From: a virus | Virus record (IMG/VR): IMGVR_UViG_3300043640_000084 | Coordinates: 1 to 46,871 of that record | Direction: 5' to 3' (one strand) | Length of the DNA: 46,871 bases | In this document: positions 1 through 46,871 of the stretch, in pieces | Numbering within the stretch: position 1 is the stretch's first letter | Layout: each line of letters begins with the position of its first letter | Program-made: the position numbers and the translations under genes | The notes under the pieces: model-generated | Seen by the model: the letters and a program-made list of their open reading frames with translations, nothing else | The model's database searches: none | Told to the model about the DNA's origin: nothing

Positions 1-127
1 AGGCGCTACCGGAATATGAGCCAAGGCGAGCTTGCAGACAAATCAGGCGTCCATATGAACTCCATAAGCGCTCTAGAGAGGGGAGCACGCCCTCCACGGT
101 TCTCTGTGTTGGTCAAACTGTCGATCG
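1..127. repeat. Left copy of 127-bp terminal direct repeat
   Basis: Bases 1-127 are identical to 46745-46871. The repeat lies inside a coding sequence that reads straight through when the ends are joined. A perfect repeat of exactly 127 bases is what a k=127 de Bruijn assembly leaves at the ends of a circular contig. It is therefore more likely an assembly overlap showing circular or circularly permuted DNA than a biological terminal repeat. Confidence 0.97.
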
Positions 128-189
128 CATTAGATGTGGAGCTATCTCGGATCGTAAAGAAGGCTGAACGCATGAGGACTTCACTGTAA
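1..189 (+). CDS. XRE-family HTH regulator, 3' part (begins at 46682)
   Basis: Frame 1 is open from base 1 to the TAA at 187-189 and has no start of its own; it is the C-terminal 62 residues of the regulator that begins at 46682. It carries the HTH (SQGELADKSGVHMNSISALE) and ends in a short basic tail (VKKAERMRTSL). It was split only because the circle was linearised here. Confidence 0.85.
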   Translation, partial: RRYRNMSQGELADKSGVHMNSISALERGARPPRFSVLVKLSIALDVELSRIVKKAERMRTSL

Positions 190-302
190 TAGGTGAACTG
201 GCTATTGTTAATCTCTAAACACCGTGACATAGTATGCATGTCTTCCCCAGAACTGCGGTTGTGCATCCGCTAAAATGCAGAGCCCCAAAATCAGGAGACC
301 AC
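190..302. other. Intergenic region between XRE gene and first late gene
   Basis: This 113-bp gap holds no convincing gene. A TTGTTA and a TAGTAT hexamer lie 19 bp apart around 207-237, which is a poor match to a sigma-70 promoter. An AGGAGAC ribosome-binding site at 292-298 serves the gene at 303. Confidence 0.3.
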
Positions 303-614
303 GTGACTGCATCTACCGAGATGTTGCCTATGTTCTATGCCAATCGACGCATAAGCAGCCTTTCAAAGCCTTCAGGGTTTGTTGATCGGCAGGGTGCGCG
401 CGAAATGGTTGAAGCAGGTTTAGCCACTTGGACTAAAGGGGCTAAGGGAATCATGATGAAGAAGACCGAGGCGCAGATAGCCCCTACGGCTAGAAGCCTG
501 AAGATGGGCGCGGATGTAATTATGCTGAACGCAATGGGTGATGAGGCTGCGATGGCCTTAGTGGCTGCATGGGAGCCCCGCATTGTTGCTGCTCGATACC
601 AACAGGCAGCCTAA
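303..614 (+). CDS. Hypothetical phage protein
   Basis: This encodes 103 aa and I do not recognise it. I chose GTG at 303 because AGGAGAC ends 5 bases upstream; an upstream ATG at 234 has no ribosome-binding site. The product has a basic N-terminal half with KGAKGIMMKKTEAQ and an Ala-rich hydrophobic C-terminal half, with no clear membrane segment. It is the first gene of the late block and is followed by a terminator at 856-879, so it may be transcribed as a separate unit from the terminase operon. Confidence 0.65.
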   Translation: MTASTEMLPMFYANRRISSLSKPSGFVDRQGAREMVEAGLATWTKGAKGIMMKKTEAQIAPTARSLKMGADVIMLNAMGDEAAMALVAAWEPRIVAARYQQAA

Positions 615-975
615 AGATTGAAGCGGGCCGTCCGTTCCTGCACAGACAGCGGACAAAGAAGATCAGAGAACCCGCCAGCAATGGCCTCTACCCGAGGGTG
701 GGGATATTCAAGATGTTGCTCGAAGAGCATGACTTCAACATGCACACAGTAACAAAGATTGATTGGGGGTGATCCCTTCTTAGCAGTTAGTGGTAAGATT
801 GTTAGTGAGTGAGCATATTGATCCATGCTTTTCTCGTTTATGCAGACAAGAAAGTAAGGCCCTTTGCCGAGGGCCTTTTCTGCTGCCTAAAAGACATTTG
901 AGTTGGAGGGGCGCGAATTTCCACGGCTCTAGCCTAATGGCGAGCTAATAACCAACGCGCAAACTTTGGAGACAT
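615..975. other. Gene-poor 361-bp stretch
   Basis: No gene with a credible start is visible. An open frame continues to 772 with a protein-like end (MLLEEHDFNMHTVTKIDWG), but its only long start lies inside the previous gene without a ribosome-binding site, so this may be a gene remnant. The stretch contains the hairpin at 856-879. The last 100 bases presumably carry the leader of the next operon, but I see no consensus promoter. Confidence 0.4.
856..879 (+). terminator. Rho-independent terminator
   Basis: An 8-bp perfect stem (AAGGCCCT pairing with AGGGCCTT) closes a 6-base loop and runs into TTTT. It separates the 303-614 gene from the following operon. Confidence 0.8.
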
Positions 976-1227
976 ATGGCTCATATCGTTTCAATACCGA
1001 TGACCCCCGAGCAGTTCCTGAAGGCACAAGTAGCGCTTAATTCTGCTGCTGGTGTATCCCATACGGGTGATGACAAGTCCGGCACGGTGCACAGCAAGGA
1101 CATCGACTTCAGCTACACCTTTGACGGATCCAGCCTGGCGATGGATATTACTGCACGGCACAGCCTAAAGGCGAAGATTGCATCCGACTCCCAGATTGCC
1201 GAGCATGTAAAGGAAATGCTGGCGTGA
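976..1227 (+). CDS. Hypothetical small late protein
   Basis: This encodes 83 aa of unknown function. The ATG follows GGAGACAT, a good ribosome-binding site. The product is soluble-looking, with a Gly/Ser/Asp-rich central part and alternating beta-type residues (IDFSYTFDGSSLAMDIT), then a helical C-terminus. It opens a run of small genes upstream of the terminase; its stop overlaps the next start (TGATG), so the two are translationally coupled. Confidence 0.8.
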   Translation: MAHIVSIPMTPEQFLKAQVALNSAAGVSHTGDDKSGTVHSKDIDFSYTFDGSSLAMDITARHSLKAKIASDSQIAEHVKEMLA

Positions 1228-1421
1228 TGCAAGACCATAGGCAGGCAATAGCCTTCTCTCTCGTTGTGGTGGGGCTGGTATTCACGTTCCTAGGAGGTTG
1301 GTTTCACTTCTCTGAGCTCTCAACTTGCGCCGTGGGTGTAACCGGAGCTGGATGCGGGATGCTCAAGGGCGCTGATGCCACCACCGTAAAAGGCGATATT
1401 TCCGTGACGGACCCAAAATGA
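1227..1421 (+). CDS. Small membrane protein
   Basis: This encodes 64 aa. One hydrophobic helix near residues 7-26 (AIAFSLVVVGLVFTFLGG) is followed by a short polar domain with two Cys. The start is the ATG at 1227 or the in-frame GTG at 1224; both overlap the previous stop. Its stop overlaps the next ATG (ATGA). A membrane segment among small genes beside the terminase could mean a holin or lysis accessory, but nothing more specific supports that. Confidence 0.7.
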   Translation: MQDHRQAIAFSLVVVGLVFTFLGGWFHFSELSTCAVGVTGAGCGMLKGADATTVKGDISVTDPK

Positions 1422-1927
1422 GATGGCCTTGGAGCCCCAAGCATTACGACCACACTGCAGAGCGCGAGAAGTTCCTGAATTCCATACCCAAGATTGCTGC
1501 ACTAGAACTACCGGCTAAGGCCGAGGAGACACATATGTCATTTTTGAGCGTACTAAAGGCTATCGGCCAAGGATTCGAGAAAGGTCTCGTATGGGCAGTG
1601 AAGTATGCGCTGCCTGTTGAGAAGCTGATTGGGCTGATCTTTCCCCCGGCTCTTCCTGTTACCGCAGAGCTCATTGATGCAACGACCTTGATTCAGAATG
1701 CTGTGCTGTTGGTGGAGCAGAAGTATGCAGCTTCCGGCGTACAGAGTGGTACAGGCGCGCAGAAGTCGGCTGAGGTGCTTGCACTGACCGAACAGGCTGT
1801 GACTGGCTTGCTGACCAAGGCAGGCGTTACGACGGCTACTACTGATTTCATTCAGTCGATCATCAATGCTGTGGTTGCGATCCTCAACGTTCAGGGCTTT
1901 GTGGCTGAACCGACCACGGCGGCCTAA
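1418..1927 (+). CDS. Hypothetical protein, holin/phage-accessory-like
   Basis: This encodes 169 aa. There are two possible starts: ATG at 1418 overlapping the previous stop (ATGA), or ATG at 1535 with a better ribosome-binding site (GAGGAGACACAT). From residue 40 the product has a hydrophobic helix-forming segment (VEKLIGLIFPPALPV) and an Ala/Val-rich C-terminal region with a QKSAEVLALTEQAV helix. This layout resembles small phage proteins often labelled holin-like, but I see no diagnostic motif. The first 39 residues may be a separate or fused small unit. Confidence 0.7.
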   Translation: MRWPWSPKHYDHTAEREKFLNSIPKIAALELPAKAEETHMSFLSVLKAIGQGFEKGLVWAVKYALPVEKLIGLIFPPALPVTAELIDATTLIQNAVLLVEQKYAASGVQSGTGAQKSAEVLALTEQAVTGLLTKAGVTTATTDFIQSIINAVVAILNVQGFVAEPTTAA

Positions 1928-1929
1928 GG

Positions 1930-2211
1930 ATGCCTGAAGTTGAAGCTTTCCTTACACGAGATGGCATATTGCTGATGATCCAGCACGCCATTGAAACATA
2001 TGACGTGAAGGTAAGCGCCCCACGACATGCTGAGAATCAAGTAGAGATGCACAGGACGACAGAGAAGATATCAGAGCTCTGCACCGTCCTGCACAAGATT
2101 GAGGGCGCTGTAACTGCTTTCAAGTGGATAGGCGGTATCGTAGCCTTCGCCTGGACGCTGACACAGATCGCTCACACGGCTTTGACGATGGTGCAGGCGC
2201 TGCACAAGTAG
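1930..2211 (+). CDS. Small protein with coiled coil and C-terminal membrane segment
   Basis: This encodes 93 aa. A charged helical region (about residues 30-62) leads to one hydrophobic segment near the C-terminus (FKWIGGIVAFAWTLTQIA). The layout, soluble helix then single membrane span, is that of XhlA/gp-type holin accessory proteins. This is a resemblance in architecture only. It starts 3 bases after the preceding stop. Confidence 0.65.
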   Translation: MPEVEAFLTRDGILLMIQHAIETYDVKVSAPRHAENQVEMHRTTEKISELCTVLHKIEGAVTAFKWIGGIVAFAWTLTQIAHTALTMVQALHK

Positions 2212-2221
2212 GAGGCTTTCT

Positions 2222-2425
2222 ATGAACTCATGGCTAAGGCGCAAGGTTATTGGGTGGCTAGGGCTGAATGAGTACACGCAGCATGTGTGGAAGTTGAATA
2301 GCAAGGTGGCCAAGGCTGAGAACGATTTAGTAGGCGTGTATGTGCGGATAGGACTATTGGAAGCTGAACTGGCTAGCTTACGGCCTAAGCGTGACTCGAT
2401 GACTGGAAGGTTTACGAAGGGGTAG
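2222..2425 (+). CDS. Hypothetical small coiled-coil protein
   Basis: This encodes 67 aa, starting at ATG 2222 behind a strong GGAGG. The product is helical and basic, with an amphipathic KVAKAENDLVGVYVRIGLLEAEL stretch likely to form a coiled coil, and a basic tail ending MTGRFTKG. Its function is unknown. It lies directly upstream of the small terminase gene. Confidence 0.7.
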   Translation: MNSWLRRKVIGWLGLNEYTQHVWKLNSKVAKAENDLVGVYVRIGLLEAELASLRPKRDSMTGRFTKG

Positions 2426-2465
2426 AGATGGCCGGTTGAATCGGTCAGGAAATCAAAGGTAATCA

Positions 2466-2750
2466 ATGACAATCAAAGGTGGCAAGAGAGCGGGCGCCGG
2501 AAGAAAGCCTAGCACTATCAAGGGGATAGCCCGTAAATTGCCTCGTGAATCGGCTGAATTGATTCTTGCTGAAATCAAAGCGAATCGTAAATGGATCGAA
2601 CTGGCTAACTCGGAAGACGAGCGTATCGTGCTGGACGTGATGAAGTACATGACTGATCGGGCTTATGGCAAGGCTGCGCAGGCGATGGAGTTGAGTGGTC
2701 CTGAGGGTGGTGCTATCGAGGTAGTGAAGAGGGTTGTAACCGACCTGTGA
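2466..2750 (+). CDS. terS: Small terminase subunit-like protein
   Basis: This encodes 94 aa. The N-terminus KGGKRAGAGRKP is the signature basic start common to many phage small terminase and packaging DNA-binding proteins; the rest is helical. It overlaps the large terminase by 4 bases (GTGA), the usual terS-terL arrangement. Expected role: recognise the phage DNA and load it on the large subunit. It is shorter than typical TerS, so its full oligomerisation domain may be reduced. Confidence 0.7.
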   Translation: MTIKGGKRAGAGRKPSTIKGIARKLPRESAELILAEIKANRKWIELANSEDERIVLDVMKYMTDRAYGKAAQAMELSGPEGGAIEVVKRVVTDL

Positions 2751-4270
2751 CGCTTGAAGACGTTCGCTTTTCTGAGTTGATGGGCCCGACTGAACTGCAG
2801 CGTAGAGCTGTAAAGGCGTCGGATACTCATCAGTATGTGCTGTTTGGCGGTGCTGGCGGGGGCGGTAAGAGCTACCTTCTGCGCTGGTGGTGCTTACGTC
2901 AGTTGCTAAAGAGATTCGCTGAGACGGGCATCTATGGGCTTCGTGTAGGGCTATTCTCTACCGATTATCCAACGCTTACAGACAGGCAGATTAGCAGAAT
3001 AAGTCGAGAGTTCCCCGATTGGCTTGGCCGTCTACGTCAGACGCGAGATGAAGGGTACAACTTCAAGCTAAATGAGGAGTTCGGAGGAGGCACGATTGCC
3101 CTTCGTAACCTCGATGATCCAAGTAAGTATAAGTCGGCAGAGTTCTGCGACATTGCCATTGAAGAATTGACGGAGAATAGCAAGGAGGATTTTGATGACC
3201 TCCGGTTCCGTCTTCGCTGGCCTGGAGTTGAAAGACCATGCTTCATGGCCGCAACGAACCCTACTGGCATTGGCTATGCATGGGTGAAATCTCTTTGGAT
3301 CGATCGTAAATTCCCCAAGGAGATGGACTCGGTAAAGAATGAGTTCTGTTATGTGCCGGCGCTTCTGAGTGATAACCCGCATATATCTGGAACCTACCGC
3401 AGCACGCTAGAGAGTTTGCCTGACAAGATGCGTAAGGCGTTGCTCGAGGGGGATTGGACAGTGCCAGAAGGCCAGTACTTCACCAACTTTGAGCGCAACG
3501 AGCGGAAGATTCATCCAGCTATTCTGGCTCAGGTTGTAAAGCCATGGTGGCCAAAGTGGATATCAATGGATTGGGGCTTCAAACATGCCTCGGCGATCTA
3601 TTGGCATACGACCGGATCTGTTAGCCCTCAAGAGGCTCTATTGTTTGGCCGTGAGATTGATGTGCCAAAGAAATACGTCTTCACCTATCGGGAGATGATC
3701 GTGCAGTTGTCCGAAAGTCGTCAAAGCGAAGACGACGAGGACAGTGAAGATGATGCGACGGCAGAGCTTGAGCTTGGTGGTGACATAGCGGGGAGAGAAT
3801 CAGGGATAAAGCGGTTCTTCCTATCTCCTGATGCGTTCGGCAAGAAGAAGAGTGGCCGCACTGTAGCAATGAGTTTGGCGTCTGGTGGAAAGTCTCTAGG
3901 ACTTCCCCAGCCTGAACCTGCGGACAATGAGCGTGTCAATGGATGGCGCTTCATGTATGGCCTGATTCAACGTGATGAATGGTTGATATCGGAGTTCTGC
4001 CCCGAAGCCTTGGATGCTGTTCCTGCTGGAATGTACGACAAAGACGGGAACATCGAGGACATCAAGAAGACAGATCACCTCTACGACGATGTGATCGATT
4101 CGTTGCGGTATGGGACGCAATCGATGCTGAACAATAGCAAGATGCCATTCAGTGTGAAGATGGCTGAGGCAATAGCGGCTGCACCTAACGTCAATGCGGC
4201 GAGCATGATTCACCTTAAGATGACGGCAGAGCACAAGAAGAAGACAACACGCTACGGGAGGCAGTATTGA
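2747..4270 (+). CDS. terL: Terminase large subunit
   Basis: This encodes 507 aa and is the packaging motor and headful or cos nuclease. The ATPase domain has a Walker A GGAGGGGKS (residues 34-42), a Walker B with catalytic acids CDIAIEE (about 134-140) and the coupling motif ATNPTGIG. The RNase H-like nuclease begins at ISMDWGFKHAS (first Asp about 275) and ends with acids in DHLYDDVIDSLRYG. An acidic insertion (EDDEDSEDDA) lies inside the nuclease domain. It starts at GTG 2747, overlapping the small subunit. Confidence 0.95.
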   Translation: MTLEDVRFSELMGPTELQRRAVKASDTHQYVLFGGAGGGGKSYLLRWWCLRQLLKRFAETGIYGLRVGLFSTDYPTLTDRQISRISREFPDWLGRLRQTRDEGYNFKLNEEFGGGTIALRNLDDPSKYKSAEFCDIAIEELTENSKEDFDDLRFRLRWPGVERPCFMAATNPTGIGYAWVKSLWIDRKFPKEMDSVKNEFCYVPALLSDNPHISGTYRSTLESLPDKMRKALLEGDWTVPEGQYFTNFERNERKIHPAILAQVVKPWWPKWISMDWGFKHASAIYWHTTGSVSPQEALLFGREIDVPKKYVFTYREMIVQLSESRQSEDDEDSEDDATAELELGGDIAGRESGIKRFFLSPDAFGKKKSGRTVAMSLASGGKSLGLPQPEPADNERVNGWRFMYGLIQRDEWLISEFCPEALDAVPAGMYDKDGNIEDIKKTDHLYDDVIDSLRYGTQSMLNNSKMPFSVKMAEAIAAAPNVNAASMIHLKMTAEHKKKTTRYGRQY

Positions 4271-4273
4271 TGG
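4256..4273 (+). repeat. Initiation-site repeat, copy 1
   Basis: The 18 bases gggaggcagtattgatgg hold the ribosome-binding site and ATG of the 4270 gene and also encode the last residues of the terminase. An exact copy is at 4478-4495. Confidence 0.85.
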
Positions 4274-4458
4274 AAATCTACGAGCGCAATGGCGAAACTG
4301 TATTCCCGGTATTCACTGCAGACAATACTCCGAGTGGGTTTGTCTCTTACCTTACATCCGGCGATGTCCGTTGGGCAATAGAGTCTGAAACTGAAGACAT
4401 CCCTGCCTCGGAGATTGAGGCAGCTAAGGTTGCATTTGCGGAATATCTTACCAAGTAA
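4270..4458 (+). CDS. Hypothetical small protein
   Basis: This encodes 62 aa and is acidic. The ATG at 4270 overlaps the terminase stop (TGATG) and sits 8 bases after GGGAGG. No motif is recognised; there are beta-type residues first and a helical acidic end (ASEIEAAKVAFAEYL). The 18-base ribosome-binding/start junction is repeated exactly at the next gene (4478-4495). Confidence 0.65.
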   Translation: MEIYERNGETVFPVFTADNTPSGFVSYLTSGDVRWAIESETEDIPASEIEAAKVAFAEYLTK

Positions 4459-4477
4459 GCCACAGACACAGAGATAT

Positions 4478-4495
4478 GGGAGGCAGTATTGATGG
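4478..4495 (+). repeat. Initiation-site repeat, copy 2
   Basis: This is an exact copy of 4256-4273, here giving the ribosome-binding site and ATG of the 31-aa gene at 4492. It suggests duplication of, or recombination at, a gene junction. Confidence 0.85.
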
Positions 4496-4587
4496 CGACA
4501 GAAGCGCAGTCCTTAGTTATATTCCTCGCCGTAAATATCTGGGGATTCATAATTCTTGCGGTCATTCTTTCTTTGAGGTCGAAGTAA
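4492..4587 (+). CDS. 31-aa membrane microprotein
   Basis: A very short gene, but with clear signals: GGGAGG 8 bases before the ATG, and a stop coupled to the next start (TAATG at 4585-4589). The product is almost only one hydrophobic helix (SLVIFLAVNIWGFIILAVIL) with a basic tail LRSK, so a single inner-membrane span is expected. The role is unknown; a holin-like or regulatory microprotein is possible. Confidence 0.65.
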   Translation: MATEAQSLVIFLAVNIWGFIILAVILSLRSK

Positions 4588-4850
4588 TGGCTATTCTCGG
4601 CGTACTGCTTGGCATCACGGTTACCGTCCTCGGCGGATGCATCTGGTGGGGCAGGGATAAGGTATCGATGTTAGAGGCAATGGAGGCGAGCATGGTGGAG
4701 CGTATAGCCGTGCTCGAGCGTCGCAGGTCCTATCTGCCCGAAGTAAGCACCGGAGCACCAACTGAACCAGAGCAAGTGAAGGTGGCCAAGATGCGTCCTA
4801 TTTCATGGTCACAGGCGCGAGACGCTGCAGAAGCGGGAGAGACAAAATAA
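4587..4850 (+). CDS. Small membrane-anchored coiled-coil protein
   Basis: This encodes 87 aa. An N-terminal hydrophobic segment (AILGVLLGITVTVLGGCIWW) is followed by a helical region (MLEAMEASMVERIAVLERRR) and a polar tail. The ATG at 4587 overlaps the stop of the 31-aa gene; the stop overlaps the next ATG (TAATG). The TM-plus-coiled-coil layout next to another membrane microprotein fits a lysis or spanin-like pair, but no lipobox or other proof is seen. Confidence 0.65.
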   Translation: MAILGVLLGITVTVLGGCIWWGRDKVSMLEAMEASMVERIAVLERRRSYLPEVSTGAPTEPEQVKVAKMRPISWSQARDAAEAGETK

Positions 4851-5134
4851 TGGCCAATGCTAATTGCTTCAAAGATGTCCCTGTGATCTACGGGGCAGGA
4901 GCCGGTGTCCTCGACTGCGTAACAGATGTTACCAGCTGTGGCGTCACTGTGAAGAATCCCCATAGGTTCTATGCCGGACAGAAAGTTCGCGTGTTCCGTG
5001 ATTTCGATACTGAGCGCGGAACTGTGGAGATTGTAAAAATCAATGAGGCCAGGAAAGAACTAACTATCGCATCTTTTGATGGTCGAATAGTTGTTCCTGA
5101 GTTTGGAGATTTTCTATTGGCGGATTCTAAGTGA
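4850..5134 (+). CDS. Hypothetical small structural-region protein
   Basis: This encodes 94 aa, beta-rich, with two Cys near residues 24 and 30. It starts at the ATG overlapping the previous stop (TAATG) and overlaps the portal GTG by 4 bases. Segments such as FYAGQKVRVFRDFDTERGTV suggest a small beta-barrel. The position between terminase and portal hints at a virion or head-assembly role, not proven. Confidence 0.65.
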   Translation: MANANCFKDVPVIYGAGAGVLDCVTDVTSCGVTVKNPHRFYAGQKVRVFRDFDTERGTVEIVKINEARKELTIASFDGRIVVPEFGDFLLADSK

Positions 5135-7410
5135 GCACATCTCCGGTAATGCCTGACGTTCAGGACCAAGAGAAGCCAGCGCCCGAACTGTCTGAAGAAG
5201 GCCGCACGGCTGTCGAGTCTTTGGTTGAGGGCATACTGAAAGAGGAGCTGACTGCGCGACGTGCTGAAGTACGTAAGGCTGCACAGCAGAGGAACTTCCG
5301 CAACGGCTTCCAGCATATTTGGTGGGACAGCAAGAGCCATACATTCATGCATCCAGAGGCTAGTGGCCAGCAATTGCCCCGGTTCATGGACGTCTACAAC
5401 ATCTATACGCCTCACTGGAGGTCATTTGTCTCGATCCTTAGCCAGAACCCTCCAGGCATCAACTTTGTGCCGGATGACCTGCAGCGATCGGTAGACGTGA
5501 CAGCGGCAAGCTATGCGGAGAAGATGCGGCACCGTGTTGACCGGTTGGTTCACATGAAGGACCGGCAGGCTGAAGTATCGGGCTATTTCTGCACCGATGG
5601 CCGCACGATTACTTGGACGCGGGTTGATGCTAAGGGCAAGCTTCGCTGCACGGTTCACGGCGTACTTGAGTCAAAGGTTCCTATCTTCGCACGCAAGATG
5701 GAGCGCTGGGGTTATGCGGTTCTCTCTGAAGAAGTGGATATCTGGGAGGCTAAGGAAGAGCACCCGGACTTCGCTAACGACATCAGTGCAAGCGAAGGCG
5801 TTACTAGCGAGGCTTCGTATGAGCGCTTTGCGCGTCTTGGCATCCTTGCTAACAAACGGGGCGCAGAGAGCCAAGGTGAGACGGTAAAGAGCATGGTTAC
5901 CGAGCACAATGCTTGGATACGCCCTAGCCGTTACCGCAAGGCGTCAGCAGAGGCACAGGAAGAGCTGAAGAAGCTGTATCCCGAAGGCCTGAGGGCTACG
6001 GTAATCAGCAGCAAGTGTGTGAAGTGCGTACCTGAGAAGATCGAAGATGCTTTGAAGTGCGAGTGGCCGGCGCCGGGACAGGGTTCTAGCCGTCCTTCCC
6101 TGCTGCACGACCTTATTCCAATTCAGGAAGCATTCAATGATGCGCTGAACATGCTGCGCGAACACTTCGAATTCTCCATCCCTGCTACTTGGGTTACGGA
6201 TACGGTTGATTCTGAGGCATTGGCTGAACAGCGTAGCGCGCCAGGGGTTATTCATCAGATCACCGTGCCTTCAGGTGCCTCGATCAATGATTTGGTGATG
6301 CAGGAGCAGGTTGCACAGCTTCCCGCGGAGTTGGTTGGGAATATCGATCGCCTGCTTTCCTTGGCTCAGTTCGTCACTGGGGATCTACCTTCTCTTACGG
6401 GAGAGGGCGATGCACACTCTGAGACGGCAAGTGGGCAGAAGCTGCTGTCCGATCAGGCTAAAGGTCAGTTATCCCCGGCATGGGGCGGCTTGCAGTGGTT
6501 ATTCGCTGGCACGTATGAGATTGGCGTTATCCTCGCTGCCAAGATGCTTGGTGATAGGGATTCGATTTCGATTCAAGGCGGGGCCGGTCAGCAGCAGTTC
6601 AATCCAGCGGCCATTCTTGATGGCATATTTGGCTGCTATCCGAACACGGATTCTTCATTCCCTGAGACGATGGCAGACCAGCGTGCAAGTCTTCAGGCTG
6701 TTCTTAGTCAATTAGGGCAGGGCGAGCAGGGGCAGGCCATTGTGTACCACCCTGACAACCTGAAGCTTATCAAGCAGTATTCGGGGCTGGAGAACCTTGT
6801 GATTCCCGGTGCCGAGGCAAGAGACAAGCAACTGCGCGAGATCGAGCAGATGTTGAAGGAACCACCGGTGCCGGATCAGACGCAGATACCGCAGTGGCAG
6901 CAGGCCGTACAGCAGGCCCAGCTATCAGGCCAGCAACCACCAGAGATTCCTCTTACGTCTTCGGTGCAGATTGGCAAGTACGACTTCAACCAGCCGGAGC
7001 TCGACAAGGTGATTGAGTGGCTGTCTTCTAATGCTTGCTTCGAAGAGCAGCAGAAGGGCAACACTCAGGGCATTCAGAACGTCCAGCTTCACGCCGACTT
7101 ACATGCAGCAGCAATTGCCAAAGCAGCAGCAGCGGCACAGCAGCCACAGCAGACGCCTATGAGCATATCTGGTGCGTTCAAAGACCTCGATCCTGCTACT
7201 AAGGTTCAGGTATTGCAGCGTGACGGCTATAATCCTGATCCAAGCGCCTATGAAGTCACAACGGCACTGGATAACCAATCTACCGCGGCGGCGACGCAGG
7301 ACAAGGCAGCAAGCGCACAGCATAAGTCTGTACTTGCAGCTAAGGAAGCTGTTACGCCGATCAAGAAAGATCCACCACCCGACCAGATAGATCAGGTCAA
7401 GGAGCAGTAA
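5131..7410 (+). CDS. Portal protein (P22-like size class)
   Basis: This encodes 759 aa and forms the ring at the head vertex through which DNA enters and leaves. Support: position after terminase, size like P22-type portals (about 700+ aa), the helical N-terminus, the conserved HIWWDSKSHTF region near residue 60, a central HSETASGQKLLSDQAKGQLSP helix, and a Gln/Ala-rich C-terminus typical of a barrel or crown extension. The start is GTG 5131 overlapping the upstream stop; its stop overlaps the next ATG. A long portal and lack of long-tail genes favour a podovirus. Confidence 0.85.
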   Translation: MSTSPVMPDVQDQEKPAPELSEEGRTAVESLVEGILKEELTARRAEVRKAAQQRNFRNGFQHIWWDSKSHTFMHPEASGQQLPRFMDVYNIYTPHWRSFVSILSQNPPGINFVPDDLQRSVDVTAASYAEKMRHRVDRLVHMKDRQAEVSGYFCTDGRTITWTRVDAKGKLRCTVHGVLESKVPIFARKMERWGYAVLSEEVDIWEAKEEHPDFANDISASEGVTSEASYERFARLGILANKRGAESQGETVKSMVTEHNAWIRPSRYRKASAEAQEELKKLYPEGLRATVISSKCVKCVPEKIEDALKCEWPAPGQGSSRPSLLHDLIPIQEAFNDALNMLREHFEFSIPATWVTDTVDSEALAEQRSAPGVIHQITVPSGASINDLVMQEQVAQLPAELVGNIDRLLSLAQFVTGDLPSLTGEGDAHSETASGQKLLSDQAKGQLSPAWGGLQWLFAGTYEIGVILAAKMLGDRDSISIQGGAGQQQFNPAAILDGIFGCYPNTDSSFPETMADQRASLQAVLSQLGQGEQGQAIVYHPDNLKLIKQYSGLENLVIPGAEARDKQLREIEQMLKEPPVPDQTQIPQWQQAVQQAQLSGQQPPEIPLTSSVQIGKYDFNQPELDKVIEWLSSNACFEEQQKGNTQGIQNVQLHADLHAAAIAKAAAAAQQPQQTPMSISGAFKDLDPATKVQVLQRDGYNPDPSAYEVTTALDNQSTAAATQDKAASAQHKSVLAAKEAVTPIKKDPPPDQIDQVKEQ

Positions 7411-7565
7411 TGGACCAGATATGGGATAAGCGTTATGCCAACTTCTGCGCGAAGAGGGGATTCCCGCGCTTCGACTGGTTGGTTGATTCAAGAGAAGAAG
7501 CCATCAGTATGCTAGGCCCTGAATTTGGTGAAGAATTCGCAAAGCAATATCCAGAGGATAACTAA
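7410..7565 (+). CDS. 51-aa hypothetical protein
   Basis: This small gene lies exactly between portal and scaffold, coupled on both sides by TAATG overlaps. The product is aromatic and acidic (WDKRYANFCAKRGF, then SREEAISMLGPEFGEEF) and probably helical. It is unrecognised; the double coupling and absence of a gap make it a credible gene of the head operon. Confidence 0.7.
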   Translation: MDQIWDKRYANFCAKRGFPRFDWLVDSREEAISMLGPEFGEEFAKQYPEDN

Positions 7566-8767
7566 TGTCAGAAGAGCTAGGCGCTGTACTTGAAGCCCCG
7601 GAAGTAATTGACGAAGTAGTAGAGCAGGAAGGCGCAGTAACACCAGAAGAGGGCGTAGAGATTGAAGCGCCTGTTGAGGGCAAGGAAGAGACTCCGGGCG
7701 ACTGGCGCAAGGTTCCTGCTGAGCTCAAGGAATTCTTCAAGACTCCAGCAGGTAAGGCCGCAAAGGATGCATGGTTCGAGCGCAATGCCTATAAGGAGAA
7801 GTTTCCCGAGGGCATAAAGCAGGTCAACGAACTAACCGCCTTCCTTGACGAGCATGGAGGCCGTGAAGGGCTTACAGCCGCTCTTGGTGAACTGACAGGC
7901 AAAGCTGCGGAGCTGGATGGCATTACGGCCAAGATGGCGAGCGGCGATCCTTCGCTGGTTACTGACCTTCCGCCTGAGACTATCTCGAAGCTTGCCCCAG
8001 TGATGGCGCAGCAATGGCAGCAGGCCGACCCTGAAGGCTGGAGTGCGGCGATGTCCGGCGTGATGGCTGCAACGATAAACTCTAACGGCGTTCCTATGTT
8101 CCTCGAGAAGATGGGAATGCTTCTGGAGTTTGGCAAGGTGGATGATGCCGTTGCAATGCTTACCCAGTTAAAGGGTTGGGCTGGTGGGTTTGCAGAGAAG
8201 GCGGCTGCACCACGCACGGAACAGAAGCAGCAGCCGGACAAGTTTGCGGAGCGCGAGCAGCAGTTGAATCAGCGCGAAGAGCGCATCTTCTTCAACGACA
8301 TCAAGCGCGAGGCTGATGAAACCTTCCGCACTCCGACGATCACGAAGGAACTGGAGTCATTCTTCAAGCGGCGTCCTAATGACGGAGATGCTAAGCAATT
8401 GGCAATTTCCAACGTTCTTTCTCAAGTAGCCGAGCGCATGAAGGCAGATCAGGACTATCAGAACTCCCTAAACGCATTGACATCCCGCAAGGATAGGGCT
8501 GGGGCAATAAAGCTGCTCAAGAGCCGCGAGACGGCAGCTATCACCGAGATTGCACCGAAGGTTGGACGGATGATCTTTGGGAATCCCGGACCCGTTGCAG
8601 TGCCTAAGACTGCAACGGCAGCGGCGGGTAGTCATCAGGCTGGGTTTACGCCAGTTGACAAGGCACCGGCGCCCCAACTGATTGACCGATTCCGCACAAC
8701 CGACGCAATGATTATGCGGGGGCAGTTCATCCTCAAAGATGGCAAGAAGCTAGCATTGGAGGGATGA
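7565..8767 (+). CDS. Scaffolding protein
   Basis: This encodes 400 aa. The very acidic, low-complexity N-terminus (EVIDEVVEQEGAVTPEEG), long helical middle with coiled coil (FAEREQQLNQREERIF) and basic patches near the C-terminus are typical of phage scaffolds. Gene order portal-scaffold-capsid supports the call. It should chaperone procapsid assembly and leave before or during packaging. It starts at ATG 7565, coupled to the preceding gene. Confidence 0.8.
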   Translation: MSEELGAVLEAPEVIDEVVEQEGAVTPEEGVEIEAPVEGKEETPGDWRKVPAELKEFFKTPAGKAAKDAWFERNAYKEKFPEGIKQVNELTAFLDEHGGREGLTAALGELTGKAAELDGITAKMASGDPSLVTDLPPETISKLAPVMAQQWQQADPEGWSAAMSGVMAATINSNGVPMFLEKMGMLLEFGKVDDAVAMLTQLKGWAGGFAEKAAAPRTEQKQQPDKFAEREQQLNQREERIFFNDIKREADETFRTPTITKELESFFKRRPNDGDAKQLAISNVLSQVAERMKADQDYQNSLNALTSRKDRAGAIKLLKSRETAAITEIAPKVGRMIFGNPGPVAVPKTATAAAGSHQAGFTPVDKAPAPQLIDRFRTTDAMIMRGQFILKDGKKLALEG

Positions 8768-8919
8768 TGGGAGACAACATCGTAAATGCCAACGGATCAG
8801 TAATGACTTCTGCACTCTATTGGTTTGCACGAGGCGTTGGAGCAGCATCAGGTAAAAAGCCGAAGATTGTAGGTCTCGGATCCACGCAGTTTAGCGCCGA
8901 ATATATCGCGTTCCGTTAG
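8764..8919 (+). CDS. 51-aa hypothetical protein
   Basis: Tandem ATGs at 8764 and 8767 overlap the scaffold stop (ATGATG), preceded by GGAGGG. The product is small, neutral to basic, with an ALYWFARGVGAASG helix. No function is recognised. It could be a small head protein; the coupling supports it being real. Confidence 0.6.
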   Translation: MMGDNIVNANGSVMTSALYWFARGVGAASGKKPKIVGLGSTQFSAEYIAFR

Positions 8920-9144
8920 CGCCGGTATGAATGGTTTGGATTCTAAGTCCACGAGCAGTAACCCCCAAGTTTAGAACCACCGCACTACCTGACCAAACCC
9001 CACCACGTCTCACCGGACGTTAAGCGGTGTGCTTCCTCGGGGTGAGGTTGATTCACCGTATAAAGTCCCGCACGCAGCAAAGTCCTTAGCTGGCCGAAAG
9101 GCGAATAGGGCGACTAATGCGGATCTTCCTACAAGGAAAATCCC
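8920..9144 (+). promoter_or_regulatory. Structured leader of the capsid gene
   Basis: This 225-bp gap before the capsid gene has no reading frame of note but several small hairpins (ACGTC/GACGT and CACCG/CGGTG around 9005-9030; CCTC/GAGG near 9038-9050). It shares cgttaagcg and ccgaaaggcgaa with the leader at 11932-11957. No clear promoter was found. It may set capsid mRNA level or stability. Confidence 0.35.
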
Positions 9145-10398
9145 ATGGCCACAGCAGTTAATTCCCAAACACTTGCAGATCAATTGGAAAAGGTCCGTCG
9201 CACTATTCCTCAGCTCTGGTTCAACGAGAACGTCTTCCTCACCAAGCTCCAGGCACGTGAAGACCTCGAAGTTTCAACACGTCCGACCCGCGTTCCTCTG
9301 GACATTCAGGCGGGCGGTAACGGTGGCGTCGTCAATCTCGATGGTGGAGACATGGGACGCGGTTCGGCTGGCTCTCGTGCGGTCGGTCTGCTCTCGAATG
9401 CCTACTACCGTTGGGCTATCGAGTGGTCTGAACTGTCGGAAGTCGCCAATGATTCCAGCGGCAAGTCCATTCAGAACTATGTAGAGAAAGAAGTTGGCCG
9501 CGGCATCAAGAACTTCCGTGCCTTCCTTGATTCTCTCGTGCAGGGTAACGGCTCTGACCAGCTTGACACGGTCACTGCCTACACTGCGGGCGATCCTTCT
9601 GTGACCGTCACGACCCCGGCGCGCTTCTCCGACCAGCAGATCATCCAGTTTGTTACTGGTGCGGTCGGTGGTGCGGTAAAGGGCAATGCGACGATCAGCT
9701 ATGTCGATTACCTGAACAAGAAACTGTACCTCACGGCTGTACCGGCATTCACGCCGGCTGCTGCTGACTCTATCCTTGCTGAGAATGCTACCAACGTCGC
9801 GAACAGCGGTATTGCTGGCATTCAGTCCTACCAGGTGTCCTCGACCTCTGGTACGTTCCTCAGCCTCAACCGTGCAACGTATCCCGGTCGCCTTACTACC
9901 CCCTTCCAGGACGGTGGCAATGCGGCTATTACCCCGGCTTTCGCTCGGCTTCTGCTGAATTCGATGCGTGTCCGCAACGGCATTGATGCAGACACCACAA
10001 GCGGATTCTTCTACATGAACCTCGACCAAGAGGCTGCATGGGAGAACACCGGTCTTGTCATCACGGAGAACATCTTCCAGCAGATCAAGGGAGATGCTTC
10101 TGAGGACATGCTGAAGAAGATGCCATCGCGCACCCTTGCGGGTCGCTCGATCGTAACTTCGGTAAAGGCAACGCAGGGCCGCATCGACTACATCGCTCAG
10201 GATCATTGGTTCAAGCAGGAGATCAAGCCTCTTGACTTCTATGACATCGATGGCAAGACGGTGTTCCCGATCTATGGTGCTTCTGGCGGTTTGGCCAGCA
10301 CCAAGATTACCTACCTCATCTTCGGCGGGAATATCGCTACAGATGATCCGGCTGCAGGTGCTTATGCTACTGGGCTTTCTGTGCCGGCAGGGTATTAA
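9145..10398 (+). CDS. Major capsid protein
   Basis: This encodes 417 aa, expected HK97-fold coat. Support: position after scaffold, size, and an N-terminus of the form NSQTLADQLEKVRRTIPQLWFNENVFLTKL seen in coat proteins of podovirus-type phages, followed by a mixed alpha/beta body without membrane segments. The ribosome-binding site is AAGGAAAAT. The gene is isolated by a structured leader and followed by a strong terminator, as expected for the most abundant virion protein. Confidence 0.85.
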   Translation: MATAVNSQTLADQLEKVRRTIPQLWFNENVFLTKLQAREDLEVSTRPTRVPLDIQAGGNGGVVNLDGGDMGRGSAGSRAVGLLSNAYYRWAIEWSELSEVANDSSGKSIQNYVEKEVGRGIKNFRAFLDSLVQGNGSDQLDTVTAYTAGDPSVTVTTPARFSDQQIIQFVTGAVGGAVKGNATISYVDYLNKKLYLTAVPAFTPAAADSILAENATNVANSGIAGIQSYQVSSTSGTFLSLNRATYPGRLTTPFQDGGNAAITPAFARLLLNSMRVRNGIDADTTSGFFYMNLDQEAAWENTGLVITENIFQQIKGDASEDMLKKMPSRTLAGRSIVTSVKATQGRIDYIAQDHWFKQEIKPLDFYDIDGKTVFPIYGASGGLASTKITYLIFGGNIATDDPAAGAYATGLSVPAGY

Positions 10399-10414
10399 CA
10401 ACTAACCCAAAGGG

Positions 10415-10441
10415 GCGCGGTCTTCGGGCCGCGCTCTTTAT
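10415..10441 (+). terminator. TTCG-loop terminator after capsid gene
   Basis: An 8-bp stem (GCGCGGTC with GGCCGCGC, one T:G pair) closed by a TTCG tetraloop is followed by TCTTTAT. It is partial or complete termination directly after the capsid gene, 9 bases before the next ATG. Confidence 0.75.
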
Positions 10442-10449
10442 GGAGACCT

Positions 10450-10983
10450 ATGCAAAATGTAAGCGAACTAACGATCCATGCTGTTGATTTATCCGAGTTT
10501 GGAAAGACTCCTTCAGGCCTACCGCTGTTTCGTGTGGTGCTGGGCAAGTCTCGCATTGAGAAGTGCTGGTATCGCGAGACGAAGCAGCTATTTGATTTGC
10601 AGATGTACCCCGACTGTGAAGGATGGATTCTCGAGAAGTGGATGTCGGGACTGGATTACGCTGGCACGCCTGATGCATTCGCAAGGCAGATGAAGGCCTC
10701 TACTATCTCCATGGAATACCCGACAGACGGCGAGTACGCGGAATGCATGAGGTTCCCGAATAACGAATCGGTGAGCATGGCGCGGCAGGCTGTAGAGATG
10801 CTGGTTTATGGCAAGACGAACATTACCGAGCGCCAACGCATCCAGGCTTTGAAGCTGCGCGAAGAGATGAAAGAGAAAGACCTCGACCAGAAGACCAGCG
10901 ACGCCATCCGAGACGTCCTCGATCCGCAGTATTCGGGCAAGCGCGTGAAGTTGTATGACGCTGCGGGAAACATCATTCAATAA
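10450..10983 (+). CDS. Hypothetical head-region protein
   Basis: This encodes 177 aa. It starts after GGAGACCT. The N-terminal half looks globular (alpha/beta, several Trp and Tyr); the C-terminal half is helical and strongly charged (QALKLREEMKEKDLDQKTSDA). It is not recognised. It lies between the capsid and adaptor genes, so a head-completion or decoration role is possible. Confidence 0.75.
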   Translation: MQNVSELTIHAVDLSEFGKTPSGLPLFRVVLGKSRIEKCWYRETKQLFDLQMYPDCEGWILEKWMSGLDYAGTPDAFARQMKASTISMEYPTDGEYAECMRFPNNESVSMARQAVEMLVYGKTNITERQRIQALKLREEMKEKDLDQKTSDAIRDVLDPQYSGKRVKLYDAAGNIIQ

Positions 10984-10991
10984 GGAGAAAC

Positions 10992-11735
10992 ATGAGCGAT
11001 TCACGAGAAGTTGCAGGAATGATCGACGGCATGAACCGCAGGAACATCCCGCGGAAGACGGATAGCATGATTCGGCAGGAAAATGCATTCAGCCTCTACG
11101 TGTTCAACGTTGGCCCGGACAATTTTGTTCGCGAAGTCGGCGTCGGCACCTATTACGTCAAGGGCAAGCAGAAGGGCGCACGTTACTCTGAGCCGGTTGT
11201 TATCCCTGCTACGGTACATACCACTGTTGTAGGTGAAACCGGTTACCGTTGGGAGGCATCAGAGGGCTGGGATGTAGCCAAAGATATCCTCCAGACTGGC
11301 AAGCCTGCAGACTACACGCGGCACGGCCTGTTTATCTCTGAGTCTGAAGTTCCGAGTGAGGAAGAGATTGCGAAGGCAGAAGCGGCACGCGTCGAATACC
11401 TCGGCAAATTGGTGCAGGATGCCGACGAGCACTATCAAGTCAATGGCGGTTCGGCTACCGTGTCGATCAATGGCGTCAACGTGGTTCGCAACAACATTCA
11501 GGACATCCATCGCAAGGCTCTGCGTGATCTTGGCTGGAGCCGTCCATGGGCTACCAAGAACATCCAAATGGCTGAGTGCTGGAACTGTGGCCGTTCGGTC
11601 ATGCCTACGTCTGCGAAATGCTTCCATGAAGGCTGCGGAGCTCCGTTGAAGAACGAAGAGGCCAAGGCAAGGTTCATTGCAGGGGATGAAGAGGTTGAAG
11701 TGCGGCGCGGCCCCGGTCGTCCCAAGGCGAGCTAA
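10992..11735 (+). CDS. Hypothetical protein with zinc-ribbon and AT-hook-like tail
   Basis: This encodes 247 aa. The central part is soluble alpha/beta; residues about 195-220 hold a CxxC (CWNCG) and a second CFHEGCG pair forming a probable zinc ribbon, and the end RRGPGRPKAS resembles an AT-hook. It starts after AAGGAGAAAC. A DNA-binding virion or head-associated protein is a reasonable guess from these features; no family is recognised. Confidence 0.75.
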   Translation: MSDSREVAGMIDGMNRRNIPRKTDSMIRQENAFSLYVFNVGPDNFVREVGVGTYYVKGKQKGARYSEPVVIPATVHTTVVGETGYRWEASEGWDVAKDILQTGKPADYTRHGLFISESEVPSEEEIAKAEAARVEYLGKLVQDADEHYQVNGGSATVSINGVNVVRNNIQDIHRKALRDLGWSRPWATKNIQMAECWNCGRSVMPTSAKCFHEGCGAPLKNEEAKARFIAGDEEVEVRRGPGRPKAS

Positions 11736-11921
11736 ATGGCCCAAGTTACTTTCAAGCGCGTAGCGAATGGATTCGATGTAACGGCGGCGGGTAACACTAC
11801 GACGGTTCCCATATCGAACATCTCTCTAACTTTTGCGAGTGTTGGTCTAGCAGCTCAAGGATATACACAAACGAAAGTCCTGCAGCTCGTAGATGGTCAG
11901 CAAATCACGGTAACTGTCTAA
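11736..11921 (+). CDS. Small beta-rich hypothetical protein
   Basis: This encodes 61 aa, starting at the base after the previous stop. It is Thr/Val-rich with alternating strand-type residues and no Cys. It could be a small decoration or connector protein; no family is recognised. It is followed by a terminator at 11974-11998. Confidence 0.6.
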   Translation: MAQVTFKRVANGFDVTAAGNTTTVPISNISLTFASVGLAAQGYTQTKVLQLVDGQQITVTV

Positions 11922-11973
11922 AGGGAATAGGCGTTAAGCGCTGACCCGAAAGGCGAATTCACCAACAAATAAA

Positions 11974-11998
11974 GCCGTCCTTAGGGGCGGCATTTCTG
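11974..11998 (+). terminator. Probable rho-independent terminator
   Basis: A 7-bp stem (GCCGTCC with GGGCGGC, one T:G pair), loop TTAG, then ATTTCTGTTT. It lies between the 61-aa gene and the adaptor gene. Confidence 0.6.
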
Positions 11999-12027
11999 TT
12001 TAAGGGAGACATTATGAGGATAAAAAC

Positions 12028-12828
12028 TTGCCTCTCGTAGACGCGGGTGGTAATCCGTACCCCTCGATACAAGACATCATGAACACAGCCCGAGCCAGGG
12101 TCAATGACATGATGAACGACGTTGACGGCGATCTTCTGTCTAACGACGCCCCTTATGCCCAAACGTTTCTGACAGCGGCGTGGAAGTGGTATCAGGCCCG
12201 TTGCGATACGGCAGGGGTGCAGACGTTCATCAAGAGCATCATGCTCTACGGCATCCCTGCACGGTCGAATAACGATGTAGCGAACGAATCATGGATTACA
12301 TGGACAGGCTGCAGCAATGGGGTGTTTCAGTTTGAGGCTCCGGTTCTTCCTGTGGACATGATTTCTCCTAAGTCAGTTTGGCGGCGCCGTTCTGTACCAC
12401 TGAATGCGGATGGTTCTCAGGCTGAGAACGGCAACCCCCTGCAACTGGTAGCGCACGCTACTGATGGCCTTCCTGTGTGCCTCGACACCAACGTCATTGA
12501 TTGGCGCGAGGATGGGATCTATTTCTACGGTGCAGACTACGCGCAGGATTGGAAGTTCCGCTATTCCGCCTACCGCGCACCGCTGATTATCACTCGCCCC
12601 GACGATCTTGTCCCAATGATGATGTGTGAGGACTGTTTGGGTGCAAGAGTGGCGTTTGAGTTTGCCAATGCTCGAGGCGCAACACAGGCCCCGGCGATGG
12701 AAGCATGGGCGGAGACGGCTTTCAACACGACTTCACAACGCAGTACCCGTATTAAACAGAGGCAATCCATTCGGAGGCAAGGTTATTCCACCGGTTCCGG
12801 TTACAACCGTTACCCCAACATTCGCTAA
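12028..12828 (+). CDS. Head-tail adaptor (P22 gp4 / T7 gp11 class)
   Basis: This encodes 266 aa. I chose the TTG at 12028 because GAGGA lies 8 bases upstream; the ATG at 12014 opens only an 8-codon frame. The N-terminal segment (PSIQDIMNTARARVNDMMND) with an all-helical first half and the place just before a nozzle-like protein match podovirus adaptors that dock below the portal. The assignment rests on layout and general look, not on catalytic motifs. Confidence 0.65.
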   Translation: MPLVDAGGNPYPSIQDIMNTARARVNDMMNDVDGDLLSNDAPYAQTFLTAAWKWYQARCDTAGVQTFIKSIMLYGIPARSNNDVANESWITWTGCSNGVFQFEAPVLPVDMISPKSVWRRRSVPLNADGSQAENGNPLQLVAHATDGLPVCLDTNVIDWREDGIYFYGADYAQDWKFRYSAYRAPLIITRPDDLVPMMMCEDCLGARVAFEFANARGATQAPAMEAWAETAFNTTSQRSTRIKQRQSIRRQGYSTGSGYNRYPNIR

Positions 12829-12844
12829 CTAGGAGGCAACAAAT

Positions 12845-13177
12845 ATGGCAGTCGTATTTACACCCACCCGCACCTTCAGCACGGCAGATCAGGCGACGTT
12901 CATTGAGTTCTGCACGGCGACTGTTACCGGAACTTACACCACAGCGGGTTTCGTATGGAATCCGTTCACGATCTTCGGCGGTAAGGGTTCCAGCCCTCTC
13001 CCGTCGTCCAACGTTCTTTCGGTAGATTTCTACTCTCCCCTTGGATTCACTTACCGAACCTCGGTTGTAGGCAACGTTGCTACCACAGTTGTGTTCAACG
13101 GTACTACGCAACTCGCTAATGCCGCTGCAATGCCTGATGCAACCATCAGTTTCACCATTATCAAAAGGAAAATCTAG
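12845..13177 (+). CDS. Small beta-rich virion-type protein
   Basis: This encodes 110 aa. It follows GGAGGCAACAAAT. It is rich in Thr, Val, Phe and Gly with no charged clusters until the KRKI end, as in decoration or tail-surface proteins. Its stop overlaps the end of the antisense endonuclease gene by 4 bases. The exact role is unknown. Confidence 0.7.
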   Translation: MAVVFTPTRTFSTADQATFIEFCTATVTGTYTTAGFVWNPFTIFGGKGSSPLPSSNVLSVDFYSPLGFTYRTSVVGNVATTVVFNGTTQLANAAAMPDATISFTIIKRKI

Positions 13178-13737
13178 GCCACTCGAGCGAAGTCTCCATG
13201 ATACTTTTTGGAGGCTTCGCTATAGGCTTCATGAGCAAGTTCGGCAGTAGGAAAATATCCAAGATGGATACGATTGGGGCCAACTGAAATCTTGGCTCTC
13301 CATCTACCTCCCACTCCATTCACTCCTCGCATACCGCTTCCACTATCGGCTCGAACCCTTCTATTTCTAGCTTGCTGTTGGCTTGTGGCCGCTCGCAGGT
13401 TAGCTCTCCTATTGTCTAGGCCATTACCCGGAGTCTTATGATCAACACTTTCGACATCTCGAAGGATTTGCCGGTGCATGCCTCGGCTCATCTTCTTGCC
13501 CTCGACATTCCAATGTCGAACTGCATAAAAGATGTCTCTGCGTTTTTCTCGCCATGCGCACCAGTTCCATTGGGAAAGATGTCCAGCATCGTCCCAATCA
13601 ACGCAAGCGAATTTTCCCTTGGTCAAGGGGATGTATGCAATGCTCGGCCCTATTGGATAAACAGGCTTGCGTTTAGTGTCTGCAGAATACTGATTCTTGC
13701 CAAGCGTTCCCTTGGCGATATACTTTCCTTGGGGCAT
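13174..13737 (-). CDS. HNH homing endonuclease with AP2 domain
   Basis: This encodes 187 aa on the minus strand, opposite to all structural neighbours. An HNH domain at about residues 83-125 shows H88, the D99-H100 pair and GLDNRRANLR with the conserved Asn; the C-terminal residues 134-185 (GMRGV...WRAKI...LGYF...A..AY) form an AP2 DNA-binding domain. This HNH-AP2 order is the well-known free-standing homing endonuclease type. It is inserted between two structural genes, so it is a selfish gene with its own start (SD GAAGGAGAG upstream). It is not within an intron in any frame I can see. Confidence 0.92.
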   Translation of the reverse strand: MPQGKYIAKGTLGKNQYSADTKRKPVYPIGPSIAYIPLTKGKFACVDWDDAGHLSQWNWCAWREKRRDIFYAVRHWNVEGKKMSRGMHRQILRDVESVDHKTPGNGLDNRRANLRAATSQQQARNRRVRADSGSGMRGVNGVGGRWRAKISVGPNRIHLGYFPTAELAHEAYSEASKKYHGDFARVA

Positions 13738-13820
13738 CGGTTCTCTCCTTCAAGAGATTTGCGTCGGAAGGCTCTAGTAAAGCGTTTCGCGACGATGCCT
13801 CTATTATACGCGGTGATTCA

Positions 13821-16800
13821 GTGATTAACGTCACTGGCTGCACCGAAATACCGTTGGGGGTCTTCGGGGGAAACAACCTCGACATGCAAGCGACAGATTT
13901 GCCGATGGGATTATCTCCAGATAACGGGGATTGTGCATTCCTGCCCGGCAGTGTCTTTACGCGCCCGTCACTTCATCGCCTTTTGACGTCTGGTGAAGGA
14001 AGCCAGATCGTTTACGCAACGACATATCTTCGCCCTGATGAAACAGTGGTCCAGCTTACATTTGATGCCGCTGGCCGGATGTTCGCTGATGGCGTGCAGT
14101 TCGGTGCAACTCGTGCAGGCAATCGCTTCTTCACGTGCAATGCCTTCGGAAAGACGTATATTGCTACCTCTGACGGATCGTTCGGTGCAGACGTACCACT
14201 GCAATTGACCCCGGAAGGTTTCCTAGACCGAGTTTCGCAGGATGGACCCGGCGCCCCTCCAACACTTTCGAATCAATCCCTGCCTGCGGTAGCTCTGGTA
14301 ACCGGTTCCTCGAGCGCAGCAGTTGCAATCGTCGCGATGACGCCTATCAACCCTGAACAGGTGCAGGTCGGATCGGGCAACCAGAATGAATGGAATGGCG
14401 GTTATCAGCCTCCAGTCTATGAAACCTATTACACCTCTCTGCTAATCCAGACTGCAACGGCACATGGTCTAGTCGTCAATGAAAGCGTCTCTATTGTAGG
14501 TAATAGCCTCTATAACAGCGGTTCTTTCTATGTGACTTTTGTCGATAGTGCCAGCTTTCAATTTGAGGTGGCGTTCTATTCTCAGAGTGGAGCGGTAGGC
14601 ACAGGTGGCACAGTTACGGCCGTAGCTGCGCTTCTGGTGAGGAATAACAACCAGGTCACCGCGACCACTGCTACTCCTCACAGCCTCCGCTCTGGATATC
14701 AGGTAGCTATTAACGGAGTGGCCGACGCTTCGCAGAGCATCACCAAGATAGTTGTCAATAACGAGACCTTACCGGGCGTCGCGACAATTACCACGCCTGT
14801 AGATCATGAGTTTGTGCCGGGTGACGTGATAAGCATCGCTGGCGTCACTGCTACCACCGTAGGCGGCTCAATTACTGCATGGGTTGTGAGTGCCAACTCA
14901 GCAACGGTTACCATGGCAAGTAATCACGGCTTGACCGCAGGGACTTCGGTTCTCGTAGAATTCGGCACTCTAGGCCTGACTCCGCGGATTATCGACTCCG
15001 TCCCATCTCTCAATACGTTTACCTTCCCTATTCAGTGGGTAGATGGTGATGGAACCACAGGCACAGTGCAACTCCCCTGGCCGGTAGCGTCAGGCACTCA
15101 GTTCACCATTTCTGCGACACCAACACCCACGACATTTCAGATTCAATTCAACTTCAATGATGGGACGTGGACAAGCGGGTCTATTGGTTTCGCGTGGGAT
15201 GGCACTTTCTTTGTCACTGCTACGCCTTCCCCGACGTCATTTGTTTATAGCCAGCCCGGGCCTAATAATTCCGTGCAATCCGGCACCGGCACGGCTACAC
15301 CTGTTGGGCAAATGTCTCCGGGTACTCACAAATGCGTCTGCATCTTCCAGACTCGCACCGGATACCTTACCGGGCCGTCGATTCCTGTCACTCTGTCGGC
15401 GGGGGGAAGTCAGTATCCCCTGGCGGCGAGAATTCCTATCGGGCCTTCGAACGTAATTGCTCGCATTCTTGCCTTCACTGGTGCAAATGGCTCCAATTAT
15501 TTCTATCTCCCGATCGCTCCGCAGCTAAATGGGCAGATTATCGGCACCTCGACGGTCGTAAATGACAACGTAACGACCTCGGCAGTGTTTGATTTCTCAG
15601 ATGAGGCCTTGTTTGCAGGTACGGCGATCGATATTCCGGGTAATAACCTCTTCAACCTTCAGGTGCTTGGCCCCTGCCTTGGATTCTTCAACTATGCCTC
15701 GCGACTGATGGCGTGGGGTGAGCGGAATAAGATCCAGCAATTCCTGAACATGGGATTTGAGGGTGGATATTATGCTGATGCCCCGAATAATCCTCTAGGT
15801 TGGAACGTTGCCGGCCTTGACGGAACTCTTACCTCTGGAGATTACGGGCAGGCATGGACGGCGACTTCAGCAACAATTAGCCAATCGGCCTATCAGGATC
15901 GTTTCGGCATTGCGATTATCCAGCCGAACACGCAATACACCTTGCGGCAGTGGGTAAACGGCACCTCGATCGTGACTATCAGCTCCGTATCGACAGGGTT
16001 TACCACTTCGGCTACGGTTTCAGGAGTAGGCGCGTTTGCTGAGGCTAAATTCTCCGTCAAAACCCCGGTGACTATCCCTGCCGACCTAATTATTACGATT
16101 TCTCAGGACGGCACGACGACTCACGATGAAATAGAGATCATTTACACGCTGAATCCCTACATTCTGACCGCAAAGACCTCTTACGTGAACAACCCCGAGT
16201 CCTTCGACGGCGTGACAGGGATTCTCGGGCCGACTGCTGACCCGCATCCAGTTCTGGGCATGGAAGAGCGGAAAGACGTGCTCTGCCTGCTAACTTCAGG
16301 CCCTCAAGGATCGCTGTACGAGACCGAAGACACGCCTTCAGGTGAGCCTGCTACATGGAACATCAGACACATCGCAGCCGAGTGCGGCCTTATCTCGGTT
16401 TGGGGTGTAGCCAAGTTTGAGGACTGGTTTTCATGGACTTCTGACACCGGATTGCGGATCTTCGACGGCTCCAATGTTGAAAAGATGAGCCAAGAGATTC
16501 AGCCTTGGTGGAATTCTCTGAATCCAGGGGCAAAGCAATTTACCGTGCTGGCAAATGACCCTTACACGCGGCGAGTTTATGTTGTGGCGGCTACGGGAAC
16601 GGAGACAGTCACGAATGAAATGTATGTCCTCGACTACCGCGACCTGAATACCTCAAGCCTATTGGCAAATGCCGGAACTCTACGTATTGGCTACTCAGGC
16701 AAGGTTGTAACAACAGATTTGACCCGTAAATGGTCGCCATGGTCAATGACGATGAACTACTGCGGATTGCTTACGCTATCGAGTGGCGAGGCTGTTATGG

Positions 16801-17288
16801 CCTTCTGCGGGGGTACTGGTGTTTCGCTTGCTGATCCTGCTAATTCGTCTGTTTATGAGTTGGCCGAGGGAGTTATTGATGGCATAGATCAGGATTACGG
16901 CGCGTTTTGGTTCAAGTCCACGTATCCCACGTATTTCTTCATCTCTGCGGACGATGCACAGCAGAAACAGCTTGGCGTTCATAGGCTGCAGCATGATTTC
17001 CTGACCATGAACTGTACCGGCGTTGGCGCGGTCTTTGTGACTCCGAATCTCGATCGCATGGGCAACACAGGGAAATCTACTCGCGCCCTTGCTGTAACAG
17101 AAGACTTGGCGCGCGATCTTGAATTTGGCCTTCAGTTGGCTGCGGAGCGCATAAGCTACAGGGTTTGCTGCCAGCCTGCAGGGCCTCAGCCTGCCCCAGC
17201 TAACGCGCCGGCAGGGTTCCGGCTGTCGTCTATGACGCTTGCAGTGAAGACACACGCTTACAGCCCGATCAGAGGAAGGAACTCTTGA
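13821..17288 (+). CDS. Nozzle-like tail protein with repeated beta modules
   Basis: This encodes 1155 aa. The N-terminus (PLGVFGGNN...LPMGLSPDNGDCAFLPGSVFTRPSL) resembles podovirus tail nozzle or packaged-DNA stabilisation proteins. Between about residues 190 and 440 there are at least four related segments of the type T-x-HGL-x(2)-G-x-x-V-x-I-x-G, like FCCH-type beta modules. The rest is beta-rich, with a Trp-rich region around residues 830-900. The start GTG 13821 has a poor ribosome-binding site, perhaps altered by the endonuclease insertion upstream. It should close the tail channel below the adaptor. Confidence 0.75.
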   Translation: MINVTGCTEIPLGVFGGNNLDMQATDLPMGLSPDNGDCAFLPGSVFTRPSLHRLLTSGEGSQIVYATTYLRPDETVVQLTFDAAGRMFADGVQFGATRAGNRFFTCNAFGKTYIATSDGSFGADVPLQLTPEGFLDRVSQDGPGAPPTLSNQSLPAVALVTGSSSAAVAIVAMTPINPEQVQVGSGNQNEWNGGYQPPVYETYYTSLLIQTATAHGLVVNESVSIVGNSLYNSGSFYVTFVDSASFQFEVAFYSQSGAVGTGGTVTAVAALLVRNNNQVTATTATPHSLRSGYQVAINGVADASQSITKIVVNNETLPGVATITTPVDHEFVPGDVISIAGVTATTVGGSITAWVVSANSATVTMASNHGLTAGTSVLVEFGTLGLTPRIIDSVPSLNTFTFPIQWVDGDGTTGTVQLPWPVASGTQFTISATPTPTTFQIQFNFNDGTWTSGSIGFAWDGTFFVTATPSPTSFVYSQPGPNNSVQSGTGTATPVGQMSPGTHKCVCIFQTRTGYLTGPSIPVTLSAGGSQYPLAARIPIGPSNVIARILAFTGANGSNYFYLPIAPQLNGQIIGTSTVVNDNVTTSAVFDFSDEALFAGTAIDIPGNNLFNLQVLGPCLGFFNYASRLMAWGERNKIQQFLNMGFEGGYYADAPNNPLGWNVAGLDGTLTSGDYGQAWTATSATISQSAYQDRFGIAIIQPNTQYTLRQWVNGTSIVTISSVSTGFTTSATVSGVGAFAEAKFSVKTPVTIPADLIITISQDGTTTHDEIEIIYTLNPYILTAKTSYVNNPESFDGVTGILGPTADPHPVLGMEERKDVLCLLTSGPQGSLYETEDTPSGEPATWNIRHIAAECGLISVWGVAKFEDWFSWTSDTGLRIFDGSNVEKMSQEIQPWWNSLNPGAKQFTVLANDPYTRRVYVVAATGTETVTNEMYVLDYRDLNTSSLLANAGTLRIGYSGKVVTTDLTRKWSPWSMTMNYCGLLTLSSGEAVMAFCGGTGVSLADPANSSVYELAEGVIDGIDQDYGAFWFKSTYPTYFFISADDAQQKQLGVHRLQHDFLTMNCTGVGAVFVTPNLDRMGNTGKSTRALAVTEDLARDLEFGLQLAAERISYRVCCQPAGPQPAPANAPAGFRLSSMTLAVKTHAYSPIRGRNS

Positions 17289-17289
17289 G

Positions 17290-17376
17290 GTGATTGTTAG
17301 CTGAAGGATTCGAACCTTCGCCACGTATGGTACGGTTTCCCGCTGCAATCAGCCTCTCTGCCAAGCCGACAATCAC
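17290..17376 (-). ncRNA. tRNA-Ser-like element lacking an anticodon loop
   Basis: Read on the minus strand, the core 17370-17296 folds as a 75-nt class II cloverleaf. Acceptor GTCGGCT/AGCTAAC has one mismatch and one G:U. Positions 8-9 are TG, and a GCA/TGC D-stem has a GAGAGGC-type loop. The anticodon stem GCGG/CCGT is closed by a GAAA tetraloop. A CCA/TGG variable arm is closed by TACG, and a perfect T-arm GAAGG-TTCGAAT-CCTTC is present. D-arm, T-arm and variable arm match tRNA-Ser, but no anticodon exists. The acceptor stem extends outward to 13 bp, so no free CCA end is encoded. It cannot decode; it may be a tRNA mimic, processing signal or decayed tRNA. A weak TAGTAT -10 lies 9 nt upstream. 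Confidence 0.7.
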
Positions 17377-17394
17377 TAGCAAAGGATACTACAA

Positions 17395-17919
17395 ATGGCC
17401 AATGCCGCAACTCCTAACCTATCTTCAATTCTTCAGAAATATCCCGACATCGGACGCGCTCTTCAGTATCACCAGGATGCGCTGAACAATATCGGGCAGC
17501 AGTCCAATGCTTCTCCTGTTGGCGCTCCTCCCGCACCCGCTCCGCACGTTGGGCTAACGGTTAAAGGTGGTGGCGGGATATTCGACGCAGCAATTGATGA
17601 CAACTCCCCTAAGTATCGGGGGCATTCAAACTTCTTGGAATATTCAGACAATCCTTCTTTCAGCAATGCCCACGTTATTCATCTCGGGCCTAGCAGGAAT
17701 TGGAGAGGAAGTTTAGGGCCGGGAACATTTCACTTTCGCTCTTACTCTTCTTATCCGACCTCTCCCGCATCCGCACCTATTTATCATCCTGCGGTATCTG
17801 GGGAAGGAAGTGCAGCGCCTCAAATGCAGGCAGGTAAAGGTAGTGGAACATCGCAAACTCCGGGATATGGGTTTGGGAATGTCCCATATAACGCCACTAA
17901 GCCGCCAATCAGAGGATAA
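17395..17919 (+). CDS. Hypothetical Pro/Gly/Ser-rich protein
   Basis: This encodes 174 aa and starts after AAAGGATAC. A helical N-terminus (SSILQKYPDIGRALQYHQDALNNIG) is followed by a disordered Pro/Ala segment and Gly/Ser/Pro-rich tail. It is the first of the block that ends with the putative ejection proteins. An internal virion role is possible; no family is recognised. Confidence 0.7.
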   Translation: MANAATPNLSSILQKYPDIGRALQYHQDALNNIGQQSNASPVGAPPAPAPHVGLTVKGGGGIFDAAIDDNSPKYRGHSNFLEYSDNPSFSNAHVIHLGPSRNWRGSLGPGTFHFRSYSSYPTSPASAPIYHPAVSGEGSAAPQMQAGKGSGTSQTPGYGFGNVPYNATKPPIRG

Positions 17920-17921
17920 GA

Positions 17922-18293
17922 ATGATTCGGAATATTCGCGAGGATGACATCCCTCGGCTTAGAGAACTTGGATTTGAGCATGAATTTGGCGCTGACTTCA
18001 TGGAAGGCGTCGTTGCAGTGAATGAGAACGATATTCCTGTGATGTTTGTGGGTGCATGGTCGAGGGCTGAAGTTCACATGGCGATCGATAAAGAATGGGG
18101 TACCCCGGGTTCACGGCTTGCCCTGTTTCAACAAGTTCATTGCGAAATGGAAAAGGAATTGAAGTCTAGGAGTGTGGGCCAAGTCGTTACGTGGTTCGGT
18201 GGTGAATTGAAGAGTTTCAAGAAGCGTCTACAGAAATTGGGATGGATAAAGAGCGAGCTAACAAGCTGGCATAGGAGAATCGATGGGATCTAG
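17922..18293 (+). CDS. GNAT-like internal virion protein
   Basis: This encodes 123 aa. The N-terminus MIRNIREDDIPRLRELGFEH and the end FKKRLQKLGWIKSELTSWHR follow the GNAT acetyltransferase layout, as in small proteins found before ejection-protein genes of T7-like phages (gp13 position). The acetyl-CoA loop is not clearly visible, so enzyme activity is uncertain; a structural or chaperone role in core assembly is equally possible. Confidence 0.6.
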   Translation: MIRNIREDDIPRLRELGFEHEFGADFMEGVVAVNENDIPVMFVGAWSRAEVHMAIDKEWGTPGSRLALFQQVHCEMEKELKSRSVGQVVTWFGGELKSFKKRLQKLGWIKSELTSWHRRIDGI

Positions 18294-18795
18294 CGGAGTT
18301 AAAAAGGATGCATTGGCCCTCTCTGGGACAAACAGCAACACGGCGAATAGCGCTCTTTCAACCATCAACCCGATCTATTCTCAAATGGCTACCGGAACTG
18401 ATGGCCTAACGGCGCAGCAGAAGGCCAATGCCCTCACGGCTTCAAGTGAGTCCGCAGGCGGCGGTGTTGCGTCTGCTGTGGGCCAAGGTGGCTTGCTGGC
18501 TGCGCGGACAGGTAATGCTGGCGGGGCTACGGCGGCGCTTGATGATGCCTCACGCATGGCTGGAGTGACTAACTCGAAGAATGCCCTCGACGTCCAGAAT
18601 CAGAGCGATGCGCTTGCACGCATGAATCAGCAGACAGGCCTTTCCGGGTTGAACGGTATTTACGCCGAAGCTAACGGTCAGGCTAATGCGAATCTGAATA
18701 CGGCAAGCAATGTCCAGCCCGGATTCTTGCAGAAATTGGCGTTGCAGGGAGCGCAGGCTGCCGGACAAGTGGGGGCGGCTTACGCCGGGGCATGA
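18283..18795 (+). CDS. Putative ejection (internal virion) protein 1
   Basis: This encodes 170 aa, very rich in Ala, Gly, Asn and Gln, with long helix-forming stretches and no Cys. Size, composition and place as the first of three consecutive such genes match the T7 gp14/P22-type DNA-ejection proteins that are carried in the head and cross the host envelope. Its start has AGGAG 7 bases upstream; its stop overlaps the next ATG. Confidence 0.6.
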   Translation: MGSSGVKKDALALSGTNSNTANSALSTINPIYSQMATGTDGLTAQQKANALTASSESAGGGVASAVGQGGLLAARTGNAGGATAALDDASRMAGVTNSKNALDVQNQSDALARMNQQTGLSGLNGIYAEANGQANANLNTASNVQPGFLQKLALQGAQAAGQVGAAYAGA

Positions 18796-20306
18796 GCACA
18801 CTACCGAACCCCCTCATCTCTAAATTCCTTGCTGACCAGAACGTAGCTGCGCCTGCCCTTGGAACCAATATGGCCATGCCTAGCGCTGCTCCGGCAGTGG
18901 CCGCGCCTGTAATGCCTCTTATTACTAGGACTCCCACGCAGACCGAGACTGATCAGACGCAACGGAACCACCTAATCAGCAGCGGCGACGGAATATCTCA
19001 GATCAAAAATCCCCTGCTGCGTGGTGTTGCACGAGCAGCGGATATTGCTGGTTCTGTATTCGCACCCGGTTTGGCAATGGCTATACCTGGCACCATGCTG
19101 CATCACAATTACCTTGTGAATCAGGCAACGCGGAATGTTGCGGCAGATCAGGCGCAGGATCAGGCCACGGCAAATACGGCTGACTCTGAGGCACAAACCA
19201 AGCAGAGAACCGCAGAGACGGCACAGGCACTGGCTACAACCGCTGCCCTGCCGACAGAGCAGGCCGACAAGCATAATCTAACGGATGCGCAGATAGGAAA
19301 CATCACTTCCGAGGCGTATCAACGCGAGCATCCTATAGCCACTAATGAATTCCAACTTTGGAGACAGCAGAACCCCAGCGGCACTGCGGAAGATTTCCAG
19401 AAGTTGCAGAGCAAGCCGCTCTCGAAGGATGAGGCTTCTGCGCGTAATGCTGTTTGGGACACGATCGCAGACAAATATCATCTTCCTAAGGGTCAGTTCC
19501 GCGAGGGCATGAGTGGGGCTGATGCTACTGCTCTAGCTGGTTCCCTGAATCAGGTTATCGGACGCCAGCAGGGCGCTCAGAGCATCGTCATCCGCAATGA
19601 GGCGGCCCAAACTGCGGCGGCGGCCAAGGCCCCACTTTCTACCGATGATCCGGCAATGCAGGCCTCGGTTAATGGTGTAGCTAATGGTTCCATGAAGCTT
19701 ACTGATGTCTTCGGACGCGGGGCCACTACTGCACAAAAGGCTCAGTTTGTAGCGGCAGTGAAGGCGCAGAATCCGAACTACAACTCTGGCGATCATGATA
19801 TCGAGAACAGTGCACGTCGCTACATGATTAGCGGTCAGGGCGGCCAGACGCTTACCGCCATAAATACGGCCTACAACCATCTCGACCACCTCGACAGTGC
19901 AGCCAAGGCTGTCAACGGGGGAGATGTTAAGGCTCTCAACAACTTCGCCAACGAGCTAGGGGTTCAGGTACAAAGCGGAGCATCTCCGCAAGTTGTATTT
20001 GACCTAGTAAAAACTGCCCTGAAGGGTGAAATGGCTAGGGCATTCACTGGAGCTGGAGCAACTGTTGACGAACAGCACGCGCTAGATGTCTCGTTTAATA
20101 ATGCCAACAGCCTTCCAACTCTTCTGGCGGTAGGCCGCGAGTCTCGAAGCCTGCTACAGGGCAAGGAGAAGTCCCTAAGGGGGCAGTATGACGCTGGACA
20201 GAAGGGACAGGCCAACTTTGGAGCACTCGATGGCGGATCGCAGGGGGGCGGCGCAGCCACTCACCGCTATAACCCTGCCACAGGAAAGATTGAGGTCGTC
20301 AAATAA
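18792..20306 (+). CDS. Putative ejection (internal virion) protein 2
   Basis: This encodes 504 aa. A glycine/alanine-rich region near residues 75-105 (ARAADIAGSVFAPGLAMAIPG) could insert in a membrane; then come long Gln/Ala coiled-coil stretches (TANTADSEAQTKQRTAETAQ) and a helical C-terminal domain containing the MISGQGGQTLTAINTAYNHL segment seen in phage internal proteins. It is coupled to both neighbours (ATGA and TAATG). Inferred role: part of the DNA-delivery conduit. Confidence 0.65.
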   Translation: MSTLPNPLISKFLADQNVAAPALGTNMAMPSAAPAVAAPVMPLITRTPTQTETDQTQRNHLISSGDGISQIKNPLLRGVARAADIAGSVFAPGLAMAIPGTMLHHNYLVNQATRNVAADQAQDQATANTADSEAQTKQRTAETAQALATTAALPTEQADKHNLTDAQIGNITSEAYQREHPIATNEFQLWRQQNPSGTAEDFQKLQSKPLSKDEASARNAVWDTIADKYHLPKGQFREGMSGADATALAGSLNQVIGRQQGAQSIVIRNEAAQTAAAAKAPLSTDDPAMQASVNGVANGSMKLTDVFGRGATTAQKAQFVAAVKAQNPNYNSGDHDIENSARRYMISGQGGQTLTAINTAYNHLDHLDSAAKAVNGGDVKALNNFANELGVQVQSGASPQVVFDLVKTALKGEMARAFTGAGATVDEQHALDVSFNNANSLPTLLAVGRESRSLLQGKEKSLRGQYDAGQKGQANFGALDGGSQGGGAATHRYNPATGKIEVVK

Positions 20307-21982
20307 TGCCTAAAAACGTTCAGCTACCAGACGGCTCTATAGTTGAGTTCCCCGATGGAATGAGTGATGACGCGATTGGTGCGGCAATCAAAGCAAATCA
20401 GCCTAGTTCCGCTGCTACGGGTACCGATGCGCAGAAGGGGACCCTATCGTCCTTTGCCGACTCTGCCGGACTCTCCGGGCTGGTAGGCGCCATCGCTCAC
20501 CCTATAGACACGGTATCTGGCATCCCCGCTGCAATCTCTGGCGAATACAACCGCGTCAAGAGCGAAGTCAATCAGGGGGTTCAGGACTATAAGAAAACTG
20601 GCCTGTCTGATACGACGCGGAGAGACTTCGGGCGAGCTGTACCTGTATTCGGTCCGGCACTCGCTGAAGCACAGGCACAGCATGACGCTGGCAATAATGC
20701 AGGGATGGCCGGGACACTCGCGGGAACTGTTGCTGGGTTCGTAGGGCCAGAAATTGCAGCAAAGGGTATCGGGCTTGCATCTAAGGGAGCGGGTGGAGCG
20801 TTAAAGCTTGCCTCTGCCGATGCCCCGAGCCTGAAGCTGATGGCTACCCGAGCATTGACAAAAGGCACTCCGGGGGAACTGTTGGAGTCTGCATTGAAGC
20901 CCGGGGTGAAGTACGGAGCCAATGCAGATCAAATGCTTGGTCAATCCCTTCCTCATGTGATTGCTGCCGATCCGGCACTAAAGGGGGTTTCTGGATTTGC
21001 ATCGGCATCAGATGCGGCTAGGGCATCTTCATATGAGCCCATCAATAATTTGATATCTCCCTATCGGCGTCCCGTTGGACTTTCTGAAGTCACGGATAAA
21101 GGACTTCCAGCGCCATTGTCTGAGCCAGTGGCCGGAGCGGAAGGGCCATTTAGGCCGAGTGCGATAAATGGAAACCCCATCGCAAACGCTCAGATGCGTA
21201 GCATTCCTTTGATGGATATGATCGAGAAGCCAGCGACACAGGCTGCGTCTAAGACCAAGATATTCGACATTCCCGCTGGTGAAGGTGGAACGATGCGGAT
21301 GGGCGCGCAGCTTGGCGGTGAAGCTCAGGGTGGCATCATCAATCAAACCAAAGCTCTCGCAGATAACTATCGGAAAGACTATTCAATCCCTGCCCTTGAT
21401 ACGGTAAAAGGGGAGTCCAACGCAAAATTAAACGCCTTTTACGGTAAAGCTAAAGGAGATCAGGCTGCAGCTCTATCCAACCCCGAGACTGCCCGAGTGA
21501 AGGCGGTAGGAGATACCATCAGAAAGGTTCTCTACCCACAGTTAGAACAAGATGCGGGTCTTCCTGCTGGTTCCGTTGCTGATATGCAAAAGAAATATGG
21601 GATATTGTCTGATGTTTCGGATATTGCAAATAAGAGGGAGCCGATATTTTCTCGCCACGATCCGGTAACTCTAGGCCAGAAGATTGCAATTAGCGCAGGA
21701 TCTAACCCACTGAGCACGGCAACAAAGTTCATGACTCAGAAGATGATAGACAAGATAACCAATAGTGACGCTTTGGTGAACTCTGCGGTGGATCAATACA
21801 AAAACCCGCTTCGCACTCCCATTGTTTCGAGACCTAACCTATTGCCTCGGGCGGCTACGGCAACAGGCAACTTTCTTCAATCTAACCCACTCACCAATGC
21901 CATGGCGAACATTCCTCTAAACGGAATTCCGACAGGTATAAACAGTGGATACGACCTATTGAAAGACAGGATGAAGCGCTAA
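20306..21982 (+). CDS. Putative ejection (internal virion) protein 3
   Basis: This encodes 558 aa. The first residues, VQLPDGSIVEFPDGMSDDAI, are a motif common at the start of large internal proteins of podoviruses. A hydrophobic Gly/Ala segment around residues 130-155 (AGMAGTLAGTVAGFVGPEIAAKGIG) may contact the host membrane; the remainder is helical and Lys-rich. No lytic transglycosylase motif is visible. The gene ends by overlapping a convergent minus-strand gene. Confidence 0.65.
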   Translation: MPKNVQLPDGSIVEFPDGMSDDAIGAAIKANQPSSAATGTDAQKGTLSSFADSAGLSGLVGAIAHPIDTVSGIPAAISGEYNRVKSEVNQGVQDYKKTGLSDTTRRDFGRAVPVFGPALAEAQAQHDAGNNAGMAGTLAGTVAGFVGPEIAAKGIGLASKGAGGALKLASADAPSLKLMATRALTKGTPGELLESALKPGVKYGANADQMLGQSLPHVIAADPALKGVSGFASASDAARASSYEPINNLISPYRRPVGLSEVTDKGLPAPLSEPVAGAEGPFRPSAINGNPIANAQMRSIPLMDMIEKPATQAASKTKIFDIPAGEGGTMRMGAQLGGEAQGGIINQTKALADNYRKDYSIPALDTVKGESNAKLNAFYGKAKGDQAAALSNPETARVKAVGDTIRKVLYPQLEQDAGLPAGSVADMQKKYGILSDVSDIANKREPIFSRHDPVTLGQKIAISAGSNPLSTATKFMTQKMIDKITNSDALVNSAVDQYKNPLRTPIVSRPNLLPRAATATGNFLQSNPLTNAMANIPLNGIPTGINSGYDLLKDRMKR

Positions 21983-22200
21983 AACGGATGACCTTTAACA
22001 ACTTCGTATGCAAGGTCTATCGCTGCGATAACAAGAAAGGGAGAGCACATAATTAGAACCGATTTTATTGAACCCTTACGATATGGTTCACGAGTAACTT
22101 TAGGATCTTCTAGTGCACGGCTCACCAGCGAGGCGAATAGAAGCGAAGCAAGGCCAAGAACAATAACCGCAATCAGTATTCCACCAGCAATAGTCAGCAT
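21979..22200 (-). CDS. Two-span small membrane protein
   Basis: This encodes 73 aa on the minus strand. There are two hydrophobic helices (about residues 3-27 and 48-66) with a basic middle loop (KVTREPYRKGS). The ribosome-binding site GAGGG precedes ATG 22200. It is last in a three-gene minus cassette between ejection and fibre genes. Such antisense insertions in late regions are often expressed in the lysogen; immunity, exclusion or holin roles are all open. Confidence 0.65.
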   Translation of the reverse strand: MLTIAGGILIAVIVLGLASLLFASLVSRALEDPKVTREPYRKGSIKSVLIMCSPFLVIAAIDLAYEVVKGHPF

Positions 22201-22264
22201 AAGAACCCTCGGGAAACAAGATTAATTCATATCTTGGGGTTTTGCACGGAAATAAATAGAAAAT

Positions 22265-22408
22265 CTACAACTTTGCCGATGGGTTCCTGAAGATCTTATT
22301 CAGGACTTTCAAAACTCCCAGACTCAAAGCTAATACAGTAATGCCCCAAATAACTATTAAACCAGCCCATCCTGCCACACGAAAAACATCCAACCAGGAT
22401 TCTCCCAT
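22265..22408 (-). CDS. 47-aa single-span membrane protein
   Basis: ATG 22408 follows directly after the stop of the upstream gene (TAA ATG). The product has a short N-terminal part, one strong hydrophobic helix (AGLIVIWGITVLALSLGVL) and a basic tail (KVLNKIFRNPSAKL). Coupled translation and membrane character support a real gene; the function is unknown. Confidence 0.6.
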   Translation of the reverse strand: MGESWLDVFRVAGWAGLIVIWGITVLALSLGVLKVLNKIFRNPSAKL

Positions 22409-22567
22409 TTACCAGGCCGTCTCTTTCTCGTACTTCTCAATCTCATTAATGTTGCAAAACCAAAAGGCTCCGACCGGCTTCATTTCCGATTTGAACTTTA
22501 TGGTCCCGCAACCATGACAAGCGGCAGTCTTTGATTTCCAAGGAAAAAGACGAGCAAAGTTGAACAT
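22409..22567 (-). CDS. Small Cys-containing protein
   Basis: This encodes 52 aa from the ATG at 22567, chosen because GGAG lies 6 bases upstream; an ATG at 22627 has no such site. A CHGC pair plus a later Cys in GAFWFCNI suggests a small zinc-binding unit. It is the first gene of the minus cassette that also holds two membrane proteins. Confidence 0.55.
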   Translation of the reverse strand: MFNFARLFPWKSKTAACHGCGTIKFKSEMKPVGAFWFCNINEIEKYEKETAW

Positions 22568-22629
22568 AATATCTCCGCGGAGAAGATTACCACCGTCCCA
22601 ACCATAACCACTACAACTTTTGATCACAC

Positions 22630-22649
22630 AACGCCTTCGGGCGTTTTTT
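22630..22649 (+). terminator. TTCG-loop terminator
   Basis: A stem ACGCC/GGCGT (plus an A:T pair) with a TTCG loop is followed by TTTTT. It lies 17 bases before the TTG start of the SGNH fibre gene. It would stop transcription coming from the ejection genes, or act as an attenuator for the fibre genes. Confidence 0.75.
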
Positions 22650-22666
22650 CATTTAAGGAGCCCCAC

Positions 22667-24418
22667 TTGAAGAAGATATTTCTGCTGCTCTCCTTGGTTA
22701 CCGCTACCGCCTTCGGGCAAGGAGTACGCTTCGATTCCAATGTCACCACCTCGGCCAGTAACGTACCAGCAGGGGCGCAGGCTCCGGTTTATACGCTGCC
22801 GAACGCCAAGATCACGGTATGCGGCTATCCGGCGACGCCAGCGACGGTGAGCCCTTGCACGAATCAAGTACCGATCTACACAGATCAGGCGCTTACTCAG
22901 GTCATAACGCAGCCTCTCCAGGCTGACTCGCAGGGCAGGTTTGGCTTCTGGATTAGCCCTTCGCTTGCCAGCTACAGCGTTCAGACCGCAGGCGGCGCCT
23001 ATGTTGGCACGTTTGCCTTGTCCCTCAATTCGCCTCCGGGTCCGGTTGGGCCTCCGGGTTCAACGACTGCGACGGGTTCAACTGGTGCCTTCACTGTACC
23101 GAGTACCCTGACGGCAGGGACTTATGCTTATGGTCCGCTTACTACGGTTTATCTGATTACGGATGGCGATTCAATTACGGCCGGTGCAGGGCTTCCAAAC
23201 CCAGCTACTCAATCGTGGCCCGCGCAACTCTCTCAGCTTCCTTTTTTCAAAAATCGAGCCACGCTCGTCAACGCGGCAGTGAGTGGGCAGGGATGCGCCG
23301 GCATGACGTCGCGTTACCCCACAGCGGTTAGGCCCTTCAAACCGAACGGATCGACCATCACGAAAAGCTACCTGACCGTGTTGATTGGAAGAAACGATCT
23401 TGCCGCTGCTGCACCGCTCGAAGCCTGTATCGATGCCTATGTGACTCAGGCAAAGGCCGATGGCTTCACTGTAACGCTGATGACCATCCTCCCCTCTGCT
23501 ATTACTACGGCTCCTTACGCGGGATTCACTGGTGTATGGGACCCCATCAATTACGCGGGAGAAATGGTTAGGCAGCAAGTCAATGACTTTATCCGCCGCG
23601 ATACGATTGCTGATAATGTATTCGACTTCGCGCAGGTTCTTGCCAACCCATACGACGCGAACTGGACGCAGGACGGCACGCATCCGACGGTAGCTTTAGA
23701 TGCGCTGATAGCCCGCAATATCAATACGTTCTTTCAGCAAAACAGCGCAATCCAGAACCCACAGCCACAGGACGGCTATAACCCAATATTCCACGGTTTC
23801 GTGCAGGCTGGTGATGGTGCTGGCGGCGATATGATCTCCGCTGCTAACCTCTCCCTTCAGATCATCCCCGGCATCGCTGGCGTGCATACAGGATGGAACT
23901 TTGGGGGCGGACAGGAGGGCGATTTCATCTGTGTGCCGATTTCTGGTAATGGGGTTGGATGCAATATCTACGCTACCCATTCAGACGGTACGACGCCTGC
24001 CCTATTGGGTGCATTCACACCTTCCGGCTTGACGACACAGAACGTCTCAGCAAATGGGCCTGCCGGGCCTGGAGCTATGTCCGCGGGGTTGTTTGTCGCA
24101 TCGATAGCCACTACTTCCCCGTTTTATCGCGGTCAGACTGGACAGCCTGCCTTTGCCCAAGGTGGCGCAGGATCTACTTTCGATTTCGCGGTTAGGAATT
24201 TGGCGAATAACACGAACCTCCTTCTCGTAGACGATGCCACCGGAAACACAGCGATTACCGGAGGGTTCATTACGTTCAAGGCTCCTCCCGCAACGGCTAC
24301 GACCCCCTGCACGGCAGGAGAAATGCGTGATGGCGTTATAAGCGCGGTTGCCTATCACTTCTTTTGCTATGCAACGAATCAGTGGGCTCGAGTCGTTATC
24401 ACTCCGGGTGGCTGGTAA
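22667..24418 (+). CDS. Signal-peptide-bearing tail protein with SGNH/GDSL hydrolase domain
   Basis: This encodes 583 aa. The TTG start is preceded by AAGGAG. Residues 1-18 (MKKIFLLLSLVTATAFGQ) form a Sec signal peptide. A beta-rich N-terminal part and a short collagen-like GPVGPPG stretch lead to a complete SGNH hydrolase: GDS (S169), G207 in VSGQG, N243 in GRND and the D336-GTH339 pair. Such esterases on tail fibres deacetylate or cleave host surface glycans. It is the first of three successive exported-looking fibre-position genes. The C-terminus ends in a small conserved-looking Cys-bearing module. Confidence 0.8.
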   Translation: MKKIFLLLSLVTATAFGQGVRFDSNVTTSASNVPAGAQAPVYTLPNAKITVCGYPATPATVSPCTNQVPIYTDQALTQVITQPLQADSQGRFGFWISPSLASYSVQTAGGAYVGTFALSLNSPPGPVGPPGSTTATGSTGAFTVPSTLTAGTYAYGPLTTVYLITDGDSITAGAGLPNPATQSWPAQLSQLPFFKNRATLVNAAVSGQGCAGMTSRYPTAVRPFKPNGSTITKSYLTVLIGRNDLAAAAPLEACIDAYVTQAKADGFTVTLMTILPSAITTAPYAGFTGVWDPINYAGEMVRQQVNDFIRRDTIADNVFDFAQVLANPYDANWTQDGTHPTVALDALIARNINTFFQQNSAIQNPQPQDGYNPIFHGFVQAGDGAGGDMISAANLSLQIIPGIAGVHTGWNFGGGQEGDFICVPISGNGVGCNIYATHSDGTTPALLGAFTPSGLTTQNVSANGPAGPGAMSAGLFVASIATTSPFYRGQTGQPAFAQGGAGSTFDFAVRNLANNTNLLLVDDATGNTAITGGFITFKAPPATATTPCTAGEMRDGVISAVAYHFFCYATNQWARVVITPGGW

Positions 24419-24455
24419 CACCTCTTTCCGCTAACCAACATTTCAAGGAGAACCA

Positions 24456-26408
24456 ATGAAACGACTATTGAACGTAGCCGCTGCGCTCTTTTGTGCGGTC
24501 GGACTCACTGCGCTTGCTGCAACCTCTAACGCAACAGCCACAATCAGCGACCTCGACGGGCAGACGTGGGGCAATGGGACGTTCATAGCTACCCTGGTGA
24601 CCGCTAATGCTGCGCCGACGATCAGCGGAGTGCCTGTTACTTCGTTGCGGGTGAGTGGGACTCTCAGTGCTTCGGGCGGCCTTACTGCAACCCTGACCGA
24701 CACCAGTTCGATCGACCAGAATGGCGCGACGTGGAGCTTTCATCTTTGCTCCAACACCTCAGCCCCTTGCGTAGACGTGACAGGCGTTACGGTAGTTGGG
24801 GCAGCGCCAAGCCTCTCGACGGCGCTAACTGCTGGACTGAATGGACCTCGCTTCAATGCAGGACCGAATGCCTATGGATATAGAGACGCAGAGGTGCTTG
24901 GTCCAGTGGTGGGGCAGACCTACTACAACGTAACAACGCCATGTCTTCGGCAGCACAGCTTGGCCGGATGGACTTGTGGAGGTGGCGGGGGCGGGGGCGG
25001 TGCTGTCTCTTCTGTCTTCAACCGTACCGGCGATGTCGCAGCGCAAACAGGAGATTATAGCGCCTCTCAAATTACGAACGCTGCGGACCTATCAAAGGCG
25101 ACTGAGCAGGACTTTTCTGGAGCCCTCAAGTTCCCTGCATTCCTCCTTGGCGCACGCGTCGCATCTACCCTTTCAGGCGATGGCCAATCGATCGTAGTCC
25201 AAGCGGACAACGGAGTAATCCCCATCGTTCCCGGTCACCTTCTCGGATGGATTACAGATACAGCGGGCGGCGGGCATGGTGCGGGAGATAGCGGCCTTGA
25301 CGCCTCTACTGTCTGCTCATCGACAAATGGGCGATGCGCGGGTGGAGGTGGACTTGCAGACCCTGGCGCCAACGGAATCGTCTTTCGCACTGCTCTGAAC
25401 ACCACGGCCCCGGCAACTGCTGCGCAAGTGCAAACCGTACTCGCGTCCGACACGGTGAATAACACTTCGCTTGGATTCAGCACTGGCTCTGGTGGGGATA
25501 CGACCTGCCCTACTGCGGCATCCGGTAAAGATTACCTCTGCATGAGGAGTGGGCATGTTAACTATTCCCACAATGCTGGGGCTTACGCACCGACAAATCT
25601 AGAATTTGTTGATGCCACAAGTTCTATCCAGACTCAGTTGAATGCTAAGGCACCAGCAGCATCTCCTGCATTCACTGGCACAGCAACTGCGGTCAATCTA
25701 ACTGTAACCGGCACTTGCACAGGATGCGGAGGGTCTGGTGGTGGCGGAAATATTATGGTTGTTCCGCGAGACATAAACTTCCACATCGCCGTCATTGCTC
25801 CGGGAAGCAGCCGCTTCGATGGACTCGGAAGCTCTTGGTTCAACGGGATTGGTGGCGGCACCATCACCTACAACTCAACGCCCGATGCTGCTGGTTATAC
25901 GTCAGCGAGTATCCCCTCAGGCACAACGGCAAATACAGTGCAAGGGTGGAGCAGTGCTAAGGATCTTCTAGCGATCAACCCATCATTCAAAATCATCGCT
26001 GGGCTTAGTTCGGCCACAGCTAACGCATGGGTGGGATTGACTGACCAATTTAGCGGAATGACTGCCGCACTTGATCCAGGTATGTCATTAGGGGCAAACG
26101 TAGAGGCGTTCAGGCACTTCACAGGAACCGATACGAACTGGACTTGCTATGCCAGTTCATCTAGTGTCGCGGGTACAACGGCAGATTCTGGGGTGGCTGT
26201 AAACACAACGAGGCAGCAGGCGTTCGACGTTATATCTACCGCTGGAGTGCCAAAGTTCTACATCGACGGGGTGCAGGTCTGCGCGTCTATGTCGCTTCCC
26301 CATCTCCCCGGTGCAACCAATGCCGTGGGAACTATCTTTGCATGGCAAAATACCACGGCTACCTCGGTGACTGGCTCTAACCATGAAGATTATTACGGGG
26401 CCAACTAA
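24456..26408 (+). CDS. Signal-peptide-bearing tail fibre-like protein
   Basis: This encodes 650 aa. The start ATG follows AAGGAG. The N-terminus (MKRLLNVAAALFCAVGLTALAA) is a good signal peptide. A beta domain follows, then a poly-Gly hinge (about residues 175-182), the fibre signature VFNRTGDVAAQTGDYSASQI, a second Gly hinge near 425 and a C-terminal beta domain resembling a lectin-like jelly roll (FHLCS and DGVQVCASM type strands). Likely a receptor-binding fibre or exported surface protein. Its stop overlaps the next ATG (TAATG). Confidence 0.7.
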   Translation: MKRLLNVAAALFCAVGLTALAATSNATATISDLDGQTWGNGTFIATLVTANAAPTISGVPVTSLRVSGTLSASGGLTATLTDTSSIDQNGATWSFHLCSNTSAPCVDVTGVTVVGAAPSLSTALTAGLNGPRFNAGPNAYGYRDAEVLGPVVGQTYYNVTTPCLRQHSLAGWTCGGGGGGGGAVSSVFNRTGDVAAQTGDYSASQITNAADLSKATEQDFSGALKFPAFLLGARVASTLSGDGQSIVVQADNGVIPIVPGHLLGWITDTAGGGHGAGDSGLDASTVCSSTNGRCAGGGGLADPGANGIVFRTALNTTAPATAAQVQTVLASDTVNNTSLGFSTGSGGDTTCPTAASGKDYLCMRSGHVNYSHNAGAYAPTNLEFVDATSSIQTQLNAKAPAASPAFTGTATAVNLTVTGTCTGCGGSGGGGNIMVVPRDINFHIAVIAPGSSRFDGLGSSWFNGIGGGTITYNSTPDAAGYTSASIPSGTTANTVQGWSSAKDLLAINPSFKIIAGLSSATANAWVGLTDQFSGMTAALDPGMSLGANVEAFRHFTGTDTNWTCYASSSSVAGTTADSGVAVNTTRQQAFDVISTAGVPKFYIDGVQVCASMSLPHLPGATNAVGTIFAWQNTTATSVTGSNHEDYYGAN

Positions 26409-28402
26409 TGAAGATGCTGCTCGTATGCTTTTTGTTAGTAACAGCTTCGGTGTCGGCGCAGGTGCCGGCCCCGTTTGTGGGCCTGTCCACTTCGCAGCTT
26501 GACCTTACATCAGACCCATCGCATACCCCTTGGTACGTCGCCAACCCAACGCCAGGGCAGCCGGGAGCATATTTCGGCCCTGCCTATGGGGGAACTCAGA
26601 CTGACTCACTATTTGGCGTAACATACCACCGCCCACCGCGTCCTTCCGATTGCCCACCATCGACAGGCCCTTGCTCGACAAGCACCCAAGGGTGGAACGT
26701 TGTTTATTCTAAACTCGATCCTTGGTCCAGAGATGGTACGCGCTGGCTCGTAGAAGATGATACGGGTTGGTTATTCGTCTATGACTCCAGCACTGACCCT
26801 TATACGTTCAAAGAGCGCATCCAGGTTAGCGCGGCGACTAATGCTTTTTCGGTAAACGGCAACGACATTGCAACTGATAATTCAGATGCGCTCTGGTGTA
26901 AAGTGTCAGGTTGCGGCAATAAACTGTTTTATGAAGGTGGATCATCGGGGAGCGCAACAGGCAGAAACGCCTTGAAGCTATGGGATGAGGCTTCCTATAC
27001 CGCAACTGTAGTCCACGATTTCACCTCCACTATTGCCAGCCTGCCAGGTTGCACGAGTCTTTCTCAAGGCAGAGAAGGAAACCCATCAGATGACGATAGG
27101 TATTGGTTCTTTACCTGCATTGACGGAAGTGGCGCGCAATACGGTGTCATCTCATACGACATGCAGACGGATACAGTGTTGGCCGTGAAGCCTTTCACTG
27201 CTGGTGGGCTCTGTGGTGCTTCCGCTTGCCCGACCGTGACTGATCCATCGCACACGCCTCAAGCGAACTGGACAGGTGTATGCGGGGCAGCGGGCGGTAC
27301 GCCATACATGGTGATGAATAGTAATTTTTCCGCCAGCAGGCCAAACGCGCTTTTACCGGGGTTCGGAACGGATGTTTTCGACAAGAATCTGAACTTCCTT
27401 GGCTATGCCGACATCGGAAATTCTCACGCTGACTGCGGGCTGACGACAGACGGAAAGATGGTTTACGTTACTACGCCCTATGGTGCCTTTCGCTACGACT
27501 CCAATGCGATTGCGATCACCGACCTGGCTGCGGTCTCTACAGCGATCCCAAGTGGTAACAGTTGGGCGGGTGAGCGTGTAGTAGGGCTGCCATGTATCTG
27601 GAATTACTCAGGTGCAACGATAGGTTGCCCAACTGATCCAAGCAACGTCTATCGCGCGCAACCCTACACGATCTCTATGCGGGGCAGTCATGGGACACAG
27701 CAGGGCGCAATGATGTTCTCCATGTTTGAGTCTAGTAGCAATATGAACGGAGACTCGGGCGGCTGGGGAACGAACGAGAACATCATCATCATGCTCAACT
27801 ACTCGACCGCATATCCCACGCCGGGTGATGGGTTGGCAAATTATCCTGTAGGCACTTTTTACCGGGTAGGTTGGACGCACGCCGTCCACGCGCAGTCCCA
27901 AGGGGGTGGGGATAACGGAGACTATTTCGCTCAAGCTGATGCAATTTGTAATTGGGATTGCACGAAGGTAGCCTTTACGTCTACCGCTGACATAGACAAC
28001 GGTGGCCCTGGTGGGGTTCCGAATGTTCCTGATTCTGAATTGCCAACGGGGCAGCCGCGGCACATGGCTCTTTACATCAATCTACCCATTTCCGCACCTA
28101 CGTTGACGACCATAACCGTCACGCCTAATCCGGGGGCTGTGCTTGTAGGAGGAACCTTGACGGAGACCGCCACCTGTGCGTACTCTTCCGGGCCACCCGC
28201 AACATGCAGCGTCACGTGGGCAGACACGAATGCTCACTCCTCCGTTAATTCAACAACGGGAGTGGTAACAGGGGTATCAGCAGGCACCGACACCATCACT
28301 GCAACGATAAGCAGCATCTTCGGAACTGCGACAGTAACGGTCTCGGCGCCTCCACCTTTTTACTCACTGCAGAGTGTGCAGGTAAAAGGGAAGATCAACT
28401 AA
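26408..28402 (+). CDS. Signal-peptide-bearing beta-rich protein with C-terminal Ig-like (BIG2) domain
   Basis: This encodes 664 aa. A signal peptide is present (MKMLLVCFLLVTASVSAQ). The main body has many Trp/Asp/Gly blades (for example WLVEDDTGWLFVYDSSTDP) consistent with a beta-propeller or large beta scaffold, with numerous Cys pairs. The C-terminal about 85 residues (ITVTPNPGAVLVGG...GVVTGVSAGTDTITAT) are a bacterial Ig-like group 2 domain. Cys-rich and signal-bearing features suggest folding in the periplasm. It may be a surface adhesin or fibre tip; which one is not decidable here. Confidence 0.7.
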   Translation: MKMLLVCFLLVTASVSAQVPAPFVGLSTSQLDLTSDPSHTPWYVANPTPGQPGAYFGPAYGGTQTDSLFGVTYHRPPRPSDCPPSTGPCSTSTQGWNVVYSKLDPWSRDGTRWLVEDDTGWLFVYDSSTDPYTFKERIQVSAATNAFSVNGNDIATDNSDALWCKVSGCGNKLFYEGGSSGSATGRNALKLWDEASYTATVVHDFTSTIASLPGCTSLSQGREGNPSDDDRYWFFTCIDGSGAQYGVISYDMQTDTVLAVKPFTAGGLCGASACPTVTDPSHTPQANWTGVCGAAGGTPYMVMNSNFSASRPNALLPGFGTDVFDKNLNFLGYADIGNSHADCGLTTDGKMVYVTTPYGAFRYDSNAIAITDLAAVSTAIPSGNSWAGERVVGLPCIWNYSGATIGCPTDPSNVYRAQPYTISMRGSHGTQQGAMMFSMFESSSNMNGDSGGWGTNENIIIMLNYSTAYPTPGDGLANYPVGTFYRVGWTHAVHAQSQGGGDNGDYFAQADAICNWDCTKVAFTSTADIDNGGPGGVPNVPDSELPTGQPRHMALYINLPISAPTLTTITVTPNPGAVLVGGTLTETATCAYSSGPPATCSVTWADTNAHSSVNSTTGVVTGVSAGTDTITATISSIFGTATVTVSAPPPFYSLQSVQVKGKIN

Positions 28403-28643
28403 CCCTAGAAGGGGCGGTTTTCCGATAGACGTATGGGCGTAGATAGCCAAGCAGGCTATTGACCCTTGCTTTGTATCGGTGGGACCGCTCCTGCTTCTTT
28501 GCCAGCGTATCGACAATCTTAGCTCGTTCGTTGTACCAGTCTTCACCGGTTAGGTTACGGGAAGATGCCCTATCGTTCATTTTCTGTGTCGCTATTTCTG
28601 TGAGTTGTGATTTTACTTCGGCAGAAAGTGGTGCAGCGTTCAT
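28395..28643 (-). CDS. Hypothetical small helical protein (antisense)
   Basis: This encodes 82 aa on the minus strand in the gap between the fibre genes and the lysozyme, overlapping the fibre gene end by 8 bases. It has an AGGAGC ribosome-binding site and coding-like composition. It is highly charged and helical, with a basic C-terminus (KKQERSHRYKARVNS). It could bind nucleic acid; unrecognised. Confidence 0.6.
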   Translation of the reverse strand: MNAAPLSAEVKSQLTEIATQKMNDRASSRNLTGEDWYNERAKIVDTLAKKQERSHRYKARVNSLLGYLRPYVYRKTAPSRVS

Positions 28644-28729
28644 GTGGTGCTCCTAGGGTCTTCTTTCAATGTAAGTTATCTAGCAAGTTTAGTGCCAATC
28701 CCCAACCATTAAAGCAATTAGGAGATTTT

Positions 28730-29188
28730 ATGGTCACAGACCTCATCAAGCGGCACGAGGGCCTGCGCCTGAAGGCTTACCTCGATACGAAGGGCAAGCT
28801 CACGGTTGGGTATGGAATGAACCTCGACGCGGCTGCATCGAAGGCCATTTGCGGCCAGCTAAAGCTGAATTACATTTCCATCAGGAACGGCCAGCCGATC
28901 ACCGAGGCCAATGCGGAGGCTATCCTTGCCCTGCAATTGCGTCAGGTGAACTCGCAGGCAAGGGCGATCTTCTCTAAATTTCATACGTTTCCAGACAACG
29001 CGCAAGCTGTGATTCAAGACTTGCTTTTCAATATGGGCATGGCTGGATTTTTACAGTTCCACGACACCATTGAGGCCATGCAGGTACAAGACTGGCAGGC
29101 TGCTGCTGACCATCTTGTGGATTCTCTTTGGTTCAAACAAACCAAGACTCGTGCGGTTGATGATGTTTCACTTTTACGTTCTATCTAA
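28730..29188 (+). CDS. Endolysin: T4-type lysozyme (GH24)
   Basis: This encodes 152 aa. The start ATG 28730 has AGGAG upstream; a longer frame upstream lacks a site. The catalytic triad of T4 lysozyme is present with the same spacing: E in KRHEG, D nine residues later (AYLD) and T six further (KLTVGYG). It has no signal peptide, so it would need a holin to reach the cell wall. It cleaves the glycan backbone of peptidoglycan at lysis. No Rz-type spanin was recognised beside it. Confidence 0.92.
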   Translation: MVTDLIKRHEGLRLKAYLDTKGKLTVGYGMNLDAAASKAICGQLKLNYISIRNGQPITEANAEAILALQLRQVNSQARAIFSKFHTFPDNAQAVIQDLLFNMGMAGFLQFHDTIEAMQVQDWQAAADHLVDSLWFKQTKTRAVDDVSLLRSI

Positions 29189-29196
29189 GGAGAGCA

Positions 29197-30477
29197 ATGC
29201 CAAACCCCGGACTTTCGCCTGAAAAGATTGCCAAGGTTAAAGATTTACTGAGTCAGGGAATCACGCGGGATGAAGTATCCAATATAACCGGAGTCTCCCA
29301 AGGGTCGGTTAGCAGAATCAAGGCGAAAATGGGACATACTTCTTACAGGGAAGCCGCGCCGGAGATAAAGCAGACTGAGGAGTTTTCCGGGGACAACTGG
29401 AATATCTCGATTCCGAACACTCGCATATGCACGCTGGACGAACTTGTGAAGCATTGCAAGATTGACCTTCAGATATGGGAGGTCGAGCGCTTCATCTGCA
29501 ACAAGTGGGAGGTGGGAGCGAAGGTTGGAGAGAAGCTAGTAGCGGAACCTTTGTTTCAGGTAAAGGCCTATCTGAAGAGGAAGAAGGCTGTAGCGCACGC
29601 CCGCGCAGAGATTGAAATGCTTCGCAAAGAAGCTATCAAGTATTCACCCAAATTCACCGGATTCACGCCGCGCAAACCAGCCGGCACCGGGATTGCGGTG
29701 GAGCTCTCAGTCTTCGACCACCACTTCGGGGCTCTCATATGGGGCGAGGAAACAGGTGGTCAAGATTGGGATAACCGGATCGCCTTGAATACATGGAAGG
29801 ATGCCTTTTCAAGCCTGATCCATCGAACTAATGGCTACAAGCCAGAGATGGCCGTCATCCCGCTCGGGAACGATCAGCAGAACGCCGACAATAGGGCCGG
29901 AACCACTGAAAACCTCACTCCGCAGAACATGGACAGCCGATATCAGAAAGTTTATGGAATATCGAAAGAGGCTTCCAAGTGGGCGATCGATTCAGCCCTG
30001 GCGGAATATGGGCGCGTTCATGTTCCCATCGTTCCCGGCAATCACGACCCTCTAGCATCCTGGCACTTGGGAGACTACTTAGCAACGTGGTACAGGAATT
30101 GCCCGGGGGTGACAATTGATAACAGGGTGCAGCATAGAAAGTGGTGGGAGCACGGAATTGTAATGGTTATGTGGGAGCACGGACACAAGGGAAAGCTCCC
30201 AGATTATGACAGAATCATGGCATCAGAGAATCCCGAGATGTGGGGCCGCACGCGCTGTAGAGAAGCCCATACCGGACACATTCACCATAAGCAAGTAATT
30301 GAACAGAAGGGCGCTACCATTCGCAGCCTTTCATCCCTTCGCCCGTCTTGCGCTTGGGCTGCTGAGAACCATCACACTGGATCTATACGTGCTGCTGAGG
30401 CCTTTGTGTGGAGCAAGGCTGAGGGACTTGTTGGACAGGCTACCTATTCCATTCTGCAAGCAAGTAAGGCGGCATGA
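29197..30477 (+). CDS. HTH-metallophosphoesterase fusion
   Basis: This encodes 426 aa. Residues 8-42 are a resolvase-like helix-turn-helix (ITRDEVSNITGVSQGSVSRI). From residue 168 a calcineurin-like phosphoesterase core is seen: VFDHHFG, GNDQQN (224-229), GNHD (281-284), a GH near 330 and GHIHH (360-364), so all metal-ligand motifs are there. The family is common in phages and may act on DNA or nucleotides. The place after the lysozyme and before a SprT-like protease is unusual for replication genes. It overlaps the next gene (ATGA). Confidence 0.8.
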   Translation: MPNPGLSPEKIAKVKDLLSQGITRDEVSNITGVSQGSVSRIKAKMGHTSYREAAPEIKQTEEFSGDNWNISIPNTRICTLDELVKHCKIDLQIWEVERFICNKWEVGAKVGEKLVAEPLFQVKAYLKRKKAVAHARAEIEMLRKEAIKYSPKFTGFTPRKPAGTGIAVELSVFDHHFGALIWGEETGGQDWDNRIALNTWKDAFSSLIHRTNGYKPEMAVIPLGNDQQNADNRAGTTENLTPQNMDSRYQKVYGISKEASKWAIDSALAEYGRVHVPIVPGNHDPLASWHLGDYLATWYRNCPGVTIDNRVQHRKWWEHGIVMVMWEHGHKGKLPDYDRIMASENPEMWGRTRCREAHTGHIHHKQVIEQKGATIRSLSSLRPSCAWAAENHHTGSIRAAEAFVWSKAEGLVGQATYSILQASKAA

Positions 30478-30788
30478 TGCTATGCGATCGAGAACTCCAG
30501 AAGGCCTACAGAGCCTACAACCGACGCTGGTTCAATGATGGATTGCCGGAGGACGTTGACTGCCTCTTTAGTCCGGTAGACGACTGCTACGGCTTGGTAC
30601 AGCAAGAGGGCGGCGGATGGATTCTCCAGATCAACCCTAAATATTCAATGGAAAGCAGATTATGGAAAATGACTCTCCTGCACGAATGTGTTCACCTGAA
30701 AGTGCATCCATACCAGCGCCATGGAGCTGCATTCCAAGAAGCAATGCTGGATCTAGCGAAGGCGGGAGCATTCCGCACTCTCTGGTGA
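30474..30788 (+). CDS. SprT-like metalloprotease
   Basis: This encodes 104 aa. The zinc-protease motif HECVH (residues 70-74) and the downstream HGAAF (H83) give the three expected ligands. SprT/Spartan domains cut DNA-bound or other proteins; this is a minimal version with only the protease core. Tandem starts at 30474 and 30477 overlap the stop of the phosphoesterase gene. Confidence 0.8.
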   Translation: MMLCDRELQKAYRAYNRRWFNDGLPEDVDCLFSPVDDCYGLVQQEGGGWILQINPKYSMESRLWKMTLLHECVHLKVHPYQRHGAAFQEAMLDLAKAGAFRTLW

Positions 30789-30928
30789 GACGTGATTCAG
30801 TGGATTTCCACCAAGAACACTGTGAAAGAGTGCAAAGCGCCTACCGAGAAGCCGATGAAATTCTATCCGTGTACATAGGACCAAAGCACCCGGCGCGCCT
30901 CGAGTTGGCTAAATTGATGAAGGGTTAG
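30785..30928 (+). CDS. 47-aa hypothetical helical protein
   Basis: GTG 30785 overlaps the SprT stop (GTGA). The product is charged and helical (FHQEHCERVQSAYREADEIL). It could be a continuation or helper of the SprT-like protein. There is no good ribosome-binding site, so it depends on coupling. It ends one base before a convergent minus gene. Confidence 0.5.
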   Translation: MRRDSVDFHQEHCERVQSAYREADEILSVYIGPKHPARLELAKLMKG

Positions 30929-30929
30929 C

Positions 30930-31061
30930 CTATGGTTTATTCAGAGCAGCTCTACGTCGAGCCATGCGGAGTTTATCAAGCTTATTCAGGGCTACCCCGA
31001 AGAAGCCGATAATCAGGAGTCCCATAGGCAAGTAAATTAAGTTTCCAAGCAAATTAGACAT
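30930..31061 (-). CDS. 43-aa single-span membrane protein
   Basis: The ATG at 31061 overlaps the stop of a 22-aa peptide gene (TAATG). One hydrophobic helix (LIYLPMGLLIIGFFGVAL) is followed by a strongly basic tail (KLDKLRMARRRAALNK), so N-out/C-in topology is expected. It is the third gene of a minus microprotein operon behind an RHH regulator. Function unknown. Confidence 0.6.
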   Translation of the reverse strand: MSNLLGNLIYLPMGLLIIGFFGVALNKLDKLRMARRRAALNKP

Positions 31062-31129
31062 TATCGCTTCCTCTTATCCGTGCCTTCGGGTGCTGCTGCT
31101 TCTTTTCCTTCGCGGTATTCGTGTTTCAT
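31061..31129 (-). CDS. 22-aa basic leader-like peptide
   Basis: A tiny frame (MKHEYREGKEAAAPEGTDKR plus KR) with ATG overlapping the preceding stop (ATGA) and stop overlapping the next ATG (TAATG), and GGAG 5 bases upstream. Its last codons contain the AAGAGGAAG that serves as ribosome-binding site of the next gene. A similar KRKR-stop sequence with a shifted frame lies before the 31347 gene. Confidence 0.45.
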   Translation of the reverse strand: MKHEYREGKEAAAPEGTDKRKR

Positions 31130-31347
31130 ATCAACTCCAAATACTTAGCAAGATCGAGTGAACCATGAATTACGATCCCAAAAGAAAAAAGGATCATAAC
31201 GAATCCCGACATAGCCTTCGCAAGATTGATGATGCTTGTGTCTTCAATCCATCCAGCGGACTTTATCAGCCAAAAACCAGTACCGAAAACGATTAGGTAC
31301 AGCATGATGTGAACGCTCATGTTAACGACCAGTTCCGGATTAAACAT
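31126..31347 (-). CDS. Two-span small membrane protein
   Basis: This encodes 73 aa with two hydrophobic helices (about residues 12-28 and 47-63). It has an AGAGGAAG ribosome-binding site 7 bases before ATG 31347, the same string that precedes the 43-aa gene. It belongs to the minus operon after the RHH gene. Superinfection exclusion, toxin or holin-like roles are possible; none can be shown from sequence. Confidence 0.65.
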   Translation of the reverse strand: MFNPELVVNMSVHIMLYLIVFGTGFWLIKSAGWIEDTSIINLAKAMSGFVMILFSFGIVIHGSLDLAKYLELI

Positions 31348-31452
31348 TTATCGCTTCCTCTTGGCTGGGCCTTCAATAAGCGCAGCGCATTTCTATCACG
31401 ATACGCAATATGTGGATTATTTTATATGTCATTTAGGCTACAGGGGATTATA

Positions 31453-31632
31453 TTACTGTCTTTCTGATTTCTTTTCTATCAGAGTAAGCCCTTGACGCTC
31501 CGCATATTCGAGGAACGCAAGGCGCAAGAGTCCAGAAACCGACTGACCTTTTCTCCCGGCCACGAATTTGACATGCTTCATCTCGTCTTCCGTGACCTTG
31601 ATCTGGATGTATCTGGTTCTCTTATTAGGCAT
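31453..31632 (-). CDS. Ribbon-helix-helix (Arc/CopG-type) regulator
   Basis: This encodes 59 aa. A beta-strand RYIQIKVTEDE, then helix KHVKFVAGRKGQ, turn SVSG and helix LLRLAFLEYAERQ form the ribbon-helix-helix layout of Arc, CopG and antitoxin proteins. The AAGGAG lies immediately before the ATG, an unusually short spacing. It is first gene of the minus operon, and four TGTCA copies lie just upstream, so autoregulation is likely. It may be the lysogeny regulator or the antitoxin of the small membrane proteins downstream. Confidence 0.75.
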   Translation of the reverse strand: MPNKRTRYIQIKVTEDEMKHVKFVAGRKGQSVSGLLRLAFLEYAERQGLTLIEKKSERQ

Positions 31633-31645
31633 CTCCTTGTTTTTA

Positions 31646-31688
31646 TGTCATGTCAGTCGTTTTACCCTAAAGTGTCATTACTTTGTCA
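31646..31688. promoter_or_regulatory. Four TGTCA repeats, probable operator
   Basis: TGTCA (TGACA on the other strand) occurs at 31646, 31651, 31673 and 31684; the last three are separated by 22 and 11 bases, close to whole helical turns. The cluster begins 14 bp upstream of the RHH gene start. A short-repeat array is typical of RHH dimer binding, so this is probably its operator. Confidence 0.5.
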
Positions 31689-31767
31689 CTACATTGGCAC
31701 TATATTTACCATGACCCCGTACTGAACCCGTATCAGCAAGTCTCGCAAGAGAACAAGGACCCGCTAC

Positions 31768-32226
31768 GTGAAAGCTATAGATTTTCCCCTGCCTTGGTCG
31801 TCCGGCCTCCATTTCGGGCAAAAGCTCCACTCCCTGATTCAAGGGATAAGACCACTACCTCCCCACGTTTTGGCAGTGATTCGCGCTACGGAGAAAAACG
31901 CCGATCATCTTCCAGCCTCAAGCTTCAGGGCTTCAGATATCCAAATTTTGGTAAAAAACTCAAAAACAGCGCGACTTCTGTCCGCTTCTGTGATAAAAAG
32001 ACACAAGTTGTCCTCTTCTGTCCAGATTCATGCAACCTATACAGAATTGAGACATCTTATCTTTACTGTTTACTGTAAGTATTCATTACTGATGGTTTTT
32101 GGAGTTGGGACGATAACTTGTCCAGCAAAGCTCTTCCATTTATATGGAAAACAAATGGGCCATACAGAAAATCTATTAGAAGACTTCAATGCCGCATTAG
32201 GCGAGGAGTTTCGAAAGAAGACCTGA
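31768..32226 (+). CDS. Doubtful open frame in regulatory region
   Basis: A 152-codon frame from GTG 31768 (AAGGAC 8 bases upstream) ends one base before the next gene. Its N-terminal two thirds do not look like a folded protein, and the DNA holds phased short repeats, so it may be non-coding. The last 23 codons (MGHTENLLEDFNAALGEEF) look more protein-like and could be a small gene starting at 32158. I list it as a weak call only. Confidence 0.3.
   Translation: MKAIDFPLPWSSGLHFGQKLHSLIQGIRPLPPHVLAVIRATEKNADHLPASSFRASDIQILVKNSKTARLLSASVIKRHKLSSSVQIHATYTELRHLIFTVYCKYSLLMVFGVGTITCPAKLFHLYGKQMGHTENLLEDFNAALGEEFRKKT
31975..32091. promoter_or_regulatory. Phased CTTCTGT and TTACTGT repeats
   Basis: CTTCTGT occurs at 31975, 31985 and 32015 (10 and 30 bp apart); TTACTGT occurs in tandem at 32063 and 32070, with TTACTG at 32086. 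TTACTGT is also repeated over the early promoter at 34886-34898. This is likely a regulator binding cluster or control region; the binding protein is unknown. Confidence 0.4.
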
Positions 32227-32227
32227 C

Positions 32228-32611
32228 GTGACTGACGATTTTAAAGAAAAGCTGCTCAAAGATCTCGCCTTGGAAGAGGCCCAGAAGCAGCGTACAGAAT
32301 CCCGAATAAGAGCGCTTCGAAGTGCCATAGACACCTACGATAGAGAATCAGAGGAGCTGGCCGTGCCAGAGCCTCTGGTTCGCACAGACGATAACCGCTT
32401 CCAGGGCGTCCGCCCCGTATGGAGAGCAATCAAGACTGTCATGGTAGAGAATAACCTTCGCATGTCACAAGACGCCCTGGAGTCGGTTCTGCTCGCTGGC
32501 GGTGCGATGAACGGGAAGCCTCGATCCGGCAATTTGAGAATATCGATTGAAGATGCCATAGAAAGCGGAAAGCTCGAGAAAGACGGAGATTATCTGGTAT
32601 GGGTTGGCTGA
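32228..32611 (+). CDS. Hypothetical coiled-coil/winged-helix-like protein
   Basis: This encodes 127 aa, starting at GTG 32228. The N-terminal half is a charged helix (KEKLLKDLALEEAQKQRTES) likely to be a coiled coil; the C-terminal half (VWRAIKTVMVENNLRMSQDAL...DYLVWV) has the shape of a winged helix. It is the last gene before attP on this strand, so it would be transcribed into the attachment site. A repressor or accessory DNA-binding role is possible but not shown. Confidence 0.6.
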   Translation: MTDDFKEKLLKDLALEEAQKQRTESRIRALRSAIDTYDRESEELAVPEPLVRTDDNRFQGVRPVWRAIKTVMVENNLRMSQDALESVLLAGGAMNGKPRSGNLRISIEDAIESGKLEKDGDYLVWVG

Positions 32612-32618
32612 AATCCTT

Positions 32619-32794
32619 GGGGCCACATGGGGGCCAAACGTTGGAAATGTGTGTATTTTCCTGTCCTTTCGTGTCCAGTATGTCCATCAAAACACTGGTA
32701 AATCCGCAGTCTTAGCGGGTTCGAGTCCCTCACCGCCCACTATAACCCTTTTAGAATCAATGATAGATTCGACGCTTGGGCCACCCGTGGGCCA
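32619..32794. other. Candidate attP: tRNA 3' end flanked by paired arm repeats
   Basis: The core near 32697-32740 reads as the 3' part of a tRNA: GTAAATCCGC, then a T-arm GGGTTCGAGTCCC and acceptor strand ACCGCCCA. A GTA anticodon followed by AAATCCGC fits tRNA-Tyr best; Leu is possible. On the left, GGGGCCA occurs at 32619 and 32630; on the right, TGGGCCA occurs at 32777 and 32788, each pair 11 bp apart. Core plus paired arm sites next to a tyrosine integrase is the attP layout. Confidence 0.7.
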
Positions 32795-32795
32795 T

Positions 32796-33389
32796 CTAGA
32801 TGACTTTATTGCTTTTCCTCTTACTAGAGAGTTCCAATCCTTCAGCGGAATTCACCTTTTCTCTAAGCTGGTCCGCCGCCCGGGACGCAGATTCTTTATC
32901 TGGGAATATGCCAAGCCGAAACCTAGGCCGAGAATTATCTGACATCCTGAATCGTACGTACCAAAAAGCCTTACGCTTTTCAACCGTTCCGAATTGGTAG
33001 CGATCACCTATCGCCCTAAATATAGGATCTGGTGGTTCTGCCCACGGCTTGCTCGTTGGTAAGTGGCGATGTACATTGGATCCGCGTCGAACGTTCTCAC
33101 TATGAGACACTGCTTCCAAGTGATCAGGATTTACGCAGTTTGTCACTCTACATAGGTGGTCGATGACAAGCCCTACTGCTATCGGACCATGCTTGGCCCC
33201 ATAAATAAGACGGTGGGCCGACATGCATTTACCTGCCACAACGATCCGGCTGTAGCCGTGAGCGTCAACATGACCAGTCCAAATCCAGCATGATCCCTTG
33301 CGGCTAACGTACTGCCAGAATCTCTGTAATCCGACTGCGGCCAAGCCATTTCTTAATGAATTTTCTTCTTGGGTATACTTAAACAGCAT
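32796..33389 (-). CDS. HNH endonuclease fused to integrase-type arm-binding domain
   Basis: This encodes 197 aa. Residues 22-103 are a classic HNH_3 nuclease (CWIWTG, H59 in SAHR, D77-H78 in IDHLC, CVNPDHLE, ENVRRG). Residues 130-187 match the first 70 residues of the neighbouring integrase: RYQxGxxEKRK, W-x2-RFR, SRPRxRxG, D, RAA-x2-LR and G-x-E occur in the same order in both. The gene lies between the right att arm and the integrase, ending 1 base after the arm. It probably cuts DNA at or near att-type sequences; that is an inference. Confidence 0.88.
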   Translation of the reverse strand: MLFKYTQEENSLRNGLAAVGLQRFWQYVSRKGSCWIWTGHVDAHGYSRIVVAGKCMSAHRLIYGAKHGPIAVGLVIDHLCRVTNCVNPDHLEAVSHSENVRRGSNVHRHLPTSKPWAEPPDPIFRAIGDRYQFGTVEKRKAFWYVRFRMSDNSRPRFRLGIFPDKESASRAADQLREKVNSAEGLELSSKRKSNKVI

Positions 33390-33476
33390 CGGTGGCTCCT
33401 CCAGTGGGCCTTTACATCGTCCGAACCTTGGCGGGTTCGAGGTGACGATGCTTATATTTTACCACTACTTAGCGAA

Positions 33477-34604
33477 CTATTCCTCCCTCAAAATAAATTC
33501 CATAGCCTTATCGCTGGCCTCTCGCATGCGCTCAAAATCAGCTTCTCCGTAGACGTTCATCGTCGTGTGGGTATCACTGTGTCGGAGCATGTCTCGCATC
33601 ATTTCTGGATCCGCTCCCGATGCCTTCAGGATGTTCTTGAAGCTATGCCGGAACGTATGCCAACCTAGATTGAAGTCCAGGCCGACCGCCTTCCCTGCCC
33701 CTCTGAGCACGTTGTATTGAATGTGCTGCGAGTTGAAAGGCATATCGCCTCCCTGAAATGGACTAGCAAACACCCAACTATCCTGTTTCTTGAATTCTGT
33801 TATGCCATATAACGCGAGGAAGGCATCTGCCGCGAACTTGGGCAGAGGTATTGAAGCCTCTGAGCCATGGGTCTTAGTCTCTCCCACCCTGCCGTCAACA
33901 ATAGCCCGTTGAATCATCAGCTTTCCACCCAGAAAATCGAAGTCCATCCACTGAAGCGCGAACAGCTCGCTTGCACGTAGCCCGAGACAGCCGGCGCCTA
34001 TCAGCATGGCGCGGAACCTAATGTCGCTTTGGTTGCGGAGTATCTTAAAGAACTGCTTTGGGCTTATCGTGCGTGGCTTGCGAGTTCTCTTTGTAGCTCC
34101 AGAAATCGAGAAGAGTGACATGGGATTAGCAGGCCAACTAGTCCACTTCCAGAGCATCGCAAACTTACAGAGCACTCGCATCTGCGCATGGATGTGGCCG
34201 CGGCTACGTGTGCTGCAGTCAAGGCCGTTGATCCACTCCCTAACCGCTAGCGCGTCAAGTTCATCGAGTGCAGCGTTGCCCCACTTCGGCGCGATGTGAT
34301 TGCGGTGGAGATTTCTATACCCGCGGCTGGTGGAATACCTTTCAGGCATTTCCTCCCGCTCGTAGCGCGTAATGACCTCTGCCAAAGTACGTCTTACCTC
34401 AACACCCTTATGTGCGTTGAAGGTCTTTCGTAGATCCATTGCGGCCCGTTGTGCTGCGGCCTTCGTGGGTAGATCCGACACAAGTCCAATTCTTACCCGC
34501 GGGCGGCTGGAAGATCCCGCTTGCCGGAACCTCAAGAACCAACACACCCCCTCTTTTGTCTTGCGCTTCTCCAATGAACCAGACTGGTACCTACTTGTGT
34601 CCAT
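33477..34604 (-). CDS. int: Tyrosine-recombinase integrase
   Basis: This encodes 375 aa. N-terminal residues 4-72 form an arm-site binding domain, then a SAM-like core-binding domain (about 75-165) and the catalytic domain with R210, H316, R319, H342 and the nucleophile Y352 (VYGEADF). All five visible key residues are intact. AGGAGG precedes ATG 34604. It integrates the phage at attP, proposed 740 bp downstream of its stop with the HNH gene between, so the usual int-attP contact is interrupted. Confidence 0.95.
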   Translation of the reverse strand: MDTSRYQSGSLEKRKTKEGVCWFLRFRQAGSSSRPRVRIGLVSDLPTKAAAQRAAMDLRKTFNAHKGVEVRRTLAEVITRYEREEMPERYSTSRGYRNLHRNHIAPKWGNAALDELDALAVREWINGLDCSTRSRGHIHAQMRVLCKFAMLWKWTSWPANPMSLFSISGATKRTRKPRTISPKQFFKILRNQSDIRFRAMLIGAGCLGLRASELFALQWMDFDFLGGKLMIQRAIVDGRVGETKTHGSEASIPLPKFAADAFLALYGITEFKKQDSWVFASPFQGGDMPFNSQHIQYNVLRGAGKAVGLDFNLGWHTFRHSFKNILKASGADPEMMRDMLRHSDTHTTMNVYGEADFERMREASDKAMEFILREE

Positions 34605-34632
34605 TTCTGTCCTCCTGTGGTCAGGTGTGATC

Positions 34633-34830
34633 CTAACTCTGCGACAGAAACTTGTCTACATCTGTTCTTAGTGTGCGCCACTTGTTGCCGATTCTGATTG
34701 CTCGTATCGTGCCGTCCTTGAAGCGCCTGTTTACTGTCTTTACTGACACTTGTAGCATCGCAGCGACATCTTTCTCAGATAGAACTACCCCTACAAGTTC
34801 CTTCGGCGTTTCATAAACTACCTTGGCCAT
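34633..34830 (-). CDS. xis: Excisionase-like HTH protein
   Basis: This encodes 65 aa. A MerR/HTH_17-type fold is seen (LSEKDVAAMLQVSVKTVNRR, then IRAIRIGNKWRTLRTDVDKFL), the layout of excisionase-family DNA-binding proteins. It starts at ATG 34828-34830 behind AGGGGAG and ends 28 bases before the integrase. Likely role: bend attP/attL/attR DNA and favour excision. It is divergent to the early operon and shares its control region. Confidence 0.8.
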   Translation of the reverse strand: MAKVVYETPKELVGVVLSEKDVAAMLQVSVKTVNRRFKDGTIRAIRIGNKWRTLRTDVDKFLSQS

Positions 34831-34870
34831 TTGTGTACTCCCCTGACACAAAATAACACAAACTTTGGTG

Positions 34871-34898
34871 TTGACACACAGAAAATTACTGTTACTGT
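34871..34898 (+). promoter_or_regulatory. Probable early promoter with overlapping operator
   Basis: A perfect TTGACA lies at 34871-34876, with TACTGT as a weak -10 at 34893-34898 (16-bp spacer). Overlapping TTACTGT copies at 34886 and 34892 cover the spacer and -10, and ACACAA-type repeats lie to the left toward the excisionase gene. It faces the whole early operon. The -10 is poor, so an activator or different sigma use is possible. Confidence 0.55.
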
Positions 34899-34941
34899 AT
34901 GGAAGTCGCACAGAAGTGAGCGACAGAAAAGTGAAGGTGAA

Positions 34942-35121
34942 ATGGCACACAAAGACGAAGTCCTTCTGTTGGATCCAACCGCGCAACTTAAAGTCTGGGG
35001 GAGCCCGAATATCCCGACAATCGGTCAGGGCTTCTGGGTAAAAGGTAATGGTTGGGAAACCAAGATTACCTATTCCGAAGACCGGGCCTGGGAGCTTGCA
35101 TCTGTGGAGGCTTCCAAGTGA
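34942..35121 (+). CDS. Hypothetical small early protein
   Basis: This encodes 59 aa; ATG 34942 follows GAAGGTGAA. It is the first gene of the early operon. The small acidic product has several Trp/Gly (GFWVKGNGWETKITYSEDRAW) and is likely a compact beta fold. No function is recognised. First genes after the early promoter often encode host-takeover or anti-defence proteins. Confidence 0.65.
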   Translation: MAHKDEVLLLDPTAQLKVWGSPNIPTIGQGFWVKGNGWETKITYSEDRAWELASVEASK

Positions 35122-35393
35122 ACCGACAGATAAAGTACCCCACCTACGTAAGAGCACTAATTGCAGCCTTCGCCGTGGTTGTGGTCTACACCGCTTGGCA
35201 ACTCGGCAAGCTACTTCCCTACCTGATCCTGCTTGCAGTCAAGCTGGCGTCGTCTATCTCTCACCTAAGCGGCTTCTGGTGGCTAGTAGGCGGTGCAACG
35301 GCTTACCTGCTTCTCTGTGTACTTATTTTCTCTCTGCTGAAGATTGCAGGGGATTCAGACCGGCGCATGGCCGAGACAGGAAGGGCACGATGA
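35118..35393 (+). CDS. Small membrane protein
   Basis: This encodes 91 aa from GTG 35118 overlapping the previous stop (GTGA), behind GGAGG. There are two to three hydrophobic helices (AFAVVVVYTAW, LLPYLILLAVKLA, WWLVGGATAYLLLCVLIFSLL) and a basic end. It is an inner-membrane protein made early, of unknown role; superinfection exclusion is one option. Confidence 0.65.
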   Translation: MNRQIKYPTYVRALIAAFAVVVVYTAWQLGKLLPYLILLAVKLASSISHLSGFWWLVGGATAYLLLCVLIFSLLKIAGDSDRRMAETGRAR

Positions 35394-35740
35394 GCACAAT
35401 ATCTGCAGGAAAAGCCGCGATTGAACTTCGTAAGCTGGCCGATGCTTTGGACTCCAACCCTGAAGCGATCATCGAAAAGCCCTACGTTGCCTTTCACTCT
35501 TTCGACAAGGCTTCGTTTGTTTCCGTAGCTAAACTGCTACCTCGGCCGCTCAAAAAGATCCTTGACGGTGGTGATGAAAAATGGCGAAGACTGCGATTGG
35601 AGTATTCGAATGAGGCGATAGATTTCAATGCTTCCGTGCAACAGTCCCTTACCTGCGAACTGCTTGAACCAGCAAAGCCAGCAGTCTATCGGTGCGACCC
35701 AATTCTCTCTCTCGAAGAGGAAGAAGAGGTGACGCGATGA
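35390..35740 (+). CDS. Hypothetical early protein
   Basis: This encodes 116 aa, ATG overlapping the previous stop. Soluble and mixed, with an N-terminal helix (KAAIELRKLADALDSNPEA) that resembles starts of other small phage proteins, and an acidic end (LSLEEEEEVT). Function unknown. It is part of the tightly overlapped series before the RecA-like ATPase. Confidence 0.65.
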   Translation: MSTISAGKAAIELRKLADALDSNPEAIIEKPYVAFHSFDKASFVSVAKLLPRPLKKILDGGDEKWRRLRLEYSNEAIDFNASVQQSLTCELLEPAKPAVYRCDPILSLEEEEEVTR

Positions 35741-35937
35741 CTACTCTCCAAGCGAAACAGGTTGCAGCCCACTTAGCCCTTACCTCGGCTTACTACTGGA
35801 TAGCTGGTCGTGACAGAGCGGCAGGTGCAATCCTCCTCGATGCCCGCCACAAACTAAGCATTGATATGGACGGCCTAATCCTATGCGATGCGATGGAACT
35901 ATCTACCGTTGTTGATTATTTCGGGAGGGCAGCATGA
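35737..35937 (+). CDS. Hypothetical early protein
   Basis: This encodes 66 aa, ATG overlapping the previous stop, with GAGGTGAC upstream. The product is helical and Ala-rich (HLALTSAYYWIAGRDRAAGAILL), not hydrophobic enough to be clearly membrane-bound. Unrecognised. Confidence 0.55.
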   Translation: MTTLQAKQVAAHLALTSAYYWIAGRDRAAGAILLDARHKLSIDMDGLILCDAMELSTVVDYFGRAA

Positions 35938-36155
35938 GCACAACTCTAGTTTGCAGGGGTAACTTCTGGTTTCAGGATGCCTACGCGGTGAAAGCAGAGA
36001 AACAGGCAAACTCTGAACTCTTGGAAGCACTGAATAAGATTTGCCGATGCGCAGAATCTTATCGACAAGATGGTTGCCGGCCAGATGAATGGACTCTTGA
36101 AGAATGGGTCCGCTGGGGCAATGCAGCAATCGCGAAAGCGGAGGTGGCAGCGTGA
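35934..36155 (+). CDS. Hypothetical early protein
   Basis: This encodes 73 aa, ATG overlapping the previous stop. There is a helical middle (QANSELLEALNKICRCAESYRQDG) and a Trp-rich end (DEWTLEEWVRWGNAAIAKAE). Three Cys are present without a clear zinc pattern. No function is recognised. Confidence 0.55.
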   Translation: MSTTLVCRGNFWFQDAYAVKAEKQANSELLEALNKICRCAESYRQDGCRPDEWTLEEWVRWGNAAIAKAEVAA

Positions 36156-36346
36156 GCTTCTACTCTCTACCCGCTGGTTATGATTCACAGTTTCACTGCC
36201 CCGAGCCTGAAGGAATGCTTGGCGTCATGGGCAGCGACCCTAACAGGTGCGAGTTTGTGCCTAGGGAGCCGGTTGTAATGCCTGAAACAGATAATGCGCG
36301 CGCATTCACGCAGCGCCTACTCAATACGAAATCGGTGACGCTATGA
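36152..36346 (+). CDS. Hypothetical early protein
   Basis: This encodes 64 aa from GTG 36152 (GGAGGTGGCAGC upstream), overlapping both neighbours by 4 bases. The product is Pro-rich and probably partly disordered. Unrecognised. Confidence 0.5.
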   Translation: MSFYSLPAGYDSQFHCPEPEGMLGVMGSDPNRCEFVPREPVVMPETDNARAFTQRLLNTKSVTL

Positions 36347-37266
36347 GCAATGAATTCACACCACGTAAAGCAGAGAAGCACAGCGTAAAGCTGAAGATGG
36401 CCATTCAGGGGCCGAGTGGTTCAGGGAAAACAGAGGGAGCTCTTGCCCTGGCTACCAACTTCGCGCCGGATGCCAAGATTCTGGTGATCGACACAGAGAA
36501 CGATTCAGCCTCTCTCTATGCAGATCGCTATAACTTCGACACTATCAGCCTGACCGCACCGTATACCTCGGATCGCTACAAGAAGGCGATGCAGGTAGCC
36601 GCTCAGAATGGCTATGACGTTCTGATCGTGGACTCACTGACGCAGCAGTGGGACGGTGAGGGTGGAATCCTTCGCCGAAAGGAAGAGAAGGACCGCAGCG
36701 GTGGTAACAGCTTCACCAATTGGGCATCCTTCACTCCAGAGCATACCGGCTTCATGGAATTCATCAAGCAGCTTCCGGTCCACACCATTTGCACGATGCG
36801 GACTAAGCAAGCCTATGTGCTGGAGAAGAATGACCGCGGCAAAGAGACTCCCCGCAAGGTAGGTCTCGATCCTATCCAGCGCGACGGCACAGAGTACGAG
36901 TACACCATCGTCTTTGATGTGAACATGGTGCACCGTGCTACGACCTCGAAGAACCGCACCACGCTATTCCAGACAGACGACCCTATCGACCTTGCATCCC
37001 CTAAGGTTGCCGGAGAAATCCGCGACTGGCTAGCTAATGGACTTCCCCCCGAATTTGCCGATTCCGTACAGGTTGGAAAGCTATGGGAGGCTTGCGCTGC
37101 CAGCGGTAAGACGAAGGACGAGGTGAAGGCGAAGTTTGCCGAAGCCAAGATCCAATCCCCTAATCACATCACCCTTGATTGGTACGAAGTGCTTATGGAG
37201 TGGGCCAAGGAAACCCCGGTATCCACCAATGGCGTGGAGGCGACTGATGATGACATCCCGTTCTAG
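36343..37266 (+). CDS. RecA-like AAA ATPase (Sak4/AAA_24 type)
   Basis: This encodes 307 aa. Walker A GPSGSGKT (residues 23-30) and Walker B YDVLIVDSLT (91-100) define a RecA-core NTPase; the middle (HTICTMRTKQAYVLE) is typical of phage nucleotide-binding proteins of the AAA_24 family. Such proteins work with annealing or replication proteins in phage recombination. The end (DDDIPF) is an acidic tail like that of single-strand-binding proteins, fitting a role in protein docking. Confidence 0.85.
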   Translation: MSNEFTPRKAEKHSVKLKMAIQGPSGSGKTEGALALATNFAPDAKILVIDTENDSASLYADRYNFDTISLTAPYTSDRYKKAMQVAAQNGYDVLIVDSLTQQWDGEGGILRRKEEKDRSGGNSFTNWASFTPEHTGFMEFIKQLPVHTICTMRTKQAYVLEKNDRGKETPRKVGLDPIQRDGTEYEYTIVFDVNMVHRATTSKNRTTLFQTDDPIDLASPKVAGEIRDWLANGLPPEFADSVQVGKLWEACAASGKTKDEVKAKFAEAKIQSPNHITLDWYEVLMEWAKETPVSTNGVEATDDDIPF

Positions 37267-37507
37267 GTGTGTCGCCTGTAAGACAAGCATCAAGGCTCCC
37301 CTGCTAATCGGAGGTATGGAAATTGACCTCTGCGACAAATGCCAACCAAGACCAACCGCAGTAACTAGGAAGGATTGCCAACATGACAATGAGCCTTTAC
37401 GAAATCGGAGTGGAAGGGTTGGAGTTGAACGAAATTCTGACCGCGAGCGATGGGGAGTTGACGCCGGATACAGAGCAACGCCTCGACGCGTTTCTGAAGT
37501 CTGGTAA
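37247..37507 (+). CDS. Possible small zinc-ribbon protein overlapping two genes
   Basis: ATG 37247 or 37250 lies 6 bases after GGAGG and opens a frame crossing the end of the ATPase gene, the 116-bp gap and the first 125 bases of the Gp157 gene. The part in the gap has CVACK and CDKCQ, a plausible zinc ribbon. The long overlap argues against the full length, so a truncated or regulatory frame is possible. Confidence 0.4.
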   Translation: MMTSRSRCVACKTSIKAPLLIGGMEIDLCDKCQPRPTAVTRKDCQHDNEPLRNRSGRVGVERNSDRERWGVDAGYRATPRRVSEVW

Positions 37508-37910
37508 GGAGAAGATCGATGCGGCCTGCAAGGTAGTGCAGAGCCTTGAGGCTTCAGCAAACTCATGCTTGGAAGAGGCCAAGCGCCTCAATGAGCGAGC
37601 CTCCTCCTTCCTTCGCAACCGGGATAGCCTAAAGTCTCGTATCCTCGGCGCTGTAGACGCGGCCTTTGACGGCAAGGTAAAGAGCAACCTGTTCACTGTC
37701 TGGGGGCAGACCTCAGTCCCTACGATAGCCTTCGACGTTGCCCCGGATGCGGATCTGGCTTCCATTCAGAAGGTCTACCCCGAAGTGGTGCGGACTAAGT
37801 ACGAGCTCGACAAGCAAACCCTCAAGTCGATGCGGGCGCAAGGTCAGACTTTGCCGAACGCCGTAACTGTTACCGAAAATCCTGGCACCCGTTATCTGAG
37901 GATCAAGTAG
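37383..37910 (+). CDS. Siphovirus Gp157-family protein
   Basis: This encodes 175 aa; AAGGA precedes ATG 37383. A long helical N-terminal region (SLEASANSCLEEAKRLNERASSFL type) followed by a small beta domain (NLFTVWGQTSVPTIAF) and a DADL...PEVVRTKYELDKQTLKSMRAQG segment is the typical pattern of the Gp157 family. Members sit beside recombination and single-strand annealing genes and were linked to phage resistance in streptococci. It follows the RecA-like ATPase as expected. Confidence 0.8.
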   Translation: MTMSLYEIGVEGLELNEILTASDGELTPDTEQRLDAFLKSGKEKIDAACKVVQSLEASANSCLEEAKRLNERASSFLRNRDSLKSRILGAVDAAFDGKVKSNLFTVWGQTSVPTIAFDVAPDADLASIQKVYPEVVRTKYELDKQTLKSMRAQGQTLPNAVTVTENPGTRYLRIK

Positions 37911-37912
37911 CC

Positions 37913-38269
37913 ATGCGTGCACACAAGTATTTCAAAGCTGAGAAGTTTGCCATAAAGACATACGGGCTCCGGGAAGTTTGTGAAGACAATACTGCCGGCC
38001 TTCGTGAATACAAAGCCAGAACAACAGAAATGTGGATACGCCAGAACGGCATCTGCCCCATATGCAATCAATGGATGGATCAGAACGAAGCCACTTTTGA
38101 GCACGAGCAGCCCCGAAGAATGGGCGGCGGATTCCGTGACGACCGCACCCACGACGAAAACGGCAAGCCTATGAACTTCGCTACTCACGGCCACTGCAAT
38201 AGGTCGAGGGGCTCACAAAGAACGGTTCTATCAAGAGCAGGAGAAGTATCACTTCAGGAGGTTGCGTAA
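37913..38269 (+). CDS. HNH-type nuclease domain protein
   Basis: This encodes 118 aa. A zinc knuckle CPICNQW, FEHEQPRRMGGG and THGHCNRSRG give the pattern of an HNH nuclease with Cys ligands, where the His of EHEQP would be catalytic and the N-terminal helix supports DNA binding. Unlike the two other HNH proteins it lies in the operon strand with 2-base spacing, so it looks like a resident replication or recombination gene rather than a mobile one. Confidence 0.75.
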   Translation: MRAHKYFKAEKFAIKTYGLREVCEDNTAGLREYKARTTEMWIRQNGICPICNQWMDQNEATFEHEQPRRMGGGFRDDRTHDENGKPMNFATHGHCNRSRGSQRTVLSRAGEVSLQEVA

Positions 38270-38523
38270 TGCGTAAGAAATATCCCATGAAGACAGCAAC
38301 AGCTGCGGTTAGATATCTGATGCAAACCGGAGCATGGTGGACCGAACCAACAATGCAGCGGGCGGTAAGGAAGCTGACCGGGCGGCAGTTCTCTGGATCA
38401 AGTATTACCGCACGAATTCGAGGGCTTCGGCCTGAAGTCAAAGTGATAAGCCGCCTAAAGGACGAATCAACATCGTTCGAATACCGTATCGCTAAAAAGA
38501 ACAGGAAACAAGAGGCTGCATAG
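38269..38523 (+). CDS. Small winged-helix-like DNA-binding protein
   Basis: This encodes 84 aa, start coupled to the previous stop (TAATG) behind GGAGG. It is basic; residues 24-60 (TEPTMQRAVRKLTGRQFSGS, then RIRGLRPEVKVISRL) look like a winged helix with a wing YRIAKKN. It precedes the replication genes and may regulate or assist them. No family name is certain. Confidence 0.6.
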   Translation: MRKKYPMKTATAAVRYLMQTGAWWTEPTMQRAVRKLTGRQFSGSSITARIRGLRPEVKVISRLKDESTSFEYRIAKKNRKQEAA

Positions 38524-39333
38524 ATGGGACGCATAAGAACAATCAAGCCGGAATTTCATTCTCACGAAGACCTGTCTGCTTTGCCTCCGGAGGCTCATCT
38601 CCTGGCTAGCGCCTTGGTCAACTATGCGGACGACGAAGGGTATTTCAATGCTCATCCTGTCCTTGTGAAGGCCGGTACTAATCCACTCAGGAAGGACTCT
38701 ACGACGGTCGAGGAGCAGTTAGCCGAACTAGAGAAGATCGGATACATTGTGATCGCACGAAATGGTGATAAGTGCTTTGGGAAGATAACCACATTCGCGG
38801 CTCATCAGAGAGTCTCGCACGCAGTTCCATCCAAGATACGGTATAAGTTTGAGAGCCTCCAACCTAAACGGAACAGTCCTCCGGAGACTCTCCCACAAAC
38901 TATTACAAGTACGCCGGAGCCTCTCCGGAATTCCTCCGGAGCTTCGCCGGAAGTCCTCCGCCCTGAATTGAATGGAATTGAATTGAATAGAAGTGGAATT
39001 GAAGACGTTTCTGTTGCTGCGCGTGTTCTTTCAGAGAAGGTCGGCAACCTCGACATCCGCTTCCAGGAACAGCTCGCCCGGATGCTGAGAGTTGTATGCA
39101 AACCCACCGAGACTCTCGAGGATTGCGTGGAGCGTATGGCCGGGCAGTGGGATCGGTATAACTCCTGCCGCGAGAATCTCAACTATCCCGTAGCGTCATC
39201 CCGCAAGTTCTTTGAGTCCGGAACTTGGCATGACGAAAAGCTGTGGCCATGGAAAGAAGGCAAGCAGCCGTCAGCTAATCAGGCCAAGCCAATCACGCTT
39301 CTCGAGAAGATGCGCCAACAGGAGGCATCATGA
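38524..39333 (+). CDS. Replication initiator-like protein
   Basis: This encodes 269 aa. The N-terminus (RTIKPEFHSHEDLSALPPEA, then DDEGYFNAHP) belongs to a widespread phage family of winged-helix replication proteins placed before a helicase; the C-terminal half is a helical domain (LARMLRVVCKPTETLEDCVE), perhaps for helicase loading. A linker of Pro/Ser/Glu repeats (TSTPEPLRNSSGASPE) joins them. It overlaps the helicase gene by 4 bases. Likely role: origin binding and helicase loader. Confidence 0.75.
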   Translation: MGRIRTIKPEFHSHEDLSALPPEAHLLASALVNYADDEGYFNAHPVLVKAGTNPLRKDSTTVEEQLAELEKIGYIVIARNGDKCFGKITTFAAHQRVSHAVPSKIRYKFESLQPKRNSPPETLPQTITSTPEPLRNSSGASPEVLRPELNGIELNRSGIEDVSVAARVLSEKVGNLDIRFQEQLARMLRVVCKPTETLEDCVERMAGQWDRYNSCRENLNYPVASSRKFFESGTWHDEKLWPWKEGKQPSANQAKPITLLEKMRQQEAS

Positions 39334-40607
39334 GCCTATCCGCAGAGCACGCAGAGAAGACAATCCTTGGAGCCATGCTTGTCGAGGAAGATGCCATACA
39401 AGCCGCTGACGCCCTCGACGCATCCGAGATGTACCTAGACTCGCATCGGACGCTGCTTACCACCATCAGGGCGATGAGAACGCAGGGTTGTCAGGTAGAC
39501 CTTATAACCGTCATGGATGAATTGGGGAGAAAGAACCTCACTGATGTAGTTGGTGGAGTTGCATACCTGTCCGAATTGTCCAGCGGGATTCCTAGAAAAC
39601 TTCGCATCGATGCCTACGTGAAGCTAGTCAAGGAAAAGGCTTCACTTCGGTCGATCATCTCTCTGTGTCAGGCGGCGTCGGCAAGGGCTGAGCTAGGGGA
39701 ACCATCCCTCGACATCCTCGGAGACCTACAAAGTGGCGCTCTGGCTTACCAAGCGGCAAACGACGAACTGCGTGCACCTCACATTTCAGAGTTGGTCATG
39801 CCTGCGTGGAACGAGATTGAGGAGCAGATGGAGGCGACCACCGAAGTTATCGGTATTCCAACCGGCATCCGTGACATAGACGCTGCTACGACAGGTTTTC
39901 GTAATGGGGAGTTGACTTATGTCGGAGCGAAGCCGGGTATGGGGAAAACCTCTTACATGCTGCAGTGCATGTACTCCGCGGCGAATAGTGGTTATCCGGC
40001 AGGATGTATTTCGCTCGAGATGCGTTCAGGCCAGTTGATAAAGCGCTTGGCAATTATGGATTCCGGTATCCATGCAGGAAAGTGGCGTGACCCGCGGAAC
40101 ATCCCGATTGGCGATAGAGCGCAAGCGCGGGCCTCAATGATAAATCTCGGCGACCTGCCGATATGGATAGCCGATCAGTCCGGGTTGAACCCTCGCCAAA
40201 TCTCGGCTCTCGCAAGGAAGATGCATACCAATGGCGCCCAGATAATCTTTGTGGATTTCATCCAGATTATCAAAGAGATGGGACGGGACCGGCGCGAGGC
40301 TATCGACCGAGTTTCCGCGGCGCTGCGTGATACCTGCAAAGCACTCAACATCCCTTTCGTGGTTCTCTCGCAACTGTCTCGAGGCGACAAAGACTCCAAT
40401 CGCAAGCCTACCAAGGAAGACCTAAAAGAATCTGGTTCTCTCGAGCAAGACGCACACAACATCCAGATGTTATGGCGAGAGAAGGATGGCGAAGGAGAGT
40501 TTACCGGCAACGACCTAATCATAATCGACAAGGCCCGAGAAGGAGCACTAGGGCCGGTCGAGGTGACTTACGATTCAAAAACTTTGACTTATAGGGGGAG
40601 ATCCTAA
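39330..40607 (+). CDS. dnaB: DnaB-like replicative helicase
   Basis: This encodes 425 aa. The N-terminal DnaB domain (SAEHAEKTILGAMLVEEDAI) and the RecA-like C-terminal domain (Walker A GAKPGMGKTS, about 199-208; Walker B IIFVDFIQII; SQLSRGDKDSNRKPTKEDL; ESGSLEQDAH) are complete. It is shorter than cellular DnaB (about 470 aa) but has all motifs. It unwinds phage DNA at the fork. It is coupled to genes on both sides. Confidence 0.95.
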   Translation: MSLSAEHAEKTILGAMLVEEDAIQAADALDASEMYLDSHRTLLTTIRAMRTQGCQVDLITVMDELGRKNLTDVVGGVAYLSELSSGIPRKLRIDAYVKLVKEKASLRSIISLCQAASARAELGEPSLDILGDLQSGALAYQAANDELRAPHISELVMPAWNEIEEQMEATTEVIGIPTGIRDIDAATTGFRNGELTYVGAKPGMGKTSYMLQCMYSAANSGYPAGCISLEMRSGQLIKRLAIMDSGIHAGKWRDPRNIPIGDRAQARASMINLGDLPIWIADQSGLNPRQISALARKMHTNGAQIIFVDFIQIIKEMGRDRREAIDRVSAALRDTCKALNIPFVVLSQLSRGDKDSNRKPTKEDLKESGSLEQDAHNIQMLWREKDGEGEFTGNDLIIIDKAREGALGPVEVTYDSKTLTYRGRS

Positions 40608-40795
40608 TGTGCAACTTTAACGCTGAAGAGTTACTACGTAGGCGACGACTTACCGCTCAAGATTTGAGTATCAGCATCGAGCGGGTTGGAGAACTAATAA
40701 ACGAGATTGACCAGGCGAGATGGGCTCACGAAGAAAAGACGGGATGCAAGTGCTGGCAACATGCAATCGAGAAGGCAGCGGAGGTGACAGTTTGA
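40607..40795 (+). CDS. Hypothetical small helical protein
   Basis: This encodes 62 aa with its start in TAATG after the helicase. It is basic at the N-terminus (LLRRRRLTAQDLSISIERVG) and helical, with three Cys. It may bind DNA or the helicase. Unrecognised. Its stop overlaps the TTG start of the nuclease. Confidence 0.6.
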   Translation: MCNFNAEELLRRRRLTAQDLSISIERVGELINEIDQARWAHEEKTGCKCWQHAIEKAAEVTV

Positions 40796-41106
40796 GTACG
40801 AGTGAAGCAGTGGTGAAGGCAGCAGTTCAGACGTGGCTTGAAAAGGCCGGATTCTTTTGGCTCCGCATCCAGAGCGGCAAGGTTCGAGTAAAGCGTGGGT
40901 TCATGCAACTCTGCCCCAAGGGAACGGCGGACATTGTTGTATTCCATGAGGGTAAGACCTTCTGGATTGAGATGAAGACAGCGGAAGGCAAGCAGCGGCC
41001 AGAGCAAAAGGAATTTCAGGAGAAGGCTATTGCTGCAGGACATGGATATCTTCTAGCTCGGACCTTGGACGATGTTAGGGGCTTACTTGAAGGGGAGATC
41101 GCATGA
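40792..41106 (+). CDS. VRR-NUC domain nuclease
   Basis: This encodes 104 aa. I chose TTG 40792 because GGAGGTGACAG precedes it and it overlaps the previous stop; an upstream ATG at 40720 would overlap too far. The PD-(D/E)xK core is visible: KGTADIVVF and EMKTAEGKQRPEQ (E-x-K), ending HGYLLARTLDDV. VRR-NUC proteins act on branched or structured DNA in replication and recombination. It is the minimal, single-domain form usual in phages. Confidence 0.85.
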   Translation: MSTSEAVVKAAVQTWLEKAGFFWLRIQSGKVRVKRGFMQLCPKGTADIVVFHEGKTFWIEMKTAEGKQRPEQKEFQEKAIAAGHGYLLARTLDDVRGLLEGEIA

Positions 41107-41564
41107 ATATCACAAACGGTGTAGTTCGTTACGGCAACGGGGAGTACAAGGCATTCATGCAGTTCATCAACGGAGATATTCGTGTTGACGGCTGGATCAG
41201 CGAGTGGCGCCGGGACTTCGAGGAAAAGATGCGGCAGGAGAAGGCCAAGCCCGTTATCAAACTGGTTCCTGTTTACAAGCCGGTAAAGGTTAAATCCCGC
41301 ACGGTATATCAGAAGCTCGAGAAGGCACCATGCCCTCTCTGCTCCAAGAAAATGAATAAAGGCACGCTTGGCCTATGCCGTGGATGCGGTAGGAAGTGGG
41401 CAGCTTTCATCAATCAGGAGAGCGTCAGGGTATGCAAGAGATGCCCCAAGACTCTGCAAGGAAGCGCCATCCGCGGTCTGTGTAGTCAGCATTCAGAACT
41501 GGAGCGTAAGCGGGATTGGAAGCGTCGGCGGACGGCTATGCTTCGCCTAGCGGTGGCAGCATGA
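41103..41564 (+). CDS. Zinc-finger-containing hypothetical protein
   Basis: This encodes 153 aa. The N-terminal part is mixed (MQFINGDIRVDGWISEW), then a basic region and two Cys clusters: CPLCSKK...CRGCGRKW (about residues 79-97) and CKRCPKT...CSQH. It ends very basic (RKRDWKRRR). Two zinc ribbons and basic tail suggest nucleic-acid binding. No family is recognised. Confidence 0.65.
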   Translation: MNITNGVVRYGNGEYKAFMQFINGDIRVDGWISEWRRDFEEKMRQEKAKPVIKLVPVYKPVKVKSRTVYQKLEKAPCPLCSKKMNKGTLGLCRGCGRKWAAFINQESVRVCKRCPKTLQGSAIRGLCSQHSELERKRDWKRRRTAMLRLAVAA

Positions 41565-41722
41565 TTGCTCTCTATCGTGAACAGTTGGACCGCTGTTGTG
41601 GACCGGTCCACCGGCCTTTAGTGAAACGAGTGCTAACAGGCATTGAGAAGGAGCAGCAAGAGCATCTGGACTCTATCCAGAAGGAGTACCAAAGAGAGTT
41701 TGTAGATGGGGAGAGTAAATGA
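41561..41722 (+). CDS. 53-aa hypothetical protein
   Basis: ATG 41561 overlaps the previous stop (ATGA). The product is charged and helical, with CCGPVHRP near the start and EKEQQEHLDSIQKEYQREF. Unrecognised. Confidence 0.55.
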   Translation: MIALYREQLDRCCGPVHRPLVKRVLTGIEKEQQEHLDSIQKEYQREFVDGESK

Positions 41723-41952
41723 GCGTGCCGACTGGAATTGATGTATGCATTGAGTCGAGATTATTGCCTGACGGTAAAGGTGGAATCTTCGCAAATGGAG
41801 AGCTTTTCATGGTCTGCGATTCGGAGGCAGAGAGTGACAGCATAGCTATTCTCGTCACGCGTCAGATGGTTGTTGCTGGCGCAGCGATCCAGAATGGCCA
41901 AGCATTCAAGGATGACAAACCGATGGACCTGTTTGATATGAGCATTCGATAG
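41719..41952 (+). CDS. Hypothetical early protein
   Basis: This encodes 77 aa; ATG overlaps the previous stop, with GGGGAGAG upstream. It is acidic, with a beta-type start and a KGGIFANGELFMVCDSEAESD segment; alpha/beta. Unrecognised. Confidence 0.6.
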   Translation: MSVPTGIDVCIESRLLPDGKGGIFANGELFMVCDSEAESDSIAILVTRQMVVAGAAIQNGQAFKDDKPMDLFDMSIR

Positions 41953-41980
41953 CCGCAGTAGTGCTGAAGGGGGAGTTGGG

Positions 41981-42232
41981 ATGAGAAATCTATGGTTGCA
42001 CAGTGGTCATCGGATAGGTGCTGGTGGATTTTCCTTCAACTATCCCCGCTGCAAACTATGTAAGCGATATGACGGTCGCTGTTGTGAGCACAAATATTGC
42101 CATTATTGCTTCGCCCAACTGTTGGGACTCTCTGGTAAGAGCGGTTCAGATCGCAGACGTAGAGTTGGTGCAATTGCCAGACGCATTCGAAGAAAGTATG
42201 ACAACGAGATCCAAGATGGAGGTCAAGGGTGA
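41981..42232 (+). CDS. Small Cys-rich (zinc) basic protein
   Basis: This encodes 83 aa, ATG 41981 behind GGGAG. A CKLCKRY...CCEHKYCHYC cluster holds several possible zinc ligands; the C-terminal half is very basic (SDRRRRVGAIARRIRRKY). Probably binds nucleic acid. An alternative frame at 42018-42236 overlaps it but has no good ribosome-binding site. Its end overlaps the next GTG. Confidence 0.6.
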   Translation: MRNLWLHSGHRIGAGGFSFNYPRCKLCKRYDGRCCEHKYCHYCFAQLLGLSGKSGSDRRRRVGAIARRIRRKYDNEIQDGGQG

Positions 42233-42238
42233 ATAGCG
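42217..42238 (+). repeat. Second initiation-site repeat, copy 1
   Basis: The 22-base stretch beginning tggaggtcaag and ending gtgaatagcg contains the ribosome-binding site and GTG start of the DUF4326 gene; 21 of 22 bases recur at 42584-42605. Confidence 0.85.
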
Positions 42239-42603
42239 CACCTTTACGGATTCAACGCAAGCGCACGAAAGGCTGGAGGATGCCCGAGGGGGCTGTCAGT
42301 GTCACTCGTCCCGGCAAGTGGGGAAACCCTTTCGTCATTGGTGGATGGTATGCCATCGGGATCGGGAATTTTCTCTACCTTCACGCCGCTGAAGGTTATC
42401 AAGATGAGAGATACACGAAGATCGAGACAGCGGAGCAGGCAGTGTCTTTTTATAGGGAATACATGAATCGCTCTCCGAAGAAGCGCGAAGCGACTTCCAT
42501 CCTGCGCGGAAAAGACCTTGCCTGCTGGTGTGCTGTCGGCCAGCCGTGCCATGCAGACGTTTTACTTGAATTAGCTAACAAGCTGGAGGTCAAGAGTGAA
42601 TAG
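42229..42603 (+). CDS. DUF4326 domain protein
   Basis: This encodes 124 aa from GTG 42229, overlapping the previous stop. The pattern RTKGWRMPEGAVSVTRPGKWGNPF near the start and LRGKDLACWCAVGQPCHADVLLEL near the end is characteristic of DUF4326, a small family widespread in phages and bacteria with conserved Cys/His that may bind metal. Its biochemical role is not known to me. Confidence 0.85.
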   Translation: MNSAPLRIQRKRTKGWRMPEGAVSVTRPGKWGNPFVIGGWYAIGIGNFLYLHAAEGYQDERYTKIETAEQAVSFYREYMNRSPKKREATSILRGKDLACWCAVGQPCHADVLLELANKLEVKSE

Positions 42604-42605
42604 CG
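42584..42605 (+). repeat. Second initiation-site repeat, copy 2
   Basis: This is 21/22 identical to 42217-42238 and gives the ribosome-binding site and GTG start of the MazG-like gene. In this copy the same bases also encode the end and stop of the DUF4326 protein. Confidence 0.85.
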
Positions 42606-43630
42606 AGCAGGAACAGTGTTTAGTATGCAACAAGAAATCCGTGTGGATTAGGCACACACAGTTTGCTGGAGATCATCCTTTCTGTGACGAACATGCTAAG
42701 GCGGAAAAGGGTTTTGGAGAGTCCGCATGGCAAAACGCTGCCGACTCTCTACCCCAACCTGCGCAGGAATGTCAGCATCGTGGGCCTGCGATGTCTCTTC
42801 AAATTGAGGAAAAGGCGTGGGATCATTTTTGCTCGCAATGTGGTGCCTTTCTGTGTCTTGATAATGAGGATCATGGAACTGTTCCGTACCGCGCTGAAAC
42901 GAGAGCATCGTGGCTTGCTAAGGAATTTCCGGTTGAGGCTCTACCCGTAGAGGCCAAAGAGAAGCCTTGCCCCGACTGTGGAAGCACTGTGAAGCATATG
43001 ACGCAGGCAGGATGGCGGTGCCTCAACGAATGGCATTATGATCCGGAAGAAGCTTCTTCCGGGCCGATGCCTACTCCACCCGAACCAGTAGCCAGCGAGC
43101 AGGAGGTGGGTACTCGGCTTCACCGACAGCGGTCGATTGGGAATTGGTGCGTAGCAGCCTTTGGGGAAGAACAGGCTACATCACTACCTCAACGCGGCAT
43201 TCGTCTATTAGAGGAAGCCGCTGAGGCTGCACAGGCTACAGGTGTAGATCTAGCTATGGCAGAACAGATGATGCGCTATGTCTGGAGTCGCCCTGCTGGT
43301 GCTCTCTTTCAGGAGTTGGGTGGAGTTGGCGTAACCGCTCTGGCACTGGCACAGGCCGCTTTGCTTGATGCAGACGAGTGCGAGGCTATTGAAGTAGAAC
43401 GCGTTCTAAGCAAGCCGCTGGAACATTTCACACAACGGAATAAGGCGAAGAACGATGCAGGATTCCTAGCGCAGTTGAAGCGTCCTGAAAATGGATTACC
43501 CGATACACAGGCTCTACATGATGCCACGTTCGAGCAGTGGTGGTCGGTATTTGTCCAGCAAGATGATTGGACATTTGACAGCGAAGAGATCGCTAGAGCG
43601 GGATGGAACGCAGCTAAAGGCCCGAGATGA
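42596..43630 (+). CDS. Zinc-finger / MazG-like nucleotide pyrophosphohydrolase fusion
   Basis: This encodes 344 aa. Cys/His clusters near residues 8-33, 59-82 and 125-142 (CLVC, CSQCG, CPDCGS) make an N-terminal zinc region. Residues about 183-290 are an all-alpha NTP-pyrophosphohydrolase: RLLEEAAEAAQA (E206, E207, E210), E240 and DADE near 258-261, ending NKAKNDAGF. MazG enzymes cut (d)NTPs or ppGpp. The zinc front end is not standard. A tail of about 50 residues with Trp motifs (FEQWWSVF) follows. Confidence 0.7.
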   Translation: MNSEQEQCLVCNKKSVWIRHTQFAGDHPFCDEHAKAEKGFGESAWQNAADSLPQPAQECQHRGPAMSLQIEEKAWDHFCSQCGAFLCLDNEDHGTVPYRAETRASWLAKEFPVEALPVEAKEKPCPDCGSTVKHMTQAGWRCLNEWHYDPEEASSGPMPTPPEPVASEQEVGTRLHRQRSIGNWCVAAFGEEQATSLPQRGIRLLEEAAEAAQATGVDLAMAEQMMRYVWSRPAGALFQELGGVGVTALALAQAALLDADECEAIEVERVLSKPLEHFTQRNKAKNDAGFLAQLKRPENGLPDTQALHDATFEQWWSVFVQQDDWTFDSEEIARAGWNAAKGPR

Positions 43631-43673
43631 GCGTAGCGGACAACAACGTGCAGGGAGATAGGTTGGAGGGACG

Positions 43674-44111
43674 ATGACTACTCTGGAAACATTGAAATCG
43701 GCTAGAAAGGCTAAGCGAACATCGGCAGAGGTATGCATTGAATATGCGATTGCTCACGCGGCGGTCACTGAACAAACTCGGATTCTTCGCGATACCAACT
43801 GCGAGGTAGCTGAACTAGGAGAAGCCGCCGACTGGAACGAGAATTACCCAGGAATGAATGGCACCCCTTCCTGCCTTGATGAATTATTTTCAGCGCCTAA
43901 GGGACCAGAACACGAGTTCCCTAGGTTCCAAGAGTTCTATGACAAGATGTGCGATCCGTGCAAAGTCAAGTTCGCAGCCGTTGAAGCACGCAAGGATGCT
44001 AAGCGGAGATTCGGAGCCGCTAAACGTGCAGTCGAAGCTATAGGTAAACGGGAGATCGCCGCTTTTGATGAAGCACTAGACAGAGTTGAGTTAGAAAGAG
44101 GGGGATTATGA
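43674..44111 (+). CDS. Hypothetical early protein
   Basis: This encodes 145 aa, ATG behind GGAGGGACG. It is helical and charged; a conserved-looking YAIAHAAVTEQTRILRDTNCEV helix and a KVKFAAVEARKDAKRRFGAAK basic helix suggest a coiled-coil protein. Unrecognised. Its stop overlaps the next start. Confidence 0.6.
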   Translation: MTTLETLKSARKAKRTSAEVCIEYAIAHAAVTEQTRILRDTNCEVAELGEAADWNENYPGMNGTPSCLDELFSAPKGPEHEFPRFQEFYDKMCDPCKVKFAAVEARKDAKRRFGAAKRAVEAIGKREIAAFDEALDRVELERGGL

Positions 44112-44530
44112 ACGAACCGAATGTAGTGTTGCCGCCCTACGATATACAGCCTGGCGAGTGGGAACTTACTAGCAGGGAACGCGAACTCAAGGCCTCTATA
44201 GCCGAGAACAGGCAGAAGGATGCCGTAATTGAACTACTAGAACTGATACGCCGTAATTACCCAATCGGACCAATGTACGACCAGATACAAAAACTTCAGG
44301 CTGAGTTGGCCGAGTTGCGCTCATTGGGAGGTGAGAGGTGGATATCCGTGAAGCAGGAGTTGCCTTCGAATGATTCTAGGATTGAGACCATTGACATGCG
44401 GGAACCATTCCCTGAACTAACTGCCGATCATATGGGGGTAAATCAGGGCGACCTTCACCGTTGGCAGAACACGGCACCACATTTCACGCACTGGCGAAAA
44501 GTTTCCCCACCATCGCGGGAGAAGGAGTAA
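44108..44530 (+). CDS. Hypothetical early protein, possible DUF551-like end
   Basis: This encodes 140 aa. The first half is helical (SIAENRQKDAVIELLELIRR and a KLQAELAEL coiled coil); the second half begins RWISVKQELPSND and ends THWRKVSPP, the pattern of DUF551 domains found in many phage small proteins. The family function is unknown. Confidence 0.65.
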   Translation: MNEPNVVLPPYDIQPGEWELTSRERELKASIAENRQKDAVIELLELIRRNYPIGPMYDQIQKLQAELAELRSLGGERWISVKQELPSNDSRIETIDMREPFPELTADHMGVNQGDLHRWQNTAPHFTHWRKVSPPSREKE

Positions 44531-44533
44531 ACG

Positions 44534-44740
44534 ATGAAGCGAAGGTTGATTGCACATGGGAACACGTATTGCGGCAGGTCTGGATATCATCGAACGGTTA
44601 CAACGATAGATGTTGATCGATTTGGTTCAACCTATGTAAGGTATCGCCGATCAGATGGATCTGTAGGTATCTGCTATATGCGTGCATTCCAGTCGTGGGC
44701 AACTGGATTCTTCAACCCAACTACCGAGGAGCAACGATGA
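44534..44740 (+). CDS. Hypothetical small basic protein
   Basis: This encodes 68 aa; AAGGAG lies 7 bases before ATG 44534. It is basic and beta-type, with RYRRSDGSVGICYMRAF and an ITRTVTTIDVDRFGSTYV-like strand pair. Perhaps a small SH3-like or nucleic-acid-binding fold; unrecognised. Confidence 0.55.
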   Translation: MKRRLIAHGNTYCGRSGYHRTVTTIDVDRFGSTYVRYRRSDGSVGICYMRAFQSWATGFFNPTTEEQR

Positions 44741-45111
44741 CCCCAGCACGAGCACTAATTGAAGCAGCAGAAGAGATGTTGCTGTTTTGCAAACATGAAG
44801 GGCCTGACTTTGAAGATGTGGATGATGAGGGAAGGTGTGAATGCACCCGAAGCTTCGACAGGAGAGAGGCTGCGCTAAAGGCTGCAATAGTAGCCGCTAA
44901 AGCAGCAGAGGATGGAGTAGAGACAACCTACACAGTAATGGGGGCTTTAGGAGGGCTATCTATGAAACCTGTTATCCACGATCCGCATCATGAAACTCTT
45001 GAATCCGCGCAGGAAAGATGCAAAAAGCTGTCGCCTATAGTTGATCGGCATATTGTCCGTCGAGAGATTCGCACAACCGTTATCGAGGTAAGGGAGAAGG
45101 AGGGCTTATGA
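44737..45111 (+). CDS. Hypothetical early protein
   Basis: This encodes 124 aa from ATG 44737 (AGGAGC upstream) overlapping the previous stop. There is an N-terminal helix (ALIEAAEEMLLFCKHEGPDF), an acidic part with two Cys and two later Arg/Glu-rich strands. Unrecognised. Confidence 0.6.
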   Translation: MTPARALIEAAEEMLLFCKHEGPDFEDVDDEGRCECTRSFDRREAALKAAIVAAKAAEDGVETTYTVMGALGGLSMKPVIHDPHHETLESAQERCKKLSPIVDRHIVRREIRTTVIEVREKEGL

Positions 45112-45329
45112 GCAGCAAATATTCTACAGTCAAGCGGCTTCCGAACGAAAAGCCAAGCAAGAAGCGAACATCAGCGCTCACTCTTCGAGAATTCCTCTAT
45201 CGATGGTGGTGCTTTGCACGTAGAGATTACGGCTATATGGCTGGCTATGAGGTTTATGGAACTCTTGGAGATAAGAGATGCATAATTCCTGGGACGTACC
45301 ACCACAAGGCGAAGAATCGGGGGATATAG
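45108..45329 (+). CDS. Hypothetical small basic protein
   Basis: This encodes 73 aa; ATG overlaps the previous stop. It is rich in Lys, Arg and Tyr (SALTLREFLYRWWCFARRDY) and likely binds nucleic acid or protein. Unrecognised. Confidence 0.55.
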   Translation: MSSKYSTVKRLPNEKPSKKRTSALTLREFLYRWWCFARRDYGYMAGYEVYGTLGDKRCIIPGTYHHKAKNRGI

Positions 45330-45512
45330 ATGGAAACTGAAATCAAGCCGTGCCCGTTCTGCGGAAGTGAAGCAGATCAGCCGGAGAATATCGCTACAGC
45401 GTCTCAACGTTCTAGATGGATGGTTTCTTGCAGTCAGCATTGCATAGCCATGTACCGGAGCAATCGCAAGGATGTGGTTACTTCATGGAATACGAGATCG
45501 GAGACACGATGA
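45330..45512 (+). CDS. Lar-family restriction alleviation protein
   Basis: This encodes 60 aa. IKPCPFCGSEA at the start, SRWMVSCSQHC in the middle and VTSWNTR at the end match the Lar_restr_allev pattern (two Cys pairs and a terminal WN-R). The family includes the Rac prophage Lar protein, which relieves type I restriction. Here it would protect incoming phage DNA. It starts directly after the previous stop. Confidence 0.8.
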   Translation: METEIKPCPFCGSEADQPENIATASQRSRWMVSCSQHCIAMYRSNRKDVVTSWNTRSETR

Positions 45513-45790
45513 CACAGACATGCAGGCATTGCCAGAATCCGATTAGTCGCTGCGCGTCGCTACCCGCTGGATGGGCTCATACGGAGATATCTGACATGTG
45601 GCGGTGTGGACGACAGGCAGAACCGTCAAGGAATAACGCGCCCGACCTGAAACAGTTACTGCGCACCCTTTTCAAAGCCGCCTGGAAAGCAGACCGAGGC
45701 CGTCAAGACCCTGAGTTGATGGCTGCTTATGTTGAAACGCAGCGGATATTGGGGCTAACTAAAGAAGAGATTGAGGAGATGGGCAAATGA
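45509..45790 (+). CDS. Hypothetical zinc-ribbon early protein
   Basis: This encodes 93 aa from ATG 45509 overlapping the Lar-like gene stop. There is an N-terminal zinc ribbon (TCRHCQNPI ... MWRCGRQ) and a helical C-terminal part (LKQLLRTLFKAAWKADRG, GLTKEEIEEM). It is unrecognised; nearness to an anti-restriction gene suggests possible anti-defence. Confidence 0.6.
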   Translation: MTQTCRHCQNPISRCASLPAGWAHTEISDMWRCGRQAEPSRNNAPDLKQLLRTLFKAAWKADRGRQDPELMAAYVETQRILGLTKEEIEEMGK

Positions 45791-46083
45791 GTGAGACGAT
45801 GCCAGAGCAAGTAAAGCGACCAATACATCTGCAAGAGTGCATGGCCCATTATGGGGCGTCATTCGTTTACGTGACTAACCTTGAAACAGAAATCAAGGAT
45901 AAGGATGCAGTGCACGCCGTGTTGCAGGACTTGTATGACGCCGAGACTAGGCGACTTGAAACTGAACTCCGCGACACAAAGAGGGCTTTGGAACTACGAT
46001 GCCTAGCTAGTTTCGATCCACTATCTAAACCTGTTGACTATTGGCTGGAGCAGGCTCGCAAGGAACGCGAGGAGAACCTATGA
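45787..46083 (+). CDS. Hypothetical coiled-coil early protein
   Basis: This encodes 98 aa with its ATG overlapping the previous stop. A long charged helix (YDAETRRLETELRDTKRALE) probably forms a coiled coil. No motif for function. Confidence 0.55.
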   Translation: MSETMPEQVKRPIHLQECMAHYGASFVYVTNLETEIKDKDAVHAVLQDLYDAETRRLETELRDTKRALELRCLASFDPLSKPVDYWLEQARKEREENL

Positions 46084-46226
46084 CCCTATTTGGACCGAAA
46101 GGCTATCAGAGGGAATTATGGTGTTCCATGTGTTCGTGCATGAGGCCGTTGTATTGGCCTGATTGCTGGGCGTGCATAGAACTACTGCGATTGAGACGCC
46201 CAGGTTTATTGAAGGAGCAACCATGA
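46080..46226 (+). CDS. 48-aa Cys-rich protein
   Basis: ATG 46080 overlaps the previous stop. The product has CSMC, CM and CWAC Cys pairs in a Trp-rich sequence (RELWCSMCSCMRPLYWPDCW) and a basic end, so a zinc knuckle is likely. Unrecognised. Confidence 0.55.
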   Translation: MTLFGPKGYQRELWCSMCSCMRPLYWPDCWACIELLRLRRPGLLKEQP

Positions 46227-46543
46227 GCGAACAACGCGATAAGGCGGCTCCATCCGAACCTAAACACGAGCATGGATGGCACTATGGGTACATAACCTGC
46301 TCTTGCGGATGGGCGTGGGATAGTCGCAACGCTCTTACTGGTTCACTGGCTACCCAGCACGGACTGAGGATGTTTGAAAAGCATAAGGCCGAGCCCCAAC
46401 CTATCTGCACGCCGAATCCGTTGGTTCATGGCGCAATACTGAACGATATTTGCAAGAATGCATCTTCATTGCAGCAATTGTATTTCGAGCTTGCAACTGA
46501 GATTAATCAGTGGCGTGAGTGGGCAGGAAAGGCGGCGAAGTGA
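46223..46543 (+). CDS. Hypothetical early protein with CxC motif
   Basis: This encodes 106 aa from ATG 46223 overlapping the previous stop, behind AAGGAGC. The first half has HEHGWHYGYITCSCGWAW, a His/Cys cluster that may bind metal, followed by helices. It resembles other small phage Cys proteins in the operon; no name. Confidence 0.55.
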   Translation: MSEQRDKAAPSEPKHEHGWHYGYITCSCGWAWDSRNALTGSLATQHGLRMFEKHKAEPQPICTPNPLVHGAILNDICKNASSLQQLYFELATEINQWREWAGKAAK

Positions 46544-46695
46544 GTGATACAGAGCTTGAACTGATGCGGGTGATGCACGAACCGCCGGAGCTGACGGAAA
46601 CAAAGGATTTTGGGAAGTGGATCGCTAAACTGCAGTCACTAAGTGCCGAGATTCGACGGGCTGAGAAGCGGAGGGCTAGACGTGCCGGAAAATAG
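46540..46695 (+). CDS. 51-aa hypothetical protein
   Basis: GTG 46540 overlaps the previous stop (GTGA). It is charged and helical (KLQSLSAEIRRAEKRRARRA-like end) and overlaps the XRE regulator start by 14 bases. It may be regulatory or simply couple translation of the regulator. Confidence 0.55.
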   Translation: MSDTELELMRVMHEPPELTETKDFGKWIAKLQSLSAEIRRAEKRRARRAGK

Positions 46696-46871
46696 TAAAT
46701 GGGATAGTCAGAAGTTTCCGATAGGGGAGGCTCTATTGTTGGCGAGGCGCTACCGGAATATGAGCCAAGGCGAGCTTGCAGACAAATCAGGCGTCCATAT
46801 GAACTCCATAAGCGCTCTAGAGAGGGGAGCACGCCCTCCACGGTTCTCTGTGTTGGTCAAACTGTCGATCG
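46682..46871 (+). CDS. XRE-family HTH regulator, 5' part (continues at base 1)
   Basis: A GTG start at 46682 opens a frame that runs off the right end and continues in register at base 1, ending at 189. The joined protein is about 84 aa. A helix-turn-helix of the XRE/Cro type is visible: a segment beginning ARRYRNMSQGELADKSGV, then an INSISALERGxRxP-like recognition helix region. The start overlaps the preceding 51-aa gene by 14 bases. It is the last gene of the long early operon and lies just before the late genes, so it could be a late or lysis-lysogeny regulator; that role is inferred from position only. Confidence 0.85.
   Translation, partial: MPENSKWDSQKFPIGEALLLARRYRNMSQGELADKSGVHMNSISALERGARPPRFSVLVKLSI
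46745..46871. repeat. Right copy of 127-bp terminal direct repeat
   Basis: This is identical to bases 1-127. Removing one copy gives a 46,744-bp circle with an intact reading frame over the junction. Confidence 0.97.

Follow-up and report, generated by a model that had tools for sequence, protein, structure and literature searches.

An antisense tRNA-Ser(GCU)-like element that lacks its anticodon lies between two late genes of a temperate phage and is probably a pseudo-tRNA

The window, meaning the entire stretch of 46,871 nucleotides that was analyzed (virus record IMGVR_UViG_3300043640_000084), carries a 127-bp terminal repeat and encodes a large terminase, a DnaB helicase, a tyrosine integrase, and an excisionase-like gene product, and it seems to be the complete genome of a temperate phage. 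Relatives of this phage were identified among metagenomic viral contigs and genomes of Granulicella (Acidobacteriota); the phage is one of a soil bacterium. The element described here is flanked by two late genes on the plus strand. The upstream gene (13821-17288) encodes a probable tail or structural protein of 1155 amino acids, related sequences of which occur in viral contigs and in a genome of Granulicella; no family match above the cut-off was found for this product. The downstream gene (17395-17919) encodes a protein of 174 amino acids with homologs in 29 of 399 Terriglobia genomes. A peptide-pattern search of IMG/VR with the downstream protein returned no match, and a direct search identified the gene in three relatives.

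No gap separates the two flanking genes in nine relatives (L003, L004, L005, L012, L013, L014, L010, L018, and L020), where they abut or overlap; the closest phage is among these nine, as is a Granulicella prophage. The 106 bp at positions 17289-17394, extending from the upstream stop codon (17286-17288) to the next ATG (17395), therefore represent an insertion that is private to this phage. Inspection of the insertion revealed the motif AAAGGA (17381-17386, plus strand), which probably serves the downstream gene as a new ribosome-binding site; in L012, Shine-Dalgarno-like bases for this gene sit in the end of the upstream gene. The element itself sits between two structural genes in antisense orientation to the late operon, and a search of both strands in positions 16900-17900 found neither a sigma-70-like promoter nor a terminator. 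Screening of the 29 homologous Terriglobia stretches with ARAGORN, and of 16 of those 29 with cmscan, did not recover the element, and two pattern searches of the 399 Terriglobia genomes did not recover the same anticodon-less (GNRA-loop) motif.

The letters and coordinates of the original prediction were confirmed, with the element comprising 87 nt on the minus strand (17290-17376). Read in that direction, it begins with a 5' leader, GTGATT (17371-17376), and the 5' strand of the acceptor stem, GTCGGCT (17364-17370), followed by TG and a D-arm, GCA-GAGAGGCTGAT-TGC (17345-17361), that differs by one base from that of a phage tRNA-Ser(GCU). After a single A comes a truncated anticodon arm, GCGG-GAAA-CCGT (17332-17343), a 4-bp stem closed by GAAA, and after a further A comes a short variable arm, CCA-TACG-TGG (17321-17330). 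A single C then separates the variable arm from the T-arm, GAAGG-TTCGAAT-CCTTC (17303-17319), which retains the canonical T-loop bases, and the 3' strand of the acceptor stem, AGCTAAC (17296-17302), leads into a 3' trailer, AATCAC (17290-17295), that pairs with the leader. The discriminator position is occupied by an A (17295) and CCA is absent, as had been noted previously. Positions 1-73 of the tRNA-Ser(GCU)-like core correspond to 17295-17370.

The original prediction described a class II tRNA shape with a D-arm, a short variable arm, and a perfect T-arm, and suggested a covariance search. Infernal comparison to the Rfam tRNA model (RF00005) bears this out, with a score of 34.6 bits relative to a gathering (GA) cut-off of 29; the E-value is 7.1e-06 when the local stretch is searched and 0.0013 across all 46.9 kb of the window. 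The resemblance of the element to a tRNA is beyond chance. The element was not called by ARAGORN or by the fast 'gathering' Rfam scan with default filters, both of which would be expected to miss a tRNA that has no anticodon loop. Alignments show that the canonical D-loop and T-loop bases (A14, G18 G19, A21, U54 U55 C56 A58) are all intact. Decoding requires a 7-nt anticodon loop with an anticodon and U33, in place of which the element has GCGG-GAAA-CCGT, and its acceptor departs from the standard 7 bp with discriminator and CCA in having a C.A mismatch, six further outward pairs, and no CCA. A serine-type tRNA that is unable to decode is well supported, and the element, as would be expected of a phage pseudo-tRNA, derives from a tRNA gene and is missing a decoding feature. 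Serine aminoacylation does not need the anticodon and depends mainly on the variable arm and G73 (PMC9976931). Efficient serylation of the element is doubtful because its variable arm is short and position 73 is an A.

When a 112-base query was compared by BLAST with 50,697 phage records (2.3 Gb), the best matches were Pseudomonas phage tRNA-Ser genes (E-value of 5e-5), with the complete tRNA-Ser(GCU) of Pseudomonas phage vB_PF_Y1-MI (OR500437) as the top match. The two share a near-identical D-arm, an identical T-loop, and the 5' anticodon-stem strand GCGGG, whereas in the Pseudomonas phage gene the GCU anticodon is intact, the variable arm is long, the 7-bp acceptor is clean, and CCA is present. 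Alignment of its anticodon arm (GCGGG-TTGCTAA-CCCGT) to that of the element (GCGGG-AAACCGT) reveals that five bases, U32-U36 with the anticodon included, are gone and that one base is substituted, in agreement with the earlier claim that decoding is impossible. In the acceptor and T stems, five pairs are changed on both sides relative to the phage tRNA-Ser(GCU), and all five double changes relative to this nearest functional gene may predate loss of the anticodon. A host origin was also considered and was not supported. Since the Granulicella tRNA-Ser genes that were fetched are less similar to the element than the phage tRNA-Ser(GCU), a phage-borne tRNA is, on sequence similarity, the more likely source.

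The original prediction further held that the element has a 13-bp acceptor stem and two exceptionally stable tetraloops. The length of the acceptor stands, but it contains a C.A mismatch (pair 3:70) and a G.U pair (4:69), such that perfect pairing is limited to the outer eight pairs. Exceptional stability is not borne out for the UACG loop or for the fold as a whole. The classic extra-stable UNCG hairpin has a C-G closing pair, and the UACG loop of the variable arm, which is closed by A-U, does not qualify. Moreover, the fold of the minus strand has a z-score of -1.56, with 19 of 200 shuffled sequences folding equally well, and a fold other than the cloverleaf is predicted to be optimal (-29.8 versus -27.2 kcal/mol for the cloverleaf). 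The plus strand folds with a modest z-score of -2.14.

Pairing of the leader with the trailer extends the acceptor by six consecutive Watson-Crick pairs; shuffling of the flanks gives P ~0.002. In the 252 tRNAs of the loci compared, the run of pairing beyond the acceptor was 0-2, the exceptions being L136, a second label for the L101 element described below, and one tRNA of Aeromonas phage Aeh1. In the latter (L146, about 5926-6030), an intact tRNA with a CAT anticodon has a leader and trailer that pair for 14 bp past the acceptor. An extended acceptor stem is therefore rare, yet not exclusive to anticodon-less elements.

Only one comparable case, L101 (IMGVR_UViG_3300021254_000041, locus 4236-4308), was recovered from the scans of IMG/VR. 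Like the element, L101 has a GNRA-like loop in place of the anticodon loop (CCTAA-GCAA-TTAGG) and a lengthened acceptor, which here gains eight pairs on top of the usual seven. Unlike the element, it is of class I, is nearest to tRNA-Arg, lies in the sense orientation relative to its neighbors, is followed by a T-rich tract, and is still called by ARAGORN, with a two-letter anticodon. The scan for class I tRNAs with a GNRA loop yielded 19 matches that, aside from L101, were mostly normal tRNAs matched by chance and some with 6-nt loops. No second serine case emerged when IMG/VR was scanned with exact patterns, one search targeting this element and another GNRA-loop tRNAs of class II, and five tRNA-like genes from a looser scan were rejected when inspection revealed anticodon loops of 6 or 7 nt. 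Five phage tRNA genes (L088, L089, L096, L082, and L085) have 6-nt anticodon loops from which U33 is apparently missing. A literature search found no paper on anticodon-less phage tRNAs with the terms tried.

We consider it probable that the element is a phage pseudo-tRNA, that is, a tRNA-Ser(GCU) gene that was acquired and then inactivated. This explanation draws on the match to RF00005 without an anticodon loop and the 5-nt gap relative to a complete phage tRNA-Ser(GCU), on the abutting of the flanking genes in nine relatives and the lack of the element in homologous Terriglobia stretches, on the lack of a promoter- or terminator-like site nearby, on the C.A mismatch and G.U pair in the acceptor, and on the absence of the motif from Terriglobia genomes. 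Related phages also gain tRNAs sporadically, as illustrated by a lone tRNA-Asn in L005, a cluster of four tRNAs in G754, and a tRNA-Lys-like gene in G755 that has an anticodon loop of 4 to 6 nt and a D-loop insert of ~64 nt, and the literature records phage pseudo-tRNAs that carry insertions or deletions (PMC3185647; PMC1524935), with the annotation of phage S-CBWM1 providing a further case. According to this scenario, a probably phage-type tRNA-Ser(GCU) gene would have inserted antisense between two late genes in the lineage of this phage, as a gain here rather than a loss elsewhere. Decoding would subsequently have been lost through deletion of the five nucleotides U32-U36, anticodon included, and through alteration of the variable arm and the acceptor stem. 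The element would probably be inactive as a tRNA, with neither minus-strand expression nor function, and transcripts from the late promoter would carry its complement as a passive 106-nt intercistronic hairpin, with the downstream gene now presumably initiating at the ribosome-binding site within the insertion.

Several observations argue against plain decay. The intact D-loop and T-loop bases exceed the expectation for an old, unconstrained pseudogene, and decay would therefore have to be recent. The six-pair extension formed by leader and trailer is rare among real tRNAs, and neither it nor the intact tertiary bases are explained by decay alone; both argue against a lack of selection, in an element that, of the relatives compared, only this phage carries. 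That the element and L101 both combine a tetraloop with an extended acceptor is more than decay predicts, albeit in a tiny sample. The original prediction had raised the idea of a decayed tRNA frozen by selection for structure, and of the three functions it offered, decay provides the best fit. Selection, in contrast, is not borne out, as no relative carries the element and the double changes may predate the loss. None of the related phages has a normal anticodon at this site, which would have pointed to a recent deletion; because the element itself is absent from them, there are no stems to compare for compensatory changes.

An alternative is that the insertion acts on the plus strand as a cis-acting structure in the late mRNA, in which the complement and its extended basal stem would form a stable intercistronic junction that separates, stabilizes, or marks for RNase cleavage two late messages, its tRNA origin being incidental. 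The plus strand folds somewhat better than the minus strand, the element lies precisely between one late gene's stop codon and the next one's start, where the genes would otherwise abut, and the added outer stem suits a hairpin rather than a mature tRNA. However, no terminator-like site was found in positions 16900-17900, no comparable junction structure occurs in the relatives compared, and the wobble pairs give no preference for the plus strand, as the acceptor region shows one G.U and one A.C pair whichever strand is read; an apparent strand preference in these pairs vanished on inspection. We regard such a role as unlikely, and for the more specific proposal of an RNase P/Z processing signal in the late mRNA we found no positive evidence. 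A non-decoding tRNA mimic, expressed from the minus strand as a processed or precursor RNA and engaging host factors (SerRS, EF-Tu, modification enzymes, or tRNA-directed toxins), for example as a decoy, would account for the intact tertiary bases, is in keeping with the similarity of L101 in loop and stem, and has a parallel in a Bacillus cereus pseudo-tRNA with a non-translational role (PMC3399842). This is nonetheless quite unlikely, given that no promoter-like site was found in positions 16900-17900, that CCA is absent, that the discriminator A and 3-bp variable arm do not fit serine identity (G73 and a large variable arm), and that none of the relatives carries the element. A decoy for anticodon nucleases would require an anticodon loop, which counts against the decoy reading, and the earlier suggestion of a decoy for tRNA-sensing defences gained no positive evidence. 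Improbable, too, is a broader conjecture in which the element belongs to a scattered class of phage anticodon-less tRNA mimics, with a tetraloop for the anticodon loop and leader and trailer fused into a long acceptor helix, that are retained as non-decoding RNAs occupying host tRNA-binding proteins or shaping mRNA.

That the element is an attachment site (attP) or an integration scar from a host tRNA gene might be expected of a phage with a tyrosine integrase and an excisionase-like gene, as tRNA genes are common attachment sites. An attP would be the 3' half of a host tRNA beside the integrase, whereas the element is a whole tRNA within the late operon, ~16 kb away from the integrase. A far better candidate for attP lies by the integrase at about 32717-32750, where the bases of the window agree with the 3' terminus of tRNA-Val(UAC) from Terriglobia; this stretch matched 15 of 151 Terriglobia genomes, and the four loci that were checked are tRNA-Val. 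The 3' end of the host tRNA-Val(UAC) is thus the probable attachment site as judged from this match, and with it located near the integrase at 32.7 kb, the attP reading of the element is largely refuted and very improbable. The closest relative (the L012 record) also has a tRNA-Arg(CCG) 3' half beside its integrase, suggesting that attachment sites vary among related phages.

The favored interpretation, a pseudo-tRNA, places the element alongside pseudo-tRNA genes of phages Felix O1, Bxz1, S-PM2, LP65, and T4-like phages, which are likewise tRNA-shaped with missing features, insertions, or deletions (PMC3185647; PMC1524935). It differs from these in that its anticodon is cleanly lost while the D- and T-arms are intact, its acceptor is extended by leader and trailer, and it occurs alone and antisense to a late operon. 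Like the element, tRNA-Other of Bacillus cereus is tRNA-like without translational service, and it indicates that pseudo-tRNAs can be recruited for other roles; unlike the element as read from sequence here, it is chromosomal, is expressed as part of larger RNAs under iron regulation, and produces a phenotype when deleted (PMC3399842). As a pseudogene, the element would provide a snapshot of tRNA gain and loss in phages, in which a lone serine tRNA in a gene gap has lost its anticodon and the rest is still recognizable. If the element and L101 were instead kept for their structure, they would represent a kind of phage RNA that is overlooked by standard, anticodon-seeking tRNA finders.

Other features were observed in the window and the comparison loci. 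In the window, an HNH gene (32796-33389) and the integrase gene (33477-34604) neighbor the stretch at 32717-32750. In the closest relative, the tRNA-Arg(CCG) 3' half that adjoins the integrase (L142, about 3745-3809) is a probable attP. Sub-threshold tRNA matches in relatives correspond to a tRNA-Arg 3' half adjoining an integrase, probably attP (L137), and to a separate, odd tRNA-Lys-like gene (L138). In the record of L014 (IMGVR_UViG_3300025929_000023; L143, about 2060-2200), a tRNA-Lys-like gene with a structured D-loop insert of ~64 nt and a 4- to 6-nt anticodon loop lies among lysis-region genes and folds as a cloverleaf with a long D-arm (z-score of -2.58). Long hairpins in Terriglobia genomes (L112, 2067-2155; L109, 2673-2770) have sub-cut-off scores to eukaryotic miRNA families and are perhaps miniature inverted-repeat elements. 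The window also contains a perfect 19-nt inverted repeat, GGGTGCATTCACACCTTCC, with arms ~20.8 kb apart in a late gene (24007-24025) and the far right region (44830-44848), and a 32-nt repeat around GGGAGGCAGTATTGATGG at 4242-4273, 4464-4495, and 38496-38527, possibly at gene starts.

Follow-up and report, generated by a model that had tools for sequence, protein, structure and literature searches.

An HNH endonuclease gene with an integrase-type C-terminal domain between int and attP in a viral genome

HNH-AP2 homing endonucleases from phages, cyanobacteria and protists are among the closest described systems to the protein analysed here, which shares with them an N-terminal HNH_3 domain, a linker modelled with low confidence and a tail of three strands plus a helix. 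Unlike in that group, however, the tail of this protein is of integrase type by sequence, and its gene is lodged between an integrase gene (int) and attP. AP2 domains and the arm-binding domains of integrases have a common fold. By sequence, the tail is the same domain as that of the RYQ-type tyrosine integrases of Acidobacteriota (cf. the arm domain of the HAI7 integrase, 3ju0), from which the HNH protein differs in lacking a core-binding or catalytic integrase domain and in having two shorter loops. It can thus be classed, as far as its sequence allows, as a variant type of HNH homing endonuclease, in which the HNH part conforms to the group, an AP2 tail is missing and an integrase-type tail is present.

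That a homing nuclease can be given a new target by taking over a reader domain has a precedent in Odn of phage ICP1, for which coliphage counterparts have been proposed; Odn is a homing-type nuclease whose RepA_N domain resembles the one of the targeted satellite, and it cuts the origin of that satellite (PMC10448857). The two proteins are alike in that a homing-type nuclease is joined to a DNA-binding domain from the protein of another mobile element (PMC10448857). They differ in that Odn combines T5orf172 with RepA_N and acts at replication origins, whereas here an HNH nuclease is combined with an integrase arm-type reader and attachment sites would presumably be the target. Set against the design of Odn, both the fusion of nuclease and reader and the integrase origin of the reader are supported by our comparisons, and integrase arm sites may be what it targets.

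The region between int and attP

We analysed the 46,871 bases of an IMG/VR virus record (hereafter, the window). The host of this virus is very probably an acidobacterium, because relatives of its large terminase were found in four genome contigs, all of them from Acidobacteriota (two Granulicella, one 'Acidobacteria bacterium' and one Terriglobia). The features of the integrase region are the following:

34633..34830, minus strand: 65-aa helix-turn-helix protein upstream of int (HTH_17, 44.6 bits against a cutoff of 27)
33477..34604, minus strand: tyrosine integrase, 375 aa (Phage_integrase, 64.1 bits; phrog_1, 8e-50)
34395..34592, minus strand: N-terminal domain of the integrase, residues 5-70, common to the HNH protein (BLASTP against the HNH protein)
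33390..33476, minus strand: gap between int and the HNH gene, with a 14-bp hairpin, a near-copy of part of attP, a GGCCCAC half-site (33404-33410) and the GGAGG of the HNH gene (from the sequence)
32796..33389, minus strand: HNH endonuclease gene with an integrase-type C-terminal domain, 197 aa (open reading frame)
33078..33350, minus strand: HNH nuclease domain, residues 14-104 (modelled with a pLDDT of about 85-92 at residues 21-100)
33006..33077, minus strand: linker, residues 105-128 (pLDDT below 50 in residues 105-131)
32829..33005, minus strand: integrase-type arm-binding domain of the HNH protein, residues 129-187 (sequence comparisons, tree and model)
32778..32794, plus strand: proximal attP arm site, GGGCCA-N5-GGGCCA, 17 bp (pattern search, 11-bp period)
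32717..32739, plus strand: attP core, 23 bp, equal to the 3' end of tRNA-Val (identity to tRNA-Val genes)
32620..32636, plus strand: distal attP arm site, GGGCCA-N5-GGGCCA, 17 bp (pattern search, 11-bp period)

Judged by its sequence, attP is real and well formed. It spans positions 32619-32794, with the core flanked by two arm sites that are each composed of two half-sites 11 bp apart; without mismatches, GGGCCA-N5-GGGCCA occurs exactly twice in the 46.9 kb, and the two copies lie 158 bp apart. The core is identical to the 3' ends of tRNA-Val genes in four of the 348 Granulicella-family genomes searched, and a search of genome contigs with an exact 28-mer of the tRNA-like core yielded 0 matches. 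The attP of a related viral contig (L171/L173) is built alike, with AATTGCCCCCCAATTGCCC and AATTGCCCCGCAATTGCCC flanking a 3' fragment of a tRNA at a distance of 159 bp from each other, and its first arm site begins one base past the int stop codon, just as the proximal arm site of the window does past the HNH stop codon.

Next to integrases, repeats with a period of 11 bp stood out with 40 position counts, while no other period between 8 and 30 exceeded 7, in a set of 13 regions (12 loci plus the int-HNH gap) that were chosen by hand and in some of which the repeats were already known beforehand. Tandem half-sites with this period were present in seven of the 12 integrase loci and absent in five, and are taken here as putative arm sites of the integrase family. 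For the three integrases with an R-P-R motif and readable arms, the half-sites are TGGCCC (window), TTGCCC (L171) and CTGCCC (L145), suggesting that the R-P-R domain might read an x-GCCC theme.

The HNH gene, with its own GGAGG ribosome-binding site, fills the junction between int and this well-formed attP, as the initial annotation had placed it, and the proximal arm site starts one base beyond its stop codon. The distance from the int stop codon to the core is 738 bp in the window. From 78 loci, we retained 37 distinct related integrases with an open frame of at least 300 aa and both motifs, the remaining loci being duplicates or failing the filter; in 28 of these 37, a tRNA that is complete within 350 nt starts 11-160 bp past the int stop codon. 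Up to 1500 nt downstream of these integrases, an HNH motif was found in 0 of the 37, indicating that this place is not a common site for HNH genes; an 11-bp tandem was found within 350 nt downstream of 11 of them, some perhaps by chance. The position of the HNH gene is what would be expected of a free-standing homing gene inserted beside its target; no close allele without the HNH gene was found for comparison, the nearest integrase (L172) ending at the edge of its record.

Within the hairpin of the int-HNH gap, CTTGGCGGGTTCGAG (33427-33441) equals attP positions 32711-32725 at 14 of 15 bases, a level that was reached by 0 of 300 shuffles, and six of its bases equal to attP fall outside the tRNA identity. 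Together with the GGCCCAC half-site, it could be either a remnant of an older attP or a coincidence. A possible second attP between int and the HNH gene was considered: the gap contains no tandem 11-bp arm site, but it does have this near-copy. At the other side of int, the 65-aa helix-turn-helix protein is, as a guess from its position, a possible excisionase.

The nuclease and its C-terminal domain

The N-terminal part of the HNH protein showed a clear match to HNH_3 (PF13392; 50.8 bits against a Pfam cutoff of 24.8) and to PHROG HNH families (best, 2e-32), and its modelled domain aligns with the homing endonucleases I-PpoI (Z 7.6) and I-HmuI (Z 7.4). The translation contains an intact motif, D-H-x-C ... 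C-x-N-P-D-H, in which we take H78, N87 and H90 to be the HNH motif residues; the protein thus has the HNH_3 domain and the intact H-N-H motif of HNH_3 homing endonucleases. Between structural genes of the same genome (13174-13737, minus strand) lies the gene of another HNH protein, whose tail is AP2-like and whose HNH_3 score, 16.1 bits, is below the cutoff.

In BLASTP, residues 130-187 of the HNH protein and residues 5-70 of the integrase have 29 identities and 43 positives in 66 columns (50.4 bits), the initial annotation having counted approximately 27 identities over some 60 positions; the associated E value, 4e-12, applies to one single pairwise comparison. The local score of this pair is 123, whereas 2000 shuffled tails averaged 24.0 (sd 4.5) and reached at most 54, which corresponds to a z of about 22. 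Chance similarity is ruled out by this test and by the E value. At the DNA level no similarity is left between the tail and int, the best local match covering 10 columns, so the tail is not a recent copy; a recent duplication of the 5' end of int into the HNH gene is likewise ruled out.

Because no Pfam hit on the tail passes its cutoff (AP2, 15.6 bits against 33.3; Arm-DNA-bind_3, 13.1 bits), the assignment of the tail to a family rests on direct comparison. Raw scores of the tail were 123 with the neighbouring integrase, 126 with the integrase of genome G345 and 93 with that of G297, compared with 40-71 for another 26 integrases. Three HNH-linked AP2 tails scored 31, 42 and 47; they thus fall in the lower range of the distant integrases, and the R-P-R subfamily is the outlier. 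A profile of 28 other Acidobacteriota integrases gave 65.1 bits for the N-terminal domain of the neighbouring integrase, 27.6 bits for the HNH tail and at most 7.7 for the AP2 tails, although this profile was gathered through an alignment containing the HNH tail and is not fully independent. In a tree of 36 rows, the HNH tail lies among 32 integrase domains and apart from the three AP2 tails (support 100/100), and within the former it groups with six integrases with the R-P-R motif, split from the other 26 at 80/98; the branching order inside this group is not resolved. The tail also follows the sequence pattern of the RYQ family, R-Y-Q-x-G ... W-x-x-R ... R-P-R-x-R-x-G ... R-A-A ... L-R, and does not conform to the AP2-type tail of the HNH-AP2 group, although the general fold is possibly the same. 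Together, these comparisons support the tail being a close relative of the N-terminal (arm-binding type) domains of integrases and not of AP2 tails. The proposal of the initial annotation that the tail belongs with these domains is therefore borne out by the score gap (123 versus 31-47) and the tree, and a better sequence match to AP2 than to the neighbouring integrase, which would have spoken against it, was not observed.

In the model of the whole protein, the tail has strands at residues 134-139, 142-147 and 156-160 and a helix at 165-180, with fair confidence. The model matched 3ju0, the solved arm-type domain of an integrase, only weakly (Z 3.9, rmsd 3.0, 52 residues, rank 35), and both AP2 and integrase arm domains appear among its weak fold matches. 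When modelled alone (mean pLDDT 70), the C-terminal domain gave no convincing fold match and 3ju0 was not among the best 50; Foldseek with the tail alone retrieved an AP2 domain as its best hit (E 0.27), and a search of the PDB by sequence returned no match.

The initial annotation went further, describing the tail as the integrase's own domain, which is slightly too strong. The neighbouring integrase is indeed the closest in eight pairwise comparisons (28/56 identical), but two others are nearly equal (26/55 and 26/56), the five other integrases of its subfamily ranging from 23 to 26 identities in 55-56 positions; besides, the tree leaves the order within the group unsettled and the HNH version is without two short loops. 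In particular, its strands 1 and 2 are not separated by the turn of 4-5 residues, and three residues are missing ahead of the helix, at which point the spacing is that of AP2 domains. We also looked for reading residues shared with the neighbour beyond the subfamily, and saw none: the strand residues of the tail agree equally with the neighbouring and the G345 integrases (18/29 each), and therefore do not point specifically to target sites in common with the neighbour. From this equal agreement and the two shorter loops, it does not follow that the tail and the neighbouring integrase have identical specificity.

Occurrence of the domain and of the fusion

The HNH protein had matches in nine of 396 genomes of the phylum and in 15 of 398 genomes of the Granulicella family. 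One match in both sets was the G345 integrase, which covers HNH residues 129-192, and in these 396 and 398 genomes no HNH match extended past HNH residue 128. The domain itself was found in 27 of the 396 genomes with a two-row profile, and in 264 of 392 Acidobacteriota genomes of the order with a ten-row profile. Among the matches listed, 18 open frames shorter than 300 aa contain the domain, which begins within the first 38 residues in 14 of them and at residues 66-114 in four, and 0 of the 18 have an HNH motif.

Likewise, scans of viral contigs built on the domain or on the integrase retrieved integrases only, with no HNH carrier, and those with P0002 alone and with alignments A1 and A2 retrieved no confirmed relative. 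Queries of the phages collection with the tail and with the integrase N-terminus gave one weak, unrelated-looking match each, and a literature search for an HNH nuclease with an integrase arm domain, judged at title level, found none described. The recurrence of HNH genes with this domain beside integrases of other phages, whose absence the initial annotation had named as grounds against its idea, therefore failed to appear in the 396 and 398 genomes, in the viral scans and next to the 37 related integrases, which counts in part against that idea. In the material covered here, this is thus the one HNH protein with the domain and not an example of a recurring system, and a transfer from integrase to HNH protein would be the simpler direction.

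Other associations of HNH genes with recombinases were seen. In L110 (252-1950), from Acidobacteriota, an HNH gene whose tail is not of integrase type is divergent beside a tyrosine-recombinase-like frame, and in Mycobacterium phage prophiBWHA-1 (L241, 2402-4777) an HNH gene lies near a serine integrase gene at the genome end. Also, loci L170 and L180 are parts of one viral contig of 39,344 bases, with an integrase split between its two ends, which is what a circular genome linearised within int should show.

Possible roles of the HNH protein

The reading that we favour, tentatively and at somewhat below an even chance, is that of a free-standing HNH homing endonuclease with a captured integrase arm-binding domain, aimed at int-attP junctions. 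The usual AP2-type tail would have been replaced by an arm-binding type domain from an integrase of the same subfamily as the neighbour, and the gene would have inserted exactly between the int stop codon and whichever attP arm site is closer to int. In phages or prophages that are related but without the gene, the protein would bind x-GCCC-type arm half-sites and cut or nick beside the int-attP junction, into which it would spread during repair. Tethered to the tail by a loose linker of ca. 25 residues, the nuclease would be expected to cut close to the arm half-site, a place that is occupied by the 3' end of int in relatives and by the 3' end of the HNH gene here. It is for this reason that we propose homing with self-protection by displacement: the phage's own copy would be spared because the insertion displaces the 3' end of int from its normal place next to the arm site. 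The window's own arm sites are intact, so this protection requires a cut outside them. Arm-site binding, cutting, homing and self-protection are thus activities that we infer for the protein, and against homing stands the single occurrence of the fusion, for which no relative was found.

The protein could, on the contrary, be an HNH homing endonuclease of the ordinary sort, with a tail that has no more than ancestry and fold in common with integrase domains, with a target elsewhere and with an incidental adjacency to attP. This would agree with the fold common to AP2 and integrase arm domains, both of which are among the weak fold matches, with the AP2-like spacing before the tail helix and with the second HNH protein at 13174-13737, which has an AP2-like tail. 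AP2-type tails are, moreover, known from phage HNH proteins (PMC10448857). We nevertheless consider this explanation rather unlikely, because the gap in scores and the tree put the tail inside an integrase subfamily, and because none of the 37 related integrases has an HNH motif at the junction.

A domesticated weapon, that is, a phage nuclease that cuts attP, attL or attR in rivals, whether phages or satellites, whose integrases share the arm-site class, would have the design of Odn, a homing-type nuclease with a DNA-binding domain from a protein of the target element (PMC10448857). Integrases of this kind occur in many Acidobacteriota genomes, and the HNH tail is nearly as close to others of them as to the neighbour, as would suit such a role; however, the gene is at a homing-like junction and not in a defence locus, and such a nuclease would endanger the arm sites of the phage itself, making this role improbable. 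Alternatively, the protein might occupy arm sites and tune integration or excision, cutting being of minor importance or none, for which its gene, co-oriented with int, with its own ribosome-binding site and ending at an arm site, would be well placed. An intact HNH motif and a well-modelled nuclease domain are, however, unexpected of a pure competitor, and we regard this role as very improbable.

Taken more broadly than in the homing reading, an attachment-site-directed nuclease that reads the arm sites of attP, attL or attR and cuts, either to home into int-attP junctions or to disable the integration and excision of competing phages and satellites with the same class of arm sites, is to us about as probable as not. 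If true, it would be the integration counterpart of the origin-directed nucleases. Should the tail indeed read arm sites, integrases and homing nucleases would exchange reading heads, and attachment sites could be, like replication origins, targets of nuclease warfare or homing.

The arm-binding domains of this integrase family seem to be subject to swapping or to fast divergence: the integrases of the window and of L172 are identical at 216 of 300 positions outside the N-terminal domain and at 31 of 64 inside it. The half-site sequence of the arm sites varies with the integrase as well (L173, 6245-6485; L176, 6119-6359; L145, 3976-3998; L181, 604-634), and arm specificity might hence be predictable from the N-terminal domain; the rule of two half-sites 11 bp apart may make the arm specificity of this large family of Acidobacteriota integrases readable from sequence.
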